Source: Candidatus Methylomirabilota bacterium (GTDB lineage Bacteria; Methylomirabilota; Methylomirabilia; Rokubacteriales; CSP1-6). Taken from it: a stretch of 39,213 nucleotides of DNA. Numbering within the stretch: the stretch's first letter is position 1; every line of letters begins with the position of its first letter. The position numbers and the translations under genes were made by a program. The notes under the pieces are model-generated. The model had not been told where the DNA came from. It did no database searches and worked only from the letters and a program-made list of their open reading frames with translations. Shown here one piece after another: positions 1 through 39,213 of this stretch. The stretch covers positions 1 through 39,213 of the forward strand of contig DASTFB010000125.1 in NCBI GenBank assembly GCA_035709005.1, given 5' to 3'.

Positions 1-259
1 GATGATCCATCCCGAGCGGGTGCTCCCACGAAGGCGGCCCCAACGCCCGGGCCAGGTTCTGGCGCGCCGGGTCCTCGGCGGTGAAGAGAGGCGCGGCCAG
101 GCAGACGAGGCCGAGGCTCAGCAGCAGGGCGAGGCCGGCCATGGCCGCCCGGTGGCGACGGAAGCGCTGCCAGGCCTCTAGATAAAGGCGCAGCCGTGGC
201 CAGTCGCCGGCCAGCGGCGGCGGTTCAGCCGTAATGGATTCGAGGGTCGATGACGGCAT
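1..259 (-). CDS. Peptide ABC transporter permease, DppC type (partial)
   Basis: This is the N-terminal part of the second permease of a dipeptide/oligopeptide importer. The gene runs off the left edge. The frame opens with ATG at 259, inside the end of the upstream permease gene (35-nt overlap). It reads a short cytoplasmic leader, an amphipathic stretch (EAWQRFRRHRAAMAGLALLL), one strongly hydrophobic segment, and then the PxxLARALGPPSWEHPLG region. DppC/OppC proteins normally have HPLGTDxxGRD at this last place, just after TM1. Only about 86 codons are present, so the transport domain and EAA loop cannot be checked. The preceding binding protein and DppB-type permease support the assignment. 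The start could lie further downstream, because no clear ribosome binding site is visible at 259. Confidence 0.8.
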   Translation of the reverse strand, partial: MPSSTLESITAEPPPLAGDWPRLRLYLEAWQRFRRHRAAMAGLALLLSLGLVCLAAPLFTAEDPARQNLARALGPPSWEHPLGMDH

Positions 260-1154
260 AGAGCAGATCGACGATCAGATTGGTGAGGATGAAGAGCGCC
301 GAGAACACCAGCACGATGCCCTGCACCATGGCGTAGTCGCGGGAGAAGATGGAGTCCACCAGGAGCAGGCCCATCCCCGGCCACCCGAAGACCGACTCGG
401 TCAAGACGGCGCCGCCGAGCAGCGTGCCGAACTGGAGGCCCACCACGGTGATGATGGGGATGAGGGCGTTTTTCAGGGCGTGGCGAACCACCACCGCTGC
501 CTCGGGCAGCCCCTTGGCCCGGGCAGTGCGCACGTAGTCCTGGCCCAGCACCTCCAGCACGCTGGCCCTCGTCATCCGGGCGATCAACGCCACCGAGAAC
601 GCGGCCAGCGTCAGCGTCGGCAGCACGATGCTGCCGGAGTCCTCCGACCCGGCGGCCGGCAACCAGTTGAGTTGCACCGCGAACACGATGATGAGCATGA
701 GCCCGAGCCAGTACACCGGCATAGAGACACCGAACAACGTGGAGACCGAGAGCAGGTAGTCGAAGCGCGAGTACGGCCGCGTGGCGGCCAGGGTGCCGGC
801 GGCGATGCCCAGCAGCGCGGCCAGAGCGGCGCTGGTCAGCGCGAGCTTCAGCGTGGCGGCCAGACGGGGCTGCAGCTCCACCAGCACAGGCTGCGACGTG
901 CGTGCCGAGGTGCCGAGGTCTCCCTGCAGCAGGCGGGTGAAGAAGATGCCGTACTGGACGTGTAGCGGCTGCTCCAGCCCGAGCTCGACCCGAATACGCT
1001 GGACGTCCTCCTCGCTGGCCAGGAGGCCGGCGATGACACGGGCGGGATCCCCCGGCAGCACCCGCACCATCAGAAAGACGATGATGGAGACACCGAGCAG
1101 GGTGACGACCGAAGCCACGAGCCGCTGGGCGAGGTACCGCCGCGCGAACCTCAT
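225..1154 (-). CDS. Peptide ABC transporter permease, DppB type
   Basis: Inner-membrane permease of a dipeptide/oligopeptide/nickel-class ABC importer, 309 aa. It starts MRFARRYLAQRLV, followed by TM1 (VVTLLGVSIIVFLMVRVLPGDPA), the RVLPGDPA signature typical of DppB/OppB. It ends with the family hallmark DPRIHYG. The EAA loop, where the permease contacts the ATPase, is seen around YVRTARAKGLPE. I chose ATG 1154 because the family N-terminus matches there and it lies 29 nt after the stop of the binding-protein gene; the frame extends upstream but without family sequence. The next permease overlaps its 3' end. No ATPase gene is in view; it would lie beyond the left edge. Confidence 0.93.
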   Translation of the reverse strand: MRFARRYLAQRLVASVVTLLGVSIIVFLMVRVLPGDPARVIAGLLASEEDVQRIRVELGLEQPLHVQYGIFFTRLLQGDLGTSARTSQPVLVELQPRLAATLKLALTSAALAALLGIAAGTLAATRPYSRFDYLLSVSTLFGVSMPVYWLGLMLIIVFAVQLNWLPAAGSEDSGSIVLPTLTLAAFSVALIARMTRASVLEVLGQDYVRTARAKGLPEAAVVVRHALKNALIPIITVVGLQFGTLLGGAVLTESVFGWPGMGLLLVDSIFSRDYAMVQGIVLVFSALFILTNLIVDLLYAVIDPRIHYG

Positions 1155-1183
1155 CGTCCCGGTGCGCCCTCCGAGCCTGAGGA

Positions 1184-2737
1184 CTACCGCGGCCGCGCGT
1201 ACACGGCGTAGAACTTCTCGTTCGGGATCGAGCTGATGTCTCGGATCTTCGCCGAGTGCACGATGGGATAGCGCTGCACGTAAAGGAAGATCCAGGGCGC
1301 CTCGCTCCACACCTTTCTGGAGATCTGGCAGTACAGCTCCTTGCGCTTGTCGGGCTTGGCCTCACTGTCGGCCGCCACGATCATCTCGTCGACTTTGGGA
1401 TCCCTGTAGAAGCTCGTGGCGAGGCCGCCCGGTGGATGGTAGCTCGTCAGGAATTGAAGCATCTGCTGGGAGGAGTCCAGGAACGCGGGAGCCCACCCGA
1501 GGAGATGGAGCTCGGTGGTGTTCCCTTTGTCGAGCGGCGTCGTGATGGTCCTGATGTACGAGGGCCAATCCATCGTCTGCAGTGAAGCCTCCAGCCCGAC
1601 CTCGCGGAGGAACCCGGCGATCGCCTGGGACACCTCTTTGTCCTGGGTGTAGCGGCCGGTGGGGTGGAGGAAGGACACCCTGGTGCCGGGCTTCACGCTG
1701 GCCTCGGCCAGCAGCTGCTTGGCCTTGGCCGGGTTGAACTCGTACGCCCCTTGCTTGCAGTACCCGAACAGGCTGGGAGCGGTGGGCGCGTCCATCGGGT
1801 CGGCGGCCCCGAACAGCACGTTCTTGATGATGGCTTGCTTGTCCACGGCGTAATTCAAGGCCTGCCGAACTCGGGGATCGGTGAATGGCGCTTTTTGCGT
1901 GTTGAAGGCCACGAAGATGGTCCGGTCGCTGGGAGCCAGCAGGACTTTCACCGCGGAATTACGATTGAGGGCCGGTAGGTCGGCCACCGGTGGCAGCACG
2001 ATCAGGTCCACCTGCCCCGCGAGCAGCAGGCTCTCCCGGGTCGCGGCCTCGGGAACGATCCGGAACACGACCGTGTCGTAGAAGGGTTTCTTGCCCCAGT
2101 ATTTGTCGTACTTCGTCACCGTGAGGCTCTCGCCCTTGCGGCGCTCCTTGAAGACGTAGGGGCCGGTCCCCACCGGATGCACGATGTTCTTGTACTCGTT
2201 GCCGTGCTTGACGGCCGAGGCCGGCGAGACGATGCCGGACGTGGTCCAGGACAACGCGAGGATCAACGGGGCCGAGGGCCGCTTCAGCGTGATCTTCACG
2301 GTGGAAGCATCCAGGATGTCGGTCTTCTCGATGGGATACGGCGCCCGGATCGGCACGCGGACGCTGCTGTCGGCCAGACGGTCGAAATTCCACTTGACGG
2401 CCTTGGCGTCGAACGCCGTCCCGTCGTGGAAGGTCACACCCTTGCGGAGCTTCAGGGTGTACTGCTTGCCGTCCGACGACATCGACCAGCTCTCGGCCAG
2501 CCCGGGCCGGATCTTGCCCTCCTGGTCTATGAAGGTCAGCGTCTCGACTACATAGTCGACCATGTTGGCCACCGTGGTCGTGGTCATCTGCACGGGGTCG
2601 AGGGTGTCGGGGTCGACGCCGACCGCGCCGCGGAACGTGGTGGCCGCGCCGGCCGCACCCCCGGCGGCGCCCAGCATGGTGAGGATCCCGACCGTTGCCA
2701 CGAACATTCGCAGGCTTCGAAGGCGTGGAGCGCCCAT
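1184..2737 (-). CDS. Peptide-binding protein, SBP family 5 (DppA/OppA-like)
   Basis: Periplasmic substrate-binding protein of a peptide-class importer, 517 aa, typical family length. A Sec signal peptide spans about residues 1-31 (basic MGAPRLRSLR, a hydrophobic core, then an Ala-rich cleavage region). The mature part shows the family 5 features: GVDPDTLDPVQ near the N-terminus, YVVETL, the KQYTLKLRKGVTFHDGTAF motif at the domain junction, and VRQALNYAVDKQAI. Substrate cannot be read from sequence; di/oligopeptides, nickel or opine-like compounds are all possible for this family. It is the first gene of the leftward operon. A GGAGG ribosome binding site (about 2742-2746) precedes the ATG, and a possible promoter lies at 2773-2801. 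Confidence 0.93.
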   Translation of the reverse strand: MGAPRLRSLRMFVATVGILTMLGAAGGAAGAATTFRGAVGVDPDTLDPVQMTTTTVANMVDYVVETLTFIDQEGKIRPGLAESWSMSSDGKQYTLKLRKGVTFHDGTAFDAKAVKWNFDRLADSSVRVPIRAPYPIEKTDILDASTVKITLKRPSAPLILALSWTTSGIVSPASAVKHGNEYKNIVHPVGTGPYVFKERRKGESLTVTKYDKYWGKKPFYDTVVFRIVPEAATRESLLLAGQVDLIVLPPVADLPALNRNSAVKVLLAPSDRTIFVAFNTQKAPFTDPRVRQALNYAVDKQAIIKNVLFGAADPMDAPTAPSLFGYCKQGAYEFNPAKAKQLLAEASVKPGTRVSFLHPTGRYTQDKEVSQAIAGFLREVGLEASLQTMDWPSYIRTITTPLDKGNTTELHLLGWAPAFLDSSQQMLQFLTSYHPPGGLATSFYRDPKVDEMIVAADSEAKPDKRKELYCQISRKVWSEAPWIFLYVQRYPIVHSAKIRDISSIPNEKFYAVYARPR

Positions 2738-2772
2738 GTGGTCCTCCCTTCACGCGCCGGTCCGTGTACGAA

Positions 2773-2801
2773 ACGATCGTCCCCGGCGCGGTGTTTGTCA
2801 A
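2773..2801 (-). promoter_or_regulatory. Possible sigma70 promoter for the peptide importer operon
   Basis: On the minus strand a perfect TTGACA (2801-2796) is followed after 17 nt by GATCGT (2778-2773), a weak -10 box. It lies about 36 nt upstream of the binding-protein start codon. The rest of the 199-bp gap shared with the divergent DoxX gene shows no gene. Confidence 0.4.
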
Positions 2802-2936
2802 CGCCGGCCGGGTCCACCAACTCGCTCGAGACGCGAGGGCATGCGGACCGCTTGGCTGCGGTTATCTGATCAGTTGCGACGCTGCGCCGGGGCGGGCATG
2901 CTGGTCGGGACGACATTCGCCGAGGAGGGTTCCCCT

Positions 2937-3371
2937 ATGACGCGACTCCTCCCCGCATCGTGGGCCCCGTATCTGCAGAGCGTGCTCCGTATCGTGGCCG
3001 CCTTCCTGTTCCTCACCCACGGGACGCAGAAGCTCTTCGGCGTCCCCGCCGCCGAGCCGCAACAGCCGGTGGAACTGCTGTCGCTGATGGGCCTGGCCGG
3101 CATCCTGGAGACGGTCGGTGGCCTGCTCCTGTTGCTCGGGCTCTTTACGGGGCCCGTGGCCCTGGTGCTCGCGGTCGAGATGGCGGGCGCCTACCTGATG
3201 GCTCACGCCCCCCGCGGCGCGTGGCCGCTTCTCAACGGGGGCGAGGTTCCGATCCTCTATGGGATCACGTGGCTCTACCTGTCGGCGGCCGGCGCCGGGC
3301 CGTGGAGCCTCGATGCGCTCCGCCGAGACCGCCCGGCCGACCGCCGGATCGAAGGCCGGCTCGCCGCGTAG
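2937..3371 (+). CDS. DoxX family membrane protein
   Basis: Small integral membrane protein of 144 aa. It has four likely membrane spans, roughly residues 13-30, 46-68, 73-92 and 103-120. The first ends in the THGTQKLFG motif characteristic of the DoxX/SURF4-like family, and a typical Gly-rich LxGLAGILETVGGLLLLLGL segment follows. Family members are linked to thiol/redox homeostasis or quinone-associated membrane complexes, but most are uncharacterised. I chose ATG 2937 because a GAGGAGGG ribosome binding site lies just upstream and the family N-terminus begins there. The longer in-frame extension crosses the neighbouring promoter region and looks non-coding. It is divergent from the peptide importer and appears monocistronic. 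Confidence 0.88.
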   Translation: MTRLLPASWAPYLQSVLRIVAAFLFLTHGTQKLFGVPAAEPQQPVELLSLMGLAGILETVGGLLLLLGLFTGPVALVLAVEMAGAYLMAHAPRGAWPLLNGGEVPILYGITWLYLSAAGAGPWSLDALRRDRPADRRIEGRLAA

Positions 3372-3391
3372 GTGGAGGCCGAGCGCCCGGG

Positions 3392-3448
3392 CTAGGGCCG
3401 CGCCTCCAGGACCAGGTTGAACGGCGTCTCCGTCGCCCGGCGGAAGCT
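3392..3448 (-). pseudogene. C-terminal stub resembling a SAM-dependent methyltransferase
   Basis: On the minus strand 18 codons ending at a TAG read SFRRATETPFNLVLEARP. From memory, this matches the conserved last strand of many class I SAM-dependent methyltransferases, which end in xRRATETPFNLVxEARP. Upstream the frame meets a TGA at 3467-3469 and no methyltransferase sequence is recognisable, so this would be a leftover tail after loss of the gene body. It lies in the 281-bp gap between DoxX and the antitoxin. The match is short and could be coincidence. Confidence 0.35.
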
Positions 3449-3595
3449 ACGGCAACGTGCGGGTCCTCACGCGAGGCGAGCGCGTGTCGCCAGGGGCACT
3501 TCCCGATCGCTCGCTCGACGTGGCCGAGCTCATCGGCTAAGGCTCTCGCGTCCGTCCTCGCCGCCACGGCGAAGTTGTTCCGCAGATCCGCACAA

Positions 3596-3624
3596 TTGAC
3601 GAAGCTGCCATCTGGCAGTAGCAT
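3596..3624 (+). promoter_or_regulatory. Promoter of the toxin-antitoxin operon
   Basis: TTGACG (3596-3601), a 17-nt spacer and TAGCAT (3619-3624) form a good sigma70-type promoter. An AAGGAGGT ribosome binding site at 3640-3647 and the antitoxin ATG at 3653 follow at the expected distances. Confidence 0.65.
3605..3618. promoter_or_regulatory. Palindromic operator within the promoter spacer
   Basis: CTGCCA-TC-TGGCAG is a perfect 6-bp inverted repeat that ends one base before the -10 hexamer and lies wholly between -35 and -10. Binding here would block RNA polymerase. Xre-type antitoxins commonly repress their own operon through such repeats, so the antitoxin encoded 35 bp downstream is the natural candidate. 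The repeat is observed; its role is inferred. Confidence 0.55.
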
Positions 3625-3652
3625 CGATGCCATAACTGTAAGGAGGTCCTGA

Positions 3653-4087
3653 ATGGTCTCGACCGGGCGCCTTGTCCAGACGCTGGGCGGCAAGAGGTTG
3701 TTGAGGGAGCGCCCGGCAACGTACGCGGCGGTCATCGCCAGGGCCCGGGCGGGATTGCCGTACGCCACCCTCGAGGCCCTCGCGACTCGCTTCGCGATTC
3801 CCCAGGATGTCCTCGTCCACGTCCTGCATTTGCCGCCCCGCACGCTGGCCCGGCGGAAGAAGTCGGGCCGGCTGAGCCCCGATGAGTCCGACCGGCTCCT
3901 GCGCCTGGCGCGGGTCGTGGCGAGGGCGGCGGAGGTGCTCGGCAGCGAGAAGCGGGCCGGCGCCTGGCTGCGTGGACCGGTCCGCGCGCTGGGGAGCGTC
4001 CGGCCCCTCGATCTGCTCGACACCGACCTCGGGGCCCAGCAGGTCGAGCAGGTCCTCGGGCGCATCGAGCACGGCGTCTACAGCTGA
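3653..4087 (+). CDS. Xre/MbcA/ParS-type antitoxin (DUF2384)
   Basis: Antitoxin of a RES-type toxin-antitoxin pair, 144 aa, acting in the cytoplasm by binding the toxin and probably its own promoter. Residues 1-60 form an N-terminal helical/HTH-like part (LEALATRFAIPQDVLVHVLHLPPRTLARRKKSGRLSPDESDRLLRLARV). This contains the Xre/ParS signature RTLxRRKxxGxLSPxESDRLLRLARV. The C-terminal DUF2384 part has the usual ending RPLDLLDTDLGAQQVEQVLGRIEHGVYS. The start is fixed by a near-perfect Shine-Dalgarno sequence at 3640-3647. The stop codon overlaps the first codon of the toxin, implying translational coupling. Confidence 0.92.
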   Translation: MVSTGRLVQTLGGKRLLRERPATYAAVIARARAGLPYATLEALATRFAIPQDVLVHVLHLPPRTLARRKKSGRLSPDESDRLLRLARVVARAAEVLGSEKRAGAWLRGPVRALGSVRPLDLLDTDLGAQQVEQVLGRIEHGVYS

Positions 4088-4545
4088 TCCGCGTCTGGCG
4101 GATCGCCCGTGCCCGGTACGCGGCCTTCGATGGCGAAGGAGCTCGCCGGCATGGCGGCCGCTGGAGCCGGCCGGGCGTCCCGGTCGTCTACACCTCGGCG
4201 AGCCTGGCGCTGGCCGCTCTCGAGATCTTCGTCAATCTCGAGCAACCCGAACCCCCGGGCGACCAGGTCGCGATCGCGGCCGAGATTCCCGAGACGCTGA
4301 CGATCGCGCGGCTGGCGCCGTCGGAGCTACCGGCGAACTGGAGGAGCCATCCCGCACCGGAGGCACTCGCGGAGCTGGGAACGCATTGGGCCCATGAGGC
4401 CAAGACTCCGGTACTCGCCGTGCCCTCGGCCGTCATCCCCCAGGAGCTCAACTACCTGCTGAATCCTCGGCACGCCCACTTCAAACGCATCCGGGTCAGC
4501 GACCCGGTACCGTTCCGCTTCGATCCGCGCCTGCGACGCCGCTGA
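4084..4545 (+). CDS. RES domain toxin, probable CTG start
   Basis: Toxin partner, 153 codons, a member of the RES family whose characterised members deplete cellular NAD+. The protein reads LIRVWRIARARYA, then GEGARRHGGRW, then VVYTSASLALAALEIFVNL. These carry the conserved Arg, the GGRWxxxGxPVVYTSxSLALAxLE core and the Glu typical of RES proteins. It ends with LNPRHAHFKRIRV and PFRFDPRL, as intact members do. The frame is open back to a TGA at 3883-3885 but contains no ATG, GTG or TTG anywhere near the expected N-terminus. The family start coincides with CTG at 4084-4086, which overlaps the antitoxin stop as CTGA. A gene finder limited to ATG/GTG/TTG would miss this gene. A sequencing error that changed the start codon is the main alternative. 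Confidence 0.85.
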   Translation: MIRVWRIARARYAAFDGEGARRHGGRWSRPGVPVVYTSASLALAALEIFVNLEQPEPPGDQVAIAAEIPETLTIARLAPSELPANWRSHPAPEALAELGTHWAHEAKTPVLAVPSAVIPQELNYLLNPRHAHFKRIRVSDPVPFRFDPRLRRR

Positions 4546-4680
4546 CGTCAGCTCCGGCCCCGTGACCCGACCCCATGGAGTCTTCTACCGCTCGGCAGAT
4601 AGTCGAACGCGCTGGCTCGAGATCGACATCTCCACGGTCCCTGGGGGTGGGGGTCGTCCGGCCCGCTCGGTGGCCCGGCC

Positions 4681-4728
4681 GTTCAGCCGACCGGCGTGGA
4701 CCTCGCGGACGCAGCGAATCAGCACCTG
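4681..4728 (-). pseudogene. Possible response-regulator fragment in an intergenic gap
   Basis: In the 200-bp gap 4546-4745 the minus strand can be read as QVLIRCVREVHAGRLN. This resembles the LIRxxREVxAG segment that closes the receiver domain in NarL/LuxR regulators. It lies directly after the stop of the intact LuxR-type gene. The match is 12-14 residues with no supporting flank, so it may be chance. I see nothing else in this gap. Confidence 0.2.
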
Positions 4729-4745
4729 CGGCCTGGAGGGAGGTC

Positions 4746-5375
4746 TTACACCATCAGCAGGCCCCGGCGCAGGCCGGTGGTGACCGCCTCGGTACGGCTC
4801 CGCGCGTGCAGCTTGTCGAGGATGGCCGCGATGTGGAACTTCACGGTGTGGGTCGAGATCTCGAGGCCCCGGGCGATCGCCCGGTTGCCCATGCCCTCGG
4901 CCATCATCGTGAGTATCTCGAGCTCTCGCGGCGTGAGCGGGTCGGTCCCGGCATCGTGCCCCGCGCCGCGGGCGCGGGGCGTTCTGGCGCCCGCGATTGG
5001 CGCCGAGGGATGGAGGACGACCAGGCCTGCGGCCACGGCCTCGATGCCGGCGGCGATCTCCGGCGCGGACGCGTCCCGCGGCAGTATGGCGCGCACGCCG
5101 GCGCGCAGCAGACGAACGAAGGCTGCCGGGGCCAACTCATCGGCCAGGAGCACGACGGGCGGCAGGCGGGGGGCTTGCGATAGGGCTCGAAGGACAGTCT
5201 CGGCGGGCCGGCCCCCCGGATCCACCAGGAGCACGTCGGCGTCGGCGGAGGCCGCTATGGCGTGGTTTCTGGTGCCGGTTAGGGAATCCAGCCGCAGGCC
5301 AGGCCGGGCGGCGACCAGCGCCTCCAGCCGGGCGCGCGCCATCGGCCTCGACGCGAGGACTGCCACGCCGATCAT
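4746..5375 (-). CDS. NarL/LuxR-type transcriptional regulator
   Basis: Regulator of 210 aa. The N-terminal 120 residues have a receiver-like alternation (VAVLASRP, DADVLLVDPGG, PPVVLLAD, VRAILPRDASAPEIAAGIEAVAAG). The paired acidic residues near strand 1 that bind Mg2+ are absent, although an Asp is kept in LLVDPGG, so phosphorylation control is doubtful. Residues about 145-205 are a clear LuxR helix-turn-helix (LTPRELEILTMMAEG, NRAIARGLEISTHTVKFH, DKLHARSRTEAV). I chose ATG 5375 because it overlaps the stop of the upstream protease gene as ATGA and fits the receiver start. It is last in a three-gene operon with two proteases, which it may regulate or respond to. Confidence 0.88.
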   Translation of the reverse strand: MIGVAVLASRPMARARLEALVAARPGLRLDSLTGTRNHAIAASADADVLLVDPGGRPAETVLRALSQAPRLPPVVLLADELAPAAFVRLLRAGVRAILPRDASAPEIAAGIEAVAAGLVVLHPSAPIAGARTPRARGAGHDAGTDPLTPRELEILTMMAEGMGNRAIARGLEISTHTVKFHIAAILDKLHARSRTEAVTTGLRRGLLMV

Positions 5376-5965
5376 GATCTGGCAGAGCGGATCACGAAGG
5401 CCTGGACGAGGCGGCTCGGCACGGCCAGCGCCAGCCCGCCCGCGATCATCGCGTTGATGCCGATCACACGCCCGCACGCGTCGGCCATGGGGCCACCGGA
5501 GTTGCCGGGCGCCAGCCGCAGGTCGGCCTGAATCAAGCGGGCGCGGCTCCCCTCCCTCGGCGCTGCATGCACGACTCCCGTCGCCACGGCCCCGGCCAGG
5601 CCGAACGGAGAACCGACAGCCAGGACCAGCTCGCCGGGGCGGACACGATCGGAGTCGCCCACCGTGGCCGCCGGAAGATCGGCGGCTGCTACCTTGAGCA
5701 GAGCCAGGTCCAGCTGCCAGTCCCACCCGACGAGGGCTGCCGGAAGGCGGCGCCGATCGGCCAGCACGACCTGGGCGTCGTCGAGAGCGCGATGGACGCC
5801 CGCCACCACGTGAGCACTGGTGACGACTAGCCCATCGGCTCGCCAGATCACGCCAGCCCCACCGCCTCGCCCCCTGGTGCGCAGCTCCACCGTGATCGCC
5901 CGAAGCCGGGCGACCACGACGGCGAGCTCGCCCAGGAGCGTGTGCATCGTCTCGCTGGCCGCCAT
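5372..5965 (-). CDS. Trypsin-like serine protease without PDZ domain
   Basis: Protein of 197 aa with an S1C/HtrA-like trypsin fold. The catalytic triad is visible: His52 in VVTSAHVV, Asp86 in QLDLALL and Ser156 in APGNSGGP. GSPFGLAGAVATGVV and VIGINAMI are also typical of HtrA cores. There is no signal peptide, membrane anchor or PDZ domain, so it probably acts in the cytoplasm, unlike most HtrA proteases. Its ATG lies one base after the stop of the preceding PDZ-containing protease gene, and its stop overlaps the regulator start. It could be a shortened paralogue of that upstream gene. Confidence 0.87.
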   Translation of the reverse strand: MAASETMHTLLGELAVVVARLRAITVELRTRGRGGGAGVIWRADGLVVTSAHVVAGVHRALDDAQVVLADRRRLPAALVGWDWQLDLALLKVAAADLPAATVGDSDRVRPGELVLAVGSPFGLAGAVATGVVHAAPREGSRARLIQADLRLAPGNSGGPMADACGRVIGINAMIAGGLALAVPSRLVQAFVIRSARS

Positions 5966-5966
5966 C

Positions 5967-6866
5967 CTATCGCCGCCGGGCAGGGCGTTCGCCGAGGGTG
6001 ATCACGACGTCGAGAGGCGCGCCGGCGCGGAGCAGTGAGGCCCTCACGGCGGTGCCCGGTCGCCGCCCGACGAGGACGGCCTGGACGTCGCCGGGATCGT
6101 CGAGCGGCCGGCCTTCGAGGGCCACGAGCACGTCGCCCAGCATCACGCCGGCTCCGGCAGCGGGGCCATCAGCCTCGACGCTCACGACGATCAAGCTCTG
6201 CGCGCCCGACCCGGGCGCCAGACGTCTCAACGGCTCCGGGAGGGTGACCGCCTGGAGACCGAGCCCCAGGTAGCCGCGGCTGATCCGCCCGGTGGCGAGC
6301 AGCTCGTCCACGATCCGCGCCACCGTCGAGGCCGGCACCGCAAGCTCGAGCTGGCGCGACAAGCCCGAGGTCACCAGGCCGACCACCTTGCCGGAAGCGT
6401 CCACCAGGGGCCCGCCGGAGAAGCCCGGGTAGAGCACCAGGTCGACACGCAGGAAACGGTCCACCTCGCCGCCCCGCCACGTGCGCCACGGGCCGCCGAC
6501 GGCGCTCACCACACCCCAGCTGGCCCGGGGCCCGTGCCCGACGGCGAGGACCAGGTTGCCGACCTTGAGCGCGGCGCTGTCGCCGACCTGCGCTACCGGC
6601 CAGTCGGCGTCGCCGACTCGCAGGACGGCGAGGTCGGTGCCGGGGTCGCGCGCGACGAGGCTCGCCCGAGCCGCGCGCCCGTCGGGCCAGGCGACGCGAA
6701 TCTCCTCCTCGACGCGGACGGTGTGCTCGGCCGTCACCACGATTCCCGGGCGCCAGTGCACGCCGGTCGAAGGCAACCGCGGGCGGGCGTGCACGGCGAC
6801 GACGGCGCCGGCGGTGCGCTCGACCGCCGCGGCGAGGTCGTTCGAGAGCGAGAGCAGCGTCTGCAT
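5967..6866 (-). CDS. HtrA-like serine protease with PDZ domain
   Basis: Protein of 299 aa with a trypsin-like domain (about residues 15-190) and one PDZ domain (about 200-295: GYLGLGLQAV, GAGVMLGDVLVALEGRPL, GTAVRASLLRAG). The triad appears intact as His48 (VVTAEHTV), Asp78 (GTDLAVL) and Ser150. Ser150 sits in YPGFSGGP rather than the usual GNSGGP, so the oxyanion-loop Asn is replaced by Phe. No secretion signal is visible at the N-terminus (MQTLLSLSNDLAAAVERTAG). I chose ATG 6866 for its GGAGGCT-type ribosome binding site; upstream sequence does not look coding. It is the first gene of the protease-protease-regulator operon. Confidence 0.87.
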   Translation of the reverse strand: MQTLLSLSNDLAAAVERTAGAVVAVHARPRLPSTGVHWRPGIVVTAEHTVRVEEEIRVAWPDGRAARASLVARDPGTDLAVLRVGDADWPVAQVGDSAALKVGNLVLAVGHGPRASWGVVSAVGGPWRTWRGGEVDRFLRVDLVLYPGFSGGPLVDASGKVVGLVTSGLSRQLELAVPASTVARIVDELLATGRISRGYLGLGLQAVTLPEPLRRLAPGSGAQSLIVVSVEADGPAAGAGVMLGDVLVALEGRPLDDPGDVQAVLVGRRPGTAVRASLLRAGAPLDVVITLGERPARRR

Positions 6867-7109
6867 CAGGAGCCTCCTCTCGGGAGCGCCGTGGTCGGCG
6901 CCAGCCTGTGACGCTCCCGGTGTGAGCCCACGATGCACGAGGCCCGGGCGGCTGGGAATCGCCCGAATGGCTAGGGCCTCGGACGGCGAAGGAACCGCTA
7001 CGGCCAAATGCCCGTTCTAGTTGGCAAAAGGTCCGCCGCGAATCCAATCGGCAGGCGACCGCGTCACAAGCAGTGTTGGGCCAGTGGCAGATGTGTCGGA
7101 GGAATCGCC
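6867..7109. other. Divergent intergenic region, no gene seen
   Basis: This gap of 243 bp separates the leftward protease operon from the rightward small gene. It must hold promoters for both directions, but I could not pick convincing -35/-10 pairs. A GGAGGA ribosome binding site at 7098-7103 belongs to the small rightward gene. Confidence 0.4.
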
Positions 7110-7319
7110 ATGAAGACATCCTCGAGCACGGTGAGGCTTCCCTCGCGCGACGATGACAGCATCGCCCCGGTCACCATTCTCGATGCCGAGGGGCGGGTCG
7201 TCCGTGTCGTTCCCGCGACCGAGTTCCGTCGGCCTGGGCAGGCCGCGCGGGGGCACTGGCACGAACGACGCCGCCGGCCGCCCAGATCGAAGGCCGGAGG
7301 TACCGGGCCCGAGGACTGA
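7110..7319 (+). CDS. Small hypothetical protein
   Basis: I do not recognise this 69-codon frame. It begins MKTSSSTVRLPSRDDDSIAP and has a strand-like stretch VTILDAEGRVVRVVPATEF that looks protein-like. It ends in a basic, Pro/Arg-rich tail. Support comes from a GGAGGA ribosome binding site six bases before ATG 7110 and its place 11 bp upstream of the PagL-like gene in the same direction. The tail composition resembles non-coding GC-rich sequence, so it may not be real. Confidence 0.4.
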   Translation: MKTSSSTVRLPSRDDDSIAPVTILDAEGRVVRVVPATEFRRPGQAARGHWHERRRRPPRSKAGGTGPED

Positions 7320-7330
7320 CGGCAGGATCG

Positions 7331-7933
7331 ATGCGATCTCTAGTTGTCTCTGTGGCCCTGACCGGAATCCTCGCCTTGTGGAGTTGCGTTCCGAAGGCCA
7401 ACGCCTTCGATCCGCACCAGGCGTTTGCCAAGGGCGCATGGGCGCTCTCGGTCGAAGGGGGCTACGGCGAGCAGGTGAATTTGGGGGATGCCACGATCAC
7501 CGAGCTGGACTTCTTCAATGCCGGCCTCCGTCTCGGGTTCTTCCCGTGGGGTATTGGCGGCCCCGGCCCCCTGGCGGGGGCGCTGGAGATTGGGGTCGAG
7601 CCCCTCTATCAGCGCTTCTTCGATCCGGTCGATGCCTACTTCGCCGGACTTGCCGCGGTGACGCGCTACCACTTCACCTCGCTCGGCCGCGTTGTTCCAT
7701 ACCTCGAGATCGCGGGCTCGGCAGGCTACACGGACCTCAGGGTCCGTGAGCAGGACACGAACTTCGTGTTTCTTCTGTTTGGCGGTGTCGGCGCCTCGTA
7801 TTTCGTCACGGAGCGCACGTCGATCTACGCAGGCTATCGATTTCAACATATCTCGAACGCGGGTATCGACTCTCCGAACCGTGGGATCGACTCGCACACC
7901 GGAGTCTTCGGGCTCTCGATGTTCTTTCGCTGA
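7331..7933 (+). CDS. Lipid A 3-O-deacylase-like outer membrane protein (PagL family)
   Basis: Outer-membrane beta-barrel protein of 200 aa; PagL enzymes remove the 3-O acyl chain from lipid A. A signal peptide covers about residues 1-25 (MRSLVVSVALTGILALWSC, cleavage near ANA-F). Alternating strands follow and the chain ends in the aromatic FGLSMFFR expected of a barrel. The family motif HISNAG is at residues 173-178, giving His173, Ser175 and Asn176, followed by N183 and G185. In Pseudomonas PagL, as I recall it, the third catalytic residue is a Glu 14 residues after the His; here that place is Asp187. Activity is therefore likely but not certain. It may be co-transcribed with the small upstream gene. 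Confidence 0.82.
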   Translation: MRSLVVSVALTGILALWSCVPKANAFDPHQAFAKGAWALSVEGGYGEQVNLGDATITELDFFNAGLRLGFFPWGIGGPGPLAGALEIGVEPLYQRFFDPVDAYFAGLAAVTRYHFTSLGRVVPYLEIAGSAGYTDLRVREQDTNFVFLLFGGVGASYFVTERTSIYAGYRFQHISNAGIDSPNRGIDSHTGVFGLSMFFR

Positions 7934-7979
7934 CCGTGCCGCGAACAAGGACTGGTAGGTGCGTTGCACGTCGGCACGG
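7934..7979. terminator. Possible long-loop terminator between converging genes
   Basis: CCGTGCCG (7934-7941) and CGGCACGG (7972-7979) form a perfect 8-bp stem with a 30-nt loop, starting right after the PagL-like stop codon. The leftward selenoprotein gene ends at 8072. No T-run follows, so the role is uncertain. Confidence 0.25.
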
Positions 7980-8071
7980 CCACGAGCCACCCATCGAACT
8001 GCGGCGGCTCGCTGCCGATCGACGGCGACGCGCTGGGTGAGAAAGGTCACGCTTCAGGCGAGGCTGGTCGC

Positions 8072-8719
8072 CTACCCCAGGGCCCGCAGGGCCGCTACCG
8101 TGTCGGCCGGCTCCGGGCGCGTCGTGTAATCTGGATCGACGTCGCGCCAGCGAATGATCCCTTGTCGGTCGATGACGAAGCGCGCCGGCATGGGCAGCGT
8201 CCACGAATCGTCGCCGTTGTGCTTCGGCAGGTCGACGGGGAAGGTCTTGTACAACTCGATCAAGTCGTCGGGCAGGCGGAAGACCAGCCCGTAGCGACGA
8301 GCCACCTGGTTGCCCCGGTCGCTCAGGATGTCGAAGGTCAGGTGCCGTCGAGCGATGAACTCCCGGCTGTGGTGCGGGAGCTGCGGCGAGATGGCCACCA
8401 GGGTGGCGCCGGTGACGGTGATCTCGGGAAGCGCGTTTTGTAGAGCCGCCAGCTCTACATTGCAGTACGGTCACCAGCCGCCGCGGTAGAAGGTCACCAC
8501 CAGCGGCCCCCGCGCCAGCAACTCTCGCGAGTTGACCTGACGCTCCTCGGCGTTGGGCAGTGTGAATTCCGGCGCCCGCACGCCCACCCGGGGGACGTTC
8601 TCGACCGCCCCCGACCGCCGCAGGTTATCGACGGCGCGGTGCATGAGGGCAACGACTTCGGGCGGGCGCTTGGCTTCCGCCCGCGCCTTCAGCGCGGCCA
8701 GCTCCTCATTGAGCGACAT
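8072..8719 (-). CDS. Peroxiredoxin-like selenoprotein (in-frame TGA = Sec83)
   Basis: AhpC/TSA-family thioredoxin-fold protein of 215 aa if the TGA at 8473-8471 is read as selenocysteine. Before the TGA the protein runs APEFTLPNAEERQVNSREL and LVVTFYRGGW. After it, in the same frame, come PYCNVELAALQNALPEIT, VAISPQLPHHSREF and the rest of the domain to RWRDVDPDY. Relatives read GGWCPYC here, so TGA replaces exactly the peroxidatic Cys, giving UxxC (Sec83, Cys86). No other stop or frameshift occurs. A perfect 8-bp hairpin begins 11 nt after the TGA and fits a bacterial SECIS. The start overlaps the arsC end by 14 nt. Expected role: thiol-dependent reduction of peroxide or a related oxidant. 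The alternative is a pseudogene with one nonsense mutation. Confidence 0.88.
8439..8459 (-). promoter_or_regulatory. Bacterial SECIS hairpin
   Basis: In the minus-strand mRNA TGTAGAGC pairs perfectly with GCTCTACA around a five-base loop UGGCG. The apical loop starts 20 nt after the UGA. Published bacterial SECIS rules require a small apical loop with a G in the first two positions, about 16-37 nt downstream of UGA; this hairpin satisfies both. The hairpin is seen directly; SelB binding is inferred. Confidence 0.8.
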
Positions 8720-9146
8720 GGGAGTCCCTCCACTCAGCCTTCGTCCATTCGGTGAGTCGCCACTTGATCTGATCGCGCACCCGGCGGAACACCTCTAAGC
8801 GGTCCCCTTCGGAGCCAGCGGCTCGAGATGGATCCTCGAAGCTCCAGTGGAGCCGGGTCGTCGTCCTCGGAAAAACGGGGCACTGTTCATTGGCGCTGTC
8901 GCACACCGTGATCACGTAGTCCCATGGCTCGTCCACGAGCGGGTCGAGAGTTTTCGACGTGTGTCCGCTGAGGTCGATGCCGGCCTCGGCCATCGCTCTC
9001 ATCGCGAGCGGGTGCACGCGTGTCGCCTCGGTGCCCGCGCTCGCCACCTCGAACCGCTCACCGGCCAGGGCACGCAGAAAGCCCTCGGCCATCTGGCTCC
9101 GGGCCGAGTTGTGCGTGCAAAGGAACAACACTCGCTGCTTGCTCAC
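8706..9146 (-). CDS. arsC: Arsenate reductase, thioredoxin-coupled (low-MW phosphatase fold)
   Basis: Cytoplasmic reductase converting arsenate to arsenite, 146 aa. The phosphatase-like loop CTHNSAR holds Cys10 and Arg16, and the relay cysteines are Cys82 and Cys89 in VCDSANEQCPVFP. These are the same numbers as in the Staphylococcus aureus thioredoxin-type ArsC when the GTG at 9146 is taken as start. That GTG has a GGGAGG ribosome binding site six bases upstream, so I prefer it to the more distant GTG at 9179. The conserved DP after WSFED is present. Its 3' end overlaps the selenoprotein gene, and it is divergent from an aquaporin gene, a pairing known from arsenic-resistance loci. No arsR is seen nearby. 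Confidence 0.93.
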   Translation of the reverse strand: MSKQRVLFLCTHNSARSQMAEGFLRALAGERFEVASAGTEATRVHPLAMRAMAEAGIDLSGHTSKTLDPLVDEPWDYVITVCDSANEQCPVFPRTTTRLHWSFEDPSRAAGSEGDRLEVFRRVRDQIKWRLTEWTKAEWRDSHVAQ

Positions 9147-9211
9147 CCTCTGCCTCCCATGTAGGGTCGATTCGGTCACGGAGTGTATACGCCCGATTGG
9201 GGGGCCGCCAA

Positions 9212-9958
9212 GTGTCCGTAACGACTTTGCAACGATTCAATCTGGCCCGGCGACTGACCGCGGAGGCCGTCGGGACGGCGCTCCTTCTCGCGGCCGTCGT
9301 CGGCTCGGGCATCATGGGGGAGCGGTTGGCGGGCGGCAATGTCGCCCTGGCCCTCCTGGCCAATACCGTGGCGACTGGCGCCGCACTCGGCGCCCTCATC
9401 TTGACCTTCGGGCCGATCTCCGGCGCGCATTTCAACCCGGCGGTGACGCTGGCCGACGCGACGCAAGGCGGCCTCCCGTGGCGGGAGGTGCCCGGTTACG
9501 TCTCGGCTCAGGTGTCTGGCGCGTTCGTGGGGGTGGCCGCCGCGCATCTCATGTTCAGTGAACCGCTCTTCGTTGCCTCACGCCACTCGCGGGCGGGCCT
9601 GGCCCAGGCATTCGGTGAGCTCGTGGCTACCTTCGGACTGCTCGCAGTGATCTGGGGCTGCGCACGTCTGCGATCCTCTGCGGTACCCCTGGCCGTCGCC
9701 AGCTACATCACCGCAGCCTACTGGTTTACGTCATCGACCTCGTTCGCCAACCCGGCCGTCACGCTCGCGCGATCGGCGACCGATACGTTCACGGGTATTC
9801 GGCCCGCGGACGCCCCCGCCTTCATCGTCGCCCAGCTCGTGGGCGCCGGGGCGGCGACCGGGCTCTTCCGGTGGCTCATCCCCACCCTGCCCGAGATAGC
9901 GCCCACCGTCGTGGTGCCGCACGCGCAGGCCGTGAGCCAGAAGCTCGACCCTACATGA
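9212..9958 (+). CDS. MIP family channel (aquaporin/aquaglyceroporin-like)
   Basis: Inner-membrane channel of 248 aa with six expected spans and both half-helix motifs: NPA at 75-77 (SGAHFNPAVTL) and NPA at 180-182 (FANPAVTLAR, with selectivity-filter Arg187). The segment before the second NPA reads AAYWFTSSTS without the His typical of strict water channels, so small neutral solutes could pass. I chose GTG 9212 because the family N-terminus (LARRLTAEAVGTALLLAAVVGSG) follows within ten residues; the frame further upstream overlaps arsC antisense. Its divergent pairing with arsC suggests arsenite efflux, as proposed for AqpS in Sinorhizobium. It overlaps the end of the converging ABC gene by 8 bp. 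Confidence 0.92.
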   Translation: MSVTTLQRFNLARRLTAEAVGTALLLAAVVGSGIMGERLAGGNVALALLANTVATGAALGALILTFGPISGAHFNPAVTLADATQGGLPWREVPGYVSAQVSGAFVGVAAAHLMFSEPLFVASRHSRAGLAQAFGELVATFGLLAVIWGCARLRSSAVPLAVASYITAAYWFTSSTSFANPAVTLARSATDTFTGIRPADAPAFIVAQLVGAGAATGLFRWLIPTLPEIAPTVVVPHAQAVSQKLDPT

Positions 9959-10589
9959 TGGTTCCCTGCATCAGGCCCCCGAGGTACGCTCGCACGCGCG
10001 CGTCGGTCAGCAGGCTGGCGAAGTCGGGAATGTCCCAGGCGCGCCCCTCGCCGACGAAGATGAACCGCTCGCACAGCTCGCGCAGGATGTCGAGGTGGTA
10101 CGTCTCCGTCGGGTGCAGGCAGACGAACACGAGCCGGCCGGCGCGGCGCAAGCGGCAGAAGAACTCGATCATGAAGCCGATGTAGCCGTCCTGGGTGCTG
10201 AACTGCGGCTCGTCGAACAGGTGCACGACCGGCGTCCGCGACACCGCGCGCGCCAGCAGCGCGTCGGGCCTCGTCCGGGCCACGCGCCGCACCTGGTAGG
10301 ACTGGTGGTAGTGGACGGCCAGGCGGTCTCGCTCGCGGCGCTTGACGGTGTTGATGTCCTGGCCGAGGCAGCGCACGTGGCCCGACGTGGGCGGTCGGCT
10401 GCCGGTCATCAGCTCGAACAGCGTGGTCTTGCCGGCGCCGTTGGCGCCCATCATGCCCACGATCGCCGGCTCGGCGAAAACCAGGTCGGCCTGGATCGAG
10501 AAGGTGACCTGCCGGCGGAGCCAGCCCCGGGCGTATTCCTTGCGCACGGCGTCCAGGACCAGCAGCGGGGCGGGGCGGGCCACGCTCAC
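9951..10589 (-). CDS. Degenerate ABC ATPase lacking the signature motif
   Basis: Protein of 212 aa with an ABC ATPase core. Walker A is GANGAGKT (48-55), a Q-loop candidate is VHYHQSYQ, Walker B is VVHLFDEPQ with Asp126 and Glu127, and an H-loop candidate is FVCLHPTET. The LSGGQ signature is missing. Only about 30 residues separate the Q-loop from Walker B, against roughly 70 in a normal LivF, so most of the helical subdomain is deleted. Its GTG start overlaps the livF stop as GTGA, making it the last gene of the liv operon. It may be a regulatory or assembly subunit, or an ATPase that pairs with another subunit supplying the signature. Function is unknown. Confidence 0.8.
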   Translation of the reverse strand: MSVARPAPLLVLDAVRKEYARGWLRRQVTFSIQADLVFAEPAIVGMMGANGAGKTTLFELMTGSRPPTSGHVRCLGQDINTVKRRERDRLAVHYHQSYQVRRVARTRPDALLARAVSRTPVVHLFDEPQFSTQDGYIGFMIEFFCRLRRAGRLVFVCLHPTETYHLDILRELCERFIFVGEGRAWDIPDFASLLTDARVRAYLGGLMQGTIM

Positions 10590-11281
10590 ACGCCCAGCAG
10601 CCGGCGGCGTCGCGCCGGGTCGTCGCGCAGCTCGTGCGCCGGGCCTTCGTGGACGATCGTCCCGCGGTCCATCACGTAGACGCGGTCGGCGACGGCCAGC
10701 GCCGTCGGGGCATTCTGCTCGACCAGCAGGGCGGCCACACCCTCGGCCTTCAGGCGCCGGATCAGGTCGATCACGTCGCGGACGACCTTGGGCGCCAGCC
10801 CCTGGGACGGCTCGTCGAAGAGCACCAGGCCGGGGGAGCCGAGCAGGGCGCGTGCGATCGCGACCATCTGCATCTCCCCGCCGGAGAGGTTCTCGCAGTC
10901 GCGGTGGCGCAGATACTCGAGCGCGGTGAAGCAGTCGAGCACCTCCTTGAAGCTCCAGGCGCGAAACGGGGTGCGCTTCATGGCGATCGTGAGGTTCCGC
11001 TCCACGGTGAGTGTCGGGAAGATCCGGCGGTCGTCGGGCACCCAGGCCACGCCGGCCCGCGCGATCTCGTGGGTCGCGGCGCGCGTGATGTCGCGGCCAG
11101 CGAAGTGGATGCGCCCGCCGCGGGCGGGCGTGAGCCCGAGGATGGCCCGCAGCGTCGTCGTCTTGCCCGCCCCGTTGGGGCCGAGGAGGCAGACGATCTC
11201 GCCCGGGGCCACGGTCAGGGAGACGCCGAACAGCACCTGGGTCTCCCCGTACGAGACGTCGATGCCCGCGAGCTCGAGCAT
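10586..11281 (-). CDS. livF: Branched-chain amino acid-type ABC ATPase, LivF
   Basis: ATP-binding subunit of a branched-chain amino acid/urea-class importer, 231 aa. Walker A is GPNGAGKT (34-41), the signature is NLSGGEMQMVAIARAL, Walker B is LVLFDEPSQGLAP, and the switch region is LLVEQN. WVPDDRRIFPTLTVERNL is characteristic of LivF. Its ATG overlaps the livG stop by one base (TGATG), and its stop overlaps the following degenerate ABC gene. Substrate is set by the operon's binding protein, not by this subunit. Confidence 0.93.
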   Translation of the reverse strand: MLELAGIDVSYGETQVLFGVSLTVAPGEIVCLLGPNGAGKTTTLRAILGLTPARGGRIHFAGRDITRAATHEIARAGVAWVPDDRRIFPTLTVERNLTIAMKRTPFRAWSFKEVLDCFTALEYLRHRDCENLSGGEMQMVAIARALLGSPGLVLFDEPSQGLAPKVVRDVIDLIRRLKAEGVAALLVEQNAPTALAVADRVYVMDRGTIVHEGPAHELRDDPARRRRLLGV

Positions 11282-12030
11282 CACACCGTGGCTCCGAGGC
11301 CCGAGCGCGCCAGCCAGGGGTCGGCGCGCAGCGCGTCGGGCGTGCCCTCCGCGATCACCTGGCCCCAGTGGATGACCGAGATCCGGTCGGCCAGGCGGAA
11401 CAGGAACGCCATGTCGTGCTCGATGATGACGAGCGTCAGCACCCGCCGCAGCTCCTGGACGAGCTCGGCCAGGCGGGCCGTCCCCTCGGTGCCGAGCCCC
11501 GAGGTGGGCTCGTCGAGGAAGAGCAGGCGGGGCTCGGCGGCGACGGCGAGGCCGATCTCGAGCGCGCGGCGGTCGCCGTAGGACAGCCGCCCCGCCGGCA
11601 CCCGCTCCTTGCCGCGCAGGCCGACGCGGGCGAGCACCGCCGCCGCCTGGTCCTGGGCGCCCGCGTTGCGCCGCAGGTCCTGGAGCATGTTGAAGGAGCG
11701 CGCGCGCACCGCGGGCGCCGCCAGCAGCACGTTTTCCAGCGCCGAGTACTCGTCGAAGACGTTCATGAGCTGGAACGACCGGGCCAGGCCTCGGCGGGCG
11801 ATGGCGTACGGCGGCAGCCCCGTGATGTCGTCGCCGTCGAAGACGACCCGGCCGCGGTCCGGGCGGACGCCGCCGGTGAGGACGTTGAAGCAGGTCGTCT
11901 TGCCCGCGCCGTTGGGGCCCATGATGCCGCTCAGCTGGCTCGCCGGGAAAGCCAGGTTGATGTCCTCCAGGACCACGTGGTCGCCGAACCGCTTGTGCAG
12001 GCCGTGCGCCTCGAGCAGGGCCACGCTCAC
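11281..12030 (-). CDS. livG: Branched-chain amino acid-type ABC ATPase, LivG
   Basis: Second ATP-binding subunit, 249 aa. Walker A is GPNGAGKT (38-45). The LivG-type segment GLARSFQLMNVF follows, the signature is the variant RLSYGDRRALEIGLAVA usual for LivG, and Walker B is LLFLDEPTSGLG. The end contains LVIIEHDMAFLFRLADRI, a LivG hallmark. The GTG at 12030 overlaps the livM stop as GTGA, which fixes the start better than the second GTG two codons later. Confidence 0.92.
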   Translation of the reverse strand: MSVALLEAHGLHKRFGDHVVLEDINLAFPASQLSGIMGPNGAGKTTCFNVLTGGVRPDRGRVVFDGDDITGLPPYAIARRGLARSFQLMNVFDEYSALENVLLAAPAVRARSFNMLQDLRRNAGAQDQAAAVLARVGLRGKERVPAGRLSYGDRRALEIGLAVAAEPRLLFLDEPTSGLGTEGTARLAELVQELRRVLTLVIIEHDMAFLFRLADRISVIHWGQVIAEGTPDALRADPWLARSGLGATV

Positions 12031-13058
12031 TCCCCCGCCGCCGGTTGCAGGGCGATGGCGCGCGCACGCCGTCGCGCCCCGAGCCGGGCCACGGCGTCCT
12101 GCCCGAGGCCGGCCACGCCTTCCGGCTTGAACATCACCACGAGCATGAACATGAGGCCGAACCAGAGGAGCCAGGACTCCGTGTACGCGCCCAGCAGGTC
12201 CCGCGCGACGAAGTAGATGACCGTTCCCACCACCGGGCCCCAGAAGCTCACCAGGCCGCCGCCGACGAGGGCCATCAGCACCACCACTCCCGACCACTGC
12301 AGGCTCATGACCTGCACGTAGGCGCCGTTCTGGGCCATGGCGAAGAGGCCACCGGCCAGCCCGGCCACGGCGCAGGACAGCGTGAAGCTCGCCCACTTGT
12401 AGACGAACACCCGGTACCCGAGGTAGGCCATGCGGGTCTCGTTCTGCTTGATGGCCCGCAACACCTTGCCGAAGGGCGAGTGCACCAGCCGCCAGAGCAG
12501 CGCCGTCACCCCGACGAAGGTCGCGAAGACGAAGTACGACAGGGCCAGGTTGCTCGTGAGATCGAAAGCCACGAGCCCGAGGTCGGCGGGCAGTCGCTGG
12601 ATGTTGAGCAGGCCGTCCTCGCCGCCGGTGACCGACGTCCACTTGCTGGCGATGAAGAAGAACATCTGCCCGAAGGCGATCGTCATGAGCGCGAAGTAGA
12701 TCCCGCGCCGATGCGAGATGAAGAGCGCCACCCCGCCGCCCACGGCCGCCGCGGCCAGTGTCGCCGCGAGCAGGCCCACCCAGAGGTTGGCGACGAGGTG
12801 AAACTGCGTGAGCCCTATCGCGTAGGCGCCGATGCCGAAGTAGGCGCCGTGGCCGAAGGACGGCAGCCCGGTGTAGCCGAGCAGAAGGTTGAACCCGAGC
12901 GCGAAGATGCACCAGATGAGGATCTCGACGCCCAGGTAGCGGTAGAGTCCCACCCGCTCGATCCAGAGCGGCAGCGTGCCGAACAGCGCGAAGGCCGCCA
13001 GCATGGGCAGCGACAGCCACCCACCGGCGAAGCCGCGGGACTCGGCGGCCGGCGTCAT
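12027..13058 (-). CDS. livM: Branched-chain amino acid-type ABC permease, LivM
   Basis: Inner-membrane permease of 343 aa with about nine hydrophobic segments. The family features are seen: GFNLLLGYTGLPSFGHGAYFGIGAYA near the N-terminus, RRGIYFALMTIAFGQMFFF, and the coupling region GKVLRAIKQNETRMAYLGY. The C-terminal SFWGPVVGTVIYFVARDLL precedes a polar tail. ATG 13058 overlaps the livH stop as ATGA. Frame sequence further upstream is antisense noise over livH. The tail after residue 320 is rich in Arg/Ala and is likely cytoplasmic. Confidence 0.93.
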   Translation of the reverse strand: MTPAAESRGFAGGWLSLPMLAAFALFGTLPLWIERVGLYRYLGVEILIWCIFALGFNLLLGYTGLPSFGHGAYFGIGAYAIGLTQFHLVANLWVGLLAATLAAAAVGGGVALFISHRRGIYFALMTIAFGQMFFFIASKWTSVTGGEDGLLNIQRLPADLGLVAFDLTSNLALSYFVFATFVGVTALLWRLVHSPFGKVLRAIKQNETRMAYLGYRVFVYKWASFTLSCAVAGLAGGLFAMAQNGAYVQVMSLQWSGVVVLMALVGGGLVSFWGPVVGTVIYFVARDLLGAYTESWLLWFGLMFMLVVMFKPEGVAGLGQDAVARLGARRRARAIALQPAAGE

Positions 13059-13984
13059 CGCTCCAGCACGCTCTTCTTGCCGAGCAGGCCGCGGCCGCGG
13101 ATGGTGACGACGACGATGAGGAGGATGTACATCGACACCAGCGACCAGGCGGTGGCGAAGGCGCCGGTGATCCCCACCACCATGCCGACCAGCAGCCCGG
13201 CGATGACCGCGCCCCAGAAGCTGCCCACCCCGCCCAGCACGATCACCACGAAGGCCGGCACCACCGCGTCCACGCCCACGTGCGGGCGCACGCCCCAGAT
13301 CGGGGCCATGACGATCCCGGCCACGGCGGCCAGCGCGGTGCCGAAGGCGAACACCAGGAGCCGCAGGCGGGGGAGGTTGACGCCGAGCGCGCGCACCATC
13401 TCGCTGTCGTGGGCGCCGGCCTTGATGAGGGCGCCGTAACGCGTCCGCTGCAGGAACAGCCACAGGAGGAGGATCATCGCGACCGCGAAGGCGGACGCGA
13501 AGAACCGGTACACGGAGTAGATGAGCCCGCCCACCGTGATGCCGCCGGTGATGGCCGCCGGCACCGGCAGGAAGCGCTCCGTCGGTCCCCAGACCAGGCG
13601 GATCAACTCCTCGAGGACGAGCGCGGCGCCGAAGGTGAGCAGCAGGCCGTACAGCGGGTCGCGCCCGTAGGTGCGCCGCAGGCATACCTCCAGCGCCATG
13701 CCCACGCCGGCGACCAGGACGGGGGCAAGGAGCAGGGCCACGACGAAGCGCGACGGGATGGGGAGCCCGAAGTAGGGGGCCAGCGCGGCCAGGCGCAGGC
13801 CGCCGTCCGGCGTGACGAGCGCGACGGCGACGTAGGCGCCCAGCGCGAACAGCGAGCCGTGGGCGAGATTGATCACCTCCATCACGCCGATGATGAGCAT
13901 GAAGCCAAGCGCCACCAGGGCGAACAGCAGCCCGAGCGCCAGCCCGTTCAGCAGGTGCGGTCCCAGCGTGATGAGCAGGTCCAT
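13055..13984 (-). CDS. livH: Branched-chain amino acid-type ABC permease, LivH
   Basis: Inner-membrane permease of 309 aa. The N-terminus has LLNGLALGLLFALVALGFMLIIGVMEVINLAHGSLFALGAY, the LivH hallmark ending in NxAHG. The central coupling loop includes RTRYGALIKAGAHDSEMVRALGVN, and the C-terminal VLGGVGSFWGAVIAGLLVG is conserved. It is separated from the upstream binding-protein gene by a 54-bp gap containing a strong hairpin. Confidence 0.93.
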   Translation of the reverse strand: MDLLITLGPHLLNGLALGLLFALVALGFMLIIGVMEVINLAHGSLFALGAYVAVALVTPDGGLRLAALAPYFGLPIPSRFVVALLLAPVLVAGVGMALEVCLRRTYGRDPLYGLLLTFGAALVLEELIRLVWGPTERFLPVPAAITGGITVGGLIYSVYRFFASAFAVAMILLLWLFLQRTRYGALIKAGAHDSEMVRALGVNLPRLRLLVFAFGTALAAVAGIVMAPIWGVRPHVGVDAVVPAFVVIVLGGVGSFWGAVIAGLLVGMVVGITGAFATAWSLVSMYILLIVVVTIRGRGLLGKKSVLER

Positions 13985-13998
13985 GTCGGGTTGCGGCC

Positions 13999-14031
13999 CT
14001 GGCCGGGCCCGCCCCCCGCGGGCCCGGCCAG
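13999..14031 (-). other. Intra-operon hairpin after the binding-protein gene
   Basis: CTGGCCGGGCCCG and CGGGCCCGGCCAG form a perfect 13-bp stem with a seven-base loop. It lies 7 bp after the stop of the binding-protein gene and 14 bp before livH. There is no T-run. It probably protects the upstream mRNA segment or partly terminates, raising binding-protein over permease levels. The same layout occurs at 22439-22472. Confidence 0.65.
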
Positions 14032-14038
14032 CCGCATC

Positions 14039-15322
14039 TTACTGCTCGTAGGTCGGCGTGTTCTCGTACGACTGCAGCTTGCACGTCTTGGCCGATTCGG
14101 GGTCGCGGACCTTGCCCGGCTCGGCCCAGGAGAGGATCTTGAAGTAGTCCGTCTGGTCGGTGGGTTTGTCGTTGCGCCCGGCCAGGTAGACCGTCTGCTG
14201 CACGTGGTGCGTCTCCGGGTCGATCCAGGCGTCGTGGTGCTGCAGGCGGTCGCGCGCGGACATCCGGTGCCCCTCCAGGGCCTTGATCACCTTGATGTTG
14301 TTCGTGCTCCCGGCCCGCTCGATGGCGCGGACCAGCTCCCACATCGCCATGTAGCCGTTGTAGAAGACGTTCCCGGGAACGTCGATGCGCGTTTCCGGCC
14401 AGCGCTGCTTGTAGCGGCGCACGAGGTCGGTCACGCCGGGCAGCGGGAGCTTGTGATACCACGTCGTGCCGAACACGCCGAACACGGCCTCGATGCCGAG
14501 CCCGTAGACGTCCGGCCAGTCCTGCTGGTTGTTGAGCCACGCCGGCTTCTGGTCGAGGCCCAGCTTGACCACCTCCTGGCGCATGACCTTGAAGTCGTCG
14601 CCGCCCACGGCGGCGGCCACGACGTCGGGCTTGGCCTGCTGGACCTTGAGGAGGATCGGTGAGAAGTCCCGCGTGCCGACGGGCACCAGGATCTCGTCGA
14701 TGATCTGGGCGCCGAACCGGGTGGCGATCGCCCGCGTGGCCTTCGACGTGTTGTGGCCCCAGACGTAGTCGTTGGTGAGCAGCTGCCACCGCTTGCCGAA
14801 GGTGCGCACGGCGTTGTCGGCGGCGGCCAGGGCGAAGTTGGCGCCGCTGCCGTCCCACACGAACTTCACCCGCTTGCAATCCTTCCCGGACTCGGTGGGG
14901 GAGCTGGAGTTGGTGTTGAAGTACACGCAGCCGTACTTCTGCGCGACCTGACCGATGGCGTTGGCCACCCCCGACTGGATGGCCCCCACGAGGAACGCCA
15001 CCTCGTTGCGGGTGATCATGCGCTCGGCCACGCGGGAGCCCGTGGCCGGGGTCGTCTCGGTGTCGGCCGTGATGTACGCGAGCTTGCGGCCGAGCACGCC
15101 GCCTCTGGCGTTGGCCTCCTCGATGGCCATGATGGTGCCGCGCTGCTCGTCCTGGCCGCTGTTGGCGAACTGCCCGCTGGCGTCGTGGGTGAGCCCGATG
15201 AGGATCGGCTTGTCCTTCCTCTGGGCGTAGACGTGGTGGTGCCGCCACGGCCCGAAGAAGGTGGCCCCGCCGACCAGCGCGCCGTTCACCAGCAGGGTGC
15301 GTCGCGAGATGCCGCTCGTCAT
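14039..15322 (-). CDS. Branched-chain amino acid-type substrate-binding protein
   Basis: Periplasmic type 1 binding protein (LivJ/urea/amide class), 427 aa. The leader has a twin-Arg motif SRRTLL (6-11) followed by a moderately hydrophobic stretch and AQA-like cleavage site, suggesting Tat export. The mature part starts PILIGLTHDASGQFANSGQDEQRGTIMAIEEANARGGVLGRK, the classic first lobe, and continues with FLVGAIQSGVANAIGQVAQK and PVGTRDFSPILLKVQQAKPDVV. The ligand is not readable; related proteins bind amino acids, urea, amides or aromatic acids. A GGGAGGG ribosome binding site precedes ATG 15322. The GntR gene lies 40 bp upstream in the same direction. Confidence 0.92.
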   Translation of the reverse strand: MTSGISRRTLLVNGALVGGATFFGPWRHHHVYAQRKDKPILIGLTHDASGQFANSGQDEQRGTIMAIEEANARGGVLGRKLAYITADTETTPATGSRVAERMITRNEVAFLVGAIQSGVANAIGQVAQKYGCVYFNTNSSSPTESGKDCKRVKFVWDGSGANFALAAADNAVRTFGKRWQLLTNDYVWGHNTSKATRAIATRFGAQIIDEILVPVGTRDFSPILLKVQQAKPDVVAAAVGGDDFKVMRQEVVKLGLDQKPAWLNNQQDWPDVYGLGIEAVFGVFGTTWYHKLPLPGVTDLVRRYKQRWPETRIDVPGNVFYNGYMAMWELVRAIERAGSTNNIKVIKALEGHRMSARDRLQHHDAWIDPETHHVQQTVYLAGRNDKPTDQTDYFKILSWAEPGKVRDPESAKTCKLQSYENTPTYEQ

Positions 15323-15362
15323 TGCCGTGCCCTCCCGTGGATCTGCAGGGGTGCGCTCCTTT

Positions 15363-16121
15363 TCAGGTGGTCTCGGCCAGCCGCTCCATCGCGAGGAGGC
15401 GGTGGCGCTCGACGGCGCGCGCAGCCCGGGCCGTGTCGCCGGCCTCCAGCGCGCGCAGGATCTCCTCGTGCTCGGCGAGCGACTCGGCCGCGAAGCCGCC
15501 GCGCCGGGCGTGCATGATCACGCGATAGTACTCGCCGCGATCCCAGACGTTCTGCAGCACCTGGACGACCTGGCGCAGCCCCGAGACCTCCCAGAGCATC
15601 CGGTGAAAGCGGCTGTCGGCGTTCACGGCGCGCCCCGTGTCCCCGGCGCGGCGGGCGGCGACGATCTCGGCCTGGACCTCGCGCAGGCCCTTCAGCGTCA
15701 CGGGGGGGATCTTGCCGTCGGCCTCGCGCAGGCAGAGCGCTTCCAGCGCCGCCATCATGAGGAAGCGCTCGCGGAACTCCTCCCGCGACAGGCCGGACAC
15801 GACCACGTCGCGATGGGGATTGATCCGGACGAAACCCTCGCTCTCCAGGCGGCGCAGCGCCTGCATCACGGGGATCCGACTGATCCCGGCCGCCCGGGCC
15901 ACGGCGGAGGCCACGATGCGCTGCCCGGGCGCCAGCGTGCCCCGGATCAGGGCCGTGCGGATATGCTCGTAGGCGAGCTCTTCGAGCGTCCGGTGCTGCA
16001 GGGGCGCCGCGAAGAGGTTGACCGGGTCGACCGCCCCTCGCGCCCGCCCCCTAGCCCTGGCGGCAGGCCGGGGGCTCCTGGCCGAGCGCGCCCGGGTCCG
16101 GGGGGGCCGGCGTGTTTGCAT
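15363..16121 (-). CDS. GntR family regulator, FCD domain
   Basis: Transcription factor of 252 aa. A winged HTH spans about residues 45-105 (LEELAYEHIRTALIRGTLAPGQRI, GISRIPVMQALRRLESEGFV), and an all-helical FCD ligand-binding domain spans about 120-240 (FRERFLMMAALEALCLREA, NADSRFHRMLWEVSG, EHEEILRALEAGD). The first 40 residues are very Arg/Ala/Pro-rich, unlike the family. The only possible ATG, 16121, directly abuts a palindrome that leaves no room for a normal ribosome binding site, so the true start is uncertain. As first gene of the leftward liv operon it probably controls that operon and itself in response to the imported compound or a product of it. Confidence 0.9.
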   Translation of the reverse strand: MQTRRPPRTRARSARSPRPAARARGRARGAVDPVNLFAAPLQHRTLEELAYEHIRTALIRGTLAPGQRIVASAVARAAGISRIPVMQALRRLESEGFVRINPHRDVVVSGLSREEFRERFLMMAALEALCLREADGKIPPVTLKGLREVQAEIVAARRAGDTGRAVNADSRFHRMLWEVSGLRQVVQVLQNVWDRGEYYRVIMHARRGGFAAESLAEHEEILRALEAGDTARAARAVERHRLLAMERLAETT

Positions 16122-16142
16122 ATTGAATACGCTGTATACAAT
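16122..16142. promoter_or_regulatory. Putative GntR operator palindrome
   Basis: ATTGAATAC-GCT-GTATACAAT is a 9-3-9 inverted repeat with a single mismatch. It is an AT-rich island in a very GC-rich setting, touching the GntR start codon. Its GTATAC/TTGTATAC core resembles known FCD-subfamily GntR sites, so autoregulation is the simplest reading. Binding is inferred. Confidence 0.55.
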
Positions 16143-16214
16143 CGCGGGGTCGGCACGTCAAGAGGGGCCCACGGATCTGCGAGCACGGCCCTCGCCGACG
16201 TCGGTGCCCACGGG

Positions 16215-17135
16215 TCACGACCACTCCGCGGGCGGCCGGTCGAGCGCCGCCCGATCCCAGCGGCCGAGATCCGCCCCCGCCTCGTACACGCTCTGGTAGA
16301 AGTCCAGCACGGCGTCATCGGGCCGGGGCGCCTTGCGCACCGCTTCGTACGGCAGGATGAAATCCGCCATCTCGCGACTGTAGAAGGCGGCCTGGGGCCG
16401 GATCGGCGCCGCCGCGAAGCCCGGGGCCTCGGGCCGCGCGTAGGCGTAGAAGGCGGGCTCGGGCACGGCGCCGCTGCCCGGCCAGAACCCGACGCTGATC
16501 TCCTCGTGGGAGTTGGCCTCGCGGATCACCCACCATTCGGTCTCCGGGTGCTCGGGAGCGCGCCGCCCGTTGAATCGGGTGAGGGCCATGTCGAAGGCGC
16601 CCCAGAAGAAGTGTACCGGGCTGGTCTTGCCGAGAAAGCGCCCCTGGAACCGCTTCATGATCCTGTCGGCGTGCAACAACATCAGGAAGAAGCGGTGGAC
16701 CTGCCCCGCATCGTAGGAGGCGTGGGCGCGATCCTCGAGGAACGGGATCGGATGGTCCACCTCGACCGGCACCGGCCACAGCTTCACGGCGATCCCGAGG
16801 CCGCCGAGGAGCGCCACGTACTCTCGATAGAAGTCCGCGACGGCCTGTGCTCGCAGCGGGAGGGCACGGATCGCTCCCTCGCTCGTCGTCACGACGAGCC
16901 GGTGGTCGATGAAATCGAACTCCACCTCGAAGGCGCCGGCGCCGTGAGGGATCGGGGTCGAGGTCACCCCCCGTGAGGTGACGTACAGGGGGACGTGCCA
17001 CCAGTGGTTCTGCCTGGGCGCCAGGGCCAGCCGCGTCTTCCCCACGATCTGCGCCCACATGTGAAGCGTGTCGTGGGTCTCCCGCCACTCCGCGAGCGGC
17101 AGGCTGGGCCAGTGTTCCGTGCCAGACGAAACCAT
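16215..17135 (-). CDS. DUF5996 family protein
   Basis: Cytoplasmic protein of 306 aa without signal peptide or membrane segment. It matches what I know of DUF5996: WPSLPLAEWRETHDTLHMWAQIVGKTRLALAPRQNHWWHVPLYV near the start, then FDFIDHRLVV and the later FWPGSGAVPEPAFYAYARPEAPGF and FILPYEAVR. Biochemical function is unknown. A GGGAGG ribosome binding site precedes ATG 17135. The gene follows the pirin gene with 13 bp between, so the two are probably co-transcribed. Confidence 0.85.
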   Translation of the reverse strand: MVSSGTEHWPSLPLAEWRETHDTLHMWAQIVGKTRLALAPRQNHWWHVPLYVTSRGVTSTPIPHGAGAFEVEFDFIDHRLVVTTSEGAIRALPLRAQAVADFYREYVALLGGLGIAVKLWPVPVEVDHPIPFLEDRAHASYDAGQVHRFFLMLLHADRIMKRFQGRFLGKTSPVHFFWGAFDMALTRFNGRRAPEHPETEWWVIREANSHEEISVGFWPGSGAVPEPAFYAYARPEAPGFAAAPIRPQAAFYSREMADFILPYEAVRKAPRPDDAVLDFYQSVYEAGADLGRWDRAALDRPPAEWS

Positions 17136-17148
17136 CGCGGCCTCCCGG

Positions 17149-17847
17149 TTACGCCAGGTCGAAGACCAGGATCTCGGACGGGCGCTCCCCGACGAAGGTC
17201 AGGCGCTCCTCGCCGCTGACCGCGGCGCCGTCCCCCTCCCCGAGCCGGGTGCCGCTCACCGAGACCGCCCCGCGGGCGACGTGGATCCAGGCATGACGCC
17301 CTGGCGCCGGTCGCAACTCCCGATGCTCACCGGCGCCGATGAACGCGGCCCAGAGGTCCACGTCCTGGTGGATGTCGAGACTTCCATCCCTGCCCCCTTT
17401 CGAGGCGAGGAGTACGAAGGTCCGGCCTGCCCTGGCCCGATCGAAGGCCTGCTGCGCGTAGGAGGGCTTCAGCCCTCGCTCGCCCGGCACGATCCAGATC
17501 TGCAGGAAGTGCACGGGCTCGACCTTCGAGTGGTTGTACTCGCTGTGGGTGACGCCGGTGCCCGCCCGCATCAACTGGATCTCGCCCGGGCGGATCACGC
17601 CGCCTCCGCCGGAGCTGTCCTGGTGCTCCAGCGCGCCCTCCAGCACATAGGACAGAATCTCCATGTCGCGGTGGCTGTGGGCGCCGAAGCCGGCGCCCGC
17701 CTTGACGCGGTCGTCGTTGATCACCCGCAACGTTCGGAACCCCATGTGCGCGGGGTCATGGTAGTCCCCGAACGAGAAGGTGTGCCGGCTGTCGAGCCAG
17801 CCCCAGTCGGTGCGACCGCGCTCGTCGGCAGATCGAACCTGGATCAT
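17149..17847 (-). CDS. Pirin family protein (bicupin)
   Basis: Cytoplasmic bicupin of 232 aa, like YhaK/pirin proteins, some of which show quercetin dioxygenase activity. The N-terminus has RGRTDWGWLDSRHTFSFGDYHDP. The metal-binding residues are His57 and His59 in FGAHSHRDMEI and His101 and Glu103 in GTGVTHSEYNHS. The C-terminal cupin lacks an obvious metal site, as usual. The ATG at 17847 gives the family start. Operon with the DUF5996 gene. Substrate unknown; a redox or stress role is commonly proposed. Confidence 0.9.
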   Translation of the reverse strand: MIQVRSADERGRTDWGWLDSRHTFSFGDYHDPAHMGFRTLRVINDDRVKAGAGFGAHSHRDMEILSYVLEGALEHQDSSGGGGVIRPGEIQLMRAGTGVTHSEYNHSKVEPVHFLQIWIVPGERGLKPSYAQQAFDRARAGRTFVLLASKGGRDGSLDIHQDVDLWAAFIGAGEHRELRPAPGRHAWIHVARGAVSVSGTRLGEGDGAAVSGEERLTFVGERPSEILVFDLA

Positions 17848-17909
17848 CGTCCTGTCTCGTTCATTGCTTGGATCAGGCACAGGTGATTCAAAGTTCCCTC
17901 CCGCCCAGA

Positions 17910-17957
17910 CTACTGTCGAGGCGGCGTATGCGCAAACGGTAGCTTCGCGTGGCGCGC
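17910..17957 (-). pseudogene. C-terminal stub of a PPOX-class oxidoreductase gene
   Basis: In the 131-bp gap between pirin and livF the minus strand reads ARHAKLPFAHTPPRQ and a TAG stop, bounded upstream by TGA. The intact PPOX-class protein at 29104-29526 ends RYTRLPFVHTPPRQ and stop. The last 42 bases of the two agree at about 32 positions by my alignment. This looks like the tail of a lost paralogue. Confidence 0.5.
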
Positions 17958-17978
17958 TCACCGATGTCGGCGAGCGCC

Positions 17979-18707
17979 TCACCGCGCCCGGGCGAAGTAG
18001 ATCCGCTCCAGCTCCGGATGGTTCAGGATCGCCTCTCCGGTGCCGCTGAGCGTCACCCGGCCCGATTGCAGCACGTAGCCCCGCCGGGCGTGCTTCAGCG
18101 CGCGACGGATGTTCTGGTCGATGAAGATGACCGTCGTGCCGCCGACGTTGATCTCCAGCAGGAACCCCATGAGCATCTCCTGCACCCGGACGGCCAGCCC
18201 CAGGAAGGGCTCGTCCACCATGAGGCAGCGCGGCCGGGACATCAGGGCCCGGGCGATGGAGACGAGCTGCTGCTCGCCGCCCGAGAGGAGCCCGGCGCGG
18301 GCGCGGCGCTTCTCGCGCAGGACGGGGAACCGGGCGTAGAGCCCCTCGAGCGATTCCTCGAGCCGCGCGGCCGGGGCCGGGAGGTAGGCGCCGAGCCTCA
18401 GGTTCTCCTCGACCGTCATGTACGGGAAGAGCCGGCGGCGCTCGAGCACGTGGGCCACGCCGTACGCCGTGATCTCGTGGGGCGAGCGGCCGTCGATGCG
18501 GGTGCCGTCGAAGCGGATCTCTCCCGCCCGCGGGCGGACGAGGCCGGAGATGCTGTTCATCAGCGTGCTCTTCCCCGAGCCGTTGGGGCCGAGCAGGCAC
18601 ACGAGCTCCCCCGCGTCCACGTGTAGATCGACCCCCCACAGGACCTGCAGGTCCCCATAGGCGACCTCCAGCCCCTTCACCTCCAGCAGCGGGCCGGGCT
18701 CAGCCAC
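17979..18707 (-). CDS. livF: Branched-chain amino acid-type ABC ATPase, LivF (second system)
   Basis: ATP-binding subunit of the second liv-type importer, about 242 aa. Walker A is GPNGSGKS, the LivF segment is VAHVLERRRLFPYMTVEENLRLGAY, the signature is LLSGGEQQLVSIARALM, and Walker B is CLMVDEPFLGLA. The switch reads IFIDQN where LivF usually has LVEQN. The start is GTG 18707, overlapping the livG stop by 8 nt; a TTG one codon upstream is also possible. It is last in the seven-gene leftward operon starting with the binding protein at 23745. Confidence 0.92.
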   Translation of the reverse strand: MAEPGPLLEVKGLEVAYGDLQVLWGVDLHVDAGELVCLLGPNGSGKSTLMNSISGLVRPRAGEIRFDGTRIDGRSPHEITAYGVAHVLERRRLFPYMTVEENLRLGAYLPAPAARLEESLEGLYARFPVLREKRRARAGLLSGGEQQLVSIARALMSRPRCLMVDEPFLGLAVRVQEMLMGFLLEINVGGTTVIFIDQNIRRALKHARRGYVLQSGRVTLSGTGEAILNHPELERIYFARAR

Positions 18708-19416
18708 CAAGGTAGGCCTGGATGACGCGCGGGTCGTTGCTCACGGCGGCCGGCGGCCCCTCGGCGATCTTCTCGCCGAGATGCAGGGCCACCACGCGGT
18801 CGGAGAGGGCCATCAGGAAGGGCAGGTCGTGCTCGATGATCATGAGCGTGACGCCCTCCCGCTCGCGCAGGCGCCTGAGGAGCTGGCCCATCTCGTCCAC
18901 CGCGCCGGGATCGACGCCGGCGGTGGGCTCGTCGAGCAGGAGCAGGCGCGGGCGCGTGGCCAGGATCCGCGCCAGCTCGATGCGCCGGCGCTGGCCGGTG
19001 CTGGCGGCGAACGCCTTCTTGTCGGCCTCCCGCTCGAGGCCGACGAGCGCGAGGCAACGCCGGGCCTCCTCGCGCGCGGGGCCCAGCCGAGCCGTCCGGG
19101 CCAGCGCCCCCACCAGCACGTTCTCGACGAAGGTCAGATCGGGAAAGGGCCTGAGCCGCTGGAACGTTCTGCCCAGCCCCCGCGCGCTGACGGCGTGGGG
19201 GCGCTCGCCGGTGATGTCGCTGTCGTCGAAGACGATGCGACCGGCGTCGGGCCGCGTGAAGCCGCTGATGAGGTCGAAGAGCGTGGTCTTCCCGGCGCCG
19301 TTGGGGCCCATGACGCCCACGACCTCGCCGGCCCGCACGCCCAGGCTCACCGCGGAGTTGGCGACGACGCCGCCGTAACGCTTCGTGAGGCCGGCCACCT
19401 CCAGCAGCAGCGCCAT
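18700..19416 (-). CDS. livG: Branched-chain amino acid-type ABC ATPase, LivG (second system)
   Basis: ATP-binding subunit, 238 aa. Walker A is GPNGAGKT. GLGRTFQRLRPFPDLTFVENVLVGAL is the LivG-type segment, Walker B is LLLLDEPTAGVDP, and MIIEHDLPFLMALSDRVV is the LivG hallmark. The signature is the divergent AASTGQRRRIELARILA instead of LSxGxQR. The ATG follows the stop of the DUF3830 gene with no gap, and its stop overlaps livF. The insertion of two enzyme-like genes between livM and livG sets this operon apart from the first. Confidence 0.92.
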   Translation of the reverse strand: MALLLEVAGLTKRYGGVVANSAVSLGVRAGEVVGVMGPNGAGKTTLFDLISGFTRPDAGRIVFDDSDITGERPHAVSARGLGRTFQRLRPFPDLTFVENVLVGALARTARLGPAREEARRCLALVGLEREADKKAFAASTGQRRRIELARILATRPRLLLLDEPTAGVDPGAVDEMGQLLRRLREREGVTLMIIEHDLPFLMALSDRVVALHLGEKIAEGPPAAVSNDPRVIQAYLGG

Positions 19417-19857
19417 CTAGCCGGCCAGGCTCACGCGCACGCGCTCGGCGCCGGTGCGCCAGATGCGGAGCCCGATCGTCTCGAGCGCGGGCAGATCCTC
19501 GGGCAGGAGCCGCGCGACCCAGTTGACCCGGGCCTCGCCGCGCCAGTCCCGCACGATCTCGGCGGCGTAGAAGAGGCCCATGGTCTCGAAGCCGGTGTGG
19601 TCGTACACGCCTTCCCATTCCCGCGCGTAGATGATGTCGCCCGCGCTCACCCGGTTGACCTGGTGCTCCATCGGCGGCTTCGCGGGCAGCGGCAGCGGCA
19701 GGAACACCTCGCGCCCGGCCCAGCGGGCGTGCAGCACCTCCGCCTCGTGGGGCAGCACGGCCAGGATCGCGGCGCAGGTGCGCGGCGCCCGGTCCTCCAG
19801 GAGGGTGGCGCGGACGCGGCCGCCGCGCGCGAACTCGTACACGAGCTGTCGGGCCAT
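19417..19857 (-). CDS. DUF3830 family protein (cyclophilin-like fold)
   Basis: Small cytoplasmic protein of 146 aa. It fits the DUF3830 family, predicted to have a cyclophilin-like fold: VRATLLEDRAPRTCAAILAVLP, LPAKPPMEHQVNRVSAGDIIYA and FYAAEIVRDWRGEARVNWVARL. No enzymatic role is established to my knowledge. Such genes often sit in uptake and catabolic operons for amides or aromatic acids. Its ATG overlaps the SDR stop by one base, and livG begins directly after its stop. The position inside a transporter operon suggests it handles the imported compound. Confidence 0.8.
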   Translation of the reverse strand: MARQLVYEFARGGRVRATLLEDRAPRTCAAILAVLPHEAEVLHARWAGREVFLPLPLPAKPPMEHQVNRVSAGDIIYAREWEGVYDHTGFETMGLFYAAEIVRDWRGEARVNWVARLLPEDLPALETIGLRIWRTGAERVRVSLAG

Positions 19858-20609
19858 CAGAAGCCTCCCGTGACGTTGAGACACTCGCCGGTGATGTAGC
19901 TGGCCGCCGGGCTGGCGAGAAACACGATGGCTGCGGCCACCTCGCTGGGCTCGGCGTAGCGCCCCATGGGCGCGAGGCCTTCCATCCGCTTCCGCTCCGC
20001 CCCCGGCCACACGGCGGCCGCCATGTCCGTGTCGGTCATGCTCGGCGCCACGCAGTTAACGCGGATCCGGTCGGGCAGCAGCTCGCGGGCCCAGTAGCGG
20101 GTGAGCGCGATGAGCCCGCCCTTGGCGGCCGCGTAGTGAGGGCCGATCGTGCCCCCGCGCACGCCGGCGACGGACGAGACGTTGACGATGGCGCTGCCAC
20201 CGGCGGCGCGGAGCAGGGGCAGGCAGGCGCGGGTGGTGAGGAAGGCGCCGGTCAGGTTCACCTCGAGCACCCGCCGCCACGTCTGGAGATCGAGCGTGGC
20301 GGTGCGCGCCACGGCGGTGCTGCCGGCGTTGTTCACGAGGACGTCGAGCCGGCCGTGGCGCCGATCTATTTCCTGGGCCAGCCGCGCCAGATCGGTGTCG
20401 CTGGTCACGTCGGCCCGCGCGGCGTGGGCGGCTCCCGACGACGCCTCGATCTCCCGCACCACCTGCAGCGCCTGCTCGGCGCGGTTCAGGTAGGTCAGGG
20501 TGACGGTCGCCCCCTCGGCGGCGAAGGCGAGCGCCGTCGCCCGGCCGATGCCCCGCGAGCCTCCGGTGACCAGCACGACCTTCCCCGCCAGGCGGCCGGG
20601 CTCAGACAC
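19857..20609 (-). CDS. Short-chain dehydrogenase/reductase
   Basis: Classical SDR of 250 aa, an NAD(P)-dependent alcohol/carbonyl oxidoreductase. The cofactor motif is TGGSRGIG (15-22), NNAG is at 93-96, and the catalytic residues are Ser146, Tyr159 and Lys163 (VSSVAG, HYAAAKGG). The C-terminal ITGECLNVTGGF is typical of the FabG-like group. The start is GTG 20609, overlapping the livM stop by 8 nt. Lying between transport genes, it most likely oxidises or reduces the imported substrate or an intermediate of its breakdown. Substrate not determinable. Confidence 0.92.
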   Translation of the reverse strand: MSEPGRLAGKVVLVTGGSRGIGRATALAFAAEGATVTLTYLNRAEQALQVVREIEASSGAAHAARADVTSDTDLARLAQEIDRRHGRLDVLVNNAGSTAVARTATLDLQTWRRVLEVNLTGAFLTTRACLPLLRAAGGSAIVNVSSVAGVRGGTIGPHYAAAKGGLIALTRYWARELLPDRIRVNCVAPSMTDTDMAAAVWPGAERKRMEGLAPMGRYAEPSEVAAAIVFLASPAASYITGECLNVTGGF

Positions 20610-21561
20610 GCTGGCCCTCGGGCTCGGCGCGGCGGTAGGCCCGGCCGATCAGGCCCATCGGCCGCCAGGCCGACATGATCATGATGAGACAGCCGTAGAT
20701 GATCAGGTCGACGTTCCGCCCGCTCCCCGAGAAGTGCACGCGCGAGAGCTCCGAGATCGGGATGAGGACGGCGGCCCCCAGCACGGGCCCCCAGAGGGTG
20801 CCGATACCCCCGAAGATCGGGATCAGCGCGATGAGCACCGAGAGCGAGAGCGGCAGCACGCTGGGCGGATCGATGAAGAGGACGAACTGCGCGTAGAACG
20901 TGCCGACCATGGCGCTCAGCGCGCCGCTGATCGCGATGGCGATGAGCTTGTAGCGCCGGATGTCGATGGCCAGGCTCATGGCCGCGGTCTCGTCCTCGCG
21001 GATCGCCTTCAGGCAGTAGCCGAGCTTCGAGCGCTCGACGACTGCGGCGACGGCGAGCGCGACCGCCAGCATCCCCAGGGCGATGTAGTAGTAGGGGGCC
21101 TTCGACTCGTGGAACTGGAAGGCGGCCAGCGACGAGGGCAAGATCGGGAGCTGCAGGCCGAGCCCGCTGCCCACCGCCTCCCAGCCGCTGAAGATGACGG
21201 CGATGCTCTCGGCCAGCACGGCGGTGGCGATGACGAAGTAGTGGCCGCGGAGGCGGAAGCACGGAAAGCCGATGAGCACGGCCACGGCCGCCCCCACCAC
21301 CATGCCGGCGATGAGGCCGAGCCAGGGATTGAGGCCCAGGCGCAGGAAGACCAGCGTGGAGGTGTAGGCGCCGAGCCCGAAGAAGATCGAATGGCCGATC
21401 GACACCTGGCCCGCGTAACCCCCGAGGATGTTCCACGCCGTCCCGAGCGTGGCGTACATGGCGATCACGATGAGGACCCGGAGGGTGAACGGGTCCGTCA
21501 CCCAGGCCGGCACGGCCAGGACGGCGGCGGAGACGACGAGCCCGGCCGCCGCGCGCGTCAC
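20602..21561 (-). CDS. livM: Branched-chain amino acid-type ABC permease, LivM (second system)
   Basis: Inner-membrane permease of 319 aa. Hallmarks are MYATLGTAWNILGGYAGQVSIGHSIFFGLGAY, FRLRGHYFVIATAVLAESIAVIF, the coupling loop SKLGYCLKAIREDETAAMSLAI, and IPIFGGIGTLWGPVLGAAVLIP. The start is GTG 21561, overlapping the livH stop as GTGA. No anomalies. Confidence 0.93.
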   Translation of the reverse strand: MTRAAAGLVVSAAVLAVPAWVTDPFTLRVLIVIAMYATLGTAWNILGGYAGQVSIGHSIFFGLGAYTSTLVFLRLGLNPWLGLIAGMVVGAAVAVLIGFPCFRLRGHYFVIATAVLAESIAVIFSGWEAVGSGLGLQLPILPSSLAAFQFHESKAPYYYIALGMLAVALAVAAVVERSKLGYCLKAIREDETAAMSLAIDIRRYKLIAIAISGALSAMVGTFYAQFVLFIDPPSVLPLSLSVLIALIPIFGGIGTLWGPVLGAAVLIPISELSRVHFSGSGRNVDLIIYGCLIMIMSAWRPMGLIGRAYRRAEPEGQRV

Positions 21562-22427
21562 CAGCGGCCCAGCAGCCCGGCAGGACGCAGCACGACGACC
21601 AGGAGGTAGATCCCGTAGACGAACACGTACTTGTAGAGCGAGGTCACGAAGTACCCCGCCGCGACCTCGACGACGCCGATGGTGATGCCCGCCACGAAGG
21701 CCCCGCCGATGCTGCCGAAGCCGCCCAGGGCCACGGTGGCGAAGGCGACCAGCGCGAACACGGCCCCGACCCGCGGGACGATGTAGTAGTGGGTGGCGAG
21801 CAGCGTCCCGGCGACCCCGACGCACGCCGCGCCGATGCCCCAGGCCAGGCCGTAGATGCGCTCGGTGTTGATGCCGAGCAGGGCGGCTGCGTCCCTGTCC
21901 TGCGCGGTGGCGCGCAGGGCCCGGCCCAGCGTCGTCCGCTCGAGCAAGAGCCAGAGCGCGAGCATCCCGGCGAGCGCCCCGAGCGCCGAGGCGAGCTGCG
22001 GCAGGCTCACCACGATCCGGCCCAGGACGAGGCGCCCCGAGACCGCGGAGGCTCCCACCGCGTGGTAGTCGGCGCCCCACACGAACTGCGCCGTGCCCTG
22101 CAGGGCGATCATCAGGCCGAAGGTCGCGAAGATCTGCGCGTGGCCGGGCCCGCGCATGACCCGGCGGATCAGCGTGGAATACGTCAGCCGGCCGATGGCG
22201 AAGAGCAGCAGCACGGTCAGCGGCAGCGCCGCCAGCGGGTCGATGCCGCCCCGAGCGTACAGGAAGAAGGTGGCGTACATCGCCAGCATCAGGAACTCGC
22301 CGTGGGCGAAGTTGACGATGTTCATGACGCCGTAGATGAGGGTCAGACCGCTGGCGATCAGGCTCAGCGTGAATCCGATGAGGAGACCGTTGATGAGGAC
22401 CTGGAGCAGGATCTCGGTCGGCGTCAC
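21558..22427 (-). CDS. livH: Branched-chain amino acid-type ABC permease, LivH (second system)
   Basis: Inner-membrane permease of 289 aa. The N-terminal LINGLLIGFTLSLIASGLTLIYGVMNIVNFAHGEFLMLAMY carries the NFAHG hallmark. RTTLGRALRATAQDRDAAALLGIN is the coupling loop and ALGGFGSIGGAFVAGITIGVVE the conserved C-terminal segment. The start is GTG 22427. A 58-bp gap with a strong hairpin separates it from the upstream binding-protein gene. Confidence 0.93.
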   Translation of the reverse strand: MTPTEILLQVLINGLLIGFTLSLIASGLTLIYGVMNIVNFAHGEFLMLAMYATFFLYARGGIDPLAALPLTVLLLFAIGRLTYSTLIRRVMRGPGHAQIFATFGLMIALQGTAQFVWGADYHAVGASAVSGRLVLGRIVVSLPQLASALGALAGMLALWLLLERTTLGRALRATAQDRDAAALLGINTERIYGLAWGIGAACVGVAGTLLATHYYIVPRVGAVFALVAFATVALGGFGSIGGAFVAGITIGVVEVAAGYFVTSLYKYVFVYGIYLLVVVLRPAGLLGRW

Positions 22428-22438
22428 GGACGAGGACC

Positions 22439-22472
22439 CCGGGCCCGGCCGGATCGCCCCGGCCGGACCCGG
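22439..22472 (-). other. Intra-operon hairpin after the second binding-protein gene
   Basis: A 14-bp stem (CCGGGCCCGGCCGG with CCGGCCGGACCCGG on the plus strand) closes a six-base loop. The one mismatch is a G-U pair in the minus-strand RNA, the transcribed orientation. It lies 13 bp after the binding-protein stop and 11 bp before livH, as in the first liv operon. A role in differential expression is inferred. Confidence 0.65.
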
Positions 22473-22485
22473 ATCGCGGTGGCGG

Positions 22486-23745
22486 CTACTTCCAGGCCGG
22501 CCGTGGCCAGATCAGATCGGCGGACGCTCCCTCGAACGGCCAGACGAGCCTCGGGTTCTGCGCCTGGTTCTGCACGATGATGCCCCGGCTCATCGTGTTC
22601 TGGCCCTTGGCGTCGAACTTGATACCGGGCCACGGCATGATGATCTGATCGGCGCTCAGGTTGGTCTCGGTGAGAGCCTTGCGGATCCCCTCCGGCTGGG
22701 TGGACCCGGCCCGGTTGATCGCGTCGAGGAGCACCATGATCCCCGTGAAGGCCCGGGCGGGCGTCCCGTCCATCTCCTTGGAGAACCGCTGCTTGTAGAG
22801 ATCGTTGACGGCCCGGATGACCGGCTTCGTCTTGCCCAGGTCGCGCGACCAGTGCTCCCGGGCGAGGAAGTAGTTGGAGTCGTCCTTCAGCGCCTCGCGG
22901 AATTTGGAGGACACGAACCCGGCGCCGTGGGTCAGCGTGCCCTGGGGATTGAAGCCCAGGAGCTTGTAGGTCTTGGTCAGGAGGATCGCCTCGCCCTCGT
23001 AGCACGCGTGCAACACCACGTCGGGCTTGGCGGTCAGCAGCCGCTGGACCTCGCTGGTCAGGTCGGTGGTGCCGTTGGCGTAGGCGATGTCGGCCACCAG
23101 GGTGAACTGGGGGTACTCGGCGAAGTACTTCTTGGCCGACTTGGCGAGCTCCTCGCCCCACAGCGTGTTCTCGTGGATGATGGCGATCGTCTTGACCTTT
23201 GCCCGGCCGCGCTTGTTCAGGTCGGCGAGGAAGTCGAAGTAGTCCTTGGCCTGCGTGAAGGAGCTGGGCGTGGTGCGGAAGAACCACTTGAACCCGCGCT
23301 CGGTGAGGTTGCTCGCCTCCGACTCGCCCGTCACGTACGGGATGCCGTAGCGCTCCGCCACCTGACTCGAGGTCGCCGCCACCGAGCTGTAGTAGGCGCC
23401 CACGATCGCCGCCACCTTCTCGCGGGTGATCAGGCGCTCGGCGTCGGCCGCGCCGACCTCGGGCTGGCCCTGGTGATCGGTCACGGTGAGCTTGACCTTC
23501 GCGCCACCGAGCCGCGGCAGGCCCTCGGTCTTCGCCAGTGGCAGCGGCAGATCGAACTTGCCGTTGACGATCTCCACCGCGAGGCGCAGCGCGTTCACGG
23601 TGTCCTCGCCGGACTTGGCGGCTGGCCCCGAGAGCGGGAAGATCGCCCCGATCTTCACCTCCGGCGTCTGGGCGGACGGCGCACCGCCGGCGGTCAGGAG
23701 CGCGAACAGGCACAGGATCACGACGATCGCGAGATGCTTCGGCAT
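22486..23745 (-). CDS. Branched-chain amino acid-type substrate-binding protein (second system)
   Basis: Periplasmic type 1 binding protein of 419 aa. A Sec signal peptide spans about residues 1-25 (MPKHLAIVVILCLFALLTAG, cleavage after SAQ). The first lobe reads VKIGAIFPLSGPAAKSGEDTVNALRLAVEIVNG, then ERLITREKVAAIVGAYYSSVAATSSQVAERYGIPYV. The second lobe includes ADIAYANGTTDLTSEVQRLLTAKPDVVL. The extended form with WFFRTTPSSFTQAKDYFDF resembles aromatic- or amide-linked members more than LivJ, but the ligand is not readable. A GGAGGA site precedes ATG 23745. It heads the operon and is divergent from ridA. Confidence 0.92.
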   Translation of the reverse strand: MPKHLAIVVILCLFALLTAGGAPSAQTPEVKIGAIFPLSGPAAKSGEDTVNALRLAVEIVNGKFDLPLPLAKTEGLPRLGGAKVKLTVTDHQGQPEVGAADAERLITREKVAAIVGAYYSSVAATSSQVAERYGIPYVTGESEASNLTERGFKWFFRTTPSSFTQAKDYFDFLADLNKRGRAKVKTIAIIHENTLWGEELAKSAKKYFAEYPQFTLVADIAYANGTTDLTSEVQRLLTAKPDVVLHACYEGEAILLTKTYKLLGFNPQGTLTHGAGFVSSKFREALKDDSNYFLAREHWSRDLGKTKPVIRAVNDLYKQRFSKEMDGTPARAFTGIMVLLDAINRAGSTQPEGIRKALTETNLSADQIIMPWPGIKFDAKGQNTMSRGIIVQNQAQNPRLVWPFEGASADLIWPRPAWK

Positions 23746-23768
23746 CTTGATTCCTCCAGTCGGCCGCG

Positions 23769-23797
23769 AGTGTCCCCGAAGCCCCGATCGTTGTCAA
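23769..23797 (-). promoter_or_regulatory. Promoter of the second liv operon
   Basis: On the minus strand TTGACA (23797-23792), a 17-nt spacer and GACACT (23774-23769) form a plausible sigma70 promoter, 23 bp before the binding-protein start. Confidence 0.5.
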
Positions 23798-23812
23798 CGT
23801 CGACGGTTCGCC

Positions 23813-23842
23813 TTGACACCGCTCGCCGGACCCTGCTAGCAA
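23813..23842 (+). promoter_or_regulatory. Promoter of the ridA-hyuA-hyuB operon
   Basis: TTGACA (23813-23818), an 18-nt spacer and TAGCAA (23837-23842) lie 41 bp before the ridA start. This -35 box and the opposing one at 23797-23792 are inverted and only 15 bp apart, so one regulator could control both operons. Confidence 0.5.
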
Positions 23843-23883
23843 GGGCGGGCCGCGTGGAAACGGGGGACGATCGGAGGAGGCTC

Positions 23884-24396
23884 ATGAAGGTCGAGCAGAA
23901 GCTGAAGGCGATGGGGCTCACGCTCAAGCCGGTGGCGCCGGCGGTGGCCAACTACATTGCCTCCGTGCAGGTCGGAGGCTTGCTCTTCCTGGCCGGGACG
24001 ACCGGCGAGCGCGGCGACGAGATGGGCATGCGGGGCAAGCTGGGCGCCGACCTGACCACCGAGCAGGGCTACCAGGCCGCGCGGCTCTGCGGGCTGGCCC
24101 ACCTGGGGATGATGAAGGCCGCCCTCGGCGATCTCGATCGCGTGGAGCGGATCGTCCGCCTGATCGGCTACGTGAACAGCGCGCCCGGCTGGCAGGAGGC
24201 GCCCTGGGTCCTCAACGGCGAGTCCGATCTCTACATCGCGCTCTGGGGCGACAAGGGCCGGCACGCGCGCGCCGCGCTCTACATGCACGAGCTGACCTAC
24301 AACATGGCCGTGGAGACGGAGGTGATCGTGCAGGTCAAGGCCGGCGCGACCCGGCGGGGCTCCCGGCGCGCCCGGACCGGCCGGCGGTCCCGGTAG
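23884..24396 (+). CDS. RidA family protein
   Basis: YjgF/YER057c/UK114-fold protein of 170 aa. RidA enzymes hydrolyse reactive enamine/imine intermediates to ketones plus ammonia; other members act on carbamates or ring-opened amides. Recognisable parts are ASVQVGGLLFLAGTTGE, YQAARLCGLAHLGMMKAALGDLDRVERIVRLIGYVNS and MHELTYNMAVETEVIVQV. The canonical Arg of the RidA active site (in xSRxAVxVxxLP) is not evident, which suggests a divergent subgroup. The C-terminal 20 residues are basic and extend past the usual length. A GGAGGAGG ribosome binding site precedes ATG 23884. It is first in the operon with hyuA and hyuB. Confidence 0.88.
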   Translation: MKVEQKLKAMGLTLKPVAPAVANYIASVQVGGLLFLAGTTGERGDEMGMRGKLGADLTTEQGYQAARLCGLAHLGMMKAALGDLDRVERIVRLIGYVNSAPGWQEAPWVLNGESDLYIALWGDKGRHARAALYMHELTYNMAVETEVIVQVKAGATRRGSRRARTGRRSR

Positions 24397-24406
24397 GAAA
24401 AGTCCG

Positions 24407-26521
24407 GTGGCCTATATCATCGGCGTCGACATCGGGGGCACGTTCACCGACGTCGCCGTGGTCGACGTGGCCAGCGGCGCCATCGCCACCGCCAAGGTGC
24501 GCACGACGCCCGCCGACCTCACGTCCGGGGTGCTGAGCGCGCTCGAACTGGCGGCGGCCGAGGCGGGCCTGGGCCTGGACGACCTGCTCGCCGACACCGT
24601 GAAGCTCGCCCACGGGACCACGCTCACCTCCAACGTCATGTTCACGTGGAGCGGCGCCCGCACGGGCCTGCTGGCCACGCGAGGGTTCGGCGACGAGATC
24701 CTCATCATGCGGGCCCGCGGACGCGTCGCCGGCATGGGGCTCGCCGAGCGCCGGCACTACCGGGCGACGGACAAGCCGCCCCGCATCGTGGCCCCCGAGC
24801 TGATCGAGGAGGTCGTCGAGCGCGTCGACCACCACGGCCGCGCGCTCGTTCCCCTCGCCCCCACCGAAGCGGAGCGTGCCGTCGACGCGCTGCTGGGCCG
24901 GGGCGTCGAGTCGGTCGCCATCGCCCTGCTCTGGTCCCCGGCCAACCCGGCGCACGAGCTGCTCCTGGAGCGGACCGTGCGCGAGCGAGCGCCCGGCGTG
25001 CACGTCAGCGTGTCGCATCGCCTGGCCCCGGTGCTGGGCGAGTACGAGCGCACGGCCACCGCAGCGGTGAACGCCTACGTCGGCCCCACGGTGAGCGCGT
25101 ATCTGCACGACCTGGGCGAGCGCTTGCGCCAGCGCGGCCTCGGGCGTCCCCTGCTGGTGGTCCAGGCCAACGGTGGAGTCGCCCAGGTGGAGGAGACGGT
25201 CCCCATCAACACCATCGAGTCGGGACCGGCCGCCGGGCTGGTCGCCGCCAAGGCGCTCATGGACGCCGCGGGATACCGGAACGTCATCGCCACCGACGTC
25301 GGCGGGACGACGTTCAAGGTCGGTCTGCTCGTGGACGGCGAGTGGTCGTTCGCTCCCGAAGCGGTGGTCAACCAGTACACGCTGCTCATCCCCATGATCG
25401 ACGTCGTCTCGATCGGCGCCGGCGGCGGCAGCATCGCCTGGGCGGACGAGACCCGGCTTCGCATCGGGCCCCGCAGCGCCGGCGCCAATCCCGGGCCGGC
25501 GGGCTACGGTTGGGGCGGCACCGAGCCCACGGTGACCGACGCCGACCTGGTCCTGGGCTTCCTCAACCCCGAGCGCTTTCTGGGAGGGCGGTTGCGGCTG
25601 CGTCCGGATCTGGCCGAGAAGGCGATCGCCGATCGCGTCGCCAGCCGGCTGTTCGGGGGTGATGTGGAGCGCGCGGCGGCGGGCATCCGCCGGGTGGTCG
25701 ACGCCCAGATGGGCGATCTCGTGCGCAAGATGAGCATCGAGCGCGGCCACGATCCACGCCGGTTCGTGCTCCTGGCCTACGGCGGCGCCGGCCCGCTGCA
25801 CGCCGCGGCCTACGCCCGCCAGGCGGGCATCGAGCAGGTCATCGTGCCGTCGGCGGCCACGGTGTTCTCCGCCTTCGGGGCGGCCGCGTCGGACATCCGG
25901 CACTCGCTGCAACGGTCGTCGCCCGGCCAGCTGGACGACCTCGACGCGATCGGGGCCACCTACGAGACGATGGAGGACGAAGCCCGCGCGCTGCTCGCGC
26001 GGCAGGGAGTCTCCGCCCCGCGCATGCGCCTCTACCGCTGGGCCGACATGCGCTACGCGCGCCAGCTCCACGACGTTCGCGTGCCGGTGCCTGCCGGTCC
26101 CGTGGACTCTGCCTTCGCCGACGCCGTCCGCCAGGCGTTCGCCCAGCGGTACGCCGCGCTCTACGGCGCCAGCGCCGTGCTCGAGAAGGTGCCGGTGCGC
26201 CTGCTGCGGCTGGGCCTCGAGGCGGTCGGGATGATCGACAAGCCGGCCGTGTCGGCCGTCGAGCCAGACCCGGCCGGCGCCGAGGAGCCGGCGCGGTCCG
26301 CCTACGGCTCGGCGCGATCCGTCTACTGGCCGGACGAGGGCCGGCGGCTCCCGACGCGCGTCTACGACGGCCTGCGCCTCCGACCCGGGAGCACGCTGGA
26401 AGGCCCCGCCATCATCGAGCTGCCAGGCACGACCATCGCGCTGCCCCCCGGCGACCGGGCCGCGATCGACCGCCTCGGCAACACCGTGATCACGCTGGCC
26501 GGCGGGAGGTCGCGCCGGTGA
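24407..26521 (+). CDS. Hydantoinase/5-oxoprolinase subunit A
   Basis: ASKHA-fold ATPase subunit of 704 aa, typical for HyuA and acetone/acetophenone carboxylase large subunits. It starts at GTG 24407 with MAYIIGVDIGGTFTDVAVVD, the phosphate-binding loop. Next come LAHGTTLTSNVMFTWSGARTGLLATRGFGDEILIMRA, ATDVGGTTFKVGLLVDGEW and IDVVSIGAGGGSIAW. LLAYGGAGPLHA and a C-terminal LEGPAIIELPGTTIALPPGDRA are all family landmarks. With HyuB it forms an ATP-dependent enzyme that activates a lactam, hydantoin or ketone. Its TGA overlaps the hyuB GTG as GTGA, so the subunits are coupled. Whether the reaction is hydrolysis or carboxylation cannot be told from this subunit alone. Confidence 0.93.
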   Translation: MAYIIGVDIGGTFTDVAVVDVASGAIATAKVRTTPADLTSGVLSALELAAAEAGLGLDDLLADTVKLAHGTTLTSNVMFTWSGARTGLLATRGFGDEILIMRARGRVAGMGLAERRHYRATDKPPRIVAPELIEEVVERVDHHGRALVPLAPTEAERAVDALLGRGVESVAIALLWSPANPAHELLLERTVRERAPGVHVSVSHRLAPVLGEYERTATAAVNAYVGPTVSAYLHDLGERLRQRGLGRPLLVVQANGGVAQVEETVPINTIESGPAAGLVAAKALMDAAGYRNVIATDVGGTTFKVGLLVDGEWSFAPEAVVNQYTLLIPMIDVVSIGAGGGSIAWADETRLRIGPRSAGANPGPAGYGWGGTEPTVTDADLVLGFLNPERFLGGRLRLRPDLAEKAIADRVASRLFGGDVERAAAGIRRVVDAQMGDLVRKMSIERGHDPRRFVLLAYGGAGPLHAAAYARQAGIEQVIVPSAATVFSAFGAAASDIRHSLQRSSPGQLDDLDAIGATYETMEDEARALLARQGVSAPRMRLYRWADMRYARQLHDVRVPVPAGPVDSAFADAVRQAFAQRYAALYGASAVLEKVPVRLLRLGLEAVGMIDKPAVSAVEPDPAGAEEPARSAYGSARSVYWPDEGRRLPTRVYDGLRLRPGSTLEGPAIIELPGTTIALPPGDRAAIDRLGNTVITLAGGRSRR

Positions 26522-28743
26522 GCACGCACGCGCTCGACGCGGTGACCTTCGAGGTGATCTGGCACCGCCTGCTGGACATCACCGAGGAGATGGGCATCAA
26601 GTACATGCGCACGTCGGGCTCGCCCATCCTGGTGGGCGGCTACGACGCCAGCACGGGGATCTCGCTGCCCGACGGGCAGATCGTGGCCATCGGGCCCTAC
26701 ATCACGACCCAGGGCACGGTGCTGGCGCTGATCGCCCAGGCCGTCCTGGATCGCTGCACGAACAACCCGGGCATCGGCCCCGGCGACATGTTCATCTGCA
26801 GCGACCCGTACCTGGGCGCCACCCACCAGTCGGACGTGGCCACCGTCGCTCCCGTCTTCTTCAAGGGCGAGGCGATGGCGTGGGTCGGCGCCTCCGGGCA
26901 CTGGCTGGATATCGGCGGCCCCGAGCCGGGCGGCTTCAACGTGAACGCCTACTCGGTCCTCGACGAAGGGCTCCGCCTGCCGCCCACCCGCATCGTCGAG
27001 GCCGGGCGTGTCCGGGAGGACCTGGTCTCGCTGATCATGAACCACGTCCGCGATCCGCTCGCCGAGCTCGATCTGCGCGGGCAGATCGTCGCCAACGCCG
27101 CCGGCAGCGAGCGCCTGATCGCCCTCTGCGACCAGTACGGCGTGGCGGTCGTGCAGGCGGTCATGCGGGAGGCCATCGCCCACGTCGAGCGCCGGCTGCG
27201 GGCCCGGCTCCGGCAGCTGCCAGACGGGGTGTGGCGGGAGGTCCAGTTCCTCGACCACGACGGCCACACGCCCGCGCTCTACCGGATCGTCTGCACGGTG
27301 ACCAAGCGCGGCGACCGGCTGCGCGTGGACTTCACCGGCACCGATCCCCAGGCCAACGGCTACATCAACTGTGCCTGGGGCGGCGTGCGCGCGGCGACGC
27401 TGGCCGGCATGTTCATCATGCTCGCCTGGGACCTGCCCTGGAACGAAGGCGTGGCCCGCTGCCTGGACCTGGTGGCCCCGCCGGGCACCGTGTGCACCGC
27501 CGTCTATCCCGCCGCGGTGAGCCTGGCCACCATCTCGGCCATCATCGTCAGCGTCACCGCCGTGTTCGGGGCACTGGCGAAGATGCTGCTCGCCAGCCCG
27601 CGTCACCACGAGGAGGCGATGGCGAACTGGGGCGGGACGTCGCTGGCCCCGACCATCACCGGGCTGAACGAGCGCGGCATCATGACGGTGAGCGGCGAGA
27701 CCAGCCATTTCGCGGCCGGCTGCGGGGCGCGCACCTTCAAGGACGGCGTCGACACCGGCGGCATCGTCGTCAACACCACGGCCAGCATCCCGCCCATCGA
27801 GACGGTGGAGGCCGAGTATCCGATCCTCTATTTGTTCCGCCGGCAGCTCATCGACTCGGGTGGGCCGGGACGGTACCGCGGCGGCGTCGGGGCCGGCGTG
27901 GCCATCGTGCCGTGGGATGCAGGTGGTCCGCTGGAGTCGGGCTTCAGCGGCACCGGCGCCGAGGTACCGAACGCCTACGGCCTCGCCGGGGGGCTGCCGG
28001 GAGCAGCCGCGAAGTACACCCGCTACGCGAGCACCAGCGTCCCGTCACGGCTCGAGCGGCGGGAACCACTGCCCGCCGACGTGCCCGAGCTCGACGGCGA
28101 GCCGCACGTGACGTACCTCAAGCACCCCAGGGCACCCTTCCCCCCCGACATGGCCGAGTACCACTGCTGGCAGGGCGGCGGTGGCTACGGCGACCCGCTG
28201 GAGCGCGATCCGGCCCTGGTGGCGCTGGACGTCCGCGCCCGCCTCGTCTCCCCGCCGGTGGCCCGCGAGGTCTACGGCGTCGTCGTCACCGACGGGCGCG
28301 TGGACGAGGCGGCGACCGCCGAGCGGCGCGAGTCCATCAGACGCGGGCGGCTCGCGCGCGGCCGGCCGGCGTCCGAGGCGCTCGCCGGCGGCGCGGACGC
28401 CGACGAGCCGCCGCTCGAAGCCCCCGAAACGGCCGGCACGGGACGCCTGCGCTACGGCGACCTGCTGGAGTTCGACTTCGGGGCCGACCGGATCCGGTGC
28501 ACCGCCTGCGGGCGGGAGCTGGGTCCGGCCCGCGGCGACTTCCGCCTGGGCTGCCTGGTGGAGCGGGCGCCGGTGACCGCGGCCGGCCCCGGCCGCGGCG
28601 AGGACTACGACGCCGGCCGCATCGAGCTGCGCCTCTATTATTGCCCGGGCTGCGGGCGCCAGCTCGAAGCCCAGGTGGCCCTCCGCACCGGTCACCCGCC
28701 CTCGGGGTTCCGGCTGTTCGCATCCGGGGGAGTGCCCGACTGA
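26518..28743 (+). CDS. Hydantoinase subunit B fused to a four-Cys C-terminal domain
   Basis: Protein of 741 aa. Residues 1 to about 590 are a HyuB/HydB domain: VTFEVIWHRLLDITEEMGI, MFICSDPYLGATHQSDVATV, WVGASGHWLDIGG, NVNAYSVLDEGLRLPP, VDFTGTDPQANGYINC, GGPGRYRGGVGAGV and QGGGGYGDPLERDP. After a charged linker, residues about 645-735 hold an extra domain with CxxC pairs at Cys661/Cys664 and Cys709/Cys712 (RCTACGRELG, YYCPGCGRQLEAQV). This resembles acetone carboxylase gamma-type subunits, normally a separate small protein, and probably binds zinc. The fusion suggests a carboxylase-like complex rather than a plain hydantoinase. The last 52 bp overlap the converging ClpP-like gene. Confidence 0.9.
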   Translation: MSTHALDAVTFEVIWHRLLDITEEMGIKYMRTSGSPILVGGYDASTGISLPDGQIVAIGPYITTQGTVLALIAQAVLDRCTNNPGIGPGDMFICSDPYLGATHQSDVATVAPVFFKGEAMAWVGASGHWLDIGGPEPGGFNVNAYSVLDEGLRLPPTRIVEAGRVREDLVSLIMNHVRDPLAELDLRGQIVANAAGSERLIALCDQYGVAVVQAVMREAIAHVERRLRARLRQLPDGVWREVQFLDHDGHTPALYRIVCTVTKRGDRLRVDFTGTDPQANGYINCAWGGVRAATLAGMFIMLAWDLPWNEGVARCLDLVAPPGTVCTAVYPAAVSLATISAIIVSVTAVFGALAKMLLASPRHHEEAMANWGGTSLAPTITGLNERGIMTVSGETSHFAAGCGARTFKDGVDTGGIVVNTTASIPPIETVEAEYPILYLFRRQLIDSGGPGRYRGGVGAGVAIVPWDAGGPLESGFSGTGAEVPNAYGLAGGLPGAAAKYTRYASTSVPSRLERREPLPADVPELDGEPHVTYLKHPRAPFPPDMAEYHCWQGGGGYGDPLERDPALVALDVRARLVSPPVAREVYGVVVTDGRVDEAATAERRESIRRGRLARGRPASEALAGGADADEPPLEAPETAGTGRLRYGDLLEFDFGADRIRCTACGRELGPARGDFRLGCLVERAPVTAAGPGRGEDYDAGRIELRLYYCPGCGRQLEAQVALRTGHPPSGFRLFASGGVPD

Positions 28744-29093
28744 CCGGGGGTGGCAATCTCGTCGATCAGGCCGTAGTCGAGGGCTTCGCGCGCGTGGAGA
28801 TACCGCCCGCGCCGCATGTCCTCGGCGATCTCCTCGGCAGGCCGGCCCGTGCGCCTGGCCAGCCGCGCGTAGAGCTTCCAGAGCAGCTCCTGCTGCTGCC
28901 GGCTCTGCGCGGCGATCGCCTCCGGCGTGCCGGCGAACCGCGCCAGCGGCTGGGAGAGGTGGAACCGCGCGTGCGGCGCGGCGAGCCGGCGATCGGCGGC
29001 GGCGACGACGCCGACGGCCGGGCCACCGACCTGACCCCGGCAGAGGACCCGCAGGGTGGAGCGCAGCGTGTCGGCCACGTCGGCCAGGCTCAT
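28692..29093 (-). CDS. ClpP-fold protein lacking catalytic Ser and His
   Basis: Protein of 133 aa matching the C-terminal two thirds of ClpP. RGQVGGPAVGVVAAADRRLAAP aligns with the GQAASMGAFLL segment, HARFHLSQPLARFAG with the SRVMIHQPLGG segment, and AEDMRRGRYLHAREALDYGLIDEI with the C-terminal helix region. The nucleophile Ser is replaced by Gly24 and the catalytic His by Ser47, while the Asp appears kept. The usual N-terminal 70 residues are absent and I find no remnant upstream. It is either an inactive ClpR-like partner or a decaying gene. It converges on hyuB, overlapping its 3' end by 52 bp, and follows the PPOX gene by 10 bp. Confidence 0.7.
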   Translation of the reverse strand: MSLADVADTLRSTLRVLCRGQVGGPAVGVVAAADRRLAAPHARFHLSQPLARFAGTPEAIAAQSRQQQELLWKLYARLARRTGRPAEEIAEDMRRGRYLHAREALDYGLIDEIATPGQSGTPPDANSRNPEGG

Positions 29094-29103
29094 GCCGGGC
29101 GCG

Positions 29104-29526
29104 CTATTGCCGGGGCGGCGTATGCACGAACGGCAGCCTGGTGTAGCGAACCTTGTCGGCCTCGATCACCAGAGCCACGCGGCCCTCGGGATTTCGCATC
29201 GGGAACGGCTTCCCGATGTACTTGTGCGACACGGGATCCATGATCTTGAGGTCCGGATCCGGCCGGCGCTCCACCACCCGACCGCGGATCTGCACTTCCT
29301 CGTAGGGATTCTGCATGTCCACCATCGACAGCGCGACCCGGGGATTCCGCCGCGTATTGCGGGCCTTCAGCGATCCCTCGCTGGTGCACACCAGGAGCCG
29401 ATCCCCCTCGCGCCCCACCCAGACGGGCACGCTCTGCGGCGAGCCGTCCACCATCAGCGTCGCGAGGTGCGCGAAATTCGGTCGGTCGATGAGCGCCTTG
29501 GCCTCGGCCGGCAACGGTTCGGGCAT
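29104..29526 (-). CDS. PPOX-class flavin/F420-dependent protein
   Basis: Split-barrel protein of 140 aa from the pyridoxamine 5'-phosphate oxidase superfamily. It fits the PPOX-class F420-dependent subgroup: FAHLATLMVDGSPQSVPVWV, DRLLVCTSEGSLKARNTRRNPRVALSMVDMQNPYEEVQIRGRV, and the C-terminal VRYTRLPFVHTPP. These proteins bind FMN or F420 and reduce diverse small molecules. Cofactor choice is not readable. A GGAGGAG site precedes ATG 29526. It lies 19 bp downstream of a small membrane protein gene in the same direction. A degraded copy of its last codons is seen at 17910-17957. Confidence 0.9.
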   Translation of the reverse strand: MPEPLPAEAKALIDRPNFAHLATLMVDGSPQSVPVWVGREGDRLLVCTSEGSLKARNTRRNPRVALSMVDMQNPYEEVQIRGRVVERRPDPDLKIMDPVSHKYIGKPFPMRNPEGRVALVIEADKVRYTRLPFVHTPPRQ

Positions 29527-29545
29527 GGCATCTCCTCCTCGGCGT

Positions 29546-29878
29546 TCAGACGGGTCTCCGGTGAGAACGGCTCGACGCGCGCTCGGCTTCCTGCTTCTTG
29601 CTGGCGTTCCTCAGCACGAGCAGCACCACCCCGGTCTCGTACAGCTCCTCGGCGAGGATGACCGCCGAGATGATGATCGTGGCGCGCGAGTCGTAGAGGA
29701 TGCCGAGCGCGAACGCGACGCTCGTGATGGCGATGATGAGCGCGCGGATGCCCCAGATGAGGCGGACACTGCTGTCGTCGCGATCGGGCGCCCGCAGAGC
29801 CCCGGCAAGGTGGCGCACCGCCCGCCAGCCGAACACGGCGGCGAGGACGATCAGACCGTCCACGACGAGGGAGCTCAT
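29546..29878 (-). CDS. Small membrane protein of unknown function
   Basis: Protein of 110 aa that I do not recognise. Three hydrophobic segments are evident at about residues 4-18, 43-62 and 67-90 (LVVDGLIVLAAVFG, IRALIIAITSVAFALGILY, TIIISAVILAEELYETGVVLLVL). They are joined by a charged loop (RAPDRDDSSVR), and a basic Lys/Arg-rich tail follows. The composition fits a real integral membrane protein. It is upstream of the PPOX gene, probably in one operon. Confidence 0.65.
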   Translation of the reverse strand: MSSLVVDGLIVLAAVFGWRAVRHLAGALRAPDRDDSSVRLIWGIRALIIAITSVAFALGILYDSRATIIISAVILAEELYETGVVLLVLRNASKKQEAERASSRSHRRPV

Positions 29879-29937
29879 GCACTAGAATAGCGCTCGAGGA
29901 GAGCCCGGATGCCGTACCGTCCTCCGTCGCCCGAGCC

Positions 29938-31005
29938 TCACCCCAGGCGCCGGCCCTCGGGGTCGAACAGGTAGAGGCGGCCGCCGCGGAAGTCGAACCC
30001 GACGCTCGCGCCCTCCTCGCTCCGGAAGGCGGGCTCGGCCACGGCGATCAGCAGGCGCTCGGCGCCGTGGTCGAGATAGACGAGGGTCTCCTTGCCCAGC
30101 GGCTCGAGCAGCGTCACCCGGGCCCGGTGGCCGCCGCTCACTCCGGCAAGCCGCACGCTCTCGGGCCGGACGCCGAGCGTGACGGGGCCCTCGGGGATCG
30201 GCCCCAGACCGTCCAGCGGGATCTCCCGGTCACCGAAGGCGAAGCGCAGCCCGCCCGGCGTCTTTCGCGCCTCGCCGGGGATGAGGTTCATGGCGGGCGA
30301 GCCGAAGAAGCTGGCCACGAACTGGTTGGCCGGCTCGTAGTAGATCTCCATGGGGGTCCCGAGCTGCTCGATCCAGCCGGCGCGCATGACGACGATGCGA
30401 TCGGCCAGCGTCATCGCCTCTTCCTGATCGTGGGTCACGTAGACGAACGTCTTGGCGAGCCGGCTGTGCAGCGCGTCGATCTCCGCGCGCATCTCTTTCC
30501 GGAGCTTGGCGTCCAGGTTGGAGAGCGGCTCGTCCAGCAGGAAGGCACTCGGGTTGGTGACGAGCGTGCGGGCCAGCGCCACGCGCTGGGCCTCGCCGCC
30601 GCTGCACTGGGCCGGCAGCTTGGCGAGCAGGTGCGTGATGTGCATCGTGCGCGCCACCTGCTCGACGCGCATGCGGATCTCGGTGGGGGCCACCTTCTTC
30701 ACGCGCAGGCCGAAGGCGATATTGTCGTACACGGTCTTGTGCGGAAACAGGGCCAGATTCTGGAACACCATGCCGATGTTCCGCTGGCCCGGGTCGAGGT
30801 CGTTCGCCTGCCGGCCGTCGATGGTGATATCGCCCGACGTCGCCTCCTCCAGGCCCGCGATCATCCTGAGCGTCGTGGTCTTGCCGCAGCCCGACGGGCC
30901 CACCAGCACCAGGAACTCGCCCTCCTTGATCTGCAGGTCCATCTCCTGGACGGCCACCGTGCCCTTGAATTCCTTGCGCACCTTCACCAGGCTGATCTCG
31001 GCCAT
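29938..31005 (-). CDS. Carbohydrate-type ABC ATPase, MalK/UgpC family
   Basis: ATPase of 355 aa. Walker A is GPSGCGKT, the Q-loop is MVFQNLALFPHKTV, the signature is CSGGEAQRVALARTL, Walker B is AFLLDEPLSNLDAKLR, and the H-loop is VTHDQEEAMTLADRIVVM. The C-terminal 120 residues form the TOBE/regulatory domain seen in sugar, glycerol-phosphate and polyamine ATPases (FFGSPAMNLIPGEA, LGVRPESVRL). It energises the importer encoded immediately upstream and is last in that operon, 4 bp after the permease stop. The substrate is not determined by this subunit. Confidence 0.93.
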   Translation of the reverse strand: MAEISLVKVRKEFKGTVAVQEMDLQIKEGEFLVLVGPSGCGKTTTLRMIAGLEEATSGDITIDGRQANDLDPGQRNIGMVFQNLALFPHKTVYDNIAFGLRVKKVAPTEIRMRVEQVARTMHITHLLAKLPAQCSGGEAQRVALARTLVTNPSAFLLDEPLSNLDAKLRKEMRAEIDALHSRLAKTFVYVTHDQEEAMTLADRIVVMRAGWIEQLGTPMEIYYEPANQFVASFFGSPAMNLIPGEARKTPGGLRFAFGDREIPLDGLGPIPEGPVTLGVRPESVRLAGVSGGHRARVTLLEPLGKETLVYLDHGAERLLIAVAEPAFRSEEGASVGFDFRGGRLYLFDPEGRRLG

Positions 31006-31009
31006 GCCG

Positions 31010-31885
31010 CTACCTCTTCAACATCCCGAAGCTGAAGCCTCGGACCAGATGCCGGTGGATCGCGTAGCCGATGGCGATCAGCGGCAGCGTCACCCCGATC
31101 GACATGGCCTGCTGCCAGCCATACAGGCGCCCCTCGGTCGCGCCCTCGTACTTGCTCAGCTGGACCGGCAGGGTGGAGATCTTCGTCGCCGATAGTGTCA
31201 CCGCCATCAGGTACTCGCTCCAGGTGAGGATCAGGATGAACAGGAAGGTCGCGACGACGCCGGACCGGATCAGCGGCAGGACCACCTCCCACAGGGTCCG
31301 CAGGCGGCTGGCCCCGAAGAGCTCGGCCGCCTGCTCCACCTCGATGGGGACCTCGTCGATGAAGCTCTTGGTCATCCACAGCGAATAGGGAAGCGTGGAC
31401 ACGACGTAGATGACGATGAGGCCGACGTAGCTGTCCAGCAGCCCGAGGGTCGCGTAGTAGAGGAGGATGGGCACCGCGACCACGATCGGCGGAATCATGC
31501 GCAGCATCAAAAACCGAAAGAGCGCCCGCTCGCTGAGGATGCCGTAGCGAGAGGCCCCATAGGCCAGGAGCAGGCCCAGGGCCACCGAGAGCGCCGTCGA
31601 GACCCCGGCGATGAAGAGGCTGTTGACCAGGGCGTGGAACGGCGTCTGGATCGAGGCCGACTGGACGTACTGCGTGTCGAGAAGCTCGCCGAACCAGGCG
31701 ACCCGGTAGTTGTTCAGGGTGAAGGGGTTCGGGATCCAGGTCGGGGGCCACGTGAACCACTCGTAGGGCGGCTTGAGCGAGGTCATCACCGACCAGAAGA
31801 GGGGAAACAAGACGACCACGAGCCAGAGACCGAGGATCGTGTAACGGGCGACGTCGGCCAGTTTCCGCCGCGTGCGGCGGGTCAT
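31010..31885 (-). CDS. Carbohydrate-type ABC permease, MalG family
   Basis: Inner-membrane permease of 291 aa with six expected spans. It begins MTRRTRRKLADVARYTILGLWLVVVLFPLFWSVMTSLKPP, the MalG/UgpE-type start. The ATPase-coupling EAA loop reads EVEQAAELFGASRLRTLWEVVLPLIRSG. It ends HRHLVRGFSFGMLKR, the characteristic VxGxTxGAxKG-type tail in variant form. ATG 31885 overlaps the upstream permease stop as ATGA; upstream extension of the frame is antisense noise. Confidence 0.93.
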   Translation of the reverse strand: MTRRTRRKLADVARYTILGLWLVVVLFPLFWSVMTSLKPPYEWFTWPPTWIPNPFTLNNYRVAWFGELLDTQYVQSASIQTPFHALVNSLFIAGVSTALSVALGLLLAYGASRYGILSERALFRFLMLRMIPPIVVAVPILLYYATLGLLDSYVGLIVIYVVSTLPYSLWMTKSFIDEVPIEVEQAAELFGASRLRTLWEVVLPLIRSGVVATFLFILILTWSEYLMAVTLSATKISTLPVQLSKYEGATEGRLYGWQQAMSIGVTLPLIAIGYAIHRHLVRGFSFGMLKR

Positions 31886-32793
31886 GACGAAGGCCGGTAG
31901 AGGGCTTCCAGGGCCCGCTTCTCGCGCAGGAGGATGCGGATGCAGAGGTACACGATAGCGGCCACGATGATGAGGACGAGGTAGGACATGGCGGCGGCCT
32001 TCGAGATGTTGAAGTGCTGCCAGCTCGTGATGTAGAGGTACACGGGCATGGTCTCGGTGTAGCTGCCGGGGCCGCCGCGGGTCAGCGCCCACACCTTCGG
32101 ATACTCCCCTAGAGCCTCCAGGAAGCGGAGGATCAGGGCCAGGACGATGACCGGGCGGAGCAGCGGGAGCTGGATCTGGAAGAAGATCTGCAGCGGGCTG
32201 GCTCCCAGCACCCTGGCCGCCTCGATCGGCTCTCTCGGCATGCCGCTGAGGCCGGCCAGCATCAGGATGAAGACGAACGGGGTCCAGTTCCAGACCTCGA
32301 TGAAGATGATGGACAGGAAGGCCGGGATCGGTTGGGCGAACCACGAGACGCGGATCTCCTGTCCCGTGATCCAGCCGAGCATCTGGTTCAGCGGGCCCTT
32401 CTCCACGAGCAGCATCTCGAAGTTGTACCCGATGGCGATGGGGACGATGAGCATCGGGGTGATGAAGAGCAGATAGAAGAGGCCGCGGCCCCGGAACGGC
32501 TCCCGCATGAGATACGCCAGCGTGAACCCGATGAGCAGGCACAGGACGGTCGAGGCCCCGGCGAAGATCAGCGAGCGCACCAGCGACCAGTGGAACCGCT
32601 CGTCCCCCAGCACGTCGGCGAAGTTCTCCAGGCCGACGAACTCCGCCTCCCACCAGTCGCCGAGATACGCCGTCCACTGGTGCAGGCTGAAGTAAATCTG
32701 AAAGAAGATGATGGGGGCCGCCAGGAACAGCACGGGGACGGCGACGACCGGCAGGATCGTCCACTTGTACCGTCGTCCCTGTCCCCGGGCCAT
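31882..32793 (-). CDS. Carbohydrate-type ABC permease, MalF family
   Basis: Inner-membrane permease of 303 aa. The N-terminus is basic (MARGQGRRYKW), followed by TM1 (TILPVVAVPVLFLAAPIIFFQIYFSL) and the large periplasmic stretch EFVGLENFADVLGDERFHWSLVRSL. The EAA loop is EPIEAARVLGASPLQIFFQIQLPLLRP. This is the usual MalF/UgpA-type layout. It starts 12 bp after the binding-protein stop and overlaps the next permease gene. Confidence 0.93.
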   Translation of the reverse strand: MARGQGRRYKWTILPVVAVPVLFLAAPIIFFQIYFSLHQWTAYLGDWWEAEFVGLENFADVLGDERFHWSLVRSLIFAGASTVLCLLIGFTLAYLMREPFRGRGLFYLLFITPMLIVPIAIGYNFEMLLVEKGPLNQMLGWITGQEIRVSWFAQPIPAFLSIIFIEVWNWTPFVFILMLAGLSGMPREPIEAARVLGASPLQIFFQIQLPLLRPVIVLALILRFLEALGEYPKVWALTRGGPGSYTETMPVYLYITSWQHFNISKAAAMSYLVLIIVAAIVYLCIRILLREKRALEALYRPSS

Positions 32794-32805
32794 CGCTGGG
32801 GCCGG

Positions 32806-34290
32806 TCAGCCCTTCGGCTGATCGATCTTGGGAAACGCCGCCTTGTAGTTGGCCAGGTCCTTGATCAGCAGCTTGCGCCCGATCCGCCGCACCATGCCCG
32901 CCCAGTCGGCCTCGGTCTTCTTGAGGGCCTCGTCGCCGGAGATCGTCCCGACGAAGGCGTCGGTCAGGTTCTTGTCCAGGATGTCGGTGAACTCGAGGAA
33001 CCCGGGCAGCAGGATCGGCGGGCAGCTGACCTCGAGGCACTTCTTGGTCGCCTCGACACCCTGGGGCGTGTACTTGGCCAGGACGCGCTTGTCGGTCATG
33101 TGCTCGGGCGCCCACGCGTCGTGGAACTGCAGCTTGGGATCGGCCACGATGTCGGTGCTGTGCTTCGGGGTGCTCCAGTACTGGCTGAGCCAGTACGCCG
33201 CCTCCGGGTCCTGACCGCGGCGGTTGATGACCAGCGCGATCACCGGCTCGGAGACCGAGCGCTTGACCAGCCGGCCGGTCATCCGCGAGCCCGGGACCAC
33301 GCCGTAGGACCACTTGCCCTTCGTCTTGGAGTCGCCGCGCTCGGCCACGCCGAAGGCGCCCGTCCAGTACGTCCACATGGCGGCGCCGCCGCCGGCCACG
33401 AACGGGATGTTCTGGGTCGTGCCCCAGACGGCGATGTCCCGCGTGGAGTACGGCTTGGTGCCCAGGAACCCCTCCGCGGCCTTGCGCCCCGCGTCGTTGT
33501 ACAGGGTGGGAGTCATGTCGTCGCCGAAGGGGAAGCCGCCGTTCGCGTAGAACTGCATCAGGAACCACACCGTCCCGCCCCAGTTCCGCGAGCGGAGGTC
33601 GGAGACGCCGTAGAGGTCGGGCGGCCGCGTGAAGAACCGGGCCAGCTCCAGATAGTCCTCCCAGGTCTCGGGCCACTTCATCGGCTTGCCGTGCTTGTCC
33701 GCGAACCGCTTGCGCTCGTCGGGGTTCTCGAACAGGTCCTTGCGGATGCCGGTGGCCATGACGTTCCCGTCCGTCACGAACCCGAAGTTCTCCCCGTGGT
33801 AGTGGGTCTGCAGGCTCAGCGGGCCCACCGACCGGTAGACCATCCCGCCCCGCTCCATGAGCTTGTTCAGCGGCTGCAGGTAGCCGGCGTTGACCAGGGT
33901 GGGGATCATCCCGGCCGAGACGTGCACGATGTCGAAGGCGCTGGACTTCGCCACCGCCTCGGCCATGACGCGCGCCGGGATCTGGAAGGTGACGAGGTCC
34001 TGGGTGGCGCCGACGCCGATGCCCGTCTTCTCCTTGAAGTCGGCAGCCAGCGCGCGCATCTGGCCGGGGAAGTACTGGCCCCAGATCAGGACGTTCAGGT
34101 CGAGGTTCTTCTTCAGCGCCTTGGCGCCGTTGATGGCCCGCTGCTCGGGCGTGTCGCCCGGCACCGAAGCGCCCCAGGCGAAATCCGCCGCGAAATAGGG
34201 TCCGCCGAACACGCTCGCGCCGGCAGCCCCGGTCACCTTCAGGAACGCCCGCCTGCTCACCGTTCTGCAATCCCTCCGCGTCTCACTCAT
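32806..34290 (-). CDS. Extracellular solute-binding protein, family 1, Tat signal
   Basis: Periplasmic binding protein of 494 aa. A twin-arginine leader is clear: SRRAFLK (12-18) followed by VTGAAGASVFGG. The mature part has the family 1 pattern: LNVLIWGQYFPGQMRALAADFKEKTGIGV, AFDIVHVSAGMIPTLVNAGYLQPL, and TPTLYNDAGRKAAEGFL. It is longer than most sugar-binding proteins, and the ligand is unknown. I chose ATG 34290 because the Tat motif then sits 11 residues in; the frame continues upstream without coding character. It heads the leftward importer operon. Confidence 0.92.
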   Translation of the reverse strand: MSETRRDCRTVSRRAFLKVTGAAGASVFGGPYFAADFAWGASVPGDTPEQRAINGAKALKKNLDLNVLIWGQYFPGQMRALAADFKEKTGIGVGATQDLVTFQIPARVMAEAVAKSSAFDIVHVSAGMIPTLVNAGYLQPLNKLMERGGMVYRSVGPLSLQTHYHGENFGFVTDGNVMATGIRKDLFENPDERKRFADKHGKPMKWPETWEDYLELARFFTRPPDLYGVSDLRSRNWGGTVWFLMQFYANGGFPFGDDMTPTLYNDAGRKAAEGFLGTKPYSTRDIAVWGTTQNIPFVAGGGAAMWTYWTGAFGVAERGDSKTKGKWSYGVVPGSRMTGRLVKRSVSEPVIALVINRRGQDPEAAYWLSQYWSTPKHSTDIVADPKLQFHDAWAPEHMTDKRVLAKYTPQGVEATKKCLEVSCPPILLPGFLEFTDILDKNLTDAFVGTISGDEALKKTEADWAGMVRRIGRKLLIKDLANYKAAFPKIDQPKG

Positions 34291-34734
34291 GAGTCCCGCT
34301 CCACGGGCCCCTGCGGACCCTTGCCGAGTCAGACCGCGCATCGAGTTCGGACCCAGGTCGGCCGCTACACCGTGGGTGGCACCTCCTTCTCGTTGTGTCG
34401 GGCAACGGCCGCCCGCCGTCGGGCCGCGCCGGCGTGCACGCGTGCTACCGCTTCGTGACGCGCTGGAACGGCGTTGGAGGTGGACACCCGCATCGGGCCG
34501 ACACGAATCCGGACCTGGGCGCAATGCGGGGACTTCAGGCGACGATCGACCGGACCGGTGATCTTGCACCTCCTGCTGGAATGGAGGTGGGGGCGACCAT
34601 ACCAGACAGGGCCGGCCGGTGCAACGCGGGCCCCTGAAAAGGCGGCCGCACCTTGACAGGGGCCGCCTGGCGGCAGTAATGGCACCCTATCTCCGACGCG
34701 CACAGCCGAGTCGAGCTGCCAAAGGAGGCGCCCC
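34291..34734. other. Divergent intergenic region with inverted repeats
   Basis: This 444-bp gap separates the leftward importer operon from the rightward isochorismatase-like gene. I see no convincing gene. CACCTCC (34567-34573) and GGAGGTG (34583-34589) form a perfect 7-bp inverted repeat with a 9-base spacer, a possible operator. GGCGGCC (34641-34647) and GGCCGCC (34661-34667) flank the -35 box of the rightward promoter. Confidence 0.4.
34653..34682 (+). promoter_or_regulatory. Promoter of the isochorismatase-like gene
   Basis: TTGACA (34653-34658), an 18-nt spacer and TAATGG (34677-34682) lie 52 bp before the start codon. The -35 box is perfect and the -10 box moderate. Confidence 0.5.
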
Positions 34735-35478
34735 ATGGCGACAGTCGACATCGTCGACCGGTCCGAGATGATCAGCAAGATGAAAGCCTTACTGGAGATC
34801 AACCCCAAGGAGACGGCCATCGTGACGGTGGACATGCACCGCGGGCACCTCGATCCGCGGGTGGCGACCATGCCGGCGTCCGACGAGGACTGCGAGCGCG
34901 TCATCGCCGCGACCGAGCGCCTGCTCCGGCACGCCCGCGCCGCCGGTGTGCACGTGGTTCACGTCGTGACCGTGCAGCGGCTCATCCCCGGCCTGGGCGC
35001 CGAGGGGCGGGCCTGCCCCTTCTGGGCCAAGCTGAGCCAGATGGTGGAGGCCGATCGCTGGATCCCCGGCAAGAAGAGCACCATCGACTCGCACAACATC
35101 AAGGGCAGCATCCTGACCGAGATCATCCCGTCGCTGTACGAGAAGGACAGGGATTATGTCGTCGACAACAAGAAGCGGCTCAACTGCTTCACCAACACGG
35201 ATCTGGAGCATCTGCTCCGCATCCTGGGCGTGAAGACGATCGTGCTCACCGGCATCAACACCAACACGTGCGTGCTGAACACCGCGTTCTCGGCGCTGGA
35301 CCGGGACTTCGCCGTGGTGGTCATCTCCGACTGTGTCGCCAGCATGTACGGACAGGATCTGCACGTGTTCGCCCTGCAGAACATCGCCCGGTGCATCGGC
35401 TGGGTGCTCACGGTGGACGAGTTCACCGACAAGCTCAAGGCCGGCGCGCGGAGCGAGCTCGTCGCGGCCGCCGTCTGA
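34735..35478 (+). CDS. Isochorismatase-like cysteine hydrolase
   Basis: Cytoplasmic hydrolase of 247 aa. The family triad is visible: Asp33 in IVTVDMHRGH, a Lys at 146/147 in VVDNKKRLNCF, and Cys179 in LTGINTNTCVLNTAF. The family acts on isochorismate, nicotinamide, N-carbamoyl compounds, ureas and biuret. The missing chorismate context and the presence of amide-class genes nearby make an amidase or carbamoyl hydrolase more likely. A strong AAAGGAGG ribosome binding site lies at about 34721-34728. The gene is divergent from the sugar-type importer and ends before a bidirectional terminator. Confidence 0.9.
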   Translation: MATVDIVDRSEMISKMKALLEINPKETAIVTVDMHRGHLDPRVATMPASDEDCERVIAATERLLRHARAAGVHVVHVVTVQRLIPGLGAEGRACPFWAKLSQMVEADRWIPGKKSTIDSHNIKGSILTEIIPSLYEKDRDYVVDNKKRLNCFTNTDLEHLLRILGVKTIVLTGINTNTCVLNTAFSALDRDFAVVVISDCVASMYGQDLHVFALQNIARCIGWVLTVDEFTDKLKAGARSELVAAAV

Positions 35479-35517
35479 CCGCCTCGGAGCAAGCGGGGCC
35501 AGTTTGCGGCTGACGGC

Positions 35518-35544
35518 GGGCGCCCCGGCGAACCCGGGGCGCCC
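35518..35544. terminator. Bidirectional hairpin terminator
   Basis: GGGCGCCCCGG and CCGGGGCGCCC form a perfect 11-bp stem around the five-base loop CGAAC. It lies 40 bp after the rightward hydrolase and 10 bp after the leftward CocE-type gene. No T-run is present, so termination strength is inferred from stem stability. Confidence 0.6.
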
Positions 35545-35553
35545 CGCGGTCTC

Positions 35554-37257
35554 TCAGCGCGGCGGGATCACCGGCAGGAGCAGATAGGCCTCGTGCCCGG
35601 GGCCCGTGTGCACCGTCGTCGTGCCGCGGAAGATCTCGGCCGGCCGGTCGTGGGGATCATTGTGCAGCCAGGGCCCGGAGCCGCGCGAGGGGAACACCGG
35701 CATCTGGTCGGGGCCGGGGCGCTGGAAGTCCTGGCCCGCGATGCCCAGGGCCAGCCTGAAGCCCTTGGGAAGGACGATGCAGGTCGGCCAGATCTCCACG
35801 TCCAGGTCGTAGACCCCGCCGGGCTTCAGCGGTTGCTTGTCGCGGTGCGTGTGATACGGCTGCCACGGCCTGGATTTCTCGGGGTCGAGCTGGCGGTGCG
35901 AGGCGCGTAGCCAGCCCTGGGCGAGCGGCGTGTGCGGGTCGACCGTGCCCTGAAACTCCACCTCCCGTCCGTCGGGCGAGAACGCTTGCACCGTCACGAA
36001 GAGGTCGGCATCCACGGTGCTCGAGGAGATGGGGATCTTGAGCGCCAGGGGACCGGTGATCTCCGTCTCTCTCTCCAGCGGGGGCGAGAGCCAGGTGAGC
36101 CCCTCGCCCGGGGCTTCGAAGGACGCCTGGCCCGCCCTCGCGGGCGGCTCCCAGTCGAGCGCGCCGGCGCCGGCATCCAGGTAGAGCTTCGTCCACTGCG
36201 TGCCTTCGAGCGGCCACGCCTGCTCCTTGCGCAGCTCCACCGCCTCGGTGAAGGGCCTGCGCACATTGAGCCAGACGTGCGGCTCCTTGTCCCACCCATT
36301 CTTCTCGCCCTTCAGGTAGTAGTCGAAGAAGCGCTTCTGCAGCTGCATCCCGTAGGGCAGATAGAACCACTCCTCGTGCCGCCCGGGATGGCCCTCCAGC
36401 CACTTCTCTTTCGACGCCGCCTCGGTGAAGGCCGCGAAGTTCCCACGCGGGTGCAGGCCGAACCCGGCCCAGTTGGCCGGGCTCAAGAACGGCACGGTCA
36501 CCCTGGACCAGTCGGGCGACCGGCCCCGATACCAGTCGTCGTCCATCTCGCGGGCACGGGCATTGGCGAGGTTGTCGCACCGGTTGGCCAGCAGGTCCCG
36601 TTCCGCCAGTTCCTTGGGTCCTGTCGAGCGCTCCTCCATCCAGTGGTCCCACGGCCCTTTGGGGTTGCCGTGCTGCACGGCCTCAACCTGACGCGGATAC
36701 CAGACCTCCATGAACTTGTTCGACAGGATGCCCCCGTGGCGATACCAGTCCCGATACGCGTCCGCCGCACCTTCCCACGGCACCATCGCGGCCAGGTGGG
36801 GCGGCTGGAGCGCTGCCACGTGCCACTGGTTGATCGCGTAGTACGAGATGCCGTTGAGCCCGACCTTGCCGTTCGACCAGGCCTGCGTCCCGGCCCACTC
36901 GATGCAGTGATAGAAATCCCGGGTCTCGCGCGGCGAGAAGATGTCGAGGTACCCCGGCGAGCGGCCGGCCCCGCGCGAGTCCACGCGCACCACGGCGTAG
37001 CCCCACGGCACCCAGATCTCGGGATCCACCGTCTCCCACGTCAGGAAGCTGCGGGTCGAGCCCTCCAGGATGTCGGGATGCTTGCCGACGAGCCAGTCCC
37101 ACATGGGTTTGTAGTGATCCTGGTACTTCACCCCTTTGCCGTACGGTCCCATGGTCATGATCACCGGCACGCGTTCTTGCGTGTCCGGGCGGTACACGTC
37201 CGCCTTGAGCACGAGACCGTCGTCCATGGGGATGTCCAGGTCGCGCTGGACGATCAT
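35554..37257 (-). CDS. CocE/NonD family hydrolase
   Basis: Alpha/beta hydrolase of 567 aa from the CocE/X-Pro dipeptidyl-peptidase (S15) group, which cleaves esters or amides. The N-terminal domain has MDDGLVLKADVYRPD, AVVRVDSRGAGRSPG and the nucleophile elbow VGLNGISYYAINQW with Ser138. A jelly-roll-like C-terminal domain follows from about residue 350 (LSPPLERETEITGPLALKI, DADLFVTVQAFSPDG). No signal peptide, so it is probably cytoplasmic. A GGGAGGGG site precedes ATG 37257. It is divergent from the MetE-like gene with 98 bp between. Substrate unknown. Confidence 0.92.
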   Translation of the reverse strand: MIVQRDLDIPMDDGLVLKADVYRPDTQERVPVIMTMGPYGKGVKYQDHYKPMWDWLVGKHPDILEGSTRSFLTWETVDPEIWVPWGYAVVRVDSRGAGRSPGYLDIFSPRETRDFYHCIEWAGTQAWSNGKVGLNGISYYAINQWHVAALQPPHLAAMVPWEGAADAYRDWYRHGGILSNKFMEVWYPRQVEAVQHGNPKGPWDHWMEERSTGPKELAERDLLANRCDNLANARAREMDDDWYRGRSPDWSRVTVPFLSPANWAGFGLHPRGNFAAFTEAASKEKWLEGHPGRHEEWFYLPYGMQLQKRFFDYYLKGEKNGWDKEPHVWLNVRRPFTEAVELRKEQAWPLEGTQWTKLYLDAGAGALDWEPPARAGQASFEAPGEGLTWLSPPLERETEITGPLALKIPISSSTVDADLFVTVQAFSPDGREVEFQGTVDPHTPLAQGWLRASHRQLDPEKSRPWQPYHTHRDKQPLKPGGVYDLDVEIWPTCIVLPKGFRLALGIAGQDFQRPGPDQMPVFPSRGSGPWLHNDPHDRPAEIFRGTTTVHTGPGHEAYLLLPVIPPR

Positions 37258-37355
37258 GGCGGCCCCTCCCTTCGCAGGCTGGAGGCAGTATAGTCCCGTC
37301 GGATCGACCGCGGCGCGGGCGGACTGCCCCGTCGGCGCCGGCCACGGAGGAACGT

Positions 37356-38528
37356 ATGAAGGCTACCAGGAAGCTCAAGCTGCCCACAACGATCACCGGA
37401 TCGCTCCCGCGGCCCGCCTGGTACACGGTTAACCTCGGGACCCGGCCGTTCCGCGAGGCCCTGGGCGACGCGCGCTACCGCGAGCAGTACACCGACGCCG
37501 TGGGCACGTACATCCGCGACCAGGAACGGGCCGGGCTCGACATCGTCACGGACGGCGACGCCCGGTTCGACAGCGACGTGGGCGGCATGAGCTGGTTCCA
37601 GTATCCCGCCCGGCGATTCACGGGGCTTGCCGGCGTCAGCTACTACCGCGCGCAGAAGGGCTACGGGGGCGCCGGCAAGGGCGACATCATCTTCGAGGTC
37701 ATGGAGAGCCGCACGATGCCCCGCTGCGTGGGCAAGATCGAGCGGGGACCGCTGCACTACACGTACCTGTGGAAGCTCGCCCAGGGCCTGACCACCCGGC
37801 CGGTGAAATTCGGCACGATCACCCCCGAGCTCATCGGCACCACCGTCGCCAACGAGCACTACGCGACCGTGCAGGAGCTCCTCCACGACATCAGCGGGGC
37901 CATGCGCGAGGAGTTGCTGGAGCTGGCCCGGGCCGGCTGCCCCGTCATCCAGATGGAGGAGCCCAACATCCATCTGATCGGCATCCAGCGGCAGGCCGGG
38001 GCCCGACTGGACGTGGAGTTCTTCGTGGAGATCTTCAACAACACGGTCAAGGGGCTCCGGGACCTGACCGAGGTATGGTGCCACACCTGCTGGGGCAATC
38101 CCGCCCAGCAACGCCTCTTCGCCGCGCCGCAGTCCTACCGGGACGCCCTGCCCCACCTGGCCCGGCTCGACGTGGACGTGCTCACCTTCGAGTGCGCGAC
38201 CACCGACGGCATTGATTTGGAATTGATCGGCAAGGCCATCCGGGACCAGAAGATCGCCATCGGCGTGGTGGACCATCGCAACCTGCAAGTGGAGCGACCC
38301 GAGCAGGTCGCCGCGCTGATCCGGAAGGCCCTGCAGCACATCCCGGCGGAGCGGCTGATCCTCTCCTCGGACTGCGGCTTCGGCCGCGAGGGCATGAGCC
38401 GCCGCATCGCCTTCTACAAGATGGTCTCCATCGTCCGCGGCGCCAACATCGTCCGGCGCGAGCTGGGATTGCCCGAGGCCGAATGCCGCGCCGCCGACCC
38501 GCGCTTCGCCCTCGTCGACGAGCTGTGA
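37356..38528 (+). CDS. Cobalamin-independent methionine synthase-like protein (MetE C-terminal type)
   Basis: Protein of 390 aa with the zinc-dependent UROD/MetE barrel only, lacking the MetE N-terminal half. Zinc ligands are recognisable as His243 and Cys245 (VWCHTCWGNP), Glu279 (LTFECATTDG) and Cys340 (SSDCGFGREGM). The N-terminal TTITGSLPRPAWY and VTDGDARFDSD are typical. Stand-alone members act as methyltransferases with unusual donors or in corrinoid-free thiol transfer; some relate to epoxyalkane:coenzyme M transferase. The methyl donor here is unknown. A GGAGGAA site precedes ATG 37356. The downstream gene converges with 2 bp between stops. Confidence 0.9.
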   Translation: MKATRKLKLPTTITGSLPRPAWYTVNLGTRPFREALGDARYREQYTDAVGTYIRDQERAGLDIVTDGDARFDSDVGGMSWFQYPARRFTGLAGVSYYRAQKGYGGAGKGDIIFEVMESRTMPRCVGKIERGPLHYTYLWKLAQGLTTRPVKFGTITPELIGTTVANEHYATVQELLHDISGAMREELLELARAGCPVIQMEEPNIHLIGIQRQAGARLDVEFFVEIFNNTVKGLRDLTEVWCHTCWGNPAQQRLFAAPQSYRDALPHLARLDVDVLTFECATTDGIDLELIGKAIRDQKIAIGVVDHRNLQVERPEQVAALIRKALQHIPAERLILSSDCGFGREGMSRRIAFYKMVSIVRGANIVRRELGLPEAECRAADPRFALVDEL

Positions 38529-38530
38529 GG

Positions 38531-39213
38531 TCAGATCAGTTCGCGGACCCGGTCTCCCAGGACGGTCCAGGCGATCTTCTCCCGGTTGGGCTGGCCGCGG
38601 AGGAGGGATTGGGCGAATCTCGAGGCCTGCTCCGCCGTCACCTTGCCGGGCAGCGGCGGCTCGAACGGGTCCACCACCGCCTCGAGGATGGCCGGGCCGG
38701 GGGCGGCCAGGAACTCCTCCACCACGCTGCCGCACTGGCCGGCCTCGTCCACGGTGAAGCCGGTGCCGCCGCAGGCTCGCGCGAAGGCAGCGAAGTCGAT
38801 CGGCTGCAGCTCGCACCCGTACTCGGGGTTGCCCAGGAACACCATCTGCTCCCACTTGATTTGCCCCAGCGTGTTGTTCTTCACGACCACGACCTTCACG
38901 GGCAGCCGGTACTTCACGCAGTTGACGAACTCCGCCATGAGCATGGAGAAGCCTCCGTCGCCGACGAAGGCCACGCACTGCCGGTCGGGATAGGCCACCT
39001 GGGCGGCGATGGCATAGGGAAAGCCGTTGGCCATGCTCGCCAGCGTCCCGGACAGGGAGTGGAGCTGGCCCCGTCGGGCCGGGATGTGGCGCGCCCACCA
39101 CGTGGCGATGGTGCCGCTGTCGCAGGCGACGATGGCGTCGCTCCGCAGCCGCTGGCCGAGCTCCCACGCCACCACCTGCGGCTTCATGGGATGGTCCGGG
39201 CGGGTCGCCCGCT
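38531..39213 (-). CDS. Thiamine pyrophosphate enzyme, PoxB-like (C-terminal part)
   Basis: C-terminal third of a TPP-dependent decarboxylase/oxidase; the gene enters from beyond the right edge. The frame is open to base 39213 and reads RATRPDHPMKPQVVAWELGQRL. The ATG at 39187 is therefore an internal Met, as in pyruvate oxidases that carry this RPMKPQ-like segment. Visible are IVACDSGTIATWWARH, the TPP/Mg motif VGDGGFSMLMAEF to VVVKNNTLGQIKWEQ, and the end FEPPLPGKVTAEQASRFAQSLLRG, which fits PoxB-type pyruvate oxidases best. The substrate channel lies in missing parts, so acetolactate synthase-like or sulfoacetaldehyde-type enzymes are not excluded. Confidence 0.87.
   Translation of the reverse strand, partial: RATRPDHPMKPQVVAWELGQRLRSDAIVACDSGTIATWWARHIPARRGQLHSLSGTLASMANGFPYAIAAQVAYPDRQCVAFVGDGGFSMLMAEFVNCVKYRLPVKVVVVKNNTLGQIKWEQMVFLGNPEYGCELQPIDFAAFARACGGTGFTVDEAGQCGSVVEEFLAAPGPAILEAVVDPFEPPLPGKVTAEQASRFAQSLLRGQPNREKIAWTVLGDRVRELI

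Follow-up and report, generated by a model that had tools for sequence, protein, structure and literature searches.

Peroxiredoxin (Prx)-like selenoproteins of the UxxC type have long been known, from the Sargasso Sea in 2005 (PMC1088965) and as "Prx-like 1" in GOS in 2008 (PMC2398784), and a 2026 catalogue (PMC13188914) lists Prx-like (UxxC) under pfam00578 as "Prx-like thiol:disulfide oxidoreductase." For the hairpin that accompanies the UGA, the same catalogue gives a bacterial SECIS (bSECIS) model with an apical loop of 3-9 nt, a G in the first two loop positions, a stem of 4-16 bp, a distance of 16-37 nt from the UGA, and an MFE of at most -7.5 kcal/mol (PMC13188914). Here, we describe a gene in a 39,213-nt stretch of DNA (the window) whose product, judged from its sequence, appears to be a further, well-supported example of this already known group.

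Translation of the minus-strand frame 8719-8072 gave M...GGW-U-PYC...ALG*, a run of 215 codons in which one TGA is the sole in-frame stop, as had been predicted for an otherwise intact gene, with the UPYC motif at residues 83-86 (Table 1). In a profile search, the product matched the Pfam family AhpC-TSA (PF00578; 100.7 bits, 7.2e-29), and its AlphaFold2 model (pLDDT 95.9) has the peroxiredoxin fold, its best match in the PDB being the 1-Cys peroxiredoxin AhpE of Mycobacterium (Z 22.3, rmsd 1.3 over 151 residues). None of the NCBIfam models reached its cut-off for the selenoprotein; the SelL-related and PrxU models matched weakly, far below their cut-offs (22.8 bits for the PrxU model NF040737, with a cut-off of 270). 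Ordinary gene finders would report this locus as two genes, and the case for a single one is well supported.

Table 1. Positions of the selenoprotein gene, its recoding elements, and the overlapping arsC-like gene in the window
Feature	Position	Strand	Remarks
Selenoprotein gene (predicted), 215 residues, Prx-fold UxxC redox protein	8072..8719	(-)	Stop codon 8072-8074; translated with TGA as Sec
In-frame UGA, codon 83, probably read as selenocysteine	8471..8473	(-)	TGA in 31/31 Sec forms; TGC/TGT in 15 Cys-form homologues
Cys86 codon TGC, UxxC partner of Sec83	8462..8464	(-)	Invariant in 48 homologues; aligns with Prx peroxidatic Cys (2cx3, 2ywn)
Candidate SECIS hairpin, stem UGUAGAGC/GCUCUACA, apical loop UGGCG (GGC if U-G pairs)	8439..8459	(-)	Kept in 31 sequences
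arsC-like gene, apparently thioredoxin-type arsenate reductase (LMW-PTPase family)	8706..9179	(-)	PF01451, 1.2e-21

Peroxiredoxins rely on a catalytic Cys together with a Pro, a Thr/Ser, and an Arg. We compared these positions in alignments to solved peroxiredoxins and among homologues, of which the sets comprised 31 Sec forms (the window gene and 30 others), 15 Cys forms, and 48 homologues for the active-site columns. In both 2cx3 and 2ywn, the peroxidatic Cys is matched by Cys86 and the Arg ahead of the last core strand by residue 178; in 2cx3, the Ser three positions ahead of the peroxidatic Cys (the Thr/Ser of TxxC) is matched by residue 83. The ResA alignment places CxxC on residues 83-86 and the Pro of "PLPT" on residue 178. 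Among the 48 homologues, position 79, where the Prx motif has Pro, is Arg in 47 (the remaining one being unread), position 83 is Sec or Cys, position 86 is Cys, and position 178 is Pro in 39, Ala in 8, and Ser in 1, never Arg. The selenoprotein lacks the PxxxT(S)xxC motif and active-site Arg of catalytic peroxiredoxins; it has the AhpC-TSA domain with UxxC replacing TxxU that marks the Prx-like (UxxC) proteins. With Sec83 at the Thr/Ser position, Cys86 at that of the peroxidatic Cys, and other residues in place of the Prx Pro and Arg, the original prediction was mistaken in labeling the Sec "peroxidatic," and a thioredoxin-like UxxC site appears to be the correct reading. The protein is best regarded as a selenol/thiol-disulfide oxidoreductase of the UxxC type built on a peroxiredoxin fold.

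A true selenium peroxidase, in which Sec83 reacts directly with hydroperoxides and Cys86 resolves at a site shifted by one helix turn, strikes us as possible though rather unlikely: fast reaction with peroxide is a general property of selenols, and both the fold and the match to AhpE are those of peroxiredoxins, but the Prx catalytic Pro, Thr, and Arg are all lost, their places being taken by Arg79, Sec/Cys83, and Pro178. The literature also describes UxxC Prx-like sites as thioredoxin-like, unlike those of TxxU peroxiredoxins (PMC1088965). This alternative concerns the reaction alone, not Sec insertion.

The gene neighborhood bears on a second claim, a tie to arsenic. The first 14 nt of the selenoprotein gene are shared with the arsC-like gene, past which lies a divergent aquaporin (MIP) gene. 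Against TIGR02691, the arsC-like product scored 146.6 bits (4.5e-43), under the curated cut-off of 174.3, and it looks thioredoxin-type. A gene for a PagL-like outer-membrane protein (lipid A deacylase family; Pfam 7.7e-18) adjoins the selenoprotein gene at window positions 7331-7933. In tblastn searches of the regions around 20 relatives (roughly 2-5 kb per side, less at contig ends) and of named loci, we found no similar ArsC or aquaporin gene, the 92%-identical relative included. Grouping of neighboring genes with a simple ORF caller, which is noisy in high-GC DNA, returned no conserved neighbor, and neighbors varied by locus. A conserved ars operon was rejected, since ArsC and aquaporin were found at the window locus only. 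Conserved linkage with ars genes was not seen, and the arsC-like gene is probably not part of a conserved unit with the selenoprotein gene. Because neither neighbor was found near relatives, the arsenic link is, on this evidence, confined to the present locus. In this one lineage, the selenoprotein could be imagined as a dedicated selenol reductant for the neighboring ArsC within an arsenic-resistance unit, which, if true, would link selenium to arsenic detoxification; the overlapping frames and the divergent aquaporin of this genome fit such a role, but with neighbors differing from locus to locus and similar ArsC and aquaporin genes missing around the 20 relatives, we consider it very improbable.

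Turning to the recoding signal, bases 15-22 (numbered from the U of UGA) pair with bases 28-35 in 8 Watson-Crick pairs, or 9 with U-G counted, and the loop UGGCG begins 19 nt past the UGA (19-20 nt by loop definition), in agreement with the 8-bp stem and loop first described. This candidate hairpin fits the bSECIS model, with a loop of 5 or 3 nt, 8-9 bp, a distance of 19-20 nt, and -13 kcal/mol for 46 nt, but single-sequence RNA folding did not single it out from shuffled sequences (z about -0.5 to -0.7). A hairpin with at least 8 Watson-Crick pairs at an allowed distance follows 1.5% of all TGA triplets in the 39,213-nt window. By itself, the hairpin is only moderately unusual, and the case does not rest on single-sequence folding. 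What places it far above chance is that the same TGA and stem are kept in 30 other homologues.

Specifically, among 30 distinct Sec-form rows, 18 have CG, 8 UA, and 2 UG at pair 17-33, and 24 have GC and 2 CG at pair 16-34; at pair 18-32, all 30 have A-U or G-U. Four stem pairs never vary, and the outermost pair (15-35) is unpaired in 24/30 rows, i.e., not conserved. In the stem alignment, 87% of the cells were paired versus 27-53% in slid controls, and the stem covariation score, which stems from two pairs and few independent events, was reached by no shuffle. Codons +6 (GAG), +7 (CTG), and +9 (GCT) are invariant across the 31 Sec forms, whereas the Cys forms have mixed codons at these positions. 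GCT (Ala) thus occupies codon +9 in 31/31 Sec forms versus 10.5% of the Ala codons elsewhere in the same genes. Part of the SECIS stem sits inside the codons of the conserved residues E89 and L90.

The in-frame UGA is conserved and has a matching Cys in homologues, codon 83 being TGA in 31 sequences and TGC/TGT in 15. The 30 other sequences that share the TGA, at identities down to 45%, each carry it as a single stop. Among named relatives, Candidatus Rokuibacteriota AR19 is the nearest, its selenoprotein being 92% identical. A match at E 1e-20 or better was present in 33/57 genomes of the family sample, with exactly one TGA wherever the match spans the codon, and every homologue spanning codon 83 in the phylum sample has the same single TGA; homologues of the same lineage showed no further frame damage or decay. 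TGA also stands at codon 83 in homologues from Desulfobacterales and Geoalkalibacter, and TGC/TGT is found in Rhodospirillales, Aquimarina, Rhizobium, Halobacillus, Sphingobacterium, and Kordiimonadaceae (Bacteroidota, Alphaproteobacteria, Bacillota). About half of the sampled Rokubacteria family has the gene, always in the Sec form, and the Cys form is confined to other lineages. The tree sets the Sec forms apart from the Cys forms, with support that is moderate (87/81 and 89/90), so that a single Sec/Cys switch would suffice and may be what happened. Downstream of the TGA, Nei-Gojobori dN/dS was 0.13-0.33 in six pairs and below the upstream value in each pair, and this purifying selection on both sides of the TGA argues that the two halves are kept as one protein.

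The genome is a MAG of Candidatus Rokuibacteriota type (4.59 Mb, 134 contigs, 95% complete), and the proposed search for selA, selB, selC, and selD recovered the whole set. We found a tRNA-Sec (68.9 bits versus a cut-off of 47) with the anticodon tca (UCA), selA (596 bits) ~1.3 kb from it, an intact selB (361 bits) whose 630-aa product has the SelB winged-helix domains, and selD (336 bits), in which an in-frame TGA also occurs. In the family, selA scored above its cut-off in 51/57 genomes. As selA ends at a contig edge (G000:C64:7883-9235) and selB starts at the edge of another (G000:C94:100-1983), selC-selA-selB may be one cluster split by assembly.

That the gene is decaying or sequencing-damaged, with the TGA a nonsense mutation or an assembly error, can be set aside with near certainty: TGA does end other genes of the genome in the ordinary way, among them the neighboring arsC and aquaporin genes, and the hairpin alone is unexceptional, but the same single TGA recurs in the 30 other sequences, also in separately assembled genomes, selection past it is purifying, and the Sec machinery is complete. 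General recoding of TGA was rejected, as TGA terminates the neighboring genes. The selABCD set, the 30 further TGA homologues, the stem covariation, and dN/dS support the original prediction of a functional selenoprotein with a SECIS, and we hold it very probable that 8072-8719 is such a gene and not a pseudogene.

From these conserved parts, we infer that SelB on the SECIS hairpin past UGA83 would deliver Sec-tRNA(Sec), with the ribosome reading through UGA83 to give a single cytosolic chain of 215 residues. Sec83, at a helix start, would act as the nucleophile and Cys86 would resolve, with Pro178 occupying the place of the conserved ResA proline. The most likely cycle would run between the reduced selenol/thiol pair and a Se-S bridge; the substrate may be a disulfide, a peroxide, or another oxidised cytosolic thiol, and the thioredoxin system would presumably re-reduce the selenoprotein.

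The same genome holds at least five further TGA-containing candidates, comprising four thioredoxin-fold genes and SelD. The SelD candidate (G000:C87:189561-190505) has AGUASK and an 8-bp hairpin past the TGA. A second candidate Prx-like UxxC selenoprotein, GYW-U-PFC (L002:1507-2334; G000:C22:23653-24117), has apparent N-terminal membrane helices and is followed by a gene for a small membrane protein; its SECIS-like hairpin has a 7-bp stem and a GGUC loop, and about eleven other family genomes contain a similar gene with one TGA. Two adjoining candidate genes (G000:C87:351030-351910) encode a Prx-type TAP-U and a ResA-like TW-U-PTC protein, the former with Sec at the peroxidatic place and no good hairpin at the usual place (best stem, 3 bp). 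The peroxiredoxin-like candidate GSI-U-TPE (G000:C71:209132-209446) also has its Sec at the peroxidatic place, and an 8-bp hairpin comes after it. Our literature search on selenoproteins of Rokubacteria, which we take to be members of Methylomirabilota in GTDB, found no dedicated study, only a review remark on Methylomirabilota. That this phylum is rich in selenoproteins has been recorded before, PMC13188914 referring to a Methylomirabilota MAG in which 63 selenoprotein genes were predicted.

The main additions of the present analysis are the corrected active-site reading and a clean pair of Sec and Cys forms that can be compared biochemically. With the known Prx-like (UxxC) selenoproteins, the window protein shares the Pfam family, UxxC for TxxU, a bacterial SECIS after the UGA, and widespread Cys homologues; its lineage, Rokubacteria, sets it apart, and the likeness is one of family and motif. 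The Cys-form "FYRGGWCPYCN" proteins of Aquimarina, Rhizobium, and Halobacillus have the same motif and 33-51% identity over nearly the full length, but Cys replaces Sec and the codons after the motif are not fixed. PrxU (NF040737) and other TxxU peroxiredoxins share the fold, but their Sec is at the peroxidatic place, whereas that of the window protein lies three residues earlier. ResA/TlpA oxidoreductases have CxxC and the conserved Pro at the same alignment positions; however, the selenoprotein scores far under the ResA model cut-off, its best structural matches are peroxiredoxins, and its model has an extra N-terminal helical region of ~40 residues.
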